This document shows positions 1-64,000 of a stretch of 64,000 bases of DNA, piece by piece. The DNA comes from an uncultured Gammaproteobacteria bacterium (GTDB lineage: Bacteria > Pseudomonadota > Gammaproteobacteria > Eutrophobiales > Eutrophobiaceae). A program made the position numbers and the translations under genes. The stretch is taken from the NCBI GenBank assembly GCA_938084745.1, contig CALKEZ010000006.1, forward strand, positions 129,007 to 193,006, written 5' to 3'. The notes below the pieces were generated by a model. It saw only the letters and a list, made by a program, of their open reading frames with translations, was not told the origin of the DNA and made no database searches. How positions within the stretch are numbered: the stretch's first letter is position 1; each line of letters begins with the position of its first letter.

Positions 1-93
1 GAAGAAGTAGCCGCAGCAACAGCGGAAACAGAATCATCAAGCGACACAGAGACAGCGGTAGCAACTGAAAATACAGATACACAGGAAAATTAA
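1..93 (+). CDS. C-terminal tail of an acidic protein (partial, 5' end outside window)
   Basis: Frame 1 is open from the first base to a TAA at 91-93. It encodes about 30 residues of low-complexity Ala/Thr/Glu/Ser sequence ending in DTQEN. Such acidic tails occur on many unrelated proteins, so the parent protein cannot be named from this piece. No promoter or terminator is obvious right after the stop. Reading direction and composition are seen directly; that this is a real gene end is an inference from the clean open frame. Confidence 0.55.
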   Translation, partial: EEVAAATAETESSSDTETAVATENTDTQEN

Positions 94-95
94 AG

Positions 96-407
96 AGACC
101 TACCTTCTGTTTTCATGTCTGGTCAGGGAAAATTGCACAGTACTATAAAGACAATAAATTATCCCTTTCTGTTCTTGATATAAAACCTGAATTAGCCTGG
201 GAATCCCTGAAGGAGATTCAAGTTCAGAAAGAAAATACACCTTTCTCAATTATTGAGTTTGATAAATACCAGAGTACCGACATACAAAACCCCATACTCT
301 GGTTGAGCTTGATACCTGTGAGGCACTTGAAGAAGCAAAGAATTTTGAAACATGGCTTCAGACGCTTGTTACCCCTTACTAATAATTTTTGCTCATTCAA
401 AAAATAA
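96..407 (+). pseudogene. possible decayed gene between the first gene and the Nudix gene
   Basis: This stretch has no confident gene. One frame is open from inside the preceding gene to TAA at 405-407 and reads like protein in its first two thirds (for example VWSGKIAQYYKDN and ELAWESLKEIQ). In the last third another frame looks more natural, reading VELDTCEALEEAKNFETWLQ and then ending at a stop near 380. A frame switch near 290-300 would join the two halves, which suggests a frameshifted remnant. I recognise no family and see no convincing start codon or ribosome binding site. Confidence 0.3.
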
Positions 408-421
408 GTACTGAGTATTTC

Positions 422-946
422 TTATCTTTCATTCAGGTAATTCATCAATACCATATAAGTAAAACCCCAAAGTGGTTTATCTACCATCCGTATATAGGGA
501 AACTCCCGATCAGCATACTCCGGTGCGATGACGCCCTTGTCATGGTTATTCGGATCGGCCAGATAAGACAGCTCCAGCCAACATGCCGAGGCAATCTCGG
601 ACGCCTCTGGATACAAATCGACCCGGGCAGGTATTTCCCATAGGAAAGGTGCCACGATGACCGGGTGTTTTTGCCTGCGGCCTGCTTTCGAGATGGGTAA
701 AGGGCGTTCGTACTGATCAGACGTCAGTTGACAGCCACATTCTTCCATAACTTCGCGCTGGCAAGTAACCAATAGATCGGAATCTGCCTCATCCACCTTC
801 CCGCCAGGGAAGGCCCACTGACCAGACCATGGATCAGAGGGATTGTCTGCCCTGCGCACCAGTAATATAGACGGCTTCTGGCGCGTAACAACAAGGGCTA
901 CCGCCGCACTGGGATGTTCAGATTTATTGACTTCACTCACAGCCAT
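422..946 (-). CDS. Nudix hydrolase, CoA-diphosphatase-like
   Basis: This 174-residue protein should hydrolyse a nucleoside diphosphate linked to another group. Residues around 40-70 carry WAFPGGKVDEADSDL followed by REVMEECG, the Nudix box that binds the catalytic divalent metal. The spacing, with Asp-Ser-Asp instead of a single Glu, and the preceding LLVRRADN...GQWAFPGG resemble the CoA/NADH pyrophosphatase branch (NudL-like) more than MutT. Substrate is therefore uncertain. The gene stands alone on the minus strand. It begins at the ATG ending at 946; upstream is an A+T-rich gap before the divergent FHA gene. Confidence 0.8.
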   Translation of the reverse strand: MAVSEVNKSEHPSAAVALVVTRQKPSILLVRRADNPSDPWSGQWAFPGGKVDEADSDLLVTCQREVMEECGCQLTSDQYERPLPISKAGRRQKHPVIVAPFLWEIPARVDLYPEASEIASACWLELSYLADPNNHDKGVIAPEYADREFPYIRMVDKPLWGFTYMVLMNYLNER

Positions 947-1103
947 ACTTTATCCAATACTGACTGGAAAGAGTACTCCAAGTTAATAATGCAATGAAAA
1001 GGTCTTTTGATTCAATATTTGAGAAATTAATCACACTATAAATGATTAAACTGTCCTCTCAGACAAGCATTTTGATCTATCCAATGACTATACTGTAGAT
1101 TCT

Positions 1104-1956
1104 ATGCTACAAAAAATATTCACAAAACCAGTAGAGTTAAACATTGATGGCAAGCTCATCACGTTTAAATCTATTGATGACTTTGAATTCGCCCTGGGTG
1201 CACGGACGACCATTCCGTTGGAAAAAATCACTGATGCCATTAAAGCATCGCCTAACGAGTTAGATCTGGAAGCAAACGCCATTCTGGTTGCTATTGAACA
1301 ACTTTCCGAATTAGACCATCACGCTTCCGGTAAGGGTGAGATAACAAAAAGTCTCAAAGCTATCAATACGGTGATCTTTTCTAATGATAATGGTTGGCGG
1401 GATATATTTTTCGCACTGAAGAAAGATCATTCAGCTGAATCCAGTCGATATAAACAAATAGCACTAGCCGTCTATTTGCAATATTTAAAAAATCGGCAGG
1501 CAATGATCCAATCATTAAAAAGCACGATTAGGCGAAGCCAGCGATCATGGAGAAAACGCTGAAGTTGCTCAATTCAGATCAGGTGAACTGGAATTTGATG
1601 AAGACTTCGACTCTAAAGTTCTTGGCGAAAAACTCGGGATGACGAGTTTGCCAAAAGGCGAACCGGTGTCTTTAGAGCTAAAAGAAGGCGATGAAATAAA
1701 ACTGCTACTAGCTGATTATCAATGCACGTTAATCCTTAATGATGGTATTAAATTCGTTGATAACAGTAATGTTACGTATCCTATGACAATAGGCGAAAAC
1801 AAGATCGGACGAGGCAGTGAATGCAAAGTCCGATTTATGGACGCGATGCAGCGCATCTCAAGATTGCACCTGATGATCATTAATCATGATGACAATAAAC
1901 TAGAATTAACCGACCTATCCACTTACGGCACGCACTACCTGCAGCAGACATCCTGA
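1104..1956 (+). pseudogene. FHA-domain protein gene interrupted by a frameshift
   Basis: Two open segments form one gene. The first (1104-1562) codes for 152 residues of unrecognised, mostly helical sequence. The second, whose frame is open from about 1519 to 1956, holds a forkhead-associated (phosphothreonine-binding) domain with NKIGRGSECKVRF, RISRLHL and LTDLSTYGTHY. Removing one A from the run at 1517-1521 joins SLK to ARLGEASDHGEN and gives a continuous protein of about 284 residues. The shift is in a homopolymer, so it may be a sequencing error, a real mutation or (least likely) programmed slippage. The domain ends abruptly after the last FHA strand. Adjacent genes give no clue to the partner kinase; two Ser/Thr kinases lie 40 kb away. 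Confidence 0.7.
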
Positions 1957-2051
1957 TTAAGGTTAACCTAGCAACAGGTCGTTTCCTGGTCTTCCTAAGT
2001 ATCAGATGCAACATCATGTTTCACTCTTAACTGCCATTTTTATATTATTAA

Positions 2052-2981
2052 TTAACTCAATAACAATTTATTGAGAAAAGCCTGCTTCTGTTGCAAATGC
2101 TGCCATGCCTTATCCCGTGACACTAACAACCAACTCATTTTATCGCCCGGCTTTAATTGCCCCAGAATATTGAGATCTGAGCTAATGACATTCGCTATTC
2201 TGGGATAGCCACCGATGGTCTGACCATCAACCGAAGATATTATCGGTAAGCCGGAAGGAGGAACCTGAATACTCCCCTGAATTAAACCACTCGAAACAAT
2301 ATCCTTTTCCGTGTTGCACGAAAGTGGCTGACCTTCGAGGCGTAGCCCCATTCGATTCGAATCATTCGATACTTTATATGTAGAATGATAAAAAGCATCC
2401 AGACTCTCCCTAACAAAACGCTCTGTTTCAAGACCATGACAGCATCGCAACTGATAACTCCCGGTGAAACTTTGCCGATAGGCTTCAGGTAAGCTACGCC
2501 CGCTTATTTCTTTTGTTGAATGAAGTTCTACTACATCATTGGCCTTGAGTTGGCGTCCTTCATAACCTCCTAAGCCGGCAGTGAGGTGCGTCGACAGGCT
2601 TTCAAAGACTGACTTGATGTTAAATTTTCCGCTAATAGCGAGATAAGCTCTTGCGCCATGCCGTAAACGCCTAAACTCCAGAATATCGCCTGTTTTAACA
2701 TTGATAGTTTCATGGTTGAATATTGGCTCATCATTGAGCGTCAGTTCAAATTCAGCACCGCAAATGGCAATCGACAGGTTTTGGTTAAACTCTATCGTTG
2801 GTCCGACCAGGGTTATCTCTATAGCGGCTTGGTTCAACGGATTAGACACCAGCCAGTTTGCTAACTGTAACGACAACGGGTCCATTGCCCCGCTTCTTGC
2901 AATCCCCTGATGCATAAAACCAATGCGGCCCGCATCCTGAATGCTGGTCTGCATTCCTGCTTTAATAAAACGCAGGCTCAT
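2052..2981 (-). CDS. pxpC: 5-oxoprolinase subunit C (biotin-dependent carboxyltransferase-like, KipA family)
   Basis: PxpC is the third subunit of the ATP-dependent PxpABC 5-oxoprolinase, which opens 5-oxoproline to glutamate and so clears a damaged form of glutamine and glutamate. The 309-residue protein has the family N-terminus AGMQTSIQDAGRIGFMHQGI with SGAMDPLS. It also has SNRMGLRLEG in the middle and the late glycine-rich IISSVDGQTIGGYPRIA motif, all typical of the AHS2/KipA domain. Length is normal. Its ATG overlaps the pxpB stop codon as ATGA (2978-2981), so it is translationally coupled as the last gene of the operon. Confidence 0.93.
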   Translation of the reverse strand: MSLRFIKAGMQTSIQDAGRIGFMHQGIARSGAMDPLSLQLANWLVSNPLNQAAIEITLVGPTIEFNQNLSIAICGAEFELTLNDEPIFNHETINVKTGDILEFRRLRHGARAYLAISGKFNIKSVFESLSTHLTAGLGGYEGRQLKANDVVELHSTKEISGRSLPEAYRQSFTGSYQLRCCHGLETERFVRESLDAFYHSTYKVSNDSNRMGLRLEGQPLSCNTEKDIVSSGLIQGSIQVPPSGLPIISSVDGQTIGGYPRIANVISSDLNILGQLKPGDKMSWLLVSRDKAWQHLQQKQAFLNKLLLS

Positions 2982-3688
2982 GTTTGCTCGCTTTTCAATT
3001 GTTCAAATTTCTCAACCGCAATCGGAACAAAACGAATCTTATCGAGTGGTTGTGCAATAAACGGTTCCTTGGCGTCAGGATTAAAGATAGCGATCGGTGT
3101 CTGACCAATGATATACCAGCCGCCAGGACTATCGACTGGATAGACCCCGGTTTGATTTCCACCAATCCCGACAGATCCGGCAACCACTTTTAGTGACGGG
3201 GTTTCCTTGCGCGGGCAATGCAACTGTTCAGATAGTCCACTTAAATAAAGAAACCCGGGGAGAAAGCCGAGCATGTTAACCAGGTAGTCTTTTTGGGTAT
3301 GCTGTTCGATTACCACGGCAGGACTCAACTTGCAGTAATCTGCCAAGGACTCCAGATCGGGAGCATAAGCATCCTGATAACACACTGGAATTTCTATTAA
3401 CCTGGACGCAGCTGTCCTGATGTTTCTAGTTATATGATTATCGACCACCTGCCGAAGCGATGCATCGATAGTGTCGGTTTCGATAAGCAATGCATTAAAA
3501 CAAATCGTCAGACTTTGATAGGCGGGAATCGCTTCACTAATCATCCCCGGAAAAGCCGATTTAAATTCCTCCGCCAAAGACAGGATGTGGCGGGTTAATC
3601 CTTCACCAGTTTTGGTCTCAAAAGACAGCGTTACCGCACTATCCCCGTTCCATTCGATGTTTGTTTTAATGTTCTCTGGCACATTCAT
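2978..3688 (-). CDS. pxpB: 5-oxoprolinase subunit B (KipI family)
   Basis: PxpB partners PxpC in the 5-oxoprolinase complex; older annotations call the family KipI, an inhibitor of the sporulation kinase KinA in Bacillus. The AHS1 domain is recognised by NIEWNGDSAVTLSF near the start, IEIPVCYQD, and the GFLPGFLYLSGL and GSVGIGGNQTGVYP...GGWYIIGQTP motifs. I place the start at the ATG ending at 3688 (MNVPENIK, about 236 residues). It overlaps the pxpA stop as ATGA; the longer upstream reading adds an uncharacteristic Cys/Arg-rich segment inside pxpA. The gene is sandwiched by ATGA overlaps on both sides. Confidence 0.92.
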   Translation of the reverse strand: MNVPENIKTNIEWNGDSAVTLSFETKTGEGLTRHILSLAEEFKSAFPGMISEAIPAYQSLTICFNALLIETDTIDASLRQVVDNHITRNIRTAASRLIEIPVCYQDAYAPDLESLADYCKLSPAVVIEQHTQKDYLVNMLGFLPGFLYLSGLSEQLHCPRKETPSLKVVAGSVGIGGNQTGVYPVDSPGGWYIIGQTPIAIFNPDAKEPFIAQPLDKIRFVPIAVEKFEQLKSEQT

Positions 3689-4443
3689 TGGACGAGAATG
3701 CCGTGGGCAGCCAACTCCTGCTGTAGATGGCATGCTATTGTCAGTGCATTTTCGTTATCACCATGCAGACAAATAGTGTCTACGCTGATCGATATAAACT
3801 CACCGTTTGATGTTTCTATCGCCTGTTTTTTTGCCAGAGCAATTGCTTGTCGGATACAGTGTTCATTTTGCACAATGACTGCGTGAGGCTGGATGCGGGG
3901 CGTTAATTTACCATCCGGCTGATAGCGCCGATCCATAAAGCCTTCGGGAGTAAAGTTCAGGTTTTTCTCAATGCATACGTTCTGAAAATGCCCTTGAGCC
4001 AAACCATAGATATGAATATCGGGAAAATCAGTAGAAAAGTAATCTGCAATATTATCGGCAAGTTCATGATCATGTTCAACATCATTATAAAGTGCGCCAT
4101 GGAGCTTGATATGATTCAGTCTGGCATTATTCTTATTAACGACAGCAAGAAACAATTCCAATTGTTGCCGTACTGATTCCACTATTTCCTTGGCAGAAAG
4201 CGTCATGCTGTTTCGCCCAAAATTACCCTGATCGGGATATCCCGGATGCGCACCAATCTTGAGCTGATGCTGCAATGCATTCTTGATAGCGACCTCAATT
4301 GTTTGCAAATTGCCTGCGTGGCCGCCACAGGCAATATTACAACTGGATATGTAAGGCATTAATAAAGCATCTTTATCGCCATCGGCGAGCGTGCTTCCCT
4401 CACCCAGATCACAATTGATATCAATAGTTAGAACGGTTTTCAT
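3685..4443 (-). CDS. pxpA: 5-oxoprolinase subunit A (LamB/YcsF family)
   Basis: First gene of the pxpABC operon. The 252-residue protein begins with TIDINCDLGEG, followed by ISSCNIACGGHAG and later IGAHPGYPD and VKLHGALYND-like (HIKLHGALYN) motifs, the hallmark of LamB/YcsF proteins now known as PxpA. The late EGFMDRRYQPDGKL...R motif is also present. The enzyme acts in the cytoplasm with PxpB and PxpC. The minus-strand start is at 4443, and the upstream gap is shared with the divergent cold-shock gene. A decayed second copy of this N-terminus is seen at 10509-10655. Confidence 0.94.
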   Translation of the reverse strand: MKTVLTIDINCDLGEGSTLADGDKDALLMPYISSCNIACGGHAGNLQTIEVAIKNALQHQLKIGAHPGYPDQGNFGRNSMTLSAKEIVESVRQQLELFLAVVNKNNARLNHIKLHGALYNDVEHDHELADNIADYFSTDFPDIHIYGLAQGHFQNVCIEKNLNFTPEGFMDRRYQPDGKLTPRIQPHAVIVQNEHCIRQAIALAKKQAIETSNGEFISISVDTICLHGDNENALTIACHLQQELAAHGILVQ

Positions 4444-4687
4444 TAGAAATGCATCAACACTGACCCTTTTCGATTATTTTGATAAAAATAATAACGATCA
4501 GTGCATTATTTAACCAGTAAAGATAGTCTTTATCTGCAAATTGCTATATTATTTCATCATTAGTAAATTTTTGTAGCGGTACCCGGTAGTTCCTCGCAGT
4601 GTAAAGCAGCAGCTCCTCCCGTAGTATATCCACAACAACTAGCATGCTAATACATTGTTTTTTAATAACTTAAAGAGGTAACTCAAA

Positions 4688-4888
4688 ATGGCTACAGGTA
4701 CAGTAAAATGGTTTAACGATAGTAAAGGATTTGGATTTATTTCACCTGCTGATGGCAGCGCTGATGTGTTTGTTCATCACAGCGCAATTAAAGCAGACGG
4801 TTTCAAATCACTTGCAGAAGGTCAAAGTGTAACCTTTGATACCGAGCAAGGTGCTAAAGGACCTAGTGCAATCAACGTGGTTGCATAA
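4688..4888 (+). CDS. cold-shock protein, CspA family
   Basis: A 66-residue single-stranded nucleic-acid-binding protein. It shows both RNA-binding motifs: KGFGFISP (RNP1) and VFVHHSAI (RNP2). The [11 protein letters not shown] start and the ending [11 protein letters not shown] are typical of the family. Such proteins melt mRNA structure in the cold or act as housekeeping chaperones. The gene is monocistronic, with an AGAGGTAA ribosome binding site about 7 bases before ATG and a strong terminator just after it. The leader of roughly 100 or more bases upstream could be a long untranslated region like that of cspA, but the transcription start is not visible. Confidence 0.95.
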
Positions 4889-4916
4889 TAGACCAAACCA
4901 GACAGTTTTTTAGTCT

Positions 4917-4946
4917 AAAAAGCCTCGCTAACCGCGGGGCTTTTTT
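4917..4946 (+). terminator. Rho-independent terminator after the cold-shock gene
   Basis: A 12-base-pair stem (AAAAAGCCTCGC with GCGGGGCTTTTT, one G-T pair) closes a 5-base loop TAACC and runs into six T residues. It starts about 28 bases past the cold-shock stop codon. Confidence 0.9.
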
Positions 4947-5075
4947 ATTTGTTTGTAAATCAGCAAAATATTCTATTTATTAACGCTTTAAGAAGCTTAA
5001 TAAGATTTTTACTTCCGTCCCAATCTAGTCCATAGTGCTGGCAGAATTAAGCTGCTAAATTTAATTAATCCATCC

Positions 5076-7220
5076 ATGAGAACGCAAGCAAAAGACCTTT
5101 TATCCTATCCCTCCTACTGGGCTGAATGCTACGGTGTCGCACCGTATTTGCCGATGTCGCGTGCAGAGATGGAACAGTTGGGCTGGGATAGTTGTGACAT
5201 CATTCTGGTAACTGGCGATGCCTATATCGACCACCCGAGTTTTGGCATGGCGGTAATGGGACGCTTGCTTGAGGCACAGGGTTTTCGGGTTGGCATTATT
5301 TCTCAGCCCGATTGGCAAAATACTGATGATTTTATGCAACTGGGTGAGCCGAACCTTTATTTTGGCGTAACGGCCGGGAATATGGATTCCCTGATTAATC
5401 GTTATACCGCCGATCTGCGTTTGCGTAGTAATGATGCTTACACGCCAGATGGTGAGGCCGGTAAACGTCCGGATCGCTCCGTTATTGTTTATAGCCAACG
5501 TTGCAAAGAAGCCTATAAAGATACTCCGATTGTCATTGGCGGTATTGAGGCCAGCCTGCGGCGTATTGCACATTATGATTACTGGAGCGATAAGGTCCGA
5601 AAATCGGTATTGATTGATTCAGCAGCGGATATTTTATTATTTGGTAATGCCGAACGCGCCATTGTGGAACTGACGCATCAAATGTCCCGCGGCGTGAAGA
5701 TTAATGAACTTGGCAATATTCGTGGTACTGCCATTATTCGCGAACACATGCCGGAAGATTGGACCGAGATCGATTCCAGTCGGATTGATTGGCCCAGTAT
5801 GTGGCCAAAAGCAGTGGCTCCTAACAAAAACCCCTATGATTACGATCATAGTCCAACCACTAATGAAAGCTGCGCTTCAAAAAATGAAGCCGGTAAAAAT
5901 AATGCGGCTGAAGTAAAGGAAATAAAAATAATTCCAATGCCTTTAGCAAGCAAACAAAAACTGGATTTGGATAAAACCTATATTCGTTTACCTTCTTTCG
6001 AAAAAGTCCGTAACGATTCTGCCTTGTATGCACACACATCGCGCATATTACATCTGGAATCGAATCCCTATAACGCCAGGCCTTTGGTACAACGGCATGG
6101 CACGAAAGATGTCTTGATAAATTTACCGCCAATACCGTTAACGACAGAAGAAATGGACGCGGTATTTGCATTACCGTATCAGCGTAAGCCACACCCAAAA
6201 TACGGTGATGCAAAGATTCCCTCATATGACATGATCCGTTTTTCAGTCAACATTATGCGCGGTTGTTTTGGTGGATGTACCTTTTGCTCTATTACAGAAC
6301 ATGAAGGTCGTATTATTCAAAGTCGTTCACAAGAATCGGTGTTGAAAGAGATTGAAGAAATCCGTGATAAAGTACCCGGCTTCACCGGCACTATTTCTGA
6401 TCTTGGTGGACCTACAGCCAATATGTATCATCTTAATTGTAAAGATGATGAAATCCAGGCAAGTTGCCGTCGACTTTCGTGTGTCTATCCTTCTGTTTGT
6501 AAAAATCTAAAAACGGACCACAGTGAAACAACCTCCTTGTATCGAAAGGCCCGGAAAATAAAAGGCATTAAACGCGTCATGATTGCTTCCGGACTGCGTT
6601 ACGATCTAGCAGTCAAGGATCCTGAGTATGTAAAGGAACTTGTAACACATCATGTTGGTGGTTACCTCAAGATTGCACCGGAACATAGCGAAGAAGGTGT
6701 ATTAAACAAGATGATGAAGCCGGGCATGGGAAGCTACGATGAATTCAAGCGTATGTTTGAACGTTTTTCAAAAGAAGCCGGTAAAAAACAATATTTGATT
6801 CCTTATTTTATTGCCGCACATCCGGGTTCAGGCAATGAAGACATGCTGAATCTGGCGATGTGGTTGAAAAAGCATGACTTTAAACTGGATCAGGTACAAA
6901 CCTTTTATCCCTCACCAATGGCATTGGCAACGGCTATGTACCATTCCGAGAAGAATCCCTTGAAAAAGGTACGCTATAAGAGTGAAAAGGTATTTGTGCC
7001 GAAAGAACTGGATCAGCGACGCTTGCAAAAAGCGTTTCTGCGATATCATGATCCTGAAAACTGGGATGCCATACGCAATGCTTTAAAAGAGATGAATAAA
7101 TCTGAGTTAATCGGCGATGGTGAAAACCAACTCGTCCCCGCGCCAGATAAAACGCGAACGAGAAATCATAATAAATTACGTTCCAATACAGGACGACGCA
7201 CTAAACCAACAAGAAGATAA
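5076..7220 (+). CDS. ygiQ: YgiQ family radical SAM protein (UPF0313)
   Basis: A 714-residue protein, close to the usual YgiQ length. The N-terminal part resembles a cobalamin-binding-like domain ([21 protein letters not shown]). The radical SAM core near residues 390-405 has [11 protein letters not shown], a CX3CX2C variant that holds the 4Fe-4S cluster used to cleave S-adenosylmethionine. After it come [14 protein letters not shown] and [16 protein letters not shown], followed by a C-terminal region of the DUF3362 type. The reaction catalysed by this family is not established. The Lys/Arg-rich tail (TRRTKPTRR-like) is typical. The gene stands alone and the start is the first in-frame ATG before the conserved [14 protein letters not shown]. 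Confidence 0.93.
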
Positions 7221-7285
7221 TCTACTTAAACTGGCAATATAGAAATAAGCATCTATAGTTATACAGTATATGATATCCATTCTGG

Positions 7286-7984
7286 ATGATGTTTATGGTA
7301 GCTGACAGGAAACCTGCTGATACTCTACCCGTCGTTATCGATTACCTGAAAAGCAATCCGGATTTCTTTCTAGACAACCAAAATCTGCTGTCAGCATTAA
7401 ACCTCCCGCATGTCACAGGCAGAAACATCAGTTCATTGATCGAATATCAGGTTGACCATTTAAGAAAAAGTGAACAATTGCTGCGAACACAGATAGAAAC
7501 CTTAAACAAGAACAAGGAACACTGTGACAACCTCGCAGAGAAGGTCAATAAACTGAGTCTGGCATTAATGGATGAAACAAGCATAGAGACGCTTTATGAC
7601 AAATTATTTCTGTTCTTTAAGCGTGAATATCGATGTAGTCATTTACTGATTTTCTTCTTTTTAGAAAAACGACCCTGTCAGGACTATCGCAATCTTCGAT
7701 TCAAACCCATTCATTCAAAATTACGCTATTTATTCTCGGGGTTATATCACGTCAATAAACCACTTTGCGACAGTCTCCCATCAGAATATTTAGACGCGCT
7801 GTTTGACGCCGAATCGCAAAAAATAAAATCCACAGTCTCATTACCAATAAATAACGAGGCGCCACTTGGTTTATTTATATTGGGAAGCCAGCAATACAAT
7901 GCATACCAACAAGGATTTTCAATCAATCTTTTAAATCATGTGAAGAACGTATTTGTAAAACAGTGTATTAGGCTAATTAAATAG
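7286..7984 (+). CDS. DUF484 family protein
   Basis: The 232-residue product matches the DUF484 pattern. The N-terminus has VVIDYLKSNPDFF and LLSALNLPHVTG followed by SSLIEYQVDHLRKSEQLL. A coiled-coil stretch then leads into a GAF-like domain. In many gammaproteobacteria this gene sits between dapF and xerC; here it stands alone after ygiQ. Function is unknown. The annotated start gives MMFMVADRK; the second Met or the GTG following may be the true start, since no clear ribosome binding site decides it. The GAF-like half is divergent from the usual sequence. Confidence 0.8.
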   Translation: MMFMVADRKPADTLPVVIDYLKSNPDFFLDNQNLLSALNLPHVTGRNISSLIEYQVDHLRKSEQLLRTQIETLNKNKEHCDNLAEKVNKLSLALMDETSIETLYDKLFLFFKREYRCSHLLIFFFLEKRPCQDYRNLRFKPIHSKLRYLFSGLYHVNKPLCDSLPSEYLDALFDAESQKIKSTVSLPINNEAPLGLFILGSQQYNAYQQGFSINLLNHVKNVFVKQCIRLIK

Positions 7985-8321
7985 AATAACAAAGGGACTA
8001 AAGGTCACTACGCATTTTAATTCAAGATTCATTCCGGTATGGGTGCAGGGGATGGAGTCAAGACATGAGCACACGACTCGCGGTGATGAAATTTCCACAC
8101 ATTGATGAATCCTCATCAATAAATCAGCCTTTATTAAGTGATTGGCAAAAAATTAATCCCTGCTATTTTGATAATATTATAAGCTCTAACACCGAAGATT
8201 GAGACACTGGTCACAGAGTTTGCAAAACAATGGGCAAATCCCTGTCCTACCCGAGTTAACACCTTTGAATTGGCATCCGTGTTGCATTAACTAATTTATT
8301 ATTAATTTTTGGAGCAAGAAG
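7985..8321. other. gap with a gene relic and one copy of a dyad repeat
   Basis: No intact gene. Positions 8041-8092 hold a dyad element repeated at 10733-10780. From about 8126 to a TAA at 8288-8290 the plus strand reads protein-like in two frames: first LLSDWQKINPCYFDNII, ending in TGA, then a shifted frame with IETLVTEFAKQWANPCP and NTFELASVLH. This fits a frameshifted remnant of an unidentified gene. A GGAG ribosome binding site for the next gene lies at the end of the gap. Confidence 0.4.
8044..8092 (+). repeat. dyad element, copy 1
   Basis: This stretch contains GGAGTCAAGACATGAG and ends CACGACTCGCGGTGATGAAA. GAGTC and GACTC can pair as a stem. It aligns by eye with 10733-10780, sharing TG(C/T)AGGGG, T(G/A)GAGTC(A/G)AG, ACGACT and a GGT..GAAA end. 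Both copies sit among gene relics. No transposase is nearby, so its nature is unknown. Confidence 0.4.
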
Positions 8322-8528
8322 ATGAAAGATTTAAACTTGAATATACCACTCTCTATTTTTTCAGTAGGTGCCGTTCTATTTCTTTTAGCACCATCAAAAT
8401 TATTTATCACAAGTATCAGTCATGAAGTATTTATGTCTGGCTTAATGATTGAATTGATTGGTATTACAGCAGGCTTGGTTGTATTTTATAGATACAAAAT
8501 AACCGAGAAGTATATGAAAGATATCTGA
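8322..8528 (+). CDS. small membrane protein, unknown function
   Basis: A 68-residue protein with two predicted membrane segments: about residues 9-32 (IPLSIFSVGAVLFLLAPSKLF) and 38-57 (MSGLMIELIGITAGLVVFY). A short charged tail YKITEKYMKDI follows. A GGAG motif about 8 bases before the ATG supports translation. I recognise no family. It lies in the accessory zone between relic sequence and the CBS-domain gene, with no operon partner. It is probably an inner-membrane protein. Confidence 0.55.
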   Translation: MKDLNLNIPLSIFSVGAVLFLLAPSKLFITSISHEVFMSGLMIELIGITAGLVVFYRYKITEKYMKDI

Positions 8529-8633
8529 TCAATAAATTTAGACGGGTTCTAACCCTTTTAAATTTTACCGGCAAGAAGTTCAGCTAACGATTAAGACCTT
8601 TATTGGATTAAATGAAATTATTCGTGCCATGCC

Positions 8634-9122
8634 TCAAACAGAATGAATTTCTTTTCGTTCATATCTTTGTTGTCTACCTACCACTTCAATCAAGTTACTT
8701 AGTTCATTCGCCAAAATTTCAATCAAGTCATCCATAGTAACAATACCAATCAGGTTGCCCGCGTCATTAATGACGGGCATACGTCTAACTGATTCCATAT
8801 ACATGGTCTTTATTGCACCCATGATATCGTCATCTTCCCTGACGCATATTACCTCTCGCGTCATTAGGTCTTTGACGAGAATATCTGTTGGCTTAATATC
8901 CTCTGCTACTATTTCTAGCATTAGATCGCGGTCAGTCAGAATACCAACCGGACGAACCTTATGTTGCCTGGTAACTACAATCAACAGAGAACCAACATGC
9001 TCTTCTCGCATCAATTCTGCCGCCGTTAATAGATCAGCATCTTGACTGATAGATACCACATTTCGATTACATATACTTCCTACGTTCATACCCTTTTTAT
9101 CCATCTTTATGTTCATATACAA
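8634..9122 (-). CDS. tandem CBS-domain protein
   Basis: The 162-residue protein consists of two CBS domains. The first runs from about residue 15 (VGSICNRNVVSISQDADLLTAAELM, then GSLLIV and VGILTDRDLML). The second runs from about 85 (VKDLMTREVICVREDDDIMGAIKTM, then MPVINDAGNLIGIVTMDDLIE). CBS pairs bind adenosine nucleotides or SAM and usually regulate an attached or partner protein; here there is no effector domain. Stand-alone CBS proteins of this type are common among stress genes. It is transcribed alone, divergent from the phasin gene. An internal Met (MDKKG or MNVGS) could be the true start. Confidence 0.88.
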   Translation of the reverse strand: MYMNIKMDKKGMNVGSICNRNVVSISQDADLLTAAELMREEHVGSLLIVVTRQHKVRPVGILTDRDLMLEIVAEDIKPTDILVKDLMTREVICVREDDDIMGAIKTMYMESVRRMPVINDAGNLIGIVTMDDLIEILANELSNLIEVVGRQQRYERKEIHSV

Positions 9123-9245
9123 TTTAATTTTGTTTTACAAAAAAAAGAATCGTTATCTATATTTTTCTTGATTTAGATCATTTTTTTCCTATCAGAACTA
9201 CATAGAATAAATAAGTAGTTTTTAGCAGGCATAACGGAGAAGGTA

Positions 9246-9575
9246 ATGAAAAAAGGTAACGGTCTGGATTATGACTTCTTTGATGTAAGCCGCGAAAAAT
9301 TTGAGCGCTATCATCAAAACAATATTGAAACCCTTAACGAAGTTATGGAAATAGGATTCAAATACGGGAGTTTATGGCAGAACTATTTAAACGATAATAT
9401 GCAACGACTCTCGAATGCGACTGAGTTATCCGATGTTATTGCCGCTGAAGCAGAACTCGCAACAGAGTATACGGAAAAATTCAACGAAACGGGGCGTCAT
9501 TTATATGAGGTTGTTATTAATTCGGTAGCTAAGCAAATTGATGATCTGCAACTATCTACTGATATCAAAGCTTGA
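9246..9575 (+). CDS. phasin family protein
   Basis: A 109-residue, mostly helical, soluble protein. The pattern FDVSREKFERYHQNNIETLNEVMEIGFKYGSLWQNYL, followed by ATELSDVIAAEAELATEYTEKF, fits the phasin (granule-associated) family, which coats polyhydroxyalkanoate granules and can also act as a chaperone. A GGAGAAGG ribosome binding site precedes the ATG. No polyhydroxyalkanoate synthase is in the window, so a storage role is inferred from the family only. Neighbours are a CBS-domain gene and dodecin, both small stress-type proteins. Confidence 0.72.
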   Translation: MKKGNGLDYDFFDVSREKFERYHQNNIETLNEVMEIGFKYGSLWQNYLNDNMQRLSNATELSDVIAAEAELATEYTEKFNETGRHLYEVVINSVAKQIDDLQLSTDIKA

Positions 9576-9721
9576 CGCCACTCACGATTTCGGAAGATGA
9601 GAAAAACTATGCCGGGGAAAATAAAACATCAGAGAAAAGCATGCCTTAGAATTTGATAATAAAATAATTATTATACTATTTAAATCTGGTATTTATATTA
9701 AACAGGAAGGAGGACGTTATC

Positions 9722-9940
9722 ATGGCTATTTTAAAAGTTATCGAAGTGCTGTCAGAGTCAGACAAAAGCTGGGAAGATGCCGCAAACAATGCCATCAAAC
9801 AGGCAAGTAAAACGGTTAAAAATGTCAAATCGATTTATATCAAAAACTTTGAGGCCACTATTGAAAAAAACAAGATTAAGAAATATCGAGTCAATGCCAA
9901 GATTTCATTTTCTTTGGCTAACACTGACCTGAAAGCATAA
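9722..9940 (+). CDS. dodecin (flavin-storing dodecamer)
   Basis: The 72-residue sequence has the dodecin pattern: KVIEVLSESDKSWEDAANNAI, then VKNVKSIYIKNFEATIEKNKI and YRVNAKISFSL. Dodecins assemble as 12-mers that bind flavins and act as a flavin store or sink. A strong AGGAAGGAGG ribosome binding site lies a few bases before the start. The gene is single, with no flavin genes around it. Aromatic placement differs from the best known archaeal dodecin: the usual Trp is here in SDKSWEDAA. Confidence 0.88.
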   Translation: MAILKVIEVLSESDKSWEDAANNAIKQASKTVKNVKSIYIKNFEATIEKNKIKKYRVNAKISFSLANTDLKA

Positions 9941-10064
9941 AGACAGACATTGGTTTAAAAAATGAAGGCGCTGCTATATCGCTTATCAATTATGAACCTC
10001 TTACTTTGGTTAATCACCTGCGTCATTAAACTGGCCATTTAGATGATCCTGAGTTATTAGTTTC

Positions 10065-10487
10065 AATATGGGAGCCTGAATCCACTATAACACAAGTAAT
10101 TGGTCACCCCGTGTTGATATTAAAGAAGGAGATGACTCGTATCTATTTATCGAAGATATTCCCGCTTTTGAACCAAAGGAAATCGAGCTTACAACTGAAA
10201 AAGATTTGTTAATCATTAAAGGTGAACGTAGATCAGAACATGAAAAAAGTGCCCAGGGTTTTAAGCATATTGAATGTTCCTATGGCAGTCTTTCTCGTCG
10301 ATTTGCATTACCGGATAATGCTGATACTTCAAAGATAAAAGCCCAGAGTAAAAATGGTGTACTGGAAGTAAGTGAAAAAAAAGTAGAACACGTTAAAAGC
10401 AAACGGATAAAGCCTGAAATTAAACAATCGCAAACTATTGATAGTTTGAGGTTTCATTCTATCCAACTGATTCTGGTCCAGCATTAG
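10065..10487 (+). pseudogene. decayed small heat-shock protein (Hsp20 / alpha-crystallin)
   Basis: From about 10092 the frame reads SNWSPRVDIKEGDDSYLFIEDIPAFEPKEIEL and then LLIIKGERRSE, YGSLSRRFALPDNAD and KNGVLEV, a nearly complete alpha-crystallin domain ending at TAG 10485-10487. The N-terminus is damaged. An ATG at 10068 is followed after three codons by TGA, while a neighbouring frame carries the typical SIWEPE start, so about 30-40 residues are deleted or shifted. A late TTG at 10206 could only start a truncated domain. I read it as a pseudogene of a cytosolic holdase chaperone. Confidence 0.75.
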
Positions 10488-10508
10488 TCCGACTCCGAAT
10501 ATCGATAG

Positions 10509-10655
10509 TCACTTGAGCTGTTGGTGATCAGCCTGCTTATCTCTAGCCAGCGAACATGAGCAGATTGCCTTAAGGAAAAGGATTTTTTCTAAATTAGACG
10601 CCTGCTCACCTGTTTGTATGCTCTCACCCAAATTACAATTAATATCAGAAATTAA
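10509..10655 (-). pseudogene. relic of a pxpA (LamB/YcsF) gene N-terminus
   Basis: Reading the minus strand gives LISDINCNLGESIQTGEQ, then KAICSCSLARDKQADHQQ and a stop. This lines up with the start of the intact PxpA at 4443 (TIDINCDLGEG ... ISSCNIACGGHAGNLQT), keeping INC.LGE, the S-C and A spacing and the final Q. The catalytic-region glycines and histidine are lost and no start codon is usable, since a TGA lies just upstream. It is a decayed fragment, either from a duplication of the local pxpA or from a lost paralogue. Confidence 0.55.
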
Positions 10656-10732
10656 TCATGTTCTTTCAATTGCGATCACTTATTTCGTAGCCAATCATCC
10701 TGTAACAAATTCAAGGTTCATGACTGCATGAA

Positions 10733-10780
10733 TGTAGGGGGTAGAGTCGAGTCAGGAACTACGACTGAGGTAGCGAAACA
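10733..10780 (+). repeat. dyad element, copy 2
   Basis: Second copy of the element at 8044-8092, with TGTAGGGGGTAGAGTC, then ACGACT and GGTAGCGAAA. AGTCG and CGACT form the dyad. Conservation of the two arms and of the flanking GGGG and GAAA, rather than the centre, suggests a structured repeat. No protein reading explains it. Confidence 0.4.
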
Positions 10781-10820
10781 GGAAGCCAGAGCAGAAAGTA
10801 TTACAATACTTATTGACCAT

Positions 10821-10914
10821 AACTAGTGACCTTTTGATAATTCTATTAACGATTTAATATTGTTAGATGGTTTTAAGGCTTGCTTCAAGTATTCTCCATG
10901 TTTCCAATAAACGA
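10821..10914 (-). pseudogene. duplicated 3' end of the peptidase-E-like gene
   Basis: These 94 bases match 11898-11991, the stop codon and last ~30 codons of the peptidase-E-like gene, in the same orientation. I count about 8 differences by eye. The copy keeps the TAG stop but has no upstream coding part. The two copies are direct repeats that flank the fasciclin gene. Similarity stops abruptly at about 10914. Confidence 0.85.
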
Positions 10915-11201
10915 AAGCAGAAAAGATTCAGTTTAAAGAGAAGCGTCTCCTTTAATTTTAGAAATCAAACTTGACCTGATCATCTTCAAAATATTGTTTT
11001 TATGTCCCATCAGAATACGATTTTTAGCTAACCCTCTATTTTTAATAGATAAATTACTCTAGTTATCACAATTAACAAGCCTGTTCCCTCGACAAATAAC
11101 ACCTGTTAGTAGATGTTTGTTTAATGTTTTCATTTTCTTCACAAATTTTTCACAACTCAGTTCATAGATTGCTCCCAGATTAAAAAACAAGGAAATTAAC
11201 T

Positions 11202-11747
11202 ATGTCGATTGAGAAGGCTATAAATAATTCGAAGTACATGAACGCCATTACCTTTACTTTAATGGCATCAATAATTTTATTGAGTACCCTGGCAAGTGCC
11301 GCACAAGATACTCATAGTGAAAAAGCTGATGATGACATTGTTGATGTTGCTGTTGCAAATGGCAACTTCAATACACTTGCTGCAGCTCTGAAAGCAGCCG
11401 GTCTTGTGTTTGTACTCAAAGGTGAAGGGCCGTTTACCGTCTTTGCGCCAACCGATGAAGCATTCGCAAAATTACCGGAAGGTACAGTTGAGTCCTTGCT
11501 AAGGCCCGAAAACATTGAACAACTTAAAGCCGTACTGACTTACCATGTTGTTTCAGGAAAAGTAATGGCACAGGATGTTATTAAGCTAAGTACTGCAACC
11601 ACGGTAAATGGTGCTGATGTCAAAATCTCAATTGTTGATAAAGCAGTAAAATTAAATGGCGATAGTACAGTTGTAATGCCTGATGTAAACGCAAGCAATG
11701 GCGTAATACACGTCATTGATACGGTAATATTACCACCAAGTTCATAA
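11202..11747 (+). CDS. secreted fasciclin (FAS1) domain protein
   Basis: The 181-residue protein has a signal peptide (hydrophobic [19 protein letters not shown] with an Ala-X-Ala-type cleavage site near residue 34). One FAS1 domain follows: [55 protein letters not shown] and the ending [20 protein letters not shown]1 proteins are exported and linked to adhesion or surface interactions; the exact role is unknown. An AAGGAAAT ribosome binding site precedes the ATG. It is a single gene with its own terminator, and it lies between two 94-base direct repeats. Confidence 0.92.
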
Positions 11748-11798
11748 CCTCTTCCCCTAAATAGTTTCTATACTTCCCCTTAAGAAACTAAAACTTAT

Positions 11799-11824
11799 GG
11801 CCGGCGATAGCTGGCCTTTTTTTT
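11799..11824 (+). terminator. Rho-independent terminator after the fasciclin gene
   Basis: A 7-base-pair stem GGCCGGC / GCTGGCC (one G-T pair) with loop GATA is followed by eight T residues. It sits about 50 bases past the fasciclin stop. Confidence 0.9.
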
Positions 11825-11899
11825 ATCTATCACTAATTCAATAAAATAACGCTATACACAATCTAAAAGCCATCCGACGCCTGATTATTTAACCCAAAA

Positions 11900-12661
11900 C
11901 TAATGTCTTTTTGATAATTCAATTAACGATTTAAAATTGTCAGATGGTTTTAAGGCTTGCTTCACGTATTCTCCATGTTTCCAATAAACGAGATACGCTT
12001 TCTTGTTTTTCTTTGATGCAAGAATACGATATTTATCATCTTTAATATGTATAGCGGCACAATTTTCCAACGCAACAGCGACACCTTGCGTTGTTATCAT
12101 CATCGCTTTTAAGGCAGGTTGGCGATGTTTTTCAACATCATAATGCGGACATATCAACAAATCAGCATAATTTAAGCCAGTGACTTTTATTAGGGTCTTA
12201 TTACTTTCATCTTTGAACTTACGGGAATCGCTATTGCCTTGTCGAAACCAACAAATCGCACCCGCACTCAAACCGCATAATACAGCACCCCGTTTTCTGG
12301 CTTTATCTAAATAGTTATCAATACCTAACTGACGCCATAACTTAATCATACGCAGCGTATTACCACCACCGACATAGATGATATCGCTTTCTGAAATAAG
12401 TGCTTGAATTTTTCTGTTAGAAGGTCGATTTCGATACAGCAACAACGCCTCTACAGAACAGCCTAAGTGTTTTTCATACTGCTTGCGGAATGCATCACAA
12501 TAATCCACATTGTCTTCACTCGCAGTAGGAATGAATAATACCTTAGGTGATTTTTGTTTTACCTGCTGAACAATACTTTTATCAATCAGTGAGGTTTGTG
12601 GCTGACGATGTGCAGGAACACTTATCTTTCCACCACCAATGGCAATAATATTTCTTTTCAT
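11900..12661 (-). CDS. peptidase E-like protein (S51 family)
   Basis: The 253-residue protein begins RNIIAIGGGKI and continues VLFIPTASEDNVDYCDAF, IIYVGGGNTLRMIKLW and VLCGLSAGAICWF. The Ser in GLSAGA is the nucleophile of the S51 peptidases (aspartyl dipeptidase, cyanophycinase), a glutamine-amidotransferase-like fold. The later LICPHYDVEKHRQPAL supplies the conserved His region. The protein is cytoplasmic, probably a dipeptidase of unknown substrate. The gene is monocistronic on the minus strand. Its last 94 bases are duplicated at 10821-10914. Confidence 0.85.
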   Translation of the reverse strand: MKRNIIAIGGGKISVPAHRQPQTSLIDKSIVQQVKQKSPKVLFIPTASEDNVDYCDAFRKQYEKHLGCSVEALLLYRNRPSNRKIQALISESDIIYVGGGNTLRMIKLWRQLGIDNYLDKARKRGAVLCGLSAGAICWFRQGNSDSRKFKDESNKTLIKVTGLNYADLLICPHYDVEKHRQPALKAMMITTQGVAVALENCAAIHIKDDKYRILASKKNKKAYLVYWKHGEYVKQALKPSDNFKSLIELSKRH

Positions 12662-12934
12662 TTTTTTTGGTCATTAATTTATATGGCTTTCATGATAGAA
12701 CGATAAACGAGATATGACACCTTTAGCAGAAAACCTTAAAACAACTACTAACTTGAACCTGCATCAATAACTAGATAATCACGTTTCAAAACCGCAGGGA
12801 AGAATACAAGGATGTGATCGGTAGTGCCGCATTAGGACGCCTTCATAAGAGTAGGTAATAAACTATTATAGGCTCATACCTTCGGGAACAGTGAACATAC
12901 TCTTATTATAAGTTTTTGATGTTACCCTGATAAT

Positions 12935-13366
12935 TTACTTCCAAAATTCCCACCAACCTTTTTGTTTATCTTTAGCATCGGAGCCATCTAAATCATCACC
13001 CCTATCTCCTCGTGCAGATTCTGATTGAGATTGACCAAATTCTCGACCATCTTCTTTTGCTTGGGCAGAAGTTTCTTTACCATGCTTATTAGCATCGTTG
13101 TTTCTTTCTGGTTTTTTATCTTTTTTAGATTTTTTATCCTTATCCTTTTTGCCTTTGTGCTTTTTATTATCGTTATCGTCGTCTTCCTCATTCGAACGAG
13201 AATAACCAGTACGTTTTTCGATTTCCTTATCAACCTGTTTTTCTATTGCATCTTCTGTAGCATTAACAACTTCATCTACAACTTCACCAACAACGGAACC
13301 ACTATCATCAGCATAGAGTGAATTCGATAACATGAACAAAAAAATAGTAGGCAGGAAAAATTTCAT
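12935..13366 (-). CDS. secreted, highly charged low-complexity protein, unknown function
   Basis: The 143-residue product has a clear signal peptide (MKFFLPTIFLFMLSNSLYADD, cut after LYA). A short acidic region SVVGEVVDEVVNATEDAIEKQVDKEIEKRTGY follows, then a long run rich in Lys, Asp, Glu, Asn and Ser, and a C-terminal WWEFWK. Such composition implies an intrinsically disordered exported protein. I know no family. An AGGTGCC sequence upstream is a weak ribosome binding site. It lies just before the tRNA relic that bounds the accessory zone. The aromatic tail after a disordered chain could be an anchoring motif; that is inference. Confidence 0.65.
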   Translation of the reverse strand: MKFFLPTIFLFMLSNSLYADDSGSVVGEVVDEVVNATEDAIEKQVDKEIEKRTGYSRSNEEDDDNDNKKHKGKKDKDKKSKKDKKPERNNDANKHGKETSAQAKEDGREFGQSQSESARGDRGDDLDGSDAKDKQKGWWEFWK

Positions 13367-13529
13367 GTTGGCACCTCTTAATTTTTGATTTATTAGTCTA
13401 ATTCGAATTTAGAAAAAAATATGTGATTATTATCTCAAACTTTCATGATTTTTTATTCAAAAAATAAATGATACGAAAACAATCTATGGGACAACTATAG
13501 AGAAGATAACCATTAAAAATTCTTTAAAA

Positions 13530-13583
13530 TGGGAGTCCGCAAGGATTCGAAGCTCAGACCCCCTAGTTCGTAGTCAGATACTC
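13530..13583 (-). pseudogene. truncated tRNA-Arg(ACG) relic
   Basis: On the minus strand this reads GAGTATCTGACTACGAAC and continues to a T-loop TTCGAATCC and an end in CCA. It aligns with the last two thirds of tRNA-Arg: the anticodon loop CTACGAA (anticodon ACG, bases 13569-13571), the variable loop GGGTC and the T arm. The anticodon and T stems contain mismatches, and the D arm and 5' acceptor strand are absent, so it cannot be a working tRNA. 3' fragments of tRNA genes often mark integration sites. The surrounding 13367-13689 gap holds nothing else I can identify. Confidence 0.7.
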
Positions 13584-13689
13584 TTAACTTCATATATAAG
13601 AGAACATTTTTCCTTCAAGTGCTAGTTGCACTGCTTCAGGAAACACGCATGAAGTGGGCCAACGATGCATTAAGCCAGTAGAACTTTCT

Positions 13690-16431
13690 TTACCCGGTCC
13701 AACCTAATCCCGCACTAATACAATTAATAGACAACAGCAAGGGTATTAAATGACTCAATGGATCGTCGTCTTCGCTTCTATTTCGGAATTCCTTAACCAA
13801 CTGTACTTGTTCCATGCCCGCTTGATAGAGTACCGGCGAACGACGACTGAGTTTTCGACTAAAACGTTTAAAACGTTCGCAGAGTTGCTCTTCACCGGTG
13901 ATCCTCAAAACCATTTCTACAGACAAGTTATATTCTTCAACCACCATATTGAATACTGTATCGCGCAGTTTTTCATCTTCAACCAGCATGGAATACGATT
14001 TGGAGACATCCAGGTCAACCAGCGATAAGGTTTTTTCTGCTTCGTCGATAATCAAGCGAAAAATGCGCGTCTCATTGAACATCTTAATGATTAACTGTTC
14101 CCCTTTTTCGCCGTGTTCATCAATGAATTGTTTCAAGGCTGTACCTACACCATACCAACCGGGAACCAGATGTCGATTTTGTGTCCAGGCAAATACCCAA
14201 GGTATCGCCCTGAGGTCACTCAAGGATTTGGCGCCAAAACGTCTGGCCGGCCGCGAACCGATGTTCATCTTTGCGAGTTCTTCAACCGGACTCGCTGCAC
14301 TGTAGTAATCAACCAGATCCTCGGTTTCGGCAAGTTCTCTATACTTCTTGAACGCAAGTTCGGACAAGTGCTCCATGGCCTCGTCAAAATCGGTATTCGG
14401 TTTTAGAGCGTCTTCATCCAATGATTTCAAGGTATGTTCAAACACACTTGCGGCCAGAAGTTCCATCTGATATTGCGCTGTACCTTCGTTGGCATACTTG
14501 GATGACACGACCTCACCTTGCTCGGTGATGCGCATTTGCCCATGAATCGAGCCTGCAGGTTGTGCTGCAATAGCATGACCGGTAGGTGCGCCACCGCGAC
14601 TGACAGAACCGCCTCTACCATGAAAGAAGGAAAGAGGAATGCCTGCTTCCCGACCTGTCTTGGTGAGACTGGCTTGCGCCTTGGTTAATTCCCAATTAGC
14701 TGTGAAGTAGCCGCCGTCTTTATTCGAATCGGAATAACCTATCATGACTTCTTGTACGCCGGTTTGATGTTTAATCGATTGCTTGATGATTGGAATACGT
14801 AATAACTCTTCCATCATTTCCGGCGCACGTTGCAAATCATCAATCGTTTCAAACAACGGCACAATCGGTAAGCGACTGTAGGCCTCATCATCTTCAACTT
14901 TAAACAGACCTGAATATTTCGCCAGCAGATAAACGCCAAGGAGATCGCTAACAGATTGCGTCATGGATAAAATAAAATGTCCAAATGCTTCACGATCCAG
15001 TTGATCCATCATCTTGGCAGACATCTGAAATAAACCCAGTGTCGATGCTGAAGACTTATCCAGATTTGAAAATGTGGGTAACTTTGCCAGCGGTTTATCC
15101 AGTTCCTGTAATAACCAGGCTTTCCACTCATCGCTACGTGGATCAGGATTTGTATCATGCCCATGAATTGCTCTATAGATAGAAACAAGCGAGTTATTTA
15201 TTGTTGTTGAGTTCTCGCGCAGATCAAGCCGCACGGTACGAAAACGGAACGCCTCTGCTTCCTGCAGCAATGGCAAGATATAGGTGCGTGCAAGTTGTTT
15301 ACAATCCGCTTCTCTTAAACCAAACATGAGTTGTTTGAGATGTTTAATAAACTCATCGGCATCAATATAACGAATCGCGCTGTAATGACCTTCTTTATCA
15401 TTTTCGACTGTGCCACGTAATTTGAATAGCATACAGGTGAGAAACTGACGGAACACTTCTCCCGGATTTCTTGTTGAGACATGTTCGAGTTCATCGATCC
15501 CTTGAAGTACCGTTTCCAGATTTTTTACAAAGGTATCTGACAAGGTAATATTTTCCTTGGACACACTGAGCTTATGAACGAGATCTTCCATGCGCTTGAT
15601 GTAGTGTAGCAACACCATTTGTCGATTTTTAAGCAAAGTATCTTTTGTAACGTCATTCGTGACAAACGGATTACCATCGCGATCACCACCTATCCAGGAT
15701 CCAAACTGAAAGAATGGTTTAATCGAAAAATCACTATCGGGATAACTTTGTCGTAAGGCCCATTTTAATTTTTCATGTGTTTCCGGAATTCGTTCGTATA
15801 AGGATTGTTCGAAGAAATGTAAACCCCATGCCACTTCTTGTGCAACGGAAGGTTTCTCCAGACGTAACTCACCGGTTAACCAAAGTAGATCGATCTCGTT
15901 ACGCAAGGCATCAATAAACTTTTCACGTTCGCGTGCTGTCCAACGCGAGCCTTCCAGACGATATAACAACACATAGATGCGACGATGTATCTCAAGCACG
16001 GTTACACGTTTCGCTTCGGTCGGATGTGCGGTCAACGTAGGACGGATGTGCGCCACATCCATTAAACGTTGAATCTCTTCTGAATTAATTCCCGCGTCCT
16101 TTGCCTGTTTGAATACATTGGCAAAGGTGCCTGGCATATTTTCCAGACCATATTCCTTTTCAGCCATACGGCGACGACGCATGCCGGTATTTTCTTCCGC
16201 TACATTCAGTAACTGAAACCAGATGCCCCATGCCTGCAGTATACCCAACAGCAATTTGTTTTCGCTCGGAGGTATCGCCTGTTCACCGCGCACATAAGGC
16301 AATATTTCTTTATGTCGATGTTCAATAACCTGAATAAGTTGATCGGTTAATAGACCAACCACTTCTTTAGCGTATTCGGCTGAAGCTTCGTCTATAGCTT
16401 TTTTATTCAATTTAGCTTGTGCTGGCGTCAT
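13690..16431 (-). CDS. ppc: phosphoenolpyruvate carboxylase
   Basis: The enzyme adds bicarbonate to PEP to form oxaloacetate, the carboxylation step of the serine cycle and a general anaplerotic reaction. The 913-residue length is standard. Conserved motifs seen in order are LTAHPTEAKR (catalytic His), GGDRDGNPFVT, GYSDSNKDGGYFTANW and FFHGRGGSVSRGGAPTGHA (bicarbonate/PEP site), with a glycine-rich C-terminus ending SAGLGWTG in place of the usual RNTG. It is the last gene of the serine-cycle block, 24 bases after hpr and presumably co-transcribed with it. The C-terminal end differs from enterobacterial Ppc, where the last residues take part in catalysis. Confidence 0.96.
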   Translation of the reverse strand: MTPAQAKLNKKAIDEASAEYAKEVVGLLTDQLIQVIEHRHKEILPYVRGEQAIPPSENKLLLGILQAWGIWFQLLNVAEENTGMRRRRMAEKEYGLENMPGTFANVFKQAKDAGINSEEIQRLMDVAHIRPTLTAHPTEAKRVTVLEIHRRIYVLLYRLEGSRWTAREREKFIDALRNEIDLLWLTGELRLEKPSVAQEVAWGLHFFEQSLYERIPETHEKLKWALRQSYPDSDFSIKPFFQFGSWIGGDRDGNPFVTNDVTKDTLLKNRQMVLLHYIKRMEDLVHKLSVSKENITLSDTFVKNLETVLQGIDELEHVSTRNPGEVFRQFLTCMLFKLRGTVENDKEGHYSAIRYIDADEFIKHLKQLMFGLREADCKQLARTYILPLLQEAEAFRFRTVRLDLRENSTTINNSLVSIYRAIHGHDTNPDPRSDEWKAWLLQELDKPLAKLPTFSNLDKSSASTLGLFQMSAKMMDQLDREAFGHFILSMTQSVSDLLGVYLLAKYSGLFKVEDDEAYSRLPIVPLFETIDDLQRAPEMMEELLRIPIIKQSIKHQTGVQEVMIGYSDSNKDGGYFTANWELTKAQASLTKTGREAGIPLSFFHGRGGSVSRGGAPTGHAIAAQPAGSIHGQMRITEQGEVVSSKYANEGTAQYQMELLAASVFEHTLKSLDEDALKPNTDFDEAMEHLSELAFKKYRELAETEDLVDYYSAASPVEELAKMNIGSRPARRFGAKSLSDLRAIPWVFAWTQNRHLVPGWYGVGTALKQFIDEHGEKGEQLIIKMFNETRIFRLIIDEAEKTLSLVDLDVSKSYSMLVEDEKLRDTVFNMVVEEYNLSVEMVLRITGEEQLCERFKRFSRKLSRRSPVLYQAGMEQVQLVKEFRNRSEDDDPLSHLIPLLLSINCISAGLGWTG

Positions 16432-16455
16432 ATCAATATTTACCCACTTATGAGT

Positions 16456-17430
16456 TTAAGCAACACGGTCACCGGGTTCATTACCATCAAAGAATGCTTT
16501 CACATTCGATAATGCCCGTAACCCCATAGCAACACGGGTTTCTGTAGTTGCACTGCCCAGATGCGGTAATAGAACTACATTTTCCATAGTAAGCAAGTCT
16601 TCTGTTACCGTGGGTTCTTTTGCAAATACATCGAGCCCCGCGCCTGCAATCACACCGTCTTTTAATGCCTGAACCAATGCCGGTTCATCGACAACATCAC
16701 CTCGGGCAGTATTAATCAGGAAAGCTGATTTTTTCATCATACCCAAACGTTCTTTATTCAGGAGATTAGTATTAGAACCACCGCCCGGACAATGTAAGGT
16801 AACAAAGTCTGAGTCTTTCAATACGGCTTCAACACTGTCCATCTGTTTGGCGCTGTATTTTTGAATGACTTCTGTCGAAGGTGGATAAGGATCAAAGAAG
16901 CTGATCTCCATACCAAACCCAAAATGTGCTTTTTGGGCGACGGCCTGTGCGATCCGACCGAAACCAATAAAACCGAGTTTCTTACCGGTGACTTTAGTTG
17001 CCAACATATGTGTTGGACACCAGCCATCCCACTCTTTATTGCGAACCAGGCGCTCGCCTTCACCTATGCGACGCGCAACGCATAACAATAAACCCATCGC
17101 AATATCCGCTGTACAGTCGGTTAGAACTTCAGGCGTATTGGTGACTACAACACCGGCTTTTTTTGCAGCTTCGGTATCGATATTATTAAAACCGACACCA
17201 AAGTTAGAGACGATCTTGCACTTACGATTTTCTGCGCTGAAGATGTCGTCATTAATCTGGAAATCAGATACTGTTGGGCAAATCGCGTCGGCTGTTTGCA
17301 TTGCCTGTTTCAGTTCTTCCACAGACATCTTGTGATCGTCTTCATTCAAGACAACATCAAACAGTTCCTTTGCCTTGGCCTCTGCTTCCGCCGGCCATTT
17401 ACGAGTAAGAATAACTTTTGGTTTGCTCAC
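16456..17430 (-). CDS. hydroxypyruvate reductase / D-2-hydroxyacid dehydrogenase
   Basis: A 324-residue NAD(P)-dependent D-isomer-specific 2-hydroxyacid dehydrogenase. In this context it most likely reduces hydroxypyruvate to D-glycerate in the serine cycle. Seen are the Rossmann motif KLGFIGFGRIAQAVAQ, INTARGDVVDEPALV with the catalytic Arg region, the Glu in AKEPTV and the catalytic His in LPHLGSATTETR. It starts at GTG (17428-17430) with AGGAG about 10 bases upstream. It follows mtkB after 86 bases that contain a perfect 11-bp hairpin. Glyoxylate reductase activity is an alternative or additional role. Gene symbols hprA or hpr would apply if the substrate is confirmed. Confidence 0.85.
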   Translation of the reverse strand: MSKPKVILTRKWPAEAEAKAKELFDVVLNEDDHKMSVEELKQAMQTADAICPTVSDFQINDDIFSAENRKCKIVSNFGVGFNNIDTEAAKKAGVVVTNTPEVLTDCTADIAMGLLLCVARRIGEGERLVRNKEWDGWCPTHMLATKVTGKKLGFIGFGRIAQAVAQKAHFGFGMEISFFDPYPPSTEVIQKYSAKQMDSVEAVLKDSDFVTLHCPGGGSNTNLLNKERLGMMKKSAFLINTARGDVVDEPALVQALKDGVIAGAGLDVFAKEPTVTEDLLTMENVVLLPHLGSATTETRVAMGLRALSNVKAFFDGNEPGDRVA

Positions 17431-17478
17431 AGGACTACTCCTAAATCTTTAATTAAAATTTTCTGTTACAAGTGCAGT

Positions 17479-17504
17479 GTGAAGGGTGATAGTTCACCCT
17501 TCAC
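17479..17504 (-). other. perfect hairpin between mtkB and the hydroxypyruvate reductase gene
   Basis: GTGAAGGGTGA and TCACCCTTCAC form an 11-base-pair stem with a 4-base loop. No T-run follows on the minus strand, so it is not a classical terminator. It may protect or delimit the upstream mRNA segment or be a processing site. Confidence 0.7.
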
Positions 17505-17516
17505 TTGCCACAATCA

Positions 17517-18407
17517 TTAACCAAGCTTAGCTAACACTTCTTGTATAACAGAACCAAACGATGAAGGATTAGGAACAACAGTTACACCACATTCCTGCAG
17601 TATCTCTACTTTTTCTGCCGCGCTTTCGCCAACGGCAGAAATAATCGCGCCAGCATGACCCATGCGACGACCTTTCGGTGCGGTTAAACCCGCGACATAA
17701 CCAATGACCGGTTTTGACATATTGTCTCTGGCCCACATGGCTGCATCAACCTCCTGTGGTCCACCAATCTCACCAATAATGACAACCGCCTTGGTTTCAG
17801 GATCGTTTTCAAATGCTTCGAGATGATCCCGGAAAGAACTACCATTGATGGGATCACCACCGATACCGATACTGGATGAAACACCAATACCCAGTTCTTT
17901 CATTTGTGAGGCTGCCTCATAACCCAGAGTACCGGAACGTCCTACGATACCGACATTGCCCGGAATATAGATATGACCCGGCATGATACCCATCATACAT
18001 TTTCCCGGACTGATGGAGCCGGCACAGTTGGGACCGGTTAACAGCATCTTTGCTTCCGCTCTATAACGGCGCATATAACGTTTAACACGGATCATGTCTT
18101 GTGAAGGGATACCATCAGTAATCGCAACACAGTATCGAATACCGGCATCGGCAGCTTCCATAATACTGTCTGCTGCGAATGGTGGTGGCACGAAGATAAT
18201 GCTCGCGTCTGCGCCGGTCGCTGCAACAGCATCTTTCATCGTGTTAAAGACGGGTTTATCCAGATGTTTGGTGCCGCCTTTACCCGGTGTAACACCGCCA
18301 ACGATATTGGTACCGTATTTGATCATGTCTTCTGCGTGAAAAGAACCAATCTGACCGGTAAAACCTTGAACTAAAACTTTTGTATTTTCATCTAAATGAA
18401 TTGCCAT
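17517..18407 (-). CDS. mtkB: malate-CoA ligase (malate thiokinase) alpha subunit
   Basis: With MtkA it makes malyl-CoA from malate, CoA and ATP. The 296-residue protein has the CoA-binding start [36 protein letters not shown], then [25 protein letters not shown]. The MGHAGAIIS segment carries the active-site phosphohistidine. SucD (succinyl-CoA synthetase) is the close relative; malate use is inferred from the flanking mcl, sga and hpr. It begins 13 bases after mtkA, and its AGGAGG site overlaps the end of mtkA, so the two are translationally coupled. Confidence 0.92.
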
Positions 18408-18420
18408 GTTCTTATCCTCC

Positions 18421-19596
18421 TCATTTACCAGTCGCTTCTTTCCAGGCAGCTACAGCTTTATCTGCAGCCTCTTTTAGTGTCTCTGCCATGATAATTGGCA
18501 GACCACTATCGATCAGAATCTTGCGACCCTCTTCGACATTTGTGCCTGATAACCTAACAACAAGGGGAACCTTTAAATCGATTTTTTGCACGGCTTGAAC
18601 AACACCTTCTGCAATCCAGTCACAACGGTTTATACCCGCGAAGATATTCACCAGGATACACTCGACCTTTTCGTCAGAAAGTACCAGGTTGAATGCCTTG
18701 GTCGTACGTTCGGGGGACGCACCACCACCTATATCGAGAAAGTTTGCAGGTTCACCACCAGCGTGCATGATCATATCCATCGTCGCCATTGCCAGACCCG
18801 CACCATTGATAATACAACCAATGTTACCGTCCAGGCCGACATAACTCAGACCACGATCCGCAGCACGCATTTCACGAGCGTCTTCCTGTGATTTGTCACG
18901 TAACTCTGCAATATTGTGATGACGAAATAAGGCATTGTCATCAAAACCCATCTTTGCATCGACCGCCAGGATATTGCCTTCTTTGGTAACGACTAAAGGA
19001 TTGATTTCAACCATGGTCGCATCCAGATCACGCATCGCCCGATAACAACCCAGTATCGTTGTTACTGCCTGATTCACCTGGGTCTTATCCAGACCTAATG
19101 CGAACGCAATTTCACGTGCCTGAAACGGCTGCATACCCACTGCCGGTTCAACGGCAACTTTAATAATTGATTCAGGTTTGCTAACGGCGAGTTCTTCTAT
19201 CTCCATACCGCCCTCAGCTGAGGCAACCACCGTGACGCTTTCTTTCGCACGATCCAGTACAAAGGCGAGATAGATTTCGCGCTCAATGTTGCAACCAGCT
19301 TCAATATAAAGCCGATGACAAATCTTGCCTTGTGGACCGGTTTGATGCGTGATCAGCTTTGCTCCGAGTAACTCTTCAGCAGCTTTGGATACTTCTGCTT
19401 CTGATTTACATACTTTTATACCACCCGCTTTACCACGGGCACCGGAATGTATTTGTGCTTTAACAACCCAGACTTCACCACCAATTTCTATCGCACGATA
19501 CGCCGCTTGTTCAGGGCTATATGCGAGTCCACCGGCAGCAATGGGGATACCATATTCTGCAAGTATTTCTTTAGACTGATATTCATGAATATCCAT
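18421..19596 (-). CDS. mtkA: malate-CoA ligase (malate thiokinase) beta subunit
   Basis: This ATP-grasp subunit is 391 residues, the usual length. It starts [19 protein letters not shown], with [23 protein letters not shown] as the ATP-binding lysine region. [28 protein letters not shown] and [17 protein letters not shown] follow, and [12 protein letters not shown] lies near the CoA site. SucC is the homologue in the TCA cycle; assignment to malate rests on the operon. A strong AGGAGGTT ribosome binding site precedes the ATG. The gene follows the malyl-CoA lyase gene by 42 bases. Confidence 0.92.
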
Positions 19597-19638
19597 GAGT
19601 TCAACCTCCTGATAGTTTTAGATTAAATTCTTTTGTTT

Positions 19639-20586
19639 TTACTTTGCTGCGATTTGATCTGCTTGCGCGATCACATTGCGCGCCATACGCTCGGAAGCGA
19701 TATCAATCATCTTGCCATCGAGTTGGGCTGCACCTTTGCCGGCCTTGGCCGCTTCTTCCAATGCTTCCAGTACACGACGTGCGCGTGTTACTTCGGCATC
19801 AGGTGGAGACATGACTTCATTCGCCAATGCAATTTGAGAAGGATGAATAGCCCACTTACCTTCATAACCTAAGGCAGCAACACGACGCGCGGCTTCTTTA
19901 AAGGCTTCTGCATCACTAAAGTCACCAAACGGACCATCAATTGCACGCAGGCCGTATGCACGACACGCGGTCAACATTTGGACTTGTGCAGCATGCCATT
20001 GATCGATTTCAACACCTTTACAGGTGTAGTCAGGATTCAGTCCACCTATAACCGTGGTACGTGAACGCAAGCTGGCAGCATAATCAGCAACGCCAAAATG
20101 GAATGCTTCCAGACGCTTGCTGGCTTGGGCAATGGTAAAAACATTAGCGCCGCCCAGAGCAGTTTCGATTAAACATTCCAGACCAATTTTTTTCTTCAGC
20201 CCCATCGCTGTTTCAATCTGGGTTACCAGCATATCAACGGCATAGACATCTTCAGCGGTACCTACTTTTGGAATGAGAATGGTATCGAGCTTGTTGCCGG
20301 CCTGTTCCAGAATATCAACCACATCGCGATACATGTAATGTGTATCCAGACCGTTGATACGGACAGACATGGTCTTGTTGCCCCAATCAATATCGTTTAA
20401 ACCTTCAATTATATTTTTGCGTGCCTGGGCCTTGTCATCAGGGACAACGGCATCTTCACAATCGAGAAAAACATAATCTGCATCACTTTTGGCAGCTTTT
20501 TCAAACATGCCTGGATTTGAGCCGGGAACGGCCAGTTCACTACGTTGTAGACGCGGGCGCGCCTGTTCATATTGTGTAAAACTCAT
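19639..20586 (-). CDS. mcl: malyl-CoA lyase (HpcH/HpaI aldolase family)
   Basis: Cleaves malyl-CoA to acetyl-CoA and glyoxylate, the last step of the serine cycle. The family signatures are RPRLQRSELAVPGSNPGMFEKAAKSDADYVFLDCEDAVVP, MSVRINGLDTHYMYRDV, ILIPKVGTAEDV and GLECLIETALG (the Mg-binding Glu/Asp). FHFGVADYAASL and GKWAIHPSQI follow. I choose the ATG ending at 20586 (MSFTQYEQ, about 315 residues) because GGAGGG lies about 9 bases before it; a start 30 bases further up is possible but poorly supported. It lies 157 bases after sga, with a strong hairpin in that gap. Confidence 0.93.
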   Translation of the reverse strand: MSFTQYEQARPRLQRSELAVPGSNPGMFEKAAKSDADYVFLDCEDAVVPDDKAQARKNIIEGLNDIDWGNKTMSVRINGLDTHYMYRDVVDILEQAGNKLDTILIPKVGTAEDVYAVDMLVTQIETAMGLKKKIGLECLIETALGGANVFTIAQASKRLEAFHFGVADYAASLRSRTTVIGGLNPDYTCKGVEIDQWHAAQVQMLTACRAYGLRAIDGPFGDFSDAEAFKEAARRVAALGYEGKWAIHPSQIALANEVMSPPDAEVTRARRVLEALEEAAKAGKGAAQLDGKMIDIASERMARNVIAQADQIAAK

Positions 20587-20671
20587 AAGTTTTTTACCCT
20601 CCGTTTTTGCTAACAATCAAAGCAATTCATTAGCAAAAGCTTAATAAACACTATCGTTAAATAACAGAATG

Positions 20672-20696
20672 TCCCGGCACCTTAGCAGTGCCGGGA
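20672..20696 (-). other. hairpin between sga and mcl
   Basis: TCCCGGCAC and GTGCCGGGA form a 9-base-pair stem with a 7-base loop. A weaker GC-rich hairpin lies next to it, at about 20712-20731. Neither is followed by a T-run on the minus strand. They may be processing or stability elements, or a partial terminator. Confidence 0.65.
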
Positions 20697-20743
20697 TTGC
20701 ATTACGGTAAAGGCGCGCATTAAGGCACGCCATTAGAGCTTGG

Positions 20744-21928
20744 TTATTGCTGAATTCTTGGTTTAGCCGTAGAACGCAGGTATTCCTGCGCAGCAGCCAC
20801 ACCACTACCTAATTCAATCGGGTAACCCAGATCTTTCATGGACATTTCAGCACCATTGATTGGAGTCAGAACCATCAACTCGTTCATATCACCAAGGTGG
20901 CCAATACGAAATGCCTGACCGGCAATCTTGGCAAGACTGATTGAAAGAGCGAGATTGTAGTAGTTATATGCGTGACGGACGACTTCATTGCCATCAAAGC
21001 CTTCAGGGACTTTAACGGCAGTAACTGTATCGGAATACCATTTTTCTTCGTTGGCGATCGGTCTCATACCCCAGGCACTTACTGCAGCGCGAACGGCATT
21101 AGCCATCCGATGATGACGGGCAAAGACATTGTCCAGGCCTTCTTCGAATAGCATATTCAGTGACTCACGTAGACCACGGAGTAAATTCATAGGCGGGGTG
21201 TAAGGGAAAAAACCAAGATCATTGGTTTTAATTTGATCATTCCAGTCAAAAAATGTTTTTGGTAAGGTTGAACCTTCACGACAAGCGAGTGCTTTTTCAC
21301 TGGCGCAAACGATACCCAGTCCGGTAGGCAGCATGAAGCCTTTTTGTGAACCGGAAACACAGATGTCTACGCCCCATTCATCCATGCGAAAATCGATAGA
21401 ACCGACAGAACTAACACCATCAACAAATAATAAAGCAGGATGATTACAGGCATCGAGAGCCTTGCGTACGCCGGCAATGTCAGAAGCGACACCGGTTGCT
21501 GTTTCGTTTTGTGTGGCAAAAACAGCTTTTATTTCATGTTTCTTATCTGCAGCCAGAATTTCAGCATACTTTTCGACAGGTACACCATCACCCCAGTCTT
21601 CTTCCAATGCGTGAACATCCAGACCCCAGCGTTGGCATAAGTCTACCCAAAGATTTGAGAAATGACCAAAGCCTGACATTAAGACCTTATCACCCGCGTT
21701 CAGGGTGTTAGCGACAGCCGATTCCCAACCACCGGTTCCTGAAGCAGGAAAAATAAACACGCGGCCCGTCTTGGTCTTGAAGACTTTTTTCATGTCTTCG
21801 TAAAGTGGTTTAGTGAATGCAGGCAAGTCCATGGCGCGCATGTCTTCCTGCTCGATGTTCATCGCGTTCTGAATGCGACGTGGCACAGTAGTTGGGCCAG
21901 GGATAAATAAAAAATTACGTCCAGGCAT
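20744..21928 (-). CDS. sga: serine-glyoxylate aminotransferase
   Basis: A class V, PLP-dependent aminotransferase of 394 residues. It passes the amino group of serine to glyoxylate, giving hydroxypyruvate and glycine, and is the entry enzyme of the serine cycle. Landmarks are GRNFLFIPGPTTVPRRIQNAMN, FPASGTGGWESAVANTL, LLFVDGVSSVGSIDFRMDEWGVD and SGSQKGFMLPTGLGI, in which the Lys of SQKG carries PLP. The late FRIGHLGDMNE motif holds the substrate-carboxylate Arg. A GGAGGG site precedes the ATG. It is the first gene of the block; a terminator-like hairpin lies about 43 bases upstream. Confidence 0.94.
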   Translation of the reverse strand: MPGRNFLFIPGPTTVPRRIQNAMNIEQEDMRAMDLPAFTKPLYEDMKKVFKTKTGRVFIFPASGTGGWESAVANTLNAGDKVLMSGFGHFSNLWVDLCQRWGLDVHALEEDWGDGVPVEKYAEILAADKKHEIKAVFATQNETATGVASDIAGVRKALDACNHPALLFVDGVSSVGSIDFRMDEWGVDICVSGSQKGFMLPTGLGIVCASEKALACREGSTLPKTFFDWNDQIKTNDLGFFPYTPPMNLLRGLRESLNMLFEEGLDNVFARHHRMANAVRAAVSAWGMRPIANEEKWYSDTVTAVKVPEGFDGNEVVRHAYNYYNLALSISLAKIAGQAFRIGHLGDMNELMVLTPINGAEMSMKDLGYPIELGSGVAAAQEYLRSTAKPRIQQ

Positions 21929-21970
21929 GATTAATACCCTCCAATGTTGTGAAAAAATATCTTTGCTAAT

Positions 21971-21990
21971 AAAAAAGCGAGTGCGCTTTT
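21971..21990 (-). terminator. terminator-like hairpin in the sga leader (possible attenuator)
   Basis: On the minus strand AAAAGCG, loop CACT and CGCTTTTTT form a 7-base-pair stem running into T residues, about 43 bases before the sga start codon. It could end transcripts coming from metZ, about 240 bases upstream, or act as an attenuator if the sga promoter lies above it. There is little room for a promoter below it. Confidence 0.5.
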
Positions 21991-22091
21991 CTATTTAAAA
22001 CGTTCTGTTGTTTCAGGGGCTTTCGCTAAGACATCTCTTCAGCAGAGAGCGCATGTATCAATTCTTAATTATTATTATATTTTTTTAGCGC

Positions 22092-22121
22092 GATTCGGTC
22101 ATTACCATAAATCGCCGAATC
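22092..22121. promoter_or_regulatory. inverted repeat upstream of the serine-cycle operon (candidate operator)
   Basis: GATTCGG and CCGAATC form a perfect inverted repeat with a 16-base spacer, about 165-195 bases upstream of sga in the 302-base gap between metZ and sga. A long T/A-rich stretch adjoins it. This could be the binding site of a LysR-type or similar regulator, or an RNA stem at the end of metZ. No regulator gene is adjacent. Confidence 0.35.
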
Positions 22122-22230
22122 ACGATGATTGATATCAAGCAGAGTAGTCTAACTAAAAAATAGCGGGGAGATCAATCTTCAGACGATATTCTATATATTC
22201 GTCAATTATCTTGCCTGCATAACTACGTCA

Positions 22231-23412
22231 TCAGGAGGCCTGCTCAAGATCATTAATTAAATCTGACACATCCTCAAGACCGACCGAAAGACGTATCAAT
22301 CCCGGGTTTATACCTACCTCTAAACGCTGTTCATCACTCAGTTTGTGGTGCGTCGTACTACCGGGATGAGTAATTGTGCTCTTGGTATCACCCAAATTAG
22401 CGGTAATGGAGAACAATTTAATCGAATCAATAAATTTCCAGGCTTGTTCTTTTCCACCTTTCACTTCAAAACTGACAATTCCACCGAATCCAGATTGCTG
22501 TTGGGTTGCAAGTTCATGCTGCGGATGAGACTTTAATCCCGGGTAATAAACCGTTTCGACAAATTTTTGACTATTCAACCATTCCGCAATCTGTTGTGCA
22601 TTTTGGCAATGTGCCTGCATACGAATGCTCAGGGTTTCTAACCCTTTTAGAAAAATCCAGGCATTAAACGGACTCATACTGGCTCCGCCCGTACGCAAAA
22701 AGGTGTAAATATCTTCACCAAGTAAAGAGTCACTACCAACAATAGCACCGCCCACGCAACGCCCTTGTCCATCCAGGTACTTTGTCGCGGAATGAATCAC
22801 AATATCAGCACCAAGCTTTAAGGGGAGTTGTAGACTCGGGGTACAAAAACAATTGTCAACAATTAACAGTAAGTTGCTGTTATGCGCTATATCAGCCACT
22901 TTTTGAATATCAACGATTTCAGTTAATGGATTTGACGGCGTTTCCAGAAAAAATAATTTGGTATCGCTAGTTATCGCACGTTCCCAGTCCTGATAGTCAG
23001 TCGAGTCAACAAATGTGGTCGTGATACCGTATCGGGGTAGTATGTTTGACAGTAAATTAACGGTTGAACCGAAAATACTACGTGAAGAAACAATGTGATC
23101 TCCCGCCTTTAACAACCCCAGCAATGTACACAATATGGCGCTCATCCCTGAAGAGGTCCCTATACAACGCTCTCCCTGTTCCAATGCAGCCAATCGCTGT
23201 TCAAATGTTCTAACTGTGGGATTAGTAAAACGTGAATAAATATTGCCTGGGCTATCTCCCGAAAAACGAGCTGCAGCCTCGGCTGCACTGGCAAAGACAT
23301 AACTTGAAGTTGGGAAGATTAATTCGCTATGTTCGCCTTCCTGACTACGGACCTGGCCTGCGCGGACGGCGAGCGTGTTTGGCCCAAATGTTTTTTTTGT
23401 CGTATTAGTCAT
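22231..23412 (-). CDS. metZ: O-succinylhomoserine sulfhydrylase
   Basis: A Cys/Met-metabolism PLP enzyme of 393 residues that makes homocysteine directly from O-succinylhomoserine and sulfide. Motifs include TLAVRAGQVRSQEGEHSE, YSRFTNPTVRTFEQRLAALEQGE (PLP phosphate site), IVDNCFCTPSLQLPLKLGAD, and SATKYLDGQGRCVGGA, with the PLP Lys in TKY. The late TNLGDTKS-like TANLGDTKSTITHPGSTTH segment is standard. MetZ rather than MetB or MetC is favoured by IYSRFTNPTV and GQGRCVGG. The gene is single. Its leader of about 350 bases holds structured elements. Confidence 0.9.
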   Translation of the reverse strand: MTNTTKKTFGPNTLAVRAGQVRSQEGEHSELIFPTSSYVFASAAEAAARFSGDSPGNIYSRFTNPTVRTFEQRLAALEQGERCIGTSSGMSAILCTLLGLLKAGDHIVSSRSIFGSTVNLLSNILPRYGITTTFVDSTDYQDWERAITSDTKLFFLETPSNPLTEIVDIQKVADIAHNSNLLLIVDNCFCTPSLQLPLKLGADIVIHSATKYLDGQGRCVGGAIVGSDSLLGEDIYTFLRTGGASMSPFNAWIFLKGLETLSIRMQAHCQNAQQIAEWLNSQKFVETVYYPGLKSHPQHELATQQQSGFGGIVSFEVKGGKEQAWKFIDSIKLFSITANLGDTKSTITHPGSTTHHKLSDEQRLEVGINPGLIRLSVGLEDVSDLINDLEQAS

Positions 23413-23766
23413 AATGGCATCCTCATAATTAAATCAAAACCTTTATAAGAGTCAGCCTGAACATGTGTTGCTGGGTGAATGCGGGAAGAATTAAGAAAAG
23501 TCGCTTCGGACTCCTGTCCTCTCGCGACATACACTCCATCCATGGAGGTAACCCACATTCAGCTTCAGCTAAAGCAGGTTGTCTCTTTAGCGGTATTTTT
23601 ATTGCGCCCGCAAGCTGATTTCAAATCGGCGCATACAGAGAAAATAGAGAATTTTGCTCTCTATGTCAATTACTTAAAGTGACTTTCTACTGATTGATAT
23701 TACGGTTAAAATGGATGAGAAAATACAAATCATCAAATAATAATATACATATAGGGAGAGCATCTT
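23413..23766. other. metZ-icd divergent gap with structured metZ leader
   Basis: No gene in this 354-base gap. On the minus strand, the metZ leader contains a two-stem hairpin at 23500-23528: GTCGC pairs with GCGAC around an inner GGAC / GTCC stem closed by AGGA, followed by TTTT. A further small hairpin, CTCCA / TGGAG, lies at 23534-23547. I could not match these to a SAM riboswitch consensus by eye. On the plus side, icd has a GGGAGA ribosome binding site and an A+T-rich promoter area near 23690-23750. Confidence 0.5.
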
Positions 23767-25062
23767 TTGGTCGCATCAAAAAAAGCCCCAGCTGGTGGCA
23801 AAAAAATATCAATTAAAAATGGCATACTAAACGTGCCGGATACACCGGTCATTCCGTTTATCGAAGGAGATGGCATAGGCCCCGATGTTTGGAAAGCTGC
23901 TCAACGTGTCCTGGATGCTGCTGTCAAAAAAACCTATGGCGGTAAAAAAGAAATAAAATGGCTTGAGGTTTATGCCGGTGAAAAAGCGAATCGTTTAACC
24001 GGAAGCTGGCTACCAGACGAAACTATTGAAACCTGCCGTGAATTCCTCGTTGCGATTAAAGGTCCTTTAACGACACCTATTGGCGGTGGTATTAGTTCAC
24101 TCAACGTTGCATTACGCCAAATTCTGGATTTATATGTTTGTCTTCGTCCTGTCCGTTGGTATAGAGGTGTTCCTTCACCGGTTAAGCATCCTGAATTAAT
24201 CGACATGGTAATATTCCGCGAAAATACAGAAGACATCTATGCCGGCATTGAATTTGAACAAGGTAGCGATGAAAATAATAAATTCCTTGAGCTATTTAAA
24301 GAACATTTTCCGACTTATTATAGAAAGATTCGTTTTCCGGCCACTTCAGGAATTGGCATCAAACCGATATCTCAGGAAGGAACGTCTCGTCTCGTTCGTG
24401 CAGCCATTAAATATGCTATAGATAACGATCGTAAGAGCGTTACCTTTGTGCATAAAGGCAACATCATGAAGTTCACCGAAGGCGCATTTCGTAACTGGGG
24501 TTATGAACTGGCTGAAAAAGAATTTAATAAGGAAACCTACAGCTGGGATATCTGGGAACGTACAAAAGCAGAAAAAGGTATGCAAGCCGCGCAGGATGAA
24601 ATGGCTCAGGCTGAAAAAGATGGAAAGGTTCTGATTAAAGATGCGATTGCAGATATTACATTGCAACAGGTACTGACACGACCGGAAGACTTTGAAGTCA
24701 TTGCAACAATGAATCTCAATGGTGACTACCTGTCTGATGCTTTGGCTGCTCAGGTCGGCGGTATCGGTATCGCGCCAGGCGGAAACATTAACTACGATTC
24801 AGGCCACGCTATATTTGAAGCAACGCATGGCACCGCACCTAAATATGCCGATCTGGATAAGGTGAATCCGGGTTCATTATTACTGTCAGGTGAAATGATG
24901 CTCCGATATCTGGGATGGACTGAAGCTGCCGATCGCGTTATTACATCAATGGATAAAACCATTGCTAACAAAACGGTTACTTATGACTTTGCGCGTCAGA
25001 TGGATGGTGCAACCGAGGTAAAATGTAGTGAATTTGCCGACGCATTAATCTCAAACCTGTGA
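23767..25062 (+). CDS. icd: NADP-dependent isocitrate dehydrogenase
   Basis: Oxidative decarboxylation of isocitrate to 2-oxoglutarate. The protein (about 431 residues) follows the E. coli type: [39 protein letters not shown] with the regulatory Ser in [28 protein letters not shown] and [44 protein letters not shown] and HGTAPKYA follow. The start is a TTG at 23767 with GGGAGA upstream; it gives the correct N-terminal length. AceK, 22 bases downstream, phosphorylates the Ser of the SSLN segment, so this pair controls the isocitrate branch point. Confidence 0.96.
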
Positions 25063-25084
25063 TGTGTAGAACATAGTTAAGATC

Positions 25085-26815
25085 ATGTCAGATAGAGATC
25101 TGATTGCTGAATGCTCGCAGATTATCTACGACGGGTTTATACGTTACAACAGTAACTTCCACCGGATGACAAAACGTGCCCGGACACGTTTTGAACAGCG
25201 CGATTGGAAAGGACATCAACAGGATATTGTTGACCGTGTCGATCTGTATGAAAAGTCAGTTCGTCGTATTGTGCTCGCCCTGCGTAAAATACTGGGCGAG
25301 CGTGTCGATGATAAAGCACTCTGGCACGAAATAAGAAGTTACTTTGGCGAACGCCTAAATCAGGTTCCTGATAATGATTTTATAAAGACATTTTTTAATT
25401 CAACTACACGCCGTATTTTTGGTACGGAAGGCGTTGATCAAAGTATAGAGTTCATATCAACCAGTCCATCGGATGATCTGCACCTTATAATGTCGCTCAA
25501 TATTCGACGCTATCCCTACTGGGTTTCCCTGGAACGTATTTTTGAGACTATCCTCGAAGATTTTTCATTTCGCATTCCCTATGATGATCTCGGCGCTAAT
25601 GCGGACCGCATCGCAACATTGGTCGAAGCGCACACAAAAGCCAAATTTAAGAATGACATTGAATATATCCGGTTTGAATTTATTGACTCATTTTTTTACC
25701 AGGCAGCGCGTGCTTATTTAGTTGGTAAACTAATATTGAGTAAGGGCGAAACACCGATTGTCATCGCTTTTAAAAATGAAGATAACGGCATTATGGTTGA
25801 TGCCGTTTTTCTCAACGAAAATGAAATCAGTTTAATCTTCGGCTACACACGTTCATATTACTTTGCTGATCCTAATTCGGTCATCGGCGCAGTACATTTT
25901 CTCAAGTCAATACTTCCCAGAAAGCCAATTGATGAGTTATACACAGTACTCGGTCGCTTAAGACAGGGAAAAACTGAACGCCACAGAACCTTTGCCAAGC
26001 ACCTGATCAATACGAAAGACAAGTTCATGCATGCCGAGGGTGACACTGGACTGGTAATGATCGTATTTACCTTGCCGTCATACAACCTGGTCTTCAAGAT
26101 TATCCGGGATAAGTTTGGCTACCCTAAAACAGTTTCTCGCGAAGAGGTTATTGATAAATACAAACTTGTATCAAAGCACGATAGAGCTGGCAGGCTGATT
26201 GATACGCAGGAATTCCTTAACCTGGAATTCCCCGCGAATCGCTTTTCAAAAGAACTTCTAAATGAACTGCTAGAGGGCGCTTCGGAAACCGTTCGCAAGG
26301 AAGGCAGTAACCTTATACTAAAACGTGTTTATACAGAAAGACGTGTTCGCCCATTAAATTTATATATCAACGAGGTGCCTGAAGAAGAGGCTATTGCAGC
26401 AGTTATCGATTATGGTCAGGCGATTAAAGATCTCGCAGAAACAAACATCTTTACCGGTGATCTGTTACTGAAGAATTTCGGCGTCACATTACACAAGCGT
26501 GTCATCTTTTATGATTATGATGAAGTCTCATTAGTAACCGATTGTAATTTTCGGGAAATACCCGAGGCGAATGATTATGGCGATGAAATGCTAGCTGATA
26601 CCTGGTACTACGTTGGCAAGAACGATATATTTCCTGAAGAATTTATCCGGTTTTTATCCATGAATGAGAACCTTAAAGCTGAATTTATGAAACATCACCA
26701 GGATTTATTGACTGCTGAGTATTGGCGTGGAGTTCAGAATAAGCATAAAAAGGGAGAAGTCTCACTGGTGGTCCCCTATACATCAACCAGTTCAACACTG
26801 GAGGAGAGTTATTAA
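25085..26815 (+). CDS. aceK: isocitrate dehydrogenase kinase/phosphatase
   Basis: A bifunctional enzyme of 576 residues, the usual size, that inactivates Icd by phosphorylation and reactivates it by removing the phosphate. Features include the N-terminal helical region with RARTRFEQRDWKGHQQDIVDRVDLYE, then YFFADPNSVIGA-like YYFADPNSVIGAVHFLKS. The kinase core contains VFTLPSYNLVFKIIRDKF, GDLLLKNFGVTLHKRVIFYDYDEV and YVGKNDIFPEEF. It is normally encoded in aceBAK; here it is paired with icd. Its activity implies that a glyoxylate shunt exists elsewhere in the genome. Its stop codon overlaps the end of a small minus-strand gene. Confidence 0.96.
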   Translation: MSDRDLIAECSQIIYDGFIRYNSNFHRMTKRARTRFEQRDWKGHQQDIVDRVDLYEKSVRRIVLALRKILGERVDDKALWHEIRSYFGERLNQVPDNDFIKTFFNSTTRRIFGTEGVDQSIEFISTSPSDDLHLIMSLNIRRYPYWVSLERIFETILEDFSFRIPYDDLGANADRIATLVEAHTKAKFKNDIEYIRFEFIDSFFYQAARAYLVGKLILSKGETPIVIAFKNEDNGIMVDAVFLNENEISLIFGYTRSYYFADPNSVIGAVHFLKSILPRKPIDELYTVLGRLRQGKTERHRTFAKHLINTKDKFMHAEGDTGLVMIVFTLPSYNLVFKIIRDKFGYPKTVSREEVIDKYKLVSKHDRAGRLIDTQEFLNLEFPANRFSKELLNELLEGASETVRKEGSNLILKRVYTERRVRPLNLYINEVPEEEAIAAVIDYGQAIKDLAETNIFTGDLLLKNFGVTLHKRVIFYDYDEVSLVTDCNFREIPEANDYGDEMLADTWYYVGKNDIFPEEFIRFLSMNENLKAEFMKHHQDLLTAEYWRGVQNKHKKGEVSLVVPYTSTSSTLEESY

Positions 26816-26979
26816 TCTTCTTTCTGTTTTATTTTTATACCATTCTGTGCGAGGATTTTTTTAAGATCATCATTTTCCGCTTCCACTCTATTATATTCTG
26901 CAAAAACTCTGTGTACCTAAATGGAGATTGCGAACATAATGAAAGCATAAGCCAACACAGCACCAAGGTAGGAGGCCAT
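26812..26979 (-). pseudogene. small membrane protein gene with an in-frame amber codon
   Basis: On the minus strand one frame of 55 codons runs from ATG (26979) to TAA (26812-26814), broken only by TAG at 26917-26919. The first part, MASYLGAVLAYAFIMFAISI, is a membrane segment. The second part continues VHRVFAEYNRVEAENDDLKK and then ILAQNGIKIKQKED, a charged coiled-coil-like tail. Both halves look like one small protein, so the TAG is either a recent nonsense mutation, a sequencing error or a recoded codon. I see no strong ribosome binding site. The gene is convergent with aceK and overlaps its stop. Family unknown. Confidence 0.5.
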
Positions 26980-27063
26980 GAATGAAATAACAGACCGATC
27001 AAAGAGTCATTGAATTTGCCTGTTGTCTATCACAATAAATATTAGTGCCTATCTGGTGTATTA

Positions 27064-27882
<819 letters not shown>

Positions 27883-27935
27883 TTATTAATTTTTAATTTC
27901 GGGTAATTATACATTTTACCAGCCACATTAGAGAA

Positions 27936-28568
27936 TTAGTTGCTCGCACTTTCGACCCACTCCGCAATGCTGCCCTCAATTTTTTCCCACGAATGATAGC
28001 CGGCGGTAATAACAGAATAGCCTTGATCCATATTCCCGATATATAACGTCGGGTAACCAGTGACTCCCATCTTTCTGGTCGCATCAAAATCCGTTTCAGT
28101 TTCCTGTTGCACTGCGCTGGACTCAAATTCAGTTTTAAACTCTGTTTTATTAAAACCAAATTCCTCCGCCATCTCGAACAGGATGTTTGTATCAGTGATA
28201 TCTTTGAGGCGGGTGTAAAATGCATGGTGAAGATGGATAAGAAAATCCAATGCTTGCTCGGTTTTTATTCGTCTGGCGGTTACGACTGCTCGACAAGCCA
28301 ATTCGGTATTATAGATAAATCCATCCCACTCAAAGAACTCAAAATTGAACGGCTGTTGGGTCTGTGTGTGCACGTGTTCCCAGTGTTCACGGATAGATCG
28401 TTTACTTTTGACGTCCAGTGCATCCCGGGTATCTCTACCCAAACCACCGAGAAATAGATAGAGGGGAAACTGCTGAGCATATTCTTGTTTGAGTATCTTT
28501 ATTACAGGCGCAAAACCCCAACACCATGAACACATCGGATCGGCAAAATATAGGATATGATTTTTCAT
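27936..28568 (-). CDS. DsbA-family protein (FrnE-like)
   Basis: The 210-residue protein has a thioredoxin-fold start HILYFADPMCSWCWGFAPV with the active-site CSWC, a helical insertion in the middle, and the cis-proline region MGVTGYPTLYIGN. There is no signal peptide, so it should be cytoplasmic, as for the FrnE/2-hydroxychromene isomerase-like branch of the DsbA family. Substrate unknown. It is placed between dnaJ and dapB on the same strand, so it may be co-transcribed with the chaperone operon. Confidence 0.82.
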   Translation of the reverse strand: MKNHILYFADPMCSWCWGFAPVIKILKQEYAQQFPLYLFLGGLGRDTRDALDVKSKRSIREHWEHVHTQTQQPFNFEFFEWDGFIYNTELACRAVVTARRIKTEQALDFLIHLHHAFYTRLKDITDTNILFEMAEEFGFNKTEFKTEFESSAVQQETETDFDATRKMGVTGYPTLYIGNMDQGYSVITAGYHSWEKIEGSIAEWVESASN

Positions 28569-28708
28569 ACTGTACCTGCCCCGGTCAAACTGACTCTGGT
28601 GTGACGCAAAGATTTAGCTATTGATTAGCCGTCCAGAATAATAATGTCTGCAGTATCTGCCTGAATTACTCGCCCTGTCTCAGAAACAAGGTCGACATCA
28701 TTTGCCGA

Positions 28709-29839
28709 TCAACTTGTCATAGAGTCAAAAAATTTCTTCACACCATCCAGCCAGGAAGATGCTTGTGGACTGTGTTTATTGCCACCGCTAATCATTGAAT
28801 CCTCAAATGCTTGCAGTAGTTCTTTTTGTTTGCTGGTTAGCTTTACCGGTGTTTCAATAACAATACGGCAAAGCAAATCGCCCTTCGAAGAATTTCGGAC
28901 TGAACGTACACCTTTCGATCGCAGACGAAATAACTTGCCGCTTTGTGACTCGGCAGGAATTTTTAGTTTTACCTTGCCATCCAGAGTAGGAACTTCAATT
29001 TCACCACCTAATGCTGCTGTCGTAAAACTGATAGGCACATCACAATAAAGATCGGTGCTGTCACGAACGAAAATAGGATGTTCCTTAACGCTGATATGAA
29101 CATACAAATCTCCTGACGGGCCACCATTTTCTCCGGCCTCACCTTCACCAGACAGACGGATACGATCGCCATTATCAACACCTTCCGGCACCTTAACAGA
29201 AATAGTTTTACTATCTCGTACACGGCCTTCACCGCGACAGGGACCACAGGGATCGCTGATTATCTTGCCCTGGCCACGACATTGTGGACAGGTCTGTTGT
29301 ACCGAAAAAAATCCTTGTTGCATTCTGACCTGGCCATGGCCGGCACAGGTAGGACAATTGACGGGGGAACTACCTTTCTTCGCACCAGAACCTTTACATG
29401 TCTCACAGACGACCATTTTGGGAACGCGAATTTTGACAGTTGTTCCGGAAACAGCATCCTCAAGAGATAATTCAAGGTTGTAGCGCAAATCCGCACCACG
29501 ATAGACACGATTACCACCGCGTCCACCGCCGCCGCCAAAAATATCGCCAAAGACACTATCGAAAATATCACCGAAACCGGCACTGCCCTGTCCACCACCT
29601 GCGGCGCTGGTATCGACTCCGGCATGACCAAACTGATCATACGCTGCGCGCTTACGCCCATCGGACAAGACGTCATAGGCTTCTTTAGCTTCCTTGAATT
29701 TATCCTCGGCCTTGTCATCACCTTCATTACGATCAGGATGATGCTTCATCGCCAGGCGACGATAGGCTTTTTTTAATTCTGCCTCGTCGGCATTTTGGGA
29801 AACACCTAATACTTCGTAATAATCTCGTTTATCAGCCAT
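28709..29839 (-). CDS. dnaJ: chaperone protein DnaJ (Hsp40)
   Basis: Co-chaperone that delivers unfolded proteins to DnaK and stimulates its ATPase. The 376 residues show the J domain with HPD ([11 protein letters not shown]), a Gly-rich region ([13 protein letters not shown]...GGGGGRGG) and four zinc-binding CxxCxGxG repeats ([32 protein letters not shown]). The substrate-binding C-terminal domains with [18 protein letters not shown] follow. It lies downstream of dnaK, with a strong hairpin in the gap. The frame remains open for 26 codons after its TGA, which is probably chance. Confidence 0.97.
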
Positions 29840-29906
29840 GCCTCGTCTCTTCTTAAATTCTTATTTTTATAATTTTAATGTACAACAAAATACCATAACG
29901 CAAACA

Positions 29907-29936
29907 AGCCCGGAGAAGAAAACTCATCTCCAGGCT
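29907..29936 (-). other. hairpin between dnaK and dnaJ
   Basis: AGCCTGGAGA and TCTCCGGGCT (minus-strand reading) form a 10-base-pair stem with one G-T pair and a 10-base loop. It is followed by TGTTTGCGTT, a weak T-rich stretch. It probably reduces read-through into dnaJ or processes the transcript, giving more DnaK than DnaJ. Confidence 0.6.
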
Positions 29937-29985
29937 GTTTGGTTACATCAACGCCGGTGATATTAACAACGGCGTTTCGATACGA

Positions 29986-31923
29986 TTATTTTTTATCGTC
30001 TTCGACTTCTTCAAATTCAGCATCAACTGCATCATCATCTGCTGAACTCTTACTCGCACCTGCATCAGGATTATCACCGGCTTCGCCCGCCTCTGCTGAA
30101 CCTTGAGTTTCTGCATAGGCTCGCTCAGCCAATTTTCCTGCAGCTTCGGTTAGCTTGGTAGTCTTCTCGGTAATCGCTTCCTTATTATCGCCTTTTAGAG
30201 CTTCTTCAAGATCAGCAATCGCTGCTTCGATATCTTTCTTTTCCTGCTCTTCGACTTTGTCACCAAGATCTTCCATTGATTTTTTGGTCGCATGAATCAT
30301 GTTTTCACCCATGTTGCGAGCTTCTATCAACTCCTTGGCAATACGATCTTCCTCGGCATGGGCCTCGGCATCCTTGACCATCTTATCGATCTCTTCATCG
30401 CTGAGACCACTTGATGCCTTAATAACAATAGACTGCTCTTTACCTGTAGCCTTGTCCTTCGCAGAAACATTAAGAATACCGTTTGCATCAATATCAAAGT
30501 TAACTTCAATCTGTGGTGTACCACGACGTGCTGGTGGAATATCACTCAGGTCAAAACGACCCAATGATTTGTTGCCTGCAGCCATCTCTCGTTCACCCTG
30601 CAAGACATGCACGGTTACTGCTGTCTGGTTGTCTTCGGCAGTAGAAAAAACCTGATTCGCCTTGGTTGGTATTGTCGTATTCTTATCGATCAATTTAGTC
30701 ATTACACCGCCGAGTGTCTCTATACCTAAAGACAGCGGGGTAACATCTAACAACAAGACGTCTTTAACATCACCACCCAGTACACCAGCCTGTATCGCCG
30801 CACCAACTGCAACTGCTTCATCCGGATTGACATCCTTACGGGGCTCTTTACCAAAGAAAGACTGAACTTTCTCCTGAACCATAGGCATACGGGTTTGACC
30901 ACCGACCAGAATGACATCGGTAATATCAGACTTTGAAAGCCCGGCATCATCAAGCGCAACTTGGCAAGGTGAGATAGTACGATCGACTAATTCTCCGACC
31001 AAGGATTCCAGCTTGGCACGCGTCATCTTTAAGTTAAGGTGCTTAGGACCGTTTGCGTCTGCCGTAATGTAAGGCAGATTCACATCAGTTTGCTGACTGG
31101 ATGATAATTCAATCTTGGCTTTTTCTGCTGCTTCTTTAAGACGTTGCAATGCCAGCGGATCGTTATGTAAATCTACACCATGCTCTTTCTTGAATTCTTC
31201 ACAGAGAAAATCAATAACGCGGAAATCAAAATCTTCACCACCAAGGAAAGTGTCACCATTCGTAGAAAGCACTTCGAATTGATGTTCACCATCAATCTCG
31301 GCAATTTCAATGATGGATACGTCAAAAGTACCACCACCTAAATCATAAACAGCAATCTTGGCATCGCCACGACGCTTATCCATACCATAGGCTAATGCTG
31401 CAGCGGTAGGCTCATTAATAATACGCTTAACTTCAAGACCAGCGATGCGACCTGCATCTTTGGTTGCCTGACGCTGTGAATCATTAAAATAAGCAGGAAC
31501 TGTGATAACGGCTTCTGTTACTTCTTCGCCAAGATAGTCCTCTGCTGTTTTCTTCATCTTCATTAAAACACGTGCGGAAACTTCGGGTGGAGCCATTTTC
31601 TTACCATTGACTTCAACCCAGGCATCGCCGTTATCTGCCTTAACAATCTTGTAAGGCACCAATTTGATATCTTTTTGTACCGTGTCTTCTTCAAAGCGAC
31701 GTCCAATCAATCGCTTGACTGCGTATAATGTATTATCCGGATTGGTCACTGATTGACGCTTGGCTGATTGGCCAACCAGAATTTCCTCATTATCCGAATA
31801 GGCCACGATCGAAGGCGTCGTTCGGGTACCTTCACTGTTTTCTATTACCTTTGCCTTGCCACCTTCGAGTACAGCCACACAAGAGTTGGTGGTGCCGAGG
31901 TCAATTCCTATAATCTTTCCCAT
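29986..31923 (-). CDS. dnaK: chaperone protein DnaK (Hsp70)
   Basis: An ATP-dependent chaperone of 645 residues. It has the Hsp70 start [17 protein letters not shown], the [21 protein letters not shown] segment, [29 protein letters not shown] and [14 protein letters not shown]. The linker [18 protein letters not shown] and an acidic C-terminus ending [10 protein letters not shown] are also present. Length is standard. It follows grpE by 145 bases that hold a sigma-32-like promoter, so it can be expressed independently of hrcA-grpE. Confidence 0.98.
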
Positions 31924-31992
31924 TCGCTTTCTCCAGAAATACTTAACTTACTGATTTTTAGTAAATTTTATTAATAATAATGTTGTTAATTT

Positions 31993-32021
31993 AAATGAGG
32001 GCAGTGTCTATATATTTCAAG
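31993..32021 (-). promoter_or_regulatory. sigma-32-like heat-shock promoter of dnaK
   Basis: Minus-strand reading gives CTTGAAA, 13 bases, then CCCTCATTT. This matches the RpoH consensus (CTTGAAA, 11-15 bases, CCCCATnT) with one deviation in the -10 part. It is about 70 bases upstream of the dnaK ATG. Confidence 0.65.
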
Positions 32022-32068
32022 TGCCACTTCAAAAAACTTACATACCAAGATGTAATGTCAGTTCCTGA

Positions 32069-32650
32069 TTATTTAGCGACGACTACCATTGCTGGTCGAA
32101 CCAGACGTCCATTTAACTCATAGCCCTTTTGCATAACCGTCACGACTGTACCCGATTCAGTACCCTCTATTTCTTGCATAGAGACCGCTTCATGTTGTTC
32201 GGGATTGAATTTCTCTCCCTGTGGTTCCAGCGCCTTCACATTAAATTTTTCCATTACGGTGCCAAACATCTTGACTGTCAGGTTCATCCCTTCCCTCAGA
32301 TCATCAATATTTTCCGCACTTTCTGCTGCGGCCAGACCCAGCTCGAGACTATCTATAATGGGTAATAATTCAGCCACAAATCTTTCCAGTGCATATTTAT
32401 GTGCATTTTCAATATCGCGGGCGGTGCGCTTACGCAGATTATCCATTTCTGCCTGTGCCCTGAGAGCAATATCAAGGTTGGCTTGCGCTTTCTCTTTTTC
32501 CTTTTCCAATTGCTGCTGCAGATGCTCAACATCTGTTGCTTCTACAGCGGGGTTTTCTTCTTGATCAATTGCATTTTCTGACGCTTCTGCTACTTGTTCA
32601 ATTACTTCATTCGTTTCTTCTTGATCGATATCGTTTTCCTGTCCTGACAT
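32069..32650 (-). CDS. grpE: nucleotide exchange factor GrpE
   Basis: GrpE releases ADP from DnaK. The 193-residue product has an acidic N-terminus, a long coiled coil with RAQAEMDNLRKRTARDIENAHKYALERFVAELLPIIDSLE, and the C-terminal beta domain FNPEQHEAVSMQEIEGTESGTVVTVMQKGYELNGRLVRPAMVVVAK. Standard length. It follows hrcA by 66 bases and precedes dnaK, the classical order. Confidence 0.96.
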   Translation of the reverse strand: MSGQENDIDQEETNEVIEQVAEASENAIDQEENPAVEATDVEHLQQQLEKEKEKAQANLDIALRAQAEMDNLRKRTARDIENAHKYALERFVAELLPIIDSLELGLAAAESAENIDDLREGMNLTVKMFGTVMEKFNVKALEPQGEKFNPEQHEAVSMQEIEGTESGTVVTVMQKGYELNGRLVRPAMVVVAK

Positions 32651-32716
32651 GGTTAACCTCTTTATTTAGACAATAGAATACAGGCATCCATGTGGACGCT
32701 CTCATTTATGTGGGGA

Positions 32717-33778
32717 TTAATTCTTTAAGTTCAAGGCAACACCAAGCATTTTAGCCGTAATATCTACAATTGGAATAACGCGCTCATAATGCATACGCGT
32801 TGGTCCGATTACGCCCAAAACACCCAGTATTTCACCATCAACTTCATAGGGAGATGTGACAACACTGCAATTATCAAGCACGTCATAACCAGATTCTTCA
32901 CCAATGAATATTTGCATTCCATCGGCGTTGATCGCTTGTTCCAGCAAATGCAGGATATCGCGCTTCTGATTAAACGTTTCAAACAATTTCTTCAATTTAT
33001 CGACATCGCAAAGTTCCTCGACATCCATTAGATTGGTTTGTCCAGAAAACAATAAGTCATCACCTTCATTCTGAGTACCGTCATTATTGAAAGCCATTTG
33101 CGCCATTTCAATCGCCGACTGCATGGACTGATTGACTTCTTCTTTCATCTTTTCCAGTTCATCGAGTATTGATGCCCGAACCGCGGTCAGATCTTTGCCG
33201 GCATAGATATCATTCAGATAATTGGAAATTTGCTGCAGTTCCGAAGTGGTATACGTCTTGTCGGTATTGATGATTCTGTTTTGCACCTCTCGGTCATTCA
33301 CAATCAACACGACTAATACGCGATTAGTTGATAAGGAAACAAATTCAATATGCCGTAATTTCGACTGCGTGGTCCGTGGCAGCATGACGACGCCTGCCAA
33401 CTGGGTAATGTTAGATAACATCGAAGAAGTACGCTGCATCAGCGATGAATAATCATTATCCGGTGCCATTTCGCGTGCGATTTTCTGGACTTCGTCTGAT
33501 TTCAGATCGTTGACCCTTAAAAGACTGTCAACAAACAGGCGATAACCCTTGGCAGTAGGCACCCGGCCCGCAGAAGTATGGGGAGAATGTAATAATCCCA
33601 AATCTTCCAAATCCGCCATCACATTACGGATTGAAGCAGGACTCAAATTTAAATTTGAATCTTTAGAAAGTGTGCGTGAACCCACTGGAGTCCCGTCTTC
33701 GATGAAGTGTTCGACCAGGGCCTTAAAAAGATAAAGGCTACGTTCGGATAATTGCGAAGAATCTGTTGTAGAAACCAT
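32717..33778 (-). CDS. hrcA: heat-inducible transcription repressor HrcA
   Basis: HrcA binds the CIRCE operator and represses chaperone genes; it needs GroEL to fold. I start it at the ATG ending at 33778 (MVSTTDSSQLSERS, 353 residues), because a longer reading would begin inside the CIRCE element. The N-terminal winged helix shows ALVEHFIEDGTPVGSRTLSKDSNLNLSPASIRNVMADLEDLGLLHSPHTSAGRVPTAKGYR, the family hallmark. The middle GAF-like dimer domain and the late IGPTRMHYERVIPIVD motif are present. It is the first gene of hrcA-grpE-dnaK-dnaJ. Confidence 0.95.
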   Translation of the reverse strand: MVSTTDSSQLSERSLYLFKALVEHFIEDGTPVGSRTLSKDSNLNLSPASIRNVMADLEDLGLLHSPHTSAGRVPTAKGYRLFVDSLLRVNDLKSDEVQKIAREMAPDNDYSSLMQRTSSMLSNITQLAGVVMLPRTTQSKLRHIEFVSLSTNRVLVVLIVNDREVQNRIINTDKTYTTSELQQISNYLNDIYAGKDLTAVRASILDELEKMKEEVNQSMQSAIEMAQMAFNNDGTQNEGDDLLFSGQTNLMDVEELCDVDKLKKLFETFNQKRDILHLLEQAINADGMQIFIGEESGYDVLDNCSVVTSPYEVDGEILGVLGVIGPTRMHYERVIPIVDITAKMLGVALNLKN

Positions 33779-33812
33779 ACCTAAATCAATATAACCAGAG
33801 ATAATAGAGTGA

Positions 33813-33842
33813 AATTTAGCACTCTCCTGTTGAGAGTGCAAA
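33813..33842 (-). promoter_or_regulatory. CIRCE operator with embedded sigma-70-type promoter of hrcA
   Basis: TTAGCACTC (33816-33824), 9 bases and GAGTGCAAA (33834-33842) match the CIRCE consensus TTAGCACTC-N9-GAGTGCTAA except at the last three positions. On the minus strand, TTGCAC (-35, ending 33836), a 17-base spacer and TAAATT (-10, 33813-33818) lie inside it, so bound HrcA would block RNA polymerase. It is about 38 bases from the hrcA start. Confidence 0.92.
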
Positions 33843-33958
33843 GTATCTTCAAGCTACCCTGAAATTAAATCTCAAACGCAATAATTTATGCGATATATTG
33901 GTGCCCAACGAAGAGCATGTTATGTTTGCCCGAAAACCAACAGGATTGAATCAAAATA

Positions 33959-34822
33959 ATGTTTAACCGAATCGGTCTCATCACTAATTCAGGCGTCAAA
34001 GCCATACAAACCACATTAGCTGAACTTATTGAGTACCTGAATTCTCGTGATCGGACAATAATACTGGATACCTGTTGCGCTGATATGTTGAGCGAACATA
34101 ATTATGATGTATTTGAAGCCAGAGAATTAGGAAAACATTGCGATCTAGTGATTGCGATTGGCGGTGATGGCACCATGTTGATGGCATCACATATGCTGTG
34201 TGATTTTGATGTACCGCTGTTGGGGATTAACCTGGGGCATGTCGGATTTCTGGCAGATATTCCAGCCGATAATATCGCCAGCAATATGGATGAAATATTA
34301 CAAGGCCACTATGTTGAAGATGTTCGTTTTTTGTTAAGAGGTCAGGCGTTTCGTGGTGATGAATGTATTTTCGAGGGTTACGCCTTCAACGACATTATCA
34401 TTCAAAAATGGAATATTGCGCGTTTGGTAGAATTGGACACCTATATTAATGGGGCTTTTGTTCACACGCACCGCTCTGATGGCATCATCGTTTCCTCACC
34501 GACCGGCTCTACAGCCTATGCCCTTGCCGCAGGAGGTCCGATTGTCCACCCTTCGCTTGATGCCTTGCTATTAGTCCCGATTTGTCCTCATTCATTAACC
34601 AACCGGCCTATTGTTGTTGGTGGAAATAACTGTATCGAGATTGTGATTGGTACCCGAGAAGTTGACCACGCACATCTTACCCTGGATGGTGAGACTAAAA
34701 TGGAACTTGTCTCTGGCGACCGCGTGCGTATAGAAAAGAAAAACAAGAATATACGCTTAATGCACCCACCAAATCACGATCAATTCCATATCCTTCGCGA
34801 AAAATTACACTGGAGTAAATAA
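33959..34822 (+). CDS. nadK: NAD kinase
   Basis: Phosphorylates NAD to NADP. The 287-residue protein shows the GGDGT motif (VIAIGGDGTMLMASH), GINLGHVGFLADI, the NDIIIQKW (usually NEAVVH) region, and SDGIIVSSPTGSTAYALAAGGPIVHP, all part of the NAD-binding and catalytic site. Standard length. It is divergent from hrcA and lies directly before recN with 4 bases between, the usual gammaproteobacterial arrangement. Confidence 0.96.
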   Translation: MFNRIGLITNSGVKAIQTTLAELIEYLNSRDRTIILDTCCADMLSEHNYDVFEARELGKHCDLVIAIGGDGTMLMASHMLCDFDVPLLGINLGHVGFLADIPADNIASNMDEILQGHYVEDVRFLLRGQAFRGDECIFEGYAFNDIIIQKWNIARLVELDTYINGAFVHTHRSDGIIVSSPTGSTAYALAAGGPIVHPSLDALLLVPICPHSLTNRPIVVGGNNCIEIVIGTREVDHAHLTLDGETKMELVSGDRVRIEKKNKNIRLMHPPNHDQFHILREKLHWSK

Positions 34823-34826
34823 AGCT

Positions 34827-36488
34827 TTGTTACGGCAACTTGTCATCAATAATCTGGCTGTTATCGATAGCCTGAACATTGATTTTAAAGCGGGTATGAC
34901 AGTCTTAACCGGTGAAACGGGAGCTGGAAAATCGATACTGCTTGATGCATTGGGTCTGGTGCTGGGTGATCGCGCGGACAGCATGATTATTCGGGGCGGT
35001 TCCGATAAGACGGACATCACGGCCATATTTTCAGTCAAAGACAATAGCGACATCATGGGCCGACTGACAGAAATGGAAATCGAGTCAGATGGTGAATTAT
35101 TCATTCGACGTACCCTAAATAGAGACGCGCCATCACGCGCTTATTTAAATAACACCCCGGTTCCGATTCAAACATTACGAGAAATCGGCGAGTATCTGGT
35201 CGATATTCATGGCCAACATGCGCATCAATCCCTGTCTCGCCCGAAAACGCAACGGGAAATACTGGATCAAGCCGGTGAATATGATTCGTTACTGCATGAT
35301 GTTGCTGAACTACACCATGAGTGGAAACAGGTTAACGCCCAACTACGGAATTTCGAAACGGGTGGGGAAGATTTTGCAGCAAGATTGACGCTGCTGAAAT
35401 ATCAAATTGATGAGCTTACCCAACTGGATCTTGCTGAATCAGAGTACGAATCCCTGATGGAAGACTTTAAACGTCAAACCCATGCACAGGATTTAATGGC
35501 GACTTGTCAGCGAGTATTAACCGAATTGTCTGAATCAGACACGCCACTCACAAGTCAACTCGCACAGCATCAACGTGCGATTAGTGCCCTCTGTAAAATT
35601 GACAATTCACTGGAAAACGTCGCTAACCTTCTGGACAGTGCCATAATCCAAACCGACGAAGCAAGCTCGGAGTTGAATGACTACATTGATCGGTTTGATA
35701 CGGACATAAGTCAGCTAAACGAAATCGAAAATCGTCTCGACAAAATTAATGAACTGGCACGTAAACATAAAGTTAAACCGGATAAGTTACCGGAACAATT
35801 AACCCTATTGACAGCACAATTAAACCAACTTGAAGGTGGCCAGCAACAACATGAATTGCTGCAAAAAAAGAAGGCTGAACTGGGCGATCACTATATAAAA
35901 CTTGCCAGTGATCTCAGCGATAAAAGAAAGATATCAGCAAACAGGATTGCGCTCGCAGTAACCGAAAAGATGCATGAACTTGGCATGGGTGGAAAGTTTG
36001 ATATCAGCGTGGAGGCCATAGAAGACATAACGCCTCATCAATTTGGCATGGATAAAATTTCATTCATGGTCTCTACCAATCCAGGCCAACCCCTAAGACC
36101 AATCACTAAAGTTGCTTCCGGCGGTGAATTATCCCGCCTTAGTCTTGCCATTCAGATCATCGCGTCAAAAGATAATGGTGTTCCCACTATGGTCTTTGAT
36201 GAAGTCGATGCCGGGATCAGTGGTGGCATTGCCGAGATAGTCGGGAAATTACTGCACCGTCTCGCAGAACATCGCCAGATATTTTGTGTGACCCATCTTG
36301 CACAAGTCGCCTCTTGCGGACATCATCATCTACGCGTGATAAAAAGTACGAAAAAAGATCAGACTTTTACACAGGTCGTCGAACTCGGCAATGAAGAACG
36401 CATTGATGAAATTGCACGAATGTTAGCCGGAATGGAAATAACCACTGAGAGTCGAGCGAATGCAGCCCAAATGCTTGAGTCTGTGTAG
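34827..36488 (+). CDS. recN: DNA repair protein RecN
   Basis: An SMC-like ATPase of double-strand break repair, 553 residues. The start is a TTG at 34827 (LLRQLVINNLAVIDSLNIDFKAGMTVLTGETGAGKSILLDALG); this frame gives the canonical Walker A GETGAGKS near residue 33. The middle is coiled coil. Near the C-terminus are the signature ASGGELSRLSLAIQ and the Walker B MVFDEVDAGISGGIAEIVG, with FCVTHLAQVASCG. Its start lies 4 bases past the nadK stop, so the pair are probably translated together. Confidence 0.96.
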   Translation: MLRQLVINNLAVIDSLNIDFKAGMTVLTGETGAGKSILLDALGLVLGDRADSMIIRGGSDKTDITAIFSVKDNSDIMGRLTEMEIESDGELFIRRTLNRDAPSRAYLNNTPVPIQTLREIGEYLVDIHGQHAHQSLSRPKTQREILDQAGEYDSLLHDVAELHHEWKQVNAQLRNFETGGEDFAARLTLLKYQIDELTQLDLAESEYESLMEDFKRQTHAQDLMATCQRVLTELSESDTPLTSQLAQHQRAISALCKIDNSLENVANLLDSAIIQTDEASSELNDYIDRFDTDISQLNEIENRLDKINELARKHKVKPDKLPEQLTLLTAQLNQLEGGQQQHELLQKKKAELGDHYIKLASDLSDKRKISANRIALAVTEKMHELGMGGKFDISVEAIEDITPHQFGMDKISFMVSTNPGQPLRPITKVASGGELSRLSLAIQIIASKDNGVPTMVFDEVDAGISGGIAEIVGKLLHRLAEHRQIFCVTHLAQVASCGHHHLRVIKSTKKDQTFTQVVELGNEERIDEIARMLAGMEITTESRANAAQMLESV

Positions 36489-36563
36489 CTCGGGTGAAAG
36501 CTGATAATTACGAAGTGTGAATAGTAGTGGATAGTCGTTAAAGATTAATAGCGTTTTGCTTAC

Positions 36564-36965
36564 CTAGCTCTTGGGTTCCACATACAGTACCAGACTATGT
36601 TCAACCAGTTCAAAACCATGTGAGTTTGCTATTTCTTTTTGTAGGCGCTCAATCTCTTCATTCTTGAATTCGATGACTTTCCCTGTTTTCAAACACACCA
36701 TATGATCGTGATGCACGCCATGGTCTAGCTCAAACACAGAATGACCGGAATCAAAATTATGACGCATGACCAGTCCGGCCGCTTCGAACTGCGTCAAAAC
36801 CCGATACACTGTTGCCAGACCAACTTCTTCACCTTGCCCTAACAGGGTTTTGTAAACGTCTTCTGCACTCAAGTGCCGTTCATTTGAATCTTCCAGTATC
36901 TGCAAGATCCGAATTCGAGGTAAAGTTGCTTTAAGTCCGGCTTTTTTTAAATCTATCGCTTCCAA
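36564..36965 (-). CDS. fur: ferric uptake regulator Fur
   Basis: An iron-dependent repressor of 133 residues. The winged helix includes LKKAGLKATLPRIRILQIL, HLSAEDVYKTLLGQGEEVGLATVYRVLTQFEAAGLV and HNFDSGHSVFELD. Metal ligands are in HHDHMVCLKTGKVIEF and EIERLQKEIANSHGFELVEHSLVLYV. The second Cys of the CxxC found in E. coli Fur is replaced (CLKT), as in other Fur proteins that do without the structural zinc. It is divergent from bamE, a common arrangement. Confidence 0.95.
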   Translation of the reverse strand: MEAIDLKKAGLKATLPRIRILQILEDSNERHLSAEDVYKTLLGQGEEVGLATVYRVLTQFEAAGLVMRHNFDSGHSVFELDHGVHHDHMVCLKTGKVIEFKNEEIERLQKEIANSHGFELVEHSLVLYVEPKS

Positions 36966-37131
36966 GTAAACCTCCCTGCGTAAAAGAGTGTATTATCTAG
37001 CACCATGAGTACCGTAGTGGCTGAAAAGTATACTGTAACTCTAAATAAATGTCGTTGAGGAATTCCACTGCAACAGTTATCCTGCCCGATATATCTGGTT
37101 ATTAATTAGTTTAACAATTTTAAGTTTCTGC

Positions 37132-37596
37132 ATGAAAAAATTAGTCTTATTCTGTATTTCTCTGGTATTTCTTGGTGCGTGCTCTCGTGGTTTCGATGGC
37201 AGCTATAATACACCTTTGCTCTATAAGGTTGATATTCAACAAGGCAATGTCATTGAACAGGACATGCTGGATAGGCTGAAACCTGGCATGGATAAAAACC
37301 AGGTAAAGTACATCATGGGTACACCTGTCTTGATAGACCCATTCCATAATAATCGTTGGGAATATATCTACAGTTTTCAAGTAGGCGGTGGTATCAGGGA
37401 ACAACGCCATATCACCTTGCATTTTGAAGATGATAAACTTAATCGAGTCACCGGTGATATTATCCCTGCTGACGGAACGCGAAATGCGAACGAAATCGTC
37501 GAAGCGGAAGCCGTTGTAGTACCAAACTCAAAGAAACAGGAAAAAGGATTTTTTGGTCGCTTATTCGATAAACTTAATCCACTGGGTGAAGATTAA
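37132..37596 (+). CDS. bamE: outer membrane protein assembly factor BamE (lipoprotein)
   Basis: A small lipoprotein of the BAM complex. The 154-residue protein has a signal peptide with lipobox (VFLGACSRGF, Cys 17), and the SmpA/OmlA fold with LKPGMDKNQVKYIMGTPVLIDPFHNNRWEYIYSF, then LHFEDDKLNRVTGD. The C-terminal extension ending LFDKLNPLGED is longer than in E. coli. It is divergent from fur, as in many gammaproteobacteria. It should be anchored in the outer membrane. Confidence 0.95.
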   Translation: MKKLVLFCISLVFLGACSRGFDGSYNTPLLYKVDIQQGNVIEQDMLDRLKPGMDKNQVKYIMGTPVLIDPFHNNRWEYIYSFQVGGGIREQRHITLHFEDDKLNRVTGDIIPADGTRNANEIVEAEAVVVPNSKKQEKGFFGRLFDKLNPLGED

Positions 37597-37640
37597 GCCC
37601 GCGATCTTTCCGACTTAATACACTTCTAAAAGAGCAAAAC

Positions 37641-39215
37641 CTACTCAGTCGTTATAATCTCTATCTTCTGGTTTCCAACAAGACTATAGAGGTCATCACG
37701 TCGATCATATAATGGGCGCACACTGCCTATCTCTCGCTGCAAATGTAAATTGCTGATATCAAGATCAGCAATCACCACCGTTTCAGTATTCGGATCCGCA
37801 ATACCCTCAGCACAACCTTCAGGAAAGGCAAAGTCACTCGGAGTTAATATCGCCGATTGCCCATAGTTAATTAAATAGGATTTAACGTTAGGTAAATTAC
37901 CCACATTACCGGACAGAACCACATAGATATAATTCTCAACCGCTCGTGCCTGAGCACAAAACCTGACCCGGTTATAGGCTTTACGTTCGTCAGTACTGAA
38001 TGGCACAAACAAAACTTCCACACCGGCTAATGTTAATAATCGCGCAAGCTCGGGAAATTCGATATCGTAACAAACCACTATCGCCATACGACAATGTGGT
38101 GTATCGAAAACACGAATCTTTTCGCCAGGCTCTATATCCCACCATTCCCTTTCAGCAGGCGTAATATGAATTTTGTCCTGAGTGTGTACCTTGCCGGAAG
38201 GCGTAAAAAAATGCGCTACATTATATAACTTGCCATCTCGTAGCACCGGCGTTGATCCTCCAATGATATAGATGCCATGCTCGACGGCTTTGGCTGTCAT
38301 CATCTCAATAAACTTGGGTGTCAAGGAAGCCAATTCCAGGATCGCTTCTTTATCATTAAGATTATGATCAAATATACTGAACAATTGTGCCGTAAATAAT
38401 TCAGGTAACACCAGAAAATGTGAATGATAAATACTGGCAGTATCGACAAAAAATTCAACTGACTCAGCAAACTCATCCCAGTTTTTCAAACGCTTCATTT
38501 CATACTGTGCTGCACAGACACGAATTCGACGTATCGGTTTTTTTATTCGCGTGCTGGATATTTTTCTGCGTTCTTCATTAAAGTCAGGGTTAAGCATTTC
38601 CAGCCAGGTTGCGTAATTCATGCTTTCTTTATCGACAACCAGATCAAGCAATACTTTTTTCACTTCGAAACCGGCACTGAGATGCGCATTTAATGCGGGA
38701 TCTTTTAATTCTCCATTGATAACTTTCTGCACATAAGTCTTGGCCGTCATCTTCCCTGCATGTTCCCGATATCCGGGTATCCGCCCATGCGCCACCATTC
38801 GACGCAGATTATAGCGTTTGAGAATTTTTTTACGGGCAACATAGAGTTTCGCTGCAACACCCTGTCCGCGATACTCAGGCACAACACCAATGTCTGCACC
38901 ATAAAGTGTATCGCCAGAAGGATTATGCGTGGTGAATGATCCAGAGCCGGTTATTTCCGAATAGGTATAATAATCCGAGCTGTCATCGAGCTGGACGATG
39001 ATCGTGCAACCATAACCAATAATCTTGCCATTGCTTTCAGCCAGGTATTGGCCTTCAGGAAAATGGCTGAATTGGTGCTCCAGCTTGCGAAGGTCAAAAA
39101 CTTCACCCTCATCGTAATCACTGTAAATTTCAGCATGGCACTTTACCAGTTCAGGAATATCTTCCTTCTTCCAGCGGCGAACCTTAACAGTAGATTTTTT
39201 CTTGTTCTTGATCAT
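37641..39215 (-). CDS. GNAT acetyltransferase fused to a carbon-nitrogen hydrolase
   Basis: A 524-residue two-domain protein. Residues about 10-200 are a GNAT acyltransferase (VPEYRGQGVAAKLYVARKKILKRY, acetyl-CoA loop). Residues about 230-510 are a nitrilase/amidase domain with the catalytic triad Glu (FLVLPELFTAQLF), Lys (TQDKIHITPAE) and Cys (MAIVVCYDIEFPELARLL). The fusion is a known architecture of unknown substrate; the two parts could acylate an amine and hydrolyse an amide in sequence. The gene is single, convergent with bamE, with no obvious partner. Start ATG is at 39215. Confidence 0.9.
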   Translation of the reverse strand: MIKNKKKSTVKVRRWKKEDIPELVKCHAEIYSDYDEGEVFDLRKLEHQFSHFPEGQYLAESNGKIIGYGCTIIVQLDDSSDYYTYSEITGSGSFTTHNPSGDTLYGADIGVVPEYRGQGVAAKLYVARKKILKRYNLRRMVAHGRIPGYREHAGKMTAKTYVQKVINGELKDPALNAHLSAGFEVKKVLLDLVVDKESMNYATWLEMLNPDFNEERRKISSTRIKKPIRRIRVCAAQYEMKRLKNWDEFAESVEFFVDTASIYHSHFLVLPELFTAQLFSIFDHNLNDKEAILELASLTPKFIEMMTAKAVEHGIYIIGGSTPVLRDGKLYNVAHFFTPSGKVHTQDKIHITPAEREWWDIEPGEKIRVFDTPHCRMAIVVCYDIEFPELARLLTLAGVEVLFVPFSTDERKAYNRVRFCAQARAVENYIYVVLSGNVGNLPNVKSYLINYGQSAILTPSDFAFPEGCAEGIADPNTETVVIADLDISNLHLQREIGSVRPLYDRRDDLYSLVGNQKIEIITTE

Positions 39216-39299
39216 TAATGTTTGAACTCTAGTAGGTAGATGAAGACGACATAGTGTACTACAACATATCGCCGTAAAAACAACGAATGTTAGTCACTA

Positions 39300-39593
39300 T
39301 TATGATTGCTGTTTTTGTACTCGGCGGCGGCGTGCTTCTTTCGGGTCAACGAGTAAGGGGCGATAGATTTCCAATCGGTCGCCGTTATTCAAAACATAAT
39401 CCAGGGGCTTAATCTTGCTGAAGATACCGACTTTATTCACGGCCAAATCGATTTCGGGAAAACGTTGTAACAATCCGGAACGTTTAATGACCTGGCTGAT
39501 ATTACTGCCTTGAGGGATTTTCAGGATTAAACTGTTTTGGCTATCCGGTTTAATATAAATCAGTTCAACCGTAATCGCCTCATTTTTATCCAT
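39300..39593 (-). CDS. rnfH: RnfH family protein (UPF0125)
   Basis: The 97-residue ubiquitin-like-fold protein has AITVELIYIKPDSQNSLILKIPQGSNISQVIKRSG and NKVGIFSKIKPLDYVLNNGDRLEIYRPLLVDPKEARRRRV, the family pattern. Function is not established. It overlaps the end of ratA by 8 bases, the usual ratA-rnfH pair found near smpB and bamE. Confidence 0.92.
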   Translation of the reverse strand: MDKNEAITVELIYIKPDSQNSLILKIPQGSNISQVIKRSGLLQRFPEIDLAVNKVGIFSKIKPLDYVLNNGDRLEIYRPLLVDPKEARRRRVQKQQS

Positions 39594-40017
39594 AAACTTC
39601 CTGCGCTCTTTTCACAAAGGCATCGACTAAAGAATCAGTAATTTTTTTAAAAGCGGCGCCGAGAGCATGCTTGACCAGTCTATTTTTAAATTCGAATTGC
39701 ATTTCTAATGTCACCGTACACCCGCCATTAACATCATCATGGAACTGCCAATGACCATACAATTCCTTGAACGGTCCTTCAATCAACCGCATTATTATTG
39801 AAGTGTTCGCCTGCATCGTGTTGGCGGTTGTGAAAGTCTGTTTAATCTTGCCTACCGCTATCGAAACTGATGCGGTCAAAGAGCCGTTAGTAGAGCCATG
39901 CACCGCGGTCCCGGTACACCAGGGAAGAAACTCCGGATAAGAGGCAATATCATTGACCAACGCATACATTTGACTGGCACTGTATTCCACGTGTGCTTGC
40001 TTGTTTATTTTAGTCAC
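39586..40017 (-). CDS. ratA: RatA-type START-domain protein (ubiquinone-binding, COQ10-like)
   Basis: A 143-residue START/polyketide-cyclase fold protein. The features are VEYSASQMYALVNDIASYPEFLPWCTG, then LIEGPFKELYGHWQFHDD and FEFKNRLVKHALGAAFKKITDSLVDAFVKRA. Family members are described both as an inhibitor of 70S ribosome association (RatA of E. coli) and as ubiquinone-related COQ10 homologues, so the role is uncertain. It is followed by rnfH with an 8-base overlap. An alternative start is unlikely. Confidence 0.92.
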   Translation of the reverse strand: MTKINKQAHVEYSASQMYALVNDIASYPEFLPWCTGTAVHGSTNGSLTASVSIAVGKIKQTFTTANTMQANTSIIMRLIEGPFKELYGHWQFHDDVNGGCTVTLEMQFEFKNRLVKHALGAAFKKITDSLVDAFVKRAQEVYG

Positions 40018-40032
40018 AACAAAAAAACCGAA

Positions 40033-41445
40033 TTACTCAACCAGACCCAATAATTTAAAGAAACCAATTGCATGTAAAAATATGATAATTACGCCAAACG
40101 GGGCAATATAACGAACGGCAAAACGCCATGCTTTGTAACCCTTATTATCACCTATGCCAAGTTCATCTACGGTTGACGATCTTGACATCAACCAGGCAGC
40201 GAATATCGCCACTAATAACCCCCCTATAGGTAACAAAATATTCGATGTCAAAATATCAAAGATATCGAAAAATCCATTCTCCTTGATCACACCAGCAAAA
40301 CTGAAAGAGAAGGCCCAATGATTAAATGACAAGATCGTCACTAGACCAAGTAGCCAGACAATCAAACCCGCCAGCGCCGTCGCTTTAACACGTGTCATAT
40401 TCCTGTTCTCAACTAACCATGTTACTGCGGGTTCAAGCAGGGAGATAGACGAAGTCCATCCCGCAAACATCAACAGGATAAAAAACAGGGTGCCAAAGAA
40501 GGAACCAAATGGCATTTGGCCAAACGCAATCGGCAATGTAATGAAAATCAAACCGGGGCCGCCGGCCGGCTCCAGACCATAGGTAAACACAATCGGAAAA
40601 ATCGCCACACCCGCCAAAATAGCGACCGAGGTATCGGCGATTGCAATAGTGAAGCAATTGAATGTGATTGATGATTTTTGCGACAAGTACGATCCATAGA
40701 TCATAATTGCGCCCATACCAATACTCAGACTAAAAAAGGCCTGTCCCAATGCGGGCAACAGAATATCAGCGAAAAAATTCTTGTCCGCCAGCCGTTCAAA
40801 ATCGGGTACAAACAAATAAGTAATCCCTTCAACAAATTTCTCGGTACTCATGGCATAGCCAACCATGATCAACAGTAGAATTAAAAGCGCGGGCATTAAA
40901 AATTTAACGGCCTTTTCGAGGCCACTTTTAACACCGCGAGACACAACCACGACACTCATACAGACAAAAATCGTATGCCAGGCCAGTAATTTTTCCGGAT
41001 CGGAGATTAACTCGTTAAACATCTGTTTGGACAAACCGGCGTCGGCATCAACAAACAGTCCAGTGCCGGTTCGGAAGATATAGGCCAGTGTCCAGCCAGC
41101 AATCACACTGTAATATGACAAGATAATAAATCCGGCGATGACACCCATCCAGCCCAGGTAATGCCACTTATCGCTCAGACCTTCCTCAGCCGCCAGGGTA
41201 CTCATCGTATTAATCGGACTTTGCCGCCCCCGACGCCCCAACATGATCTCTGCCATCATGATGGGAATACCGACCAATACCACGCAAATGAGATAAACAA
41301 GAACAAAGGCACCACCGCCGTTTTCACCGGCTAAATAGGGAAATCGCCAGATATTTCCCAAGCCTACAGCGGAACCCGTGGCGGCGAGTATGAAAGCCCA
41401 GCGTGAAGACCACTGGCCATGGATAGATGAACGTTTAGATGACAT
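40033..41445 (-). CDS. sodium:neurotransmitter symporter (NSS/SNF) family transporter
   Basis: A 470-residue inner-membrane protein with about 11-12 membrane segments. The N-terminus holds the family signature WAFILAATGSAVGLGNIWRFPYLAGENGGGAF, lining the sodium and substrate sites. Further segments include YSVIAGWTLAYIF and QAFFSLSIGMGAIMIYGSYL. Bacterial members move amino acids or amines with sodium; the substrate here is unknown. The gene is alone, divergent from the first kinase gene. Confidence 0.94.
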   Translation of the reverse strand: MSSKRSSIHGQWSSRWAFILAATGSAVGLGNIWRFPYLAGENGGGAFVLVYLICVVLVGIPIMMAEIMLGRRGRQSPINTMSTLAAEEGLSDKWHYLGWMGVIAGFIILSYYSVIAGWTLAYIFRTGTGLFVDADAGLSKQMFNELISDPEKLLAWHTIFVCMSVVVVSRGVKSGLEKAVKFLMPALLILLLIMVGYAMSTEKFVEGITYLFVPDFERLADKNFFADILLPALGQAFFSLSIGMGAIMIYGSYLSQKSSITFNCFTIAIADTSVAILAGVAIFPIVFTYGLEPAGGPGLIFITLPIAFGQMPFGSFFGTLFFILLMFAGWTSSISLLEPAVTWLVENRNMTRVKATALAGLIVWLLGLVTILSFNHWAFSFSFAGVIKENGFFDIFDILTSNILLPIGGLLVAIFAAWLMSRSSTVDELGIGDNKGYKAWRFAVRYIAPFGVIIIFLHAIGFFKLLGLVE

Positions 41446-41575
41446 GATTTATATATCTTTTTCCGTCATTTTCCGCGAATTTTCTGATTCCTACAAGCGC
41501 GCAAAATATTTTCAGATTATCTCAAGATTCGGGAAATCCTGCCGCTAAACATTGAAGGATAAATGGGAATAACAT

Positions 41576-43990
41576 ATGGGCGCCTTGGCAAATAAAAACT
41601 CGCAAAACACATCATTACCAGCACGGATCGGTCGATTTGTCCCTATAAAAGTGCTGGGTAAAGGGGCACAGGGGGTTGTTTATCTGGCAGAAGACTCGCA
41701 ACTTGGTCGCAACGTTGCCATAAAAACACTGGATAAGCACCGTCAGGATGCTGAACAGCTCAATCAGGAAGCGAAAAATGTCAGCCAGTTAAATCATCCC
41801 AACATTATCCAACTCTATGAAATCGGTTTTCACAACGACACGCCTTTTCTCGTCTATCAATACCATGAAGGTGAACAACTGAAACAGCGATTACAACGTG
41901 AAGGAAAATTGAGTCAAATCGATGCGATAAAAATTACTAACCAATTGCTGGAGGGTATAGCCTACGCCCATAAAAATAACATTATCCATCGTGATCTGAA
42001 CCCTTCCAACCTGTTAATTGATAAGGAAGGTAATGCCAAGATTATGGATTTTGGTATTTCGATTATTGCAGGCACTGTTACAGCAAGCACAGAAGTTACC
42101 GGGACGGTAAATTATCTCGCTCCGGAACAATTGACCAATAGCGATTTAAGTCCGTCGATCGATATCTTTGCGACGGGCCTGATGTTTTTTGAAATGCTCA
42201 CCGGTCATCAGGTCTACGCCGCCAATAATAAGATGGCGGTGATGTACAAGATTACAAATGATGTCGTGGCGCCACCCTCGAAACGAAATCCGGAGATTGC
42301 TAAAGATCTGGATGCGGTTGTTATGAAAGCACTTGAAAAAGATCCAGCCAATCGCTATGCCAATGCGGCTGAGATGCAGGCCACACTGAAAAAGTATCTC
42401 AAGGTTGATGATGAGGATGAGGATGAGAAGTCCGCCGACGCTAACACATCAAGCGCAGTGGATTTCTTATTACGTCGCATGAAACGTAAACAGGACTTCC
42501 CAGCGATATCAGGCCACATCACAGACATCAATCAAAAGACATCTGGTCAGACTAAAAGCTCTGCCAATGAACTGTCTAATGTTATTTTAAAAGACTTCGC
42601 TTTAACCACGAAACTGGTACGCCTGGTTAATTCTTCGTTTTATGGGCAATTCGGTGGTGAAATAACCACGGTCTCACGAGCCGTCGTCATATTGGGGTTC
42701 GAACATGTGCGCGCGGCCGTCTTGAGTATTATTTTATTTGAACATCTACAAAATAATGAACAAGCAAATGAACTAAAGAATGCTGCTTACACCGCATTGA
42801 TGAGTGGCATTATCGCGCGTGAAAAAGCCAAGCAAATGAAAAACATCAATCCTGATGATGTAGAGACCGCATTCGTCACCTCGATGTTTCACCTGCTGGG
42901 TAAGTTATTATCGATCTATTATTTTCCCGAAGAATTTGAAGCCATGAAAACACTGGTAGCGAATAAGGGCGTTGATGAAGATAAAGCCATGCGATCGGTG
43001 CTCGGTGTGACTTATGAAGAATTGGGCCGTGGCATTGCAAAAGAATGGAAACTCCCCGGTGTCATCGGTGACAGTATGAAAAAATTGCCCGAGGGTAATA
43101 TCCCTGTTGCCAAAACATCAAAAGAATCCTTAATACAGCTTGCCTGTTTTTCAAATGAACTATGTGCCATCAACAGCAATAACGACAACACTGAAGCGGC
43201 ATACGAAGAACTCGCCGCCCGTTACAAGGAATCGCTAGGTATAAGCAAGGACAACATTTCATCGTTACTTGAATCGTCAGTAAAAGAAGCCGAGGAATTT
43301 ACCCGTATACTTAATATTGATACCAGTAAGGTCACCGTATTCAACAACATCAGGAAGAACATTGATAATCAAGATGACGATGGCAACTGGAATACTGAAG
43401 TTAATGAAAAGCATGCCTCGGAAAATAATGGCGTTACTATCGAAACCGTTAAAGCAGAGCCCAAAACACAAAAACAAAATCAGCATGATATTCTGGTCAA
43501 TGGCATTGCTGAAATAACCAACTCCCTCTTGGGCGATATTAATATTAACGATGTCCTGACCATGGTATTGGAAACAATATACCGTGGCATGGGTTTCAAC
43601 CGTGTTTTGTTCGCTATCTATGATGCAAAGAACAAACAGGTATCCGCACGCTTTGGTTTAGGTAAAGGCATCGATGAAGTTATTCCGAATTTTCGCTACA
43701 ACATTGATGGGTCAGATGATGTATTTGTCTCAACCATAAAAAATGGTAAAGAATTCATTGTTCTGGATGTAAATTCTGCTGAATACAAAGATCGGATTCC
43801 AGGCTGGGTCAGAAAGCTCACATTACCCACGACCGTTGTACTGTATCCACTGATAGTCAATAAACGCTGTGTTGGACTGATCTACGCAGACAATGATGAT
43901 TCAAGCATCAAAATATCCATGGAAGCGCTCGGGTTCTTCAAGACCTTACGCAATCAGGCATCACTTGCGATACAGCAGGTTAGAAAATAA
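41576..43990 (+). CDS. Ser/Thr protein kinase-HDOD-GAF protein, first copy
   Basis: An 804-residue cytoplasmic protein with three parts. Residues about 20-275 are a protein kinase with GKGAQGVVYLAED, catalytic Lys 50 (VAIK), HRDLNPSN near residue 139, MDFGIS and LAPEQL. Residues about 290-500 are HDOD (VNSSFYGQFGGEITTVSRAVVILGFEHVRAAVLS). Residues about 640-800 are GAF (LLGDININDVLTMVLETIYRGMGFNRVLFAIYD). HDOD and GAF suggest response to a small ligand or second messenger. The Lys normally in HRDLK is Asn. A paralogue follows after 3 bases, so both are one transcript. No transmembrane segment is seen. Confidence 0.9.
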   Translation: MGALANKNSQNTSLPARIGRFVPIKVLGKGAQGVVYLAEDSQLGRNVAIKTLDKHRQDAEQLNQEAKNVSQLNHPNIIQLYEIGFHNDTPFLVYQYHEGEQLKQRLQREGKLSQIDAIKITNQLLEGIAYAHKNNIIHRDLNPSNLLIDKEGNAKIMDFGISIIAGTVTASTEVTGTVNYLAPEQLTNSDLSPSIDIFATGLMFFEMLTGHQVYAANNKMAVMYKITNDVVAPPSKRNPEIAKDLDAVVMKALEKDPANRYANAAEMQATLKKYLKVDDEDEDEKSADANTSSAVDFLLRRMKRKQDFPAISGHITDINQKTSGQTKSSANELSNVILKDFALTTKLVRLVNSSFYGQFGGEITTVSRAVVILGFEHVRAAVLSIILFEHLQNNEQANELKNAAYTALMSGIIAREKAKQMKNINPDDVETAFVTSMFHLLGKLLSIYYFPEEFEAMKTLVANKGVDEDKAMRSVLGVTYEELGRGIAKEWKLPGVIGDSMKKLPEGNIPVAKTSKESLIQLACFSNELCAINSNNDNTEAAYEELAARYKESLGISKDNISSLLESSVKEAEEFTRILNIDTSKVTVFNNIRKNIDNQDDDGNWNTEVNEKHASENNGVTIETVKAEPKTQKQNQHDILVNGIAEITNSLLGDININDVLTMVLETIYRGMGFNRVLFAIYDAKNKQVSARFGLGKGIDEVIPNFRYNIDGSDDVFVSTIKNGKEFIVLDVNSAEYKDRIPGWVRKLTLPTTVVLYPLIVNKRCVGLIYADNDDSSIKISMEALGFFKTLRNQASLAIQQVRK

Positions 43991-43993
43991 ACC

Positions 43994-46381
43994 ATGCTGT
44001 CCGGTTTAATCAAAAAGAAAGCAGTTAGTGAAACAGCAGTTGAAAAGGAATACATAGGTCGCTTTGAGTTAATCAAGGAACTCGGGAAAGGTGCACAAGG
44101 TATCGTCTATCTGGCCAAGGATCTGAAGTTGAACCGGCATGTTGCGGTTAAAACACTATTACATAAAAATAAGGATGGCGACCAGATATTTAATGAGGCG
44201 CGTAACGTCAGCAGTTTAGAACATCCCAATATCATTCCTCTCTATGAAATTGGTGCACAAAACCAAAAGCCTTATCTGGTCTATCCCTATGTCAAAGGCA
44301 AAACCTTGCGCGAGTTTCTGGATAACAATCAAAAGTTAACCGTCATACAATCAACAAAAATTATTACGGCCATACTGGAAGGGCTTGCGCATGCGCATGA
44401 AAAGGACGTTGTGCATCGTGATTTAAATCCATCTAACATCCTGCTCGATGAGAATGATAATCCGCGTATTATGGATTTCGGTATTTCAACATTCTCAGGG
44501 CATAACACCTCAGACTCTGGCATTGTGGGTACGGTGGCCTATATGGCACCGGAACAAATTAATAATAAACAAGTCGGTCCATGGTCTGATGTATTCTCGA
44601 TTGGCATCATGTTATTTGAAATGCTTACCGGGCATTCCTTGTTTAAAGCAGATAACTCGATGGTGTCGATTTACAAAATCATGAATGAAAATATTCTGCC
44701 GCCATCGGCCAGAAACCATGCTGTTGATAAAGAACTGGACCAGATAGTTCTTAAAGCATTGGCAAAGACTAAAGATGAACGCTATTTAAGCGCCATTGAG
44801 ATGAAAGAAGCGCTTGAGCTCTATCTGGATGAAGAAACCGGTGATGCAATCACCGATGTCAACATGCCCGCAGATGAACAAGCGGTTAAAGAACAAGCGA
44901 CGCTGATGCTATTGCAGAGGAATCTGGATAAAAATAAAGATTTCCCGGTAATGGGCAACAGCATCACGCAAATAATGAAAATCACCAATAGCCAGGACTG
45001 CGCTGAAAAGCTGGCTGATATTATTCTGCGTGATCCCTCTTTAAGCACCAAGATTTTAAGCCTGGTCAACTCCAGTAACTATGGCCAGTTTGGTGGTGAA
45101 ATAAAAACCATTTCGCGTGCGGTAATTATCCTTGGTCTAAACCAGATTCAATCGATGTCAATCAGCATCATGGTATTTGAGAAACTCAATAATGGCCCTA
45201 TGGCTGAAATATTAAAAAGTAATACCTGCCAATCTTTTTTAAGTGCCATTTTTGCGAAAAAACTGGCCGGCAATACCTCAGTTGTCAATTCAGAGGAAGC
45301 CTTTCTGGCAAGCATGTTTCATAACCTTGGCAAACAAATCACAATCTATTTCTTACCCGATGAATATAACGACATTCTAAACCTGGTAATGGATAAGGGT
45401 CTCGAAGAAGACAAGGCAAGCAAAAGGATCCTGGGTATTACCTTCGCCAATATCGGGCAATATATCGCGATTAAATGGCAACTGCCTAAAAACATAATTT
45501 TAGGCATACAACCCAAACCACAAAGAATTACTCAAAAACCTGTCAAAGCCGAAGAATATCTTGCACAGATATCATCACTAACAAATGAAATCGTACAAGC
45601 CGCTGCTTGTGGTAATAATGAACAGGCGGAAAAGGAATTACAATTAATTATTAAACGTTACAAACCTGCTTTCTCATTAAGCTATGAAAAAATCACTCAA
45701 ATCCTTAATTATCTTTTTAAGGAATTAATAAGTTACTGCGAAGTACTGGGTATAGATCAGAATAAAAATACCTTTTGTAAAAACTTCATTATTTTTACGC
45801 AACAGGATTATGATTTTAGTGAGCAGGATGAAAGTAGTGAGTCGAGCGATGTTGATAATGAGAACAAGAATTTCCATGAAGCAGCCTTGACCTTTGGCAT
45901 TGCCAGCATTAGCGGGCTGTTATTCAAACAATATCAGTTTAACGAATTACTGAATATCGCCGTCGATACGTTGCTGCGTGGGCTTGAATGTGAACATGCG
46001 ATTATTTTTTTAAGAGATAAGGTCAACGGTGAAATAAGCGCGCAAGCTGGTGCGGGGAAGGACATATCCAGTGTTATGCAGCGATTTCATTTTCATACGA
46101 ATGAGACTGATGACATATTTAATCAGGCCATGAGTAAGCAGGCAGATATCTTCATACCCGATGTCGCCCATTCCTCATTGATCAATAAGATTCCCGACTG
46201 GTGTAAAAAAGTAACCTTTCCGAAGAACCTGCTTATTTATCCGATTTGTTCAAAAAACACCTGTGTTGGTTTACTTTATATCGATAATGCGCGCATTTTA
46301 TCTACAAAGTCGAAACAAGCTTTTGAATATATCGATACCCTACGTAATCAACTCGCCGTAGCGATACAACAACAAAAATGA
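43994..46381 (+). CDS. Ser/Thr protein kinase-HDOD-GAF protein, second copy
   Basis: A 795-residue paralogue of the preceding gene with the same order of domains. The kinase has GKGAQGIVYLAKD, Lys 53 (VAVK), VHRDLNPSN, MDFGIST and MAPEQIN. HDOD has VNSSNYGQFGGEIKTISRAVIILGLNQIQSM. GAF has LFKQYQFNELLNIAVDTLLRGLECEHAIIFL. The HRDLN exchange is conserved in both copies. An acidic spacer (EQDESSESSDVDNENK) links HDOD and GAF. It starts 3 bases after its neighbour, so both are co-transcribed. A short CCTGC / GCAGG hairpin follows the stop but without a T-run. Confidence 0.9.
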   Translation: MLSGLIKKKAVSETAVEKEYIGRFELIKELGKGAQGIVYLAKDLKLNRHVAVKTLLHKNKDGDQIFNEARNVSSLEHPNIIPLYEIGAQNQKPYLVYPYVKGKTLREFLDNNQKLTVIQSTKIITAILEGLAHAHEKDVVHRDLNPSNILLDENDNPRIMDFGISTFSGHNTSDSGIVGTVAYMAPEQINNKQVGPWSDVFSIGIMLFEMLTGHSLFKADNSMVSIYKIMNENILPPSARNHAVDKELDQIVLKALAKTKDERYLSAIEMKEALELYLDEETGDAITDVNMPADEQAVKEQATLMLLQRNLDKNKDFPVMGNSITQIMKITNSQDCAEKLADIILRDPSLSTKILSLVNSSNYGQFGGEIKTISRAVIILGLNQIQSMSISIMVFEKLNNGPMAEILKSNTCQSFLSAIFAKKLAGNTSVVNSEEAFLASMFHNLGKQITIYFLPDEYNDILNLVMDKGLEEDKASKRILGITFANIGQYIAIKWQLPKNIILGIQPKPQRITQKPVKAEEYLAQISSLTNEIVQAAACGNNEQAEKELQLIIKRYKPAFSLSYEKITQILNYLFKELISYCEVLGIDQNKNTFCKNFIIFTQQDYDFSEQDESSESSDVDNENKNFHEAALTFGIASISGLLFKQYQFNELLNIAVDTLLRGLECEHAIIFLRDKVNGEISAQAGAGKDISSVMQRFHFHTNETDDIFNQAMSKQADIFIPDVAHSSLINKIPDWCKKVTFPKNLLIYPICSKNTCVGLLYIDNARILSTKSKQAFEYIDTLRNQLAVAIQQQK

Positions 46382-46459
46382 CCTGCCTCTGATTGCAGGC
46401 AATTATATTCAAGCAAGTCCTGTTATAATCGTCCGATAATTAATCCGGACCGATAAGTA

Positions 46460-46930
46460 ATGAGTAAAGAGAAACAATCTGGCGGCGGCAAAACTATCGC
46501 GCTGAATAAAAAAGCCCGCCATGATTATTCCATTGATGAGCGATTTGAAGCAGGCATTGCCCTGGAAGGCTGGGAAGTCAAGAGTCTGCGCGCGGGTAAA
46601 GTTCAGATTGTCGAGAGCTACATCCTGCTGAAAGACGGTGAAGCCTACCTGTTTGGTGCGTTAATCACTCCCTTACCCACGGCCTCAACCCATATTTCTC
46701 CGGATCCACAACGTAGCCGCAAACTATTGTTACATCGACAGGAACTAAACCGAGTAATCGGTGCTGTCGAACGCAAGGGATTCACTCTGGTCCCGACGGC
46801 GCTTTATTGGAAGAACGGTAAAGTCAAACTGGAATTCGGGATTGCGCGTGGTAAAAAAGCGCATGATAAACGCGAGACTGAAAAAGAACGTGACTGGCAA
46901 AGACAAAAATCAAGGTTATTAAGGCACTAA
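46460..46930 (+). CDS. smpB: SsrA-binding protein SmpB
   Basis: SmpB binds tmRNA and brings it to stalled ribosomes. The 156-residue protein has [69 protein letters not shown], and [32 protein letters not shown], with the usual basic tail. A TAAGTAATG context holds the start. The tmRNA gene itself lies about 1.4 kb downstream on the same strand. Confidence 0.97.
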
Positions 46931-46986
46931 TTAATAGTCAACTTGCCAGCTTACTGATTAAGTTAGACGTCCGTACTCTCTGTGGT

Positions 46987-48001
46987 TTAGAAAAGGTCAA
47001 CTTCACCGGAATCGATATTTTGTAAATTTGCGATACCTTGTTCGACCAGCTCTTCAAAAAATGCGAGCTGATTTCTACCGTTTTCTTTACAGTAATAGAG
47101 AGCCTGATCAGCATAATCCAGCAGCGTAGCCGAGAATGTGCCTTGCTCTATTCGTACAGCCCCCATACTCACGGTCACCCTTCCAACTCGTGGAAATACA
47201 TGGGAAGACACCCGATCCAGTAAACGTTGCAGGGCCTGTTTTGCGCCCGCTAGATCATCGCATTTTATAATTAACACAAACTCTTCGCCGCCAAACCGAA
47301 AAAATCAAATCGTCATCCCTGAAGCAAGTCTTGATAATGTGGGCGAGTAGTATTAGTACATCATCACCATAAACATGCCCATATTTGTCATTAATACTTT
47401 TAAAATGATCGATATCCAGCATCACCAGCCAAAATTTAGATGCGGTGTTGTGCCTTCTATCTTCCTCATAAGCTTCATTACTTGCAGGGAGAAGTTGATA
47501 GACTTTATCTATCGTTCGATCAAACGATTTACGATTCAATAATCCGGTTAGTGAATCGGTAATATTTTCTGCCAGTAAATCACAGTAATTTCGAAACACC
47601 ATTAACAATCCCATCACTAGATACTTATTGTCAACGGAGATAGTCGAGCATTCCAGAATAACCAGGTAGGAGATAGAATGTTGTGTCTTATTGATACTAT
47701 AAAGCGTTAGAAATCCAGTTTCGATTTCCAATGTATATTCAGTGGTATTAGTCTGATTGAGATGTAATATAATGTCTTTGATTTCATCCGATAATTCTTT
47801 GTCAGAATCATTAAGATCCGATTTTTCATCACCTAACACGATTTCCGAACGTAAATTCATTTCATTATCCGTTCGAATCAGGCGCAAATCGATCGGCTTC
47901 AAATATTGTTCCAAGGTGCGTAGTAAACTAATCTCAAGGAATTCTATATCCCTTATCGCAGTCAGATCGATAAGCTGGTCAAAAAGACGTTTAGCATCCA
48001 T
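46987..48001 (-). pseudogene. GGDEF diguanylate cyclase gene with a frameshift in the active-site motif
   Basis: From ATG at 48001 the first segment encodes an N-terminal sensory part of unrecognised sequence, then NITDSLTGLLNRKSFDRTID and FWLVMLDIDHFKSINDKYGHVYGDDVLILLA, the conserved start of a GGDEF domain. The next motif FRFGGEEFVLIIK is split. One extra A in the run 47299-47304 puts the second half (to 46987) in another frame, with RVGRVTVSMGAV and LDYADQALYYCKENGRNQ. Removing one base restores a single cyclic-di-GMP synthase of about 337 residues. The shift lies in a homopolymer, so sequencing error is possible. It is convergent with smpB. Confidence 0.8.
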
Positions 48002-48340
48002 TGAATAAATTCCTGTTCTTTAATTTTACGCGCTCAAAATCCAGACAGAGCACTATATAGTTAGTGATCTATGTATTTAGCGTAGAAAACCAGAAAAACT
48101 TTAACCATAAATAAGGCGTTCGAGGTTTAATTCAAATTAGACACCTATATTGTGAAATTCAGCTAACTACTTGATCTGAAGTGACGCAAGGGTGATACAC
48201 CACTCAAATTATTCATTTGGCCTGGTGTTGGACTCGAGTTCCTGTTTTAAATCTCTGGCTTACAAAAATATATATTGATATTCGGATATATCACCCCAAG
48301 ATATAGTCTATAATCACGACTTCTTCAGGAAATAAAACTC
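48002..48340. other. gap upstream of tmRNA with its probable promoter
   Basis: No gene. A TATAAT at 48309-48314 is a good -10 box for the tmRNA transcript, about 32 bases before the mature 5' end; a matching -35 is not clear. The rest of the gap is A+T-rich and shows no features I can support. Confidence 0.5.
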
Positions 48341-48703
48341 GGGGGCGTACTGGCTTCGACGTGGATATGAAACCTGAGGGGCATGCCGAGGTGCAGATTA
48401 CCTCGTAAATACTTCTGCAAAACTTATAGTTGCCAACGAAGACAACTACGCACTAGCAGCTTAATAACCTGTCATAGTGCCGTCTGCCCATTCGTGTGCT
48501 TGTGCATGGTGGATCCAGGCGTCGACTCTCACAAGACCGCGATGAAACTCGTCCGAGGTGGATTCGTTAAAACTCTATCGGAATCGCTCTTTGTCTTCCC
48601 TGCCGTTCGGGTAGCACTGGGTTAAATTAAAGAGTCGGCTAAGCATGTAGAACCAATGGCAGAGGATTTGCGGACGCGGGTTCGATTCCCGCCGCCTCCA
48701 CCA
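48341..48703 (+). ncRNA. ssrA: tmRNA (transfer-messenger RNA)
   Basis: The start GGGGGCGTACTGGCTTCGAC and the end GGTTCGATTCCCGCCGCCTCCACCA are the two halves of the tRNA-like domain; GGGGGCG pairs with CGCCTCC. The tag frame at 48432-48464 reads ANEDNYALAA with a TAA-TAA double stop, so the full tag is AANEDNYALAA, beginning with the alanine carried by tmRNA. The length of about 363 bases fits. It is processed at the 5' end by RNase P and works with SmpB to rescue stalled ribosomes and tag the peptide for proteolysis. Confidence 0.97.
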
Positions 48704-48710
48704 AATAACT

Positions 48711-48734
48711 AAACCACCTTCGGGTGGTTTTTTT
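48711..48734 (+). terminator. Rho-independent terminator after tmRNA
   Basis: AAACCACC, a TTCG tetraloop and GGTGGTTT form an 8-base-pair stem followed by T residues, just after the CCA end of tmRNA. Confidence 0.92.
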
Positions 48735-48992
48735 ATTTGTGTTGTTGATGCGGATGAGAACATATGTTCTTGTGGGCCGCCTACTGGGATGTAGGCGGTA
48801 GGAAATGCAGGAGCATATTTTCGACGTTCTTTACGCAAACTGGAAATTCAAACAATATGAGAAATGGATAGCTGAGAGCGTTCCCCCGCATGCTGATATA
48901 ATTTAAAATAAAAACACGAACATATTTTCGTGAAATCTCTGCATTAACTCATTATCACAACAGAAGGTGATGTTGTTGCTCCCTACTCTTCT

Positions 48993-50150
48993 TTAATTCA
49001 CGCCTTCCTTAAGTTCAAATGTGACCCAAAACAGCAACACAAAGCTTACTTTTTTACGATACTCAACGTCGTAAGTTTCATCGTATGCATTGTCACCATA
49101 AAAATACATCCATGAATCCTGAAAATAATAAAGAAGACGATGAATTGTATGTGGATCGAGTAAAAGTACCATACAAAAATAGGCTATTTTTTTTGGAGTG
49201 ATATTAACCTTCACAGCCTGAAAATGCTTGCTGTCACGTACACCGGTAAGACGATAGTCTTCGGTTTTATCATCTACTTTTACAACATTGAACCATGGTT
49301 CACATTCCTTCAAGGGACCCTCATCCAAAAAAGGGTAGTAACCAGAATAGAATTTATCCATAAAGTAAGAATGGTAGTAAAATCGCCAAGGTCGGTGTTT
49401 TCTGGTCTGATGTAGGCAGGACATAAAAACACGTCTTGATTTTGATTTTTTGTTGATAAGCTTACTGGCCATCAGACACATGTCTGAGTATATTTTCGCT
49501 TGCTTGGTGTTGTTGCGTCTATCCTCCATACTAACGTAGTGTTCGACGGTATCCATAAAGGTGATCGCATCAAATTTTCCGTATAGTTTTTTCTGTAATT
49601 CAGTATCGAATAAAATGTCTTTCCAATTCAATACAAACACATGTAAGCCGTATTCATGTTCAGCATAGTGCGCTTGCTCTGGCGACATGTTAACACCAAC
49701 AACTTCGCATCCAACTTCATCTCGGCAGTACTTTAACCAGTCACCATAGCCACATCCAATATCGCAGATCATCATTCCTTTCTCGAGCTTTAACTCTTTC
49801 ACCATGTGTTCGTATTTTGCTTGTTGAGAAAGGTCATCTTCGACAACAAGATTAAAACCCAGATCACGTCCACTGCCAGTAGTGTTGTCATACATATTGT
49901 GCATCCACTGATAATTTCGACACACTCGTAACTGAGAATCAAACAGTACAGATTTTCCGAATCCATACACTAAAATATCATCGAGTACCAGTGCCACTAT
50001 CCAGAACAAACAACCCCAGAGGCTTACTTCAATGGCAAGGAATACTGAAACAAGTATGAGACATAACCATACTATTGTGTTTTTATCGACCCAATAGGCA
50101 AAAGAATTTGCTTGCGTATTGGTAGCGTTTTCTTGAATGCTACATGACAT
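48993..50150 (-). CDS. membrane-anchored SAM-dependent methyltransferase, cyclopropane-fatty-acid-synthase-like
   Basis: A 385-residue protein. The N-terminus has two membrane segments (NTIVWLCLILVSVFLAIEV and LWGCLFWIVALVLDDILVYGFG). The methyltransferase domain follows with DIGCGYGDWLKYCRDEVGCEVVGVNMSPEQAHYAEHEYGL (SAM-binding motif I and post-I) and a helical tail. The CFA-synthase-like fold suggests a lipid or other membrane-linked substrate, but the lipid-specific residues of true CFA synthases are not evident. No operon partner is present. Confidence 0.78.
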   Translation of the reverse strand: MSCSIQENATNTQANSFAYWVDKNTIVWLCLILVSVFLAIEVSLWGCLFWIVALVLDDILVYGFGKSVLFDSQLRVCRNYQWMHNMYDNTTGSGRDLGFNLVVEDDLSQQAKYEHMVKELKLEKGMMICDIGCGYGDWLKYCRDEVGCEVVGVNMSPEQAHYAEHEYGLHVFVLNWKDILFDTELQKKLYGKFDAITFMDTVEHYVSMEDRRNNTKQAKIYSDMCLMASKLINKKSKSRRVFMSCLHQTRKHRPWRFYYHSYFMDKFYSGYYPFLDEGPLKECEPWFNVVKVDDKTEDYRLTGVRDSKHFQAVKVNITPKKIAYFCMVLLLDPHTIHRLLYYFQDSWMYFYGDNAYDETYDVEYRKKVSFVLLFWVTFELKEGVN

Positions 50151-50313
50151 AATGTCAGCCTATACAATAGTTCCTTTTAACATCAACGTATGACTATAAT
50201 TAAGTGTAGTCTCTTTAGATCGATTCTTCAGATTAGAATCAAATGTAGCTCAAATAAAACTTAATTTTTCCAAAAGGTTATTTATATTATCTTTAAATAA
50301 CACAACCAATCTA

Positions 50314-51138
50314 TCACTCCACCCTCGCAATAATCACCTGAACATCATCGCGCAGATCTGCAATCTCAACGTGTAACCTTTCTCGCTGCTTATCCGTTAG
50401 ATTATTCATCACATCAGCAATCGCTTGATTAATGATATTCTTGTTATAGGCGAGGTATTGCTTGAATCTCTTCGGTTGTTGACCTTCGCGTAAAGCAAAG
50501 GCTTCTATCATTGCTTGTTGCCAACCCGGTTCGCGTTTTAATAAAGCTTCTATTTTTCCCAGCCATTGCCTGCGATCGGCTAACCAAACGTGATCAAATC
50601 GTTGCATTGATCTGGTCGCTTTGCTCAATGCATTCTTTTGCGCGAGGTTTAACCTGCCCACATACTTAATTAAATTTTCAGATATATCGTCATAATTTTC
50701 TTCAATATATTCTTCTTCGAGTTCATCCTGTCGTTCCCATAAATTACTTACCAATTCCGCGATCTGTTTGTCGCTCAAGCCTTCTCCGAGTTTAAGGGCG
50801 GAAGGCAATATGGTTTTTTGGATACGTTTTGCTGATACAAGAACATCATCAAACCATTTTTGGACCGTTTCTTTAGTAACAGGCTTTGATAGATCCTGCT
50901 CGATACTACCGAGTATCTCGATATAACGGTGTAATTCCTCCGTTCGATGCCAGCGCAATAAGGCATCGACTTTATCGTCAAGAGTATCTTTCTGTACCGC
51001 TGTCAGATCGACATAGTCGTCGACATACCAGGGAATTAACCAATCGAGTTGGTTATAGATGAATTTATTATTACAGCCGGTGCACAGACAGGCGACAAGT
51101 AACAGGAAACTAATTCGATACATCTTGTTTTGCCACAA
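50314..51138 (-). CDS. DUF6279-type lipoprotein
   Basis: A 274-residue exported protein with a signal sequence and a lipobox-like ACLCTGC. NKFIYNQLDWLIPWYVDDYVDLTAVQKDTLDDKVDALLRWHRTEELHRYI follows, the pattern of DUF6279 lipoproteins. The rest is helical, with LNLAQKNALSKATRSMQRFDHVWLADRRQWLGKI. Function unknown. The true start is probably the second Met (51123, MYRISFLLL). It overlaps the end of the nhaA remnant slightly, so it may use the same transcript. Confidence 0.8.
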   Translation of the reverse strand: MWQNKMYRISFLLLVACLCTGCNNKFIYNQLDWLIPWYVDDYVDLTAVQKDTLDDKVDALLRWHRTEELHRYIEILGSIEQDLSKPVTKETVQKWFDDVLVSAKRIQKTILPSALKLGEGLSDKQIAELVSNLWERQDELEEEYIEENYDDISENLIKYVGRLNLAQKNALSKATRSMQRFDHVWLADRRQWLGKIEALLKREPGWQQAMIEAFALREGQQPKRFKQYLAYNKNIINQAIADVMNNLTDKQRERLHVEIADLRDDVQVIIARVE

Positions 51139-51623
51139 ACCTTAACCAGAGATAACCGCAGGTGCCTGCAATAAGAGAAGCAAGCAGGATTGCTGTTTTA
51201 GCGATATTTAAACTTTCGACATATTGATGAAAAGCAAGATCGGCAACAAATATTGACATGGTAAAACCGATACCACCCAACAGACTAATCCCGACCACAT
51301 GATAAAAATTCATGCCCTCGGGTAAGCGTCCTATTCCCAGTCGCATGGTCAACCAACAAAAGCTCGAGATACCCATCGCCTTGCCTAATACCAGACCAGC
51401 CATGATACCCCATACTATTTCGCTATTCATAACGTCTGGCATAGATTCCATATTCAGTATGATGCCAGCATTCACTAATGCAAACTGAAAGAGATGCATC
51501 CTGTAACTCTCCTGCCAGTATCTCCCGTTTAATTTCAAGACCAAGAACAAAGAAAAATAAAGCCATCAAGCCATCGTTGACCCAATGCCGGAGACTCTTG
51601 TCGAATCGCCAGTCATTAACCAT
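51110..51623 (-). pseudogene. nhaA: internally deleted nhaA (sodium/proton antiporter) remnant
   Basis: The 5' part encodes [26 protein letters not shown], matching the early NhaA motif INDGLMAxFFxxxGLEIKRE. The 3' part reads FALVNAGI and continues to a C-terminal antiporter segment with VWGIMAGLVLGKAMGISSFCW and VGISLLGGIGFTMSIFVADLAF. About 200 residues between them, including the core transport region, are absent. The joint shifts frame near 51480-51500. The first ~40 residues are also missing. It cannot code for an active antiporter. Confidence 0.85.
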
Positions 51624-51642
51624 ATACTATTAAAATAACTTT

Positions 51643-52065
51643 TCATAACCACTGAATAAATCCCAACAATATTGCATAACGAGCACCTTTACCAATACCA
51701 GTAAGCAGCACGAAAATGCTGAAACGAACTCGCATTATCCCGGCAATGAATGTTAGCGCATCTCCTACTATCGGAGCCCAGGCCATTAGTAATGACCAGA
51801 CACCATAACGCTGAAACCAGCGTTGTGCACTTTTCAGATTATTTTCCTTGAATGGAAACCAACGTCGAGACTTAAACCTTAATAAATACCGGCCCAGAAC
51901 CCAGTTCAAACAGGCACCAAGAGTATTACCCGCAGTAGCCCACAACCAGAGCGCAAGGGGATCATAACCCGCGTTCATAAGACTGACGAACAATACTTCA
52001 GAATAGGCAGGTAGTAATGACGCTGCCAGAAATGCGATTAGGAAAAGGCCCAGATATGCTTCCAT
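51643..52065 (-). CDS. YqaA family membrane protein (SNARE-associated/DedA-like)
   Basis: A 140-residue inner-membrane protein with three or four membrane segments: YLGLFLIAFLAASLLPAYSEVLF, then WLWATAGNTLGACLNWVLGRYL. RYGVWSLLMAWAPIVGDALTFIAG matches the YqaA pattern. Related to the DedA family of lipid-transport-like proteins; the function of YqaA is not established. It lies next to the nhaA remnant on the same strand. Confidence 0.88.
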   Translation of the reverse strand: MEAYLGLFLIAFLAASLLPAYSEVLFVSLMNAGYDPLALWLWATAGNTLGACLNWVLGRYLLRFKSRRWFPFKENNLKSAQRWFQRYGVWSLLMAWAPIVGDALTFIAGIMRVRFSIFVLLTGIGKGARYAILLGFIQWL

Positions 52066-52170
52066 TGATTTTTATCGCACTATTTTTAAACGTAATAGTC
52101 TTTATTTATTTTTTACTATTCAGGCTCAATCCTATCATACCTAACGTCTGTATTTTGACTGTCTTAAATT

Positions 52171-52542
52171 CTATTTCTCTGTTAACCAGCTCCAGTCAAG
52201 TTTTTCTGGATGCGCGATATATTCATCAGCATGTTCAAGAACATCCTGCAACATGTCTTTTGTCATAGTGAATTGTGAGTCCGGTTTATTTTCACCTTTC
52301 ACAATGGGCGTAAAAACGCCATCAACAAATCGGGTTGTAAAGTATTCCGTTACCTCTTCTTGCTTATCAACAACCTTTATACTTATTTCATCTCCCGATT
52401 TGAGTTGATTAATAACACCTAGAGCTGCACTGAACAGCAGACTATCTTCATTTTGAGTTATTGCTGTATTGCAAATATTAAAATAGTGCTTAACCAAATT
52501 TATTATGCTCATCGTGCTTGCATCTATAGACTGTTTTTCCAT
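52171..52542 (-). CDS. hypothetical protein, possibly SCP2-like
   Basis: A 123-residue soluble protein, start MEKQSIDASTMS. It has a helical first half, with LLFSAALGVINQLKSGDEISIKVV, and a C-terminal FTMTKDMLQDVLEHADEYIAHPEKLDWSWLTEK. The pattern of a beta sheet followed by a helix near TM...MLQDVL is loosely like SCP2/sterol-carrier domains, but I am not sure. It lies about 76 bases downstream of the GATase gene on the same strand, so it may belong to that transcript. Confidence 0.55.
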   Translation of the reverse strand: MEKQSIDASTMSIINLVKHYFNICNTAITQNEDSLLFSAALGVINQLKSGDEISIKVVDKQEEVTEYFTTRFVDGVFTPIVKGENKPDSQFTMTKDMLQDVLEHADEYIAHPEKLDWSWLTEK

Positions 52543-52618
52543 TTCTAATATTCCTTTTGGTTTTTATCATATTAAACAGCAAAATAAGCTGCTATTAATA
52601 AAAATGCTTTAACTTATA

Positions 52619-53407
52619 TTAACTATTTAAACTCCAATTACAGGCTCTTTCAACAAAATAGAAAAAAAGCTGGCGCTGCCTTGAATCTAACAACAAATAT
52701 TCGGGGTGCCATTGCACGCCTAACATAAACGGATAATCTCTATGTTCTATTGCTTGCACAATGGTGTTGTCTTCCTCTGCCGTCACCCATAGTCCCTCGC
52801 TAATTTTTTTCATGGCTTGATGATGAAGTGAATTTACCCGGCAATGCTTATTTTTTAACGCTGTAGCCAGGTGAGAGTTTTCCTCTATGAAAATTTCTTT
52901 CGTTGGAAATACACTTCTCGGCAATGGACGCTCACTGTAAAATTCGGATATATCCTCATGGAGACTACCACCGAAGTAAATATTGATAATTTGTGCTCCT
53001 CGACAAATTCCTAAAACCGGCAATTTACGTTCTGTCGCCTGCTTTAATAATCCAATTTCAAAAGCATCACGTTTATAATCCAGCGTATTTGCCTGTTTAG
53101 TACTCAATATTCTTCGTGCAAAATAAATGAGCGGATAAACAATAAACATCAATAAACGCAGAAAGATACTGTCATCTTCTTCAGCCGGTTGTTCAAAATC
53201 ATTTTCAACTGATTGGTAGTGTTCGGGAGCAATATCAGCACCTCCCCCGATGATTAACCCGTTAATTTTTACAATATCAAATTTTCTATTTGGGGTAATA
53301 CGAACAGGGCAACCACCCTGCATAAGAATAGCAAGAGCTGTAAAGTACCAGGCGGCAAGTCCGCCATGATCCGGGCCTGTTATGCCAATACGTGGTTTTT
53401 GCTTCAT
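52619..53407 (-). CDS. class I glutamine amidotransferase-like hydrolase (PuuD-like)
   Basis: The 262-residue protein is of the gamma-glutamyl-GABA hydrolase type. It has PRIGITGPDHGG at the start, IIGGGADIAPEHY, the nucleophile Cys in VLGICRGAQIINIYFGGSLHED, NSLHHQAMKKISEGL and VQWHPEYLL with the catalytic His. It overlaps the amidoligase gene by ATGA (53404-53407), so the two act together: one protein could ligate and the other trim or supply ammonia. A central stretch (LLMFIVYPLIYFARRI) is unusually hydrophobic for the family. Confidence 0.88.
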   Translation of the reverse strand: MKQKPRIGITGPDHGGLAAWYFTALAILMQGGCPVRITPNRKFDIVKINGLIIGGGADIAPEHYQSVENDFEQPAEEDDSIFLRLLMFIVYPLIYFARRILSTKQANTLDYKRDAFEIGLLKQATERKLPVLGICRGAQIINIYFGGSLHEDISEFYSERPLPRSVFPTKEIFIEENSHLATALKNKHCRVNSLHHQAMKKISEGLWVTAEEDNTIVQAIEHRDYPFMLGVQWHPEYLLLDSRQRQLFFYFVERACNWSLNS

Positions 53408-54396
53408 TTAATAATTTCATCAATATGCGCAACCCAGTCATCTCTATAAGAAAAAAATGATTCATTGAAATGCTCTCTGTAGTCAAGACTGGTTTTTTTT
53501 AATAATTCTTCATCAGCAGCCAGTTTTTCAATTGCTAACCAGTACTGCCATTCGTCAGCAATAGTCCATTTAACTTCGTCGATCAAACAATTAGCCAGAC
53601 GATAATGAAATGCAGGACGTGCCTTTATTAATTCCGGTTCCTCCGCTTTATCCATAACCACGTTTCTTTCTATCTCGGCAAATGCCGGCAACATATCTAA
53701 TGCGTAATTACGAGAACCAACGTATTCCATGTAATCTTCAATTAACGCCCTTTCTCCTGGTTCGTAATCCGGGGCAGTAATCAGAAGAATGTATTCATCA
53801 GGGTATGGCTTTATATAAGGCATTAAGCGGCGCGCTAAATCAACACGACTTTCTTTGCATATCCAGTCATATAAAAGTGTGAAAGCGCGCATGTGATTCA
53901 ATAGATATGATGACTTAAAACTGACTAACTCGGTGTTAATATGCAGACCAAAGGCATACAGAATTGAAGCTTTAGTTCCTTCAGCTTTTGCTTCTTTTAG
54001 AGCGTCTGTAATCTCATTCATGATATTTAAATCAGACATAGGTAATGGTGGCGTAACAATTTCACAAGGGACCAACGTAGTCGCTATGCTTTCCAGAACA
54101 CCATCCAGTTTTTGATTGACATCCAGCTCATCGAGGTTAAAGCCATGCTCTGATAATATTTTCTTATATTTCTCGTCTTTAAGGACTGCGGCATCAACCT
54201 CTAGTCCAAAGGTTCCCCATTTGTCATTTTTTATGTACAGGCTAAACGAATTCTCACTTTCTATGTTGCCGCTGATGACTTTATTAAGAATACACGCGCT
54301 GTCTTTCAGATTAAGGCCGGAAAATTCCAGTTCAAAGCCTACGTGACGTTGCTTTCCTTCTTCTGTTTTAGTTTTATCAGGTAATTTGAAACGCAT
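53404..54396 (-). CDS. amidoligase family protein (glutamine-synthetase-fold COOH-NH2 ligase)
   Basis: A 330-residue protein with the amidoligase N-terminus RHVGFELEFSGL (metal-binding Glu-x-Glu) and WGTFGLEVDAAVL, followed by ATTLVPCEIVTPPLPMSDL and LHINTELV. These belong to the putative amidoligase family related to glutamine synthetase, predicted to form amide or peptide bonds. The partner gene (GATase) overlaps it by 4 bases. The product is unknown. Start ATG 54396 is well placed. No secretion signal is seen. Confidence 0.85.
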   Translation of the reverse strand: MRFKLPDKTKTEEGKQRHVGFELEFSGLNLKDSACILNKVISGNIESENSFSLYIKNDKWGTFGLEVDAAVLKDEKYKKILSEHGFNLDELDVNQKLDGVLESIATTLVPCEIVTPPLPMSDLNIMNEITDALKEAKAEGTKASILYAFGLHINTELVSFKSSYLLNHMRAFTLLYDWICKESRVDLARRLMPYIKPYPDEYILLITAPDYEPGERALIEDYMEYVGSRNYALDMLPAFAEIERNVVMDKAEEPELIKARPAFHYRLANCLIDEVKWTIADEWQYWLAIEKLAADEELLKKTSLDYREHFNESFFSYRDDWVAHIDEIIK

Positions 54397-54599
54397 AATA
54401 TTCCAATCAATTTGTGAGTAATTGACAGTAACAAACCGGGCGTAACTTTAAATTAACCTATATCAACTTTATCGATATTACGCAGATTAATTTTTAAACA
54501 ACCGTAATTTCTGGTGCCGCACTATCGGGGTTATTGCTGATGACAGAAATTTTATTTAATCAACAAGAGTTGAGCAAATACTAAAATGAATAACTTGAA

Positions 54600-55352
54600 T
54601 TATGCGATGCCTTTTATTCCTTTGGGCAAGGTTGAGTGTTGCAGATATGAAGGATCAAACCCAACAGCTGCACGCAACTCTGCACGCTTATGAATAATGA
54701 TACGTTTGCCGTCTAAAGTAATCATGCCATCGTCTTTCAAGGCCCGGATTGTCCGATTCATATGTACTGCGGTTAAACCTAACATATCTGCGAGTATTTC
54801 CTGAGTAACAGGAAATTCAAAGGCGTTAGATTGAACCAGACTAACTGCTTCTACACGGCGTAGTAACTCAAGCAGTAAGTGGCCCGTGCGATCATATGCA
54901 GTGCGACGCCCAATCCTGGTGATGTGTTCTCCCAAAATAGCGCCATCTCTCGCAGCTACCCAGCAAATTGTTGCGGCTAATCTTGGCGCATTACTGAATA
55001 AGCCAATGATTCTCTCAGGTGCTATTTTGCATACGGTCATATCAGTTAACGCCTTTACAGAATCTTCCGATTTTTTGAATACTGTCGCATAAAGACCAAT
55101 AAAATCACCGCACAAAGCAAAGTTTAAATTTTGCTGTCGTCCATTCGCCAGTAATTTATAGTGATATGCCCAACCCTCTTTGATGATATAGGTATATTTG
55201 AATTCTTCACCTTCAGTTACGAGATCGGTTTTCGCAGGAATTTTCTCACAGTTATCCTGAAGAGATAGCAAGATATCTTTTTCAATATCCGTTAGTTCTA
55301 AAACTAACGAGAATTTTTTAATCCAGGGATTAGTGTCTTTTAAATTCCCCAT
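54600..55352 (-). CDS. Crp/Fnr family transcription regulator
   Basis: A 250-residue regulator. The N-terminal cyclic-nucleotide-binding-type fold has LVTEGEEFKYTYIIKEGWAYHYKLLANGRQQNLNFALCGDFIGLYATV. The C-terminal winged helix has FPVTQEILADMLGLTAVHMNRTIRALKDDGMITLDGKRIIIH. The Cys cluster of true Fnr (4Fe-4S) is absent, so it is not a classical oxygen sensor; the ligand is unknown. It is on the same strand as the amidoligase pair, 203 bases upstream. It could regulate that pair. Confidence 0.9.
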   Translation of the reverse strand: MGNLKDTNPWIKKFSLVLELTDIEKDILLSLQDNCEKIPAKTDLVTEGEEFKYTYIIKEGWAYHYKLLANGRQQNLNFALCGDFIGLYATVFKKSEDSVKALTDMTVCKIAPERIIGLFSNAPRLAATICWVAARDGAILGEHITRIGRRTAYDRTGHLLLELLRRVEAVSLVQSNAFEFPVTQEILADMLGLTAVHMNRTIRALKDDGMITLDGKRIIIHKRAELRAAVGFDPSYLQHSTLPKGIKGIA

Positions 55353-55452
55353 ATATCTATCCTCGTAATATGGTTATATTTAATTATCGCTTTTACGTAA
55401 GCAATAAAGGAATGATTTACCAAGGAAATAAAAAAACCAGTTCGATAATAAT

Positions 55453-58400
55453 CTAGAATTTTATTACATCCCAAAATCTATCGTAAAGATCTCTAAATGA
55501 GTTTGATTCAATAGAATATATAATATCAGCACCCTGGGTAACACCACTCTCAGTCTGTACACTCCAGTTATCTGTTAATTCATAATTCAACAGGAATGAC
55601 CACAGTTGATCGAACGGGTTGAATGACGAACGAAAGGTTATCTTTGGTGACAACCGTTTACTGGCGCTGAGCGACGTACTATCTACCGAGTCACCGCCCC
55701 CGACGGTAAACTCATCCAGATGAAACATATCCCTAATCTGGTTAGCCAGAACGGATGACTGTTCAGAGCCTAACGAAAATGCGGCCTGGGCAATCAGGCT
55801 TGCTTCACCACCGGATGCACCCGAGATTGGTCGTCCAGTAATGATGTATGACAATGTATCAGCTTCAGTTTGAGAAGGTTCGGAGAATAACGTCAACTTG
55901 GGCGTGCGTGCATTACCCGTGACATTGACGCCGGCTTTTACCTCAAGACCAGGCCTGTAAGCACGAATACTCAGTGCCGGATTATCTATCGGCCCGGCAA
56001 ACTGTAATCTTCCCTGGCCGATTTTCAGGTTCTGTCCATAGGCACGATAACTGCCTTCCTTTACGGTGACCTGCCCTTCCGCGCGCGGTTGATATAGCCC
56101 AACCGGTTTTTCTATATTAATATCACCAAGCAAGCGAGTATCAAGACCGAAGGCCTTAATGTGTATTTCCGGTTTTAGAATCACATCGACATCAATGTCC
56201 ATATGGTTTTTTACGAAATCATTTCCCGCATCGCCACTCTCAATATGCGCGGCACCGACTTCTTTGGATTGAATAACGAGCACATCAGGCGAAACCGATA
56301 CTGCGCCCTCCGGAACGGAAGTCAAAATCAACTCTAGTAAAGGTACTGTTAACTTACCTTTGCTATAATGTAACTTCTTTGTGCCACTTAAATTTATTTC
56401 AGGTGAAACATCCAGCGTGATATCTGCGGTACGTACCAGCGGGAAGTCTATTCCAGTTACATCCAGTGCATAAGGGTAACCGTTTTCTGCATCCATACTG
56501 GCATGTCCTTGAATCAATAATTGCTTGTCCTGACTTCCCAGTATGGTGTTAAGTTGAATCTGCCTGCTCGCAACACCGGACTTGATATCCCCCTTAATCA
56601 CATCTAGGTTCAAGCCAAGGGGTAACACAGTGAGCTGGCCTGCTTGCAAAGAAAAATGCCCTTTTACTTTCGGCTTTGCCAGCGTACCTGTAGCACTCAT
56701 CGTGGCCTGGAATCTCCCGCGGGAACCGCTTAACGTTGGCTCCAGCTTTTCAAGCCAATCCAGTTGTTTAATATTGATATTCAGATCCAACTGCAATGAC
56801 GGATCAATTGCGTTAGTTGTCGCACCAACGAGGCTAAGATCAAAATAATCGGGTGCTGTTATGTTAACCGTTACATCGCGATGACTTTGATCTGCACTAG
56901 CCTTTAACACCATCGTCTCCAGATTCAGTAACTCGGAGTTTTCTTCAAAGCCAAGTACAACTTGCGTCTCGTGGCCTTCAAGTAACGCATTCAGTTGCCA
57001 TTGTTGATTCTGATTATTAAATGACACGTTCCCGGTCATATCGCCATTTAATGACATTGTTTCCGGTAACCAGAGCTTGGCAAACTTCAAGGGGAGTTGC
57101 TTGAGTTTGATATCCGCTGTTAACGCCTGCTGTATATCGTTAGCACCGGACACACATAAATACGCTTCTTTTTGTGCCAGACAGGTCTCCGATAATGTGA
57201 ATGTTTTATCCTCGATTTGCCAGTGCACATTAGCTGGCGTCGATAACTGCCACTCACCAAACTCCTTGTTCAAGAGTTCAAGTTGATTAAGTTGTCCGGA
57301 CCAACGTTTGTCTTTTAAACCACCGCTGATGCTGGAATCTAATTCCAGGCCCGAACTCAATGCTGTTAATTCAATGTTATGCGCTTCTGTTAAACCTTCG
57401 CCGCTGATCGAGACCTTATCAATAATCGTGTTCTGGTAACTTAATGCGTTTAGCTGCAACAACAGCGAAGAATGTTGTTGCGGTCGTAGATCAATTTCGG
57501 CATCAGCGACAAATGAAGTCAATCGCACATCACTTATGTAAATTTTACCGCCAGTTAGTTTACCCTCTATTCTGGGTGTCTGTGGCCTACCACTAATATC
57601 CAGACGCCCCTGCATGTTACCGGCCAGATCTGATGAGAAGACTGACAAGTCTTGTATAGACAGATCAAGCAAACCCTGTAGTGATTCACCCATATTTAAA
57701 TTTAAATCCAGGCTGTTATTGCCCGATTCAAGATGCAAACGAACAACCTGAATACTGTCTTTTGCATAGGCAAGCTCACCCGCACCTTTGACAGGAAAGC
57801 CGCGCCATTGCCCTGCTATCGAACTAATATTCAGTTGGCTTGAAAGTCCTGCTTTAGTATCCGTAAAATTAATTGCTGACGAGATCATTAATTGGCTTTC
57901 AAGATCAGAATTGATTTTACCAAAGTTAAGTCTTCTGGCATCAAGCTCAAAATGTCCTTTGCTACCATCCTCTAAATTGACAACGCCGTTCATTTCGACC
58001 TTGCCATCAAGTACATCTATATCCAGCGTCTTTACAGTTAAAACAGACTCTGACCAAGCGGCATCCAAATCAATATCAAGAGTACCAACGGGTGCTGTAT
58101 CTATACGTGCATTGGCCGTCATTGTTAAAGACGCCAGTGGGCCTTCTATGTGTATAGCCCCACGTTCACTGGCAAATGACTGTTCCGTATTTAATGTTAA
58201 AGTAATATCCTGCCAATTCAGGTCAAGATTAAGCGTGGTGTCATCATCAAGCAGAACCGTACCCTGCAAGGTAGACGCATAAGGTGCATTTGATTGATGA
58301 ACAAAACTTATCAGCTCCGGTTTATATTCAATATCCCCCTGTCCAGTAACATTGTTATTTACGTCCTGTTCATCTTGCGAAATGAAGAACCAGTTAAGCT

Positions 58401-59979
58401 CTATTAACTTTTCTGAAGTGTTTGCTGACAGATCCAGATGACTCTTCAATCCCGCATCATAATGATGGCCTGTTTTAGTCGTGATCCTGGAATCAATATT
58501 CAGATCCGCTGCGTCCTGATCTGATTCAAGCGTGAATGTTATTAACTCAATAGCCTCGAGCTTGTTTGCCAATACCGAAGGTACGGGTGAATTTATGTTG
58601 CCGGTTAATTGTCCAGTGGGATGTGCTGTTAATAAATTTAGCTGTCCTTTGACAGACAGGCTGGCATAGTCGACTTCGCTAGATTCATTTTCAGAGTTCG
58701 TCTCTGGTTTTGTCTCCAGCGCATATTGTGTTTGCACTAATAATGATAATGCATCCAGTTTGCCTGCGGCCTTTAGCAAGCCGGCATTCAAATGAAGTGA
58801 ACTTGTTTCCGATAAAGATAGAACAAGCGCTTCCCAATCCGTCGCCATATCAATTTCATTATTTGCTAAATTAATCTTACCACTGGTATTAATACGATCC
58901 GGCATATGCAGATCATGGTCTATAGTTAAAATCTGATCCAATAGGGAAAAATCACCCTGTCCTTTTAATGTCAACAGCGGATTATCGGACTCTGAGATAG
59001 TTGCCCAGTTAATGTTAACGTTTAATGCAGTGGCAGTTGATTCAGGTAAAACAGCTTCTGTATTGAAATGGAAGCTGAATGCTTCTCCTGCTGGCGTATG
59101 TGCATCAGCGTCTAATTGCATGGACAGGTGTTGCATATCACCTTTGATATGCAAGTTCAGCGGTGAATCAAGTACTGCCGTTTCGGAAAACGAATCGAAA
59201 AGCTCGCCTTTTATTGCTCCGTTCAATTCACCGGCAATGGTCTTTGCATTTAAATTCAGTTTCCCTTCGAGCAACAATTCAATGGCCGAATCAATGCTGA
59301 CATCGATAGCAAGATCATCTTGCGCACCTTTAAGATGTAATCTGCCAGTGCCGGGCTTTTCATTAATGGTTCCTGACCAGCCTATCCCAACCTCAAGCAC
59401 GGGCTTAACATCAGCTATCAAATGAACCGAGCCATTAAAATGTTGTTCATCCACCAACAATTGCTCAAGCTTGTAGGTTAGCTTTCCGCTACTTAGGGTG
59501 AGGTTTGATTTAAAATCCTGAATTTTTATTTCGCTATCGTCGGAAAATATTGAGGCTTTATCAAGATTCAATGCCTCTATTGTTAGACTGACCGGTAAAT
59601 CCGGGATGGCTAAAGTCGGAAAGCTGAATGACTCATCCGTTTTTTTCTCGGGCTGAGAACGAACTACAAGATCGAACAATGCTAATTTTTTCACATTAGC
59701 TTCAAACTGTATTAAGTCTGCAACAGACCAGTCAAACTCCAGTCTGCCGAGGCTAATGTCATTGAGTTCCGGGTCGCTATAATGCAGTTCGCTCAGAGTT
59801 AGTTTGTCGAGTAGGCGCCCCTCAATCGATTCTATCGTCAACGGTATATCGTTAGTTTTAATCAACCAGTGAATAAACCATTGCGAACCGGTTTCTGTCG
59901 CCGTAATCGTGACCAATACGAGACCAAGAGAAATAGTCAGCAGGAATAAAAAGGCGATGAAGCGTAATAACATTTTCAT
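55453..59979 (-). CDS. tamB: translocation and assembly module protein TamB
   Basis: A 1508-residue inner-membrane-anchored protein. It has an N-terminal membrane helix (LLRFIAFLFLLTISLGLVLVTITAT), a long repetitive beta-helix region that should span the periplasm, and the conserved DUF490 C-terminus (GQVTVKEGSYRAYGQNLKIGQGRLQFAGPIDNPALSIRAYR, then SYIITGRPISGASGGEASLIAQAAFSLGSEQS). It works with TamA in outer membrane assembly or lipid transport. It begins 2 bases after tamA ends, in one operon. The length is longer than E. coli TamB (1259). Confidence 0.95.
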   Translation of the reverse strand: MKMLLRFIAFLFLLTISLGLVLVTITATETGSQWFIHWLIKTNDIPLTIESIEGRLLDKLTLSELHYSDPELNDISLGRLEFDWSVADLIQFEANVKKLALFDLVVRSQPEKKTDESFSFPTLAIPDLPVSLTIEALNLDKASIFSDDSEIKIQDFKSNLTLSSGKLTYKLEQLLVDEQHFNGSVHLIADVKPVLEVGIGWSGTINEKPGTGRLHLKGAQDDLAIDVSIDSAIELLLEGKLNLNAKTIAGELNGAIKGELFDSFSETAVLDSPLNLHIKGDMQHLSMQLDADAHTPAGEAFSFHFNTEAVLPESTATALNVNINWATISESDNPLLTLKGQGDFSLLDQILTIDHDLHMPDRINTSGKINLANNEIDMATDWEALVLSLSETSSLHLNAGLLKAAGKLDALSLLVQTQYALETKPETNSENESSEVDYASLSVKGQLNLLTAHPTGQLTGNINSPVPSVLANKLEAIELITFTLESDQDAADLNIDSRITTKTGHHYDAGLKSHLDLSANTSEKLIELNWFFISQDEQDVNNNVTGQGDIEYKPELISFVHQSNAPYASTLQGTVLLDDDTTLNLDLNWQDITLTLNTEQSFASERGAIHIEGPLASLTMTANARIDTAPVGTLDIDLDAAWSESVLTVKTLDIDVLDGKVEMNGVVNLEDGSKGHFELDARRLNFGKINSDLESQLMISSAINFTDTKAGLSSQLNISSIAGQWRGFPVKGAGELAYAKDSIQVVRLHLESGNNSLDLNLNMGESLQGLLDLSIQDLSVFSSDLAGNMQGRLDISGRPQTPRIEGKLTGGKIYISDVRLTSFVADAEIDLRPQQHSSLLLQLNALSYQNTIIDKVSISGEGLTEAHNIELTALSSGLELDSSISGGLKDKRWSGQLNQLELLNKEFGEWQLSTPANVHWQIEDKTFTLSETCLAQKEAYLCVSGANDIQQALTADIKLKQLPLKFAKLWLPETMSLNGDMTGNVSFNNQNQQWQLNALLEGHETQVVLGFEENSELLNLETMVLKASADQSHRDVTVNITAPDYFDLSLVGATTNAIDPSLQLDLNINIKQLDWLEKLEPTLSGSRGRFQATMSATGTLAKPKVKGHFSLQAGQLTVLPLGLNLDVIKGDIKSGVASRQIQLNTILGSQDKQLLIQGHASMDAENGYPYALDVTGIDFPLVRTADITLDVSPEINLSGTKKLHYSKGKLTVPLLELILTSVPEGAVSVSPDVLVIQSKEVGAAHIESGDAGNDFVKNHMDIDVDVILKPEIHIKAFGLDTRLLGDINIEKPVGLYQPRAEGQVTVKEGSYRAYGQNLKIGQGRLQFAGPIDNPALSIRAYRPGLEVKAGVNVTGNARTPKLTLFSEPSQTEADTLSYIITGRPISGASGGEASLIAQAAFSLGSEQSSVLANQIRDMFHLDEFTVGGGDSVDSTSLSASKRLSPKITFRSSFNPFDQLWSFLLNYELTDNWSVQTESGVTQGADIIYSIESNSFRDLYDRFWDVIKF

Positions 59980-59981
59980 TA

Positions 59982-61787
59982 TTACAAATCCGGCCCTATT
60001 CTTAAATGTAATCTGATCAGGTTGTCGTCATTCAGGGGATGGGCAAGGTCTACTCGCAACGGACCTACCGGGGAACGCCAGCGCAAACCTAAACCAACGC
60101 CGGTTTTCAAACCCGTGTTCCGCCCGGGACCACCGAATGCGTTACCCGTATCCACAAAACCTGCGACACCCCATTTTTCGGTAATGTATTTTTCTATTTC
60201 GAAACTCAATACGCCAAGGTAGCGACCACCAATAACATTACCGGTACTATTGACTGGCCCGAGATCCTGGTAGTCATAACCACGGATACTATTATCGCCG
60301 CCGGCAAAGAAACGTTCCGATGGTGGTAAAGCGCGAAAAACATCAACCCACATACCACCCAGATCACCGCGGATAAAAGTACGAAACTGGTATGGCAACG
60401 CTCGCAAGTAATGCATATGCAAATTGCCGCTCAGGAAATTCGTATCAGAAATAAGCGCGTCTGTTGCACCACGTACTTCAAAATTCAGATCCAGGCCATG
60501 CCGGGTATAAAGCTCATCATCAACTATTCTTCTGTTCCAGCGAACACCCGGAATCAGGAATGTAGCAATACCGGTTTCATCACCAACTTCAAAATCATCG
60601 CGGGAAAGTGCAATAAACCGATTTTCCATAATGCCCCAGAAGCGGCGTTTGCTTTCAGTGACCGATATTTTTGCCGACAAGGTATCAAACGAATCAACAT
60701 CCTGCTGTCGAAATCCTGCCGTTAACTGCAACCATTCATTCGACGGATGACGGCGTGGTATTTGATAATTTGCGGATACACCTTGTTCATTTTGTGAAAG
60801 CTTTGTCTCGGCCCCCAGACGATGACCACGTCTATTCCACCAGCGATCGGTATAGGCTAATTTGGAACGGATGCCTTCGTCAGTCGCAAAACCAACAGAA
60901 GCCTGAAAATTATGTCGTTCATTAGCCTTTACAGTCACGTCGACCGGAATAGTATGATCTTCCGGTTTGGATAGTCGGGGTCGTGCCTCTACACTTTTGA
61001 AGTAATTACTTTCCAACAATCGATTTTGAATATTGACCACTTTAGCCGCGCTATAATCACTCTCAAGCGGGATTTCCAGAAACCGTCGAATCAGACCTTC
61101 ATCAAGAAAGTCGGGGCTTTGCGTTATGTTGATTTGACCCAGCATATAACGATCAGCACTATTATATTTAAGCAAGGCACGTGCCTCGTACTTTTCCATA
61201 TCGATCGTTAAAATCGATTCAGTAAACCGACCATCAAGGTATCCCAGTTCAGCCGCGACAGATTCAATGATTGTTTTTGTTTCCGTATAGGCGCCATGAT
61301 TCAAGTCAGCGCTCTCCTGCAGCGGCAAGTCACGCGTCAATCCCCTGAAGTCAGGATCAACAGCGGCGTTACCTTCAATCTCAAGAACGACTTTAGTAAC
61401 CTGCATACGTCGCCCTGGCGTAATATTGATCTCAACGCCGGGACATTCTGCGGCATCGATAACATTAACGGATGTCTGTGCCTCGTAATATCCAAAGGCT
61501 TGTAATGCCAGACTGGTTTCTGCCAAGGTTTTTTTATTGCGTCGTTTTATTAAATCAACTGGTGTACTACACGAATTTTTGGAGATACCGACATAAACGC
61601 GAACATTATTGGCAACCTCTTCATCCACGCCGTTAACAACGACATTGATCAATGGCGCATTAATAGGTTCGCCATTGGCGTTTTTAGTCGTGTCAGTCTT
61701 CTTGCCAAAAAAGGGAATCGATGAACATCCGGCAAGACATATCAATAACAGTAGACAAATACACAATCTGAACATTAATAAAGACAC
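59982..61787 (-). CDS. tamA: translocation and assembly module protein TamA (Omp85 family)
   Basis: A 601-residue outer membrane protein. It has a signal peptide with a lipobox-like LICLAGCSS, three POTRA domains (about residues 45-270) and a 16-strand beta barrel with the Omp85 motif GGDNSIRGYDYQDLGP near residue 510 and the end LRVDLAHPLNDDNLIRLHLRIGPDL. The lipobox is unusual for TamA, which is normally not a lipoprotein. tamB follows after 2 bases. Confidence 0.93.
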   Translation of the reverse strand: MSLLMFRLCICLLLLICLAGCSSIPFFGKKTDTTKNANGEPINAPLINVVVNGVDEEVANNVRVYVGISKNSCSTPVDLIKRRNKKTLAETSLALQAFGYYEAQTSVNVIDAAECPGVEINITPGRRMQVTKVVLEIEGNAAVDPDFRGLTRDLPLQESADLNHGAYTETKTIIESVAAELGYLDGRFTESILTIDMEKYEARALLKYNSADRYMLGQINITQSPDFLDEGLIRRFLEIPLESDYSAAKVVNIQNRLLESNYFKSVEARPRLSKPEDHTIPVDVTVKANERHNFQASVGFATDEGIRSKLAYTDRWWNRRGHRLGAETKLSQNEQGVSANYQIPRRHPSNEWLQLTAGFRQQDVDSFDTLSAKISVTESKRRFWGIMENRFIALSRDDFEVGDETGIATFLIPGVRWNRRIVDDELYTRHGLDLNFEVRGATDALISDTNFLSGNLHMHYLRALPYQFRTFIRGDLGGMWVDVFRALPPSERFFAGGDNSIRGYDYQDLGPVNSTGNVIGGRYLGVLSFEIEKYITEKWGVAGFVDTGNAFGGPGRNTGLKTGVGLGLRWRSPVGPLRVDLAHPLNDDNLIRLHLRIGPDL

Positions 61788-61934
61788 TCAAGAATAAAAA
61801 TGAACATTAACCAAGGTAGAACCAGAAACATTGAAAGCTATAAAACCATTGTGATCTGTTTGTTGTAAAACAGTACTACAATAATACCATAGCGGTTGTT
61901 AGCAATAAGAAATAAATAAGTATAAATAATGTGA

Positions 61935-63341
61935 CTAACGGGTAGACAATTTAGTTCTAAGCTCGGCCGCAATAAGTATCAATAATCCCGCTAATATTCC
62001 CGGCAAACCCTCATAGACCATTGCTTGCAAATCCAGGTAACGCCACAGTATAGCAACGGCCAGGCCAACACAGACAGTTACCATGCTCAGTAAACGGCTC
62101 GGACGTGAGCCGAGACATAACATGATGAGCAAGGGTGCAAAGGCACTGGCTAATCCCGACCAGGCCATAATCACCAGGTTAAATACACTTTGTTTATTAA
62201 CTAACGCCCAGATAACTGCACAACAGGCAATTAACACCGTCGTTAATTTGACCAACAGGCGTTTTTCTATTTTGACCGGTAACAGATCATGCGTAACAGC
62301 CGCAGAACAGCTTAAGATAAGTGAATCAGCCGTGGACATCGTCGCCGCGAAGATACCGGCCAGTACCAGACCGACTAAAACAGGTGGAAGTAATTCCAGT
62401 GCCATTGTCGGTAAAGCCAACTCGGCATCAAATGTATTGATATCGGCCAGATAAATTCTCGATAGTAAGCCCACAACCGTTGCCATGAAATAAAATGCAG
62501 TAAACCATAAGTAGTACCAGCCCCGCGCCTGGCGCATGCTGTGTTCATCACCCAGCGTCATAAAGCGCACCATAATATGCGGCTGTCCAATTACCGATAA
62601 ACCGGCAAACATCCAGCCCACCACAAATAACGACATACCGAATATGCCCGGCAAAGCTAATTTTTCCGGGAACAGATTAAGAAACCCCTCTATTCCCTGC
62701 ATTTGAGTAATCACTGAATCAATGCCGCCCAGAGAATCTACCGAGACAAATAACAACAAGCCCATCGCTAAAATCATGACGAACGATTGTGCGGCATCAG
62801 TCCAGATCGAGGCACGAATTCCACCCGCAATACAGTATAAGGTAACTAATACTCCACCCAGCACAGCACCGGCCCAGTAAGGCCAGTCAAACAACACATG
62901 CAATGCTTTACTTCCCGCAACTAATTGGGCGCTGGCATAAGCAAGTAAAAAGACAAATGAAATAATACCAATCAGGCGTTGCAATCCATGACTGCCATTA
63001 CCGTACCACTTATTTAACACACCGGCGTAACTGAGCTCGCCTGTTCGTGTTGCTGCGTCTTTGAGTCGCTTATGGACGAATAAGGAAATTAAAAAATCAC
63101 CCGAAATCCAGCCTATCATTAACCAGATGGCGGCCAGACCGGTAGCATAAGTGTAGCCAATAACACCAATAAACATATAACCACTATTGTTAGTGGCAAC
63201 CGCAGACAAGCCGACCAACCAGGGTTTAATACTGGCGCTGGCCAGGTAATAGTCGGCATTGGTACCACGACTTAAAAAAGCAGATGAAAGACCAATTAAG
63301 GTAAACAGCAACAAAAATCCAATAAATGAAATAATGATCAT
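61935..63341 (-). CDS. sodium:solute symporter (SSF family)
   Basis: A 468-residue inner-membrane protein with about 13 membrane segments. Family marks include LSAVATNNSGYMFIGVIGYTYATGLAAIWLMIGWISGDFL, WAGAVLGGVLVTLYCIAGGIRASIWTDAAQSFVMILAM, and GLVLAGIFAATMSTADSLILSCSAAVTHDLLP with the sodium-site Ser/Thr. It resembles PutP-type proline transporters, but the substrate cannot be told from this. The gene is single. Confidence 0.93.
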   Translation of the reverse strand: MIIISFIGFLLLFTLIGLSSAFLSRGTNADYYLASASIKPWLVGLSAVATNNSGYMFIGVIGYTYATGLAAIWLMIGWISGDFLISLFVHKRLKDAATRTGELSYAGVLNKWYGNGSHGLQRLIGIISFVFLLAYASAQLVAGSKALHVLFDWPYWAGAVLGGVLVTLYCIAGGIRASIWTDAAQSFVMILAMGLLLFVSVDSLGGIDSVITQMQGIEGFLNLFPEKLALPGIFGMSLFVVGWMFAGLSVIGQPHIMVRFMTLGDEHSMRQARGWYYLWFTAFYFMATVVGLLSRIYLADINTFDAELALPTMALELLPPVLVGLVLAGIFAATMSTADSLILSCSAAVTHDLLPVKIEKRLLVKLTTVLIACCAVIWALVNKQSVFNLVIMAWSGLASAFAPLLIMLCLGSRPSRLLSMVTVCVGLAVAILWRYLDLQAMVYEGLPGILAGLLILIAAELRTKLSTR

Positions 63342-63571
63342 AAGAAATGATTTATAAGATCCGATTGAGTATCGTGTGAATTATAAAAGCTGGACTCTGG
63401 TGTGAGTTTAACGCTGCATTATTACCGTTATTTAAGGCAAGCAAGTTTTAATTTTAATAAAGAAGCCAACTACTAATCCTGAAAAACCTGTGATGATTGC
63501 CACCATCACTTAAAAAACGCCATCATCAACAATGTCGTTCCGGTTTTATTATTTCACTTCGTTAAGCAGTA

Positions 63572-64000
63572 TCAGGATGCAAGACAGATCGCTCTGCCAT
63601 GTTCATGCACTTCAACAAGACAACCATGCAGGCTTCTGATAGCGCTTTCATAATCTTCTTCATTAACCACAAACTGCATATCGACCTGACGCATGGATTG
63701 ATGGAGAGATAAAACACTAATATCTTGCTCTGCTATGGCACAGACAGTTTTGGCCAGAATACCCGGAATATGCATATCACTACCAATGGCAGAAACAATT
63801 GCGACCTTCTGCTGATTGATTTCAGCATCAGGAAATTCCTTCTCGAGTACAGCACGGATTCTTTTAATCGTTTTAAGATTACTGGAAAGATAATGCGTAA
63901 TCGTATTGGCGTTGATATCTTTAGACACGATATGTGCCCTGAAACGACGTATGATGGCCAATATTTCACGGTCATATATATCTATCTCGCCCACCATTTC
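63572..64000 (-). CDS. aspartate kinase, C-terminal part (5' end outside window)
   Basis: The visible 141 or so residues end a lysine-sensitive-type aspartate kinase. A tandem ACT region has AIVSAIGSDMHIPGILAKTVCAIAEQDISVLSLHQSMRQVDMQFVVNEEDYESAIRSLHG. The reading frame runs out of the window upstream without a credible start there. Aspartate kinase is the first step toward lysine, methionine and threonine. The C-terminal ACT domains bind the regulating amino acid. Confidence 0.9.
   Translation of the reverse strand, partial: EMVGEIDIYDREILAIIRRFRAHIVSKDINANTITHYLSSNLKTIKRIRAVLEKEFPDAEINQQKVAIVSAIGSDMHIPGILAKTVCAIAEQDISVLSLHQSMRQVDMQFVVNEEDYESAIRSLHGCLVEVHEHGRAICLAS

Follow-up and report, generated by a model that had tools for sequence, protein, structure and literature searches.

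A tandem pair of kinase-HDOD-GAF proteins encoded upstream of smpB, an apparently undescribed combination of known domains in Gammaproteobacteria

Roles in motility or attachment are reported for stand-alone HDOD proteins (PMC6543031, PMC11813219), and in Pseudomonas syringae an HDOD protein affects motility (PMC11813219). SadB of Pseudomonas, also an HDOD protein, binds c-di-GMP and takes part in the choice between motile and sessile life; according to the authors, how HDOD domains work mechanistically is not established (PMC6543031). HDOD domains are also found fused to EAL domains, e.g., in ZpdA of Vibrio cholerae (PMC12607878). Here we describe proteins, which we name KHG, in which a Ser/Thr kinase is followed by an HDOD and a GAF domain. 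The window (the whole stretch of DNA that was analyzed, 64,000 nucleotides of an uncultured gammaproteobacterium) encodes two of them in tandem, the first copy being KHG1 and the second KHG2.

KHG shares an HDOD domain without the HD-GYP catalytic motif with four stand-alone HDOD proteins, namely GsmR and HdpA of Xanthomonas, PSPTO_4229 of P. syringae (273 aa, HDOD alone), and Cj0248 (1vqr), none of which PMC6543031 and PMC11813219 describe with a kinase attached. The HDOD domain of SadB is partnered by a YbaK-like domain, while that of KHG is partnered by a kinase and a GAF domain. ZpdA resembles KHG in having HDOD fused to a signaling enzyme; this enzyme is, however, a c-di-GMP phosphodiesterase, the kinase is absent, and a GAF domain is not described. 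A search of the open-licence literature, which lacks most subscription papers, turned up no study of kinase-HDOD proteins, so the architecture seems uncharacterized. The KHG pair is a real, conserved, and apparently undescribed combination of known domains, which map as follows.

41576..43990, + strand: KHG1, Ser/Thr kinase-HDOD-GAF protein, 804 aa (open reading frame, Pfam domains, same-locus orthologues)
41645..42361, + strand: KHG1 kinase domain, residues 24-262 (Pkinase, 4.3e-57)
41987-42010, + strand: KHG1 catalytic loop HRDLNPSN
42500..43069, + strand: KHG1 HDOD domain, residues 309-498 (PF08668, 1.9e-35)
43544..43972, + strand: KHG1 GAF domain, residues 657-799 (PF01590, 0.002, below the curated cut-off)
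43994..46381, + strand: KHG2, kinase-HDOD-GAF paralogue, 795 aa (open reading frame, Pfam, alignment, own clade)
44063..44788, + strand: KHG2 kinase domain, residues 24-265 (Pkinase, 6.4e-56; motifs intact)
44414-44437, + strand: KHG2 catalytic loop HRDLNPSN
44945..45502, + strand: KHG2 HDOD domain, residues 318-503 (PF08668, 1.5e-39)
45941..46366, + strand: KHG2 GAF domain, residues 650-791 (PF01590, 5.3e-5, above the cut-off)

The first-pass annotation of this DNA had proposed two paralogous proteins of about 800 residues with the domain order kinase-HDOD-GAF. Consistently with this proposal, KHG1 and KHG2 align end to end with 38% identity over 796 columns, and Pfam finds all three domains in that order in both. 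Both genes are co-directional, and only 3 bases (43991-43993) separate the KHG1 stop codon from the KHG2 ATG, which makes the single message suggested by the annotation probable. Promoter-like sites were no commoner than in shuffles, and terminator-like sites were within chance. KHG1 is 54 to 81% identical to its orthologues at the same locus. Among three genomes whose synonymous sites are unsaturated (G003, G008, and G010), omega was 0.03 to 0.05 for the kinase, HDOD, and GAF domains of KHG1 and 0.03 to 0.12 for those of KHG2, with the linkers of both under looser selection than the domains. The open reading frames are no chance products: relatives conserve them, and purifying selection is strong on each of the three domains in KHG1 and KHG2 alike.

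The KHG kinase is about one-third identical to the PknB/Stk1-type Hanks Ser/Thr kinases (1mru, 4eqm) and shares their motifs and fold, but it is joined to HDOD and GAF domains, without the PASTA domains or the membrane anchor. Against the PASTA kinase model NF033483, KHG scored 278 bits (curated cut-off, 450) and gave no PASTA match; no transmembrane-like stretch was found in KHG1 or KHG2. The Hanks-type set (Gly-rich loop, VAIK/VAVK Lys, alphaC Glu, HRD Asp, catalytic Asn, DFG, and APE) is complete in both proteins, with GKGAQG, VAIK, HRD, DFG, and APE all intact in KHG1. Another difference from PknB/Stk1 is the Asn that replaces Lys after HRD (HRDLNPSN). This position, two residues past the HRD Asp and equivalent to PKA Lys168, is Asn in both KHG1 and KHG2, and Asn, Ser, or Thr in 35 of the 46 family members that carry a kinase. 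The Lys168-equivalent position varies in other active kinases too, so the Asn is not taken as disqualifying. A structure model built from 6 sequences was poor (pLDDT 60, the kinase part being worst), and all Foldseek matches listed for it were kinases.

Both HDOD domains are strong matches to PF08668 (122.6 bits for KHG1 and 135.9 bits for KHG2; Pfam cut-off, 22.9). Solved HDOD structures matched were 3hc1, 3m1t, and 9qzk for KHG1 and 3m1t, 3hc1, and MmoQ (3p3q) for KHG2; by sequence, 3hc1, 3m1t, 9qzk, and 3mem are the closest. The HD metal pair is missing from both, MFHLLGK or MFHNLGK being found instead of the HD motif; phosphodiesterase activity is therefore not expected. The GAF domain of KHG2 exceeds the PF01590 cut-off of 22.4 (24.2 bits), while that of KHG1 falls just under it (19.1 bits); the latter aligns over its full length with the KHG2 GAF domain and gives weak PDB matches to solved GAF-type chains, 3oov among them.

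The neighborhood of the pair contains the following features.

39586..40017, - strand: ratA (PF03364), which marks, with rnfH, a conserved left border for KHG
40033..41445, - strand: gene for an SNF/SLC6-type Na+ symporter (PF00209), divergent from KHG1
46460..46930, + strand: smpB (PF01668, 2e-57), the right border
46987-48001, - strand: GGDEF gene, reading as a single GGDEF protein but for one frame break immediately ahead of the GGEEF motif
48341-48703: tmRNA (ssrA)

The smpB, tmRNA, and broken GGDEF genes are thus where the first-pass annotation had placed them, with both KHG genes directly upstream of smpB. The order recN, fur, bamE, rnfH-ratA, symporter, KHG, smpB, ssrA recurs in relatives. 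KHG lies immediately 5' of smpB in five families, the window's own and those of G361, G151, G242, and G362; each of these four genomes has a single KHG gene, which adjoins a divergent ratA in three of the four, and the ratA/KHG/smpB order is seen at loci L092, L093, and L094. Only the window's family, in which it is conserved, has the symporter gene between ratA and KHG; the KHG-smpB loci of the other families lack it. Four genomes of the window's genus (G006, G007, G009, and G011) have symporter and smpB genes adjoining with no KHG between them, and G002 likewise has no KHG there. Only the window has the GGDEF gene between smpB and ssrA, none being at that place in the relatives examined; its frame break may be an assembly error.

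Several other features were seen in the window and in relatives. G002, a member of the genus, contains two smpB genes on separate contigs (L116, L117), each with its own tmRNA nearby. Between bamE and rnfH, the window encodes on the - strand (37641-39215) a 524-aa protein with acetyltransferase-like and nitrilase-like parts, as judged by eye, which among the relatives examined occupies the same place only in G007 (95% identical). The recN-fur interval of several members of the genus holds two adjacent unidentified genes (~350 and ~1030 aa; L041 4457-8577, L042 3392-7553, L044 3039-7183, and L045 4212-8320) that are absent from the window. Rfam matches in the window include a SAM_alpha riboswitch (23566-23642, - strand; 39.4 bits, cut-off 36), of a family named for Alphaproteobacteria and matched here in a gammaproteobacterial genome, and a full-length cspA thermoregulator (4532-4948, + strand; 96.5 bits, cut-off 78).

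A search for the same architecture in other genomes, which the first-pass annotation had advised, yielded kinase-HDOD or KHG matches (E <= 1e-60) in 28 of 369 sampled Gammaproteobacteria genomes, with the ratA-smpB place conserved in several families. No KHG was found beyond Gammaproteobacteria, all six matches in a phylum sample of 397 genomes falling in that class. A scan of genome contigs brought up just two close relatives and one kinase. Seven of the 12 genomes sampled from the window's genus possess the pair or a remnant of it (G000, G001, G003, G004, G005, G008, and G010). In the rest of the family, KHG is a single gene in G019 and a tandem of three in G015, and G016 combines KHG1 with a kinase-less KHG2. 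Most KHG genomes outside the window's family have one copy, and many families carry KHG at places other than smpB. A mobile origin was also considered and rejected, with no KHG relative covering more than the kinase in plasmid records and no KHG match in viral contigs.

In the HDOD tree, KHG1 and KHG2 form separate clades (support, 100/100 and 100/99), and the pair stems, on this phylogeny, from an ancient duplication inside the family of the window. When HDOD and GAF columns are combined, KHG1 joins the single KHG genes that lie at smpB in G361, G151, and G242 (support, 0.95); KHG1 therefore looks vertically inherited and KHG2 derived. With 0.97 changes per site, the KHG2 stem is long above the G015 copy, and KHG2 is an old duplicate that diverged faster. 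Its kinase was lost on two branches, with KHG1 intact in each: G016 KHG2 is an HDOD-GAF protein of 537 aa, while G004 and G005 KHG2 are HDOD only, the G005 copy also being frame-broken. The extra copy of G015 is a pseudokinase with HRS replacing HRD. Elsewhere, further tandem pairs arose independently. G185 has two tandem KHG proteins that are sisters in the tree, G618 has a pseudokinase-HDOD protein followed 13 bases on by a full KHG, G591 has two tandem HDOD-GAF proteins with the kinase absent, and G261 has a kinase-kinase-HDOD-GAF fusion of 1137 aa (L106 2681-6094). As far as domain comparison can tell, HDOD is the unit that stays, and the kinase can go from one or even both partners.

These patterns lend indirect support to the paired action that the first-pass annotation had envisaged, the pair being ancient and independent tandem pairs recurring with the kinase of one partner dead or missing. 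Our preferred reading, held at about even confidence, is that KHG1 and KHG2 would assemble in the cytosol into a two-protein Ser/Thr kinase with a paired HDOD-GAF core. We infer the complex from comparative anatomy. The HDOD and GAF domains would dimerize and sense a cytosolic signal, which would gate phosphorylation by KHG1, the presumed ancestral kinase of the assembly, plus KHG2 where its kinase remains. KHG2 could be a regulatory partner or a substrate, its own kinase being dispensable and its HDOD core not. Pairing is not obligatory, since the majority of KHG genomes from other families carry a single copy.

It is also possible, if doubtful, that KHG1 and KHG2 are two independent sensor kinases with separate signals and substrates, their adjacency being a relic of duplication. 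Tandem duplication is common, both proteins of the window retain their kinase motifs, and most relatives outside the family manage with a single copy. However, no pair-bearing genome of the family has the copies apart, and KHG2 is not just a second kinase, because it retains its HDOD domain even where its kinase has been lost. We prefer a complex over two unrelated kinases mainly because HDOD stays while the partner kinase can be lost.

Stand-alone HDOD genes are present in 10 of 10 family genomes with KHG versus 1 of 16 without (Fisher, 2e-6, ignoring phylogeny and genome size), and the species of the genus without KHG have no HDOD proteins of any kind. Within the genus, genomes with KHG have 15 to 41 GGDEF genes and those without have 0 to 4, counts uncorrected for phylogeny and genome size. 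FlhA was found in 26 of 28 KHG-positive versus 176 of 341 KHG-negative genomes of the class (1e-5, ignoring phylogeny and genome size). One exception is G261, which has other flagellar genes; the other is the window's own genome (87% complete), in which FlhA, flagellar rod, and CheW genes were not detected and the pair is kept. The pair is present without detected flagellar genes in G000, G003, G005, and G008, three of the four being less than 90% complete. In a tree of locus genes with several weak nodes, there seem to be about nine KHG-less lineages in the family, eight of them without FlhA. KHG is thus best put as belonging to genomes that keep HDOD signaling and are usually motile or rich in c-di-GMP. 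KHG of G246 has genes for a PP2C phosphatase and an FHA-cyclase next to it, and a kinase-HDOD gene of G001 has an FHA-cyclase gene nearby, as expected of Ser/Thr kinase signaling.

A purely flagellar role is favored by the class-level FlhA co-occurrence, yet it is unlikely because the window's own genome, with no flagellar genes detected, retains the pair. An association with type IV pili was also considered; T2SSE-family ATPases occur in all genomes tested and are uninformative.

If HDOD were to bind c-di-GMP and thereby switch the kinase, the two proteins would be a c-di-GMP-gated kinase pair, which is one version of the assembly with its ligand named; we regard it as unlikely. SadB is a c-di-GMP-binding HDOD protein, KHG presence in the genus goes with many GGDEF genes, and KHG is missing together with other HDOD genes. 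Nevertheless, the passages of PMC6543031 consulted do not place the binding by SadB in its HDOD domain, and the family's other genera keep 10 to 22 GGDEF genes without any KHG, so c-di-GMP signaling does not require KHG. The c-di-GMP link drawn by the first-pass annotation is left with circumstantial co-occurrence with GGDEF and HDOD genes, and loses the nearby broken GGDEF gene, which is specific to the window, as evidence of mechanism.

That KHG directly precedes smpB in five families could suggest a kinase acting on trans-translation through SmpB, but this is very improbable: smpB and tmRNA are intact in KHG-less genomes, KHG lies elsewhere in many families, and the ratA-smpB neighborhood is conserved even without KHG and may simply host the gene. 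An anti-phage defense kinase is the least credible reading, for although the PADLOC kinase models PD-T4-6 and Mad6 match the KHG kinase domains, the PD-T4-6 matches end by about residue 322, covering the generic kinase domain and neither HDOD nor GAF, the Mad6 matches run to residues 360 and 410, partly into HDOD and never into GAF (NCBIfam Mad6, 176/172 bits versus a cut-off of 460), no defense genes were recognized beside KHG, the locus is a conserved housekeeping one with vertical clades, and neither plasmids nor viral contigs yielded a full-length relative.

Under the preferred assembly of KHG1 and KHG2, the output would feed the sessile/motile network of HDOD proteins and c-di-GMP, and not trans-translation, despite the adjacency to smpB. 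More tentatively, and with rather low confidence, an HDOD-GAF-gated complex that joins an active kinase to its regulatory or pseudokinase paralogue might carry second-messenger information from the c-di-GMP network into Hanks-type phosphorylation. If this is true, HDOD domains would gain a defined biochemical output, and the pair would be a bacterial counterpart of active kinase/pseudokinase pairs. With HDOD tied to a kinase of readable output, and with that kinase repeatedly lost from one partner while HDOD stayed, KHG would offer a direct way into what HDOD does: sense, dimerize, or recruit.
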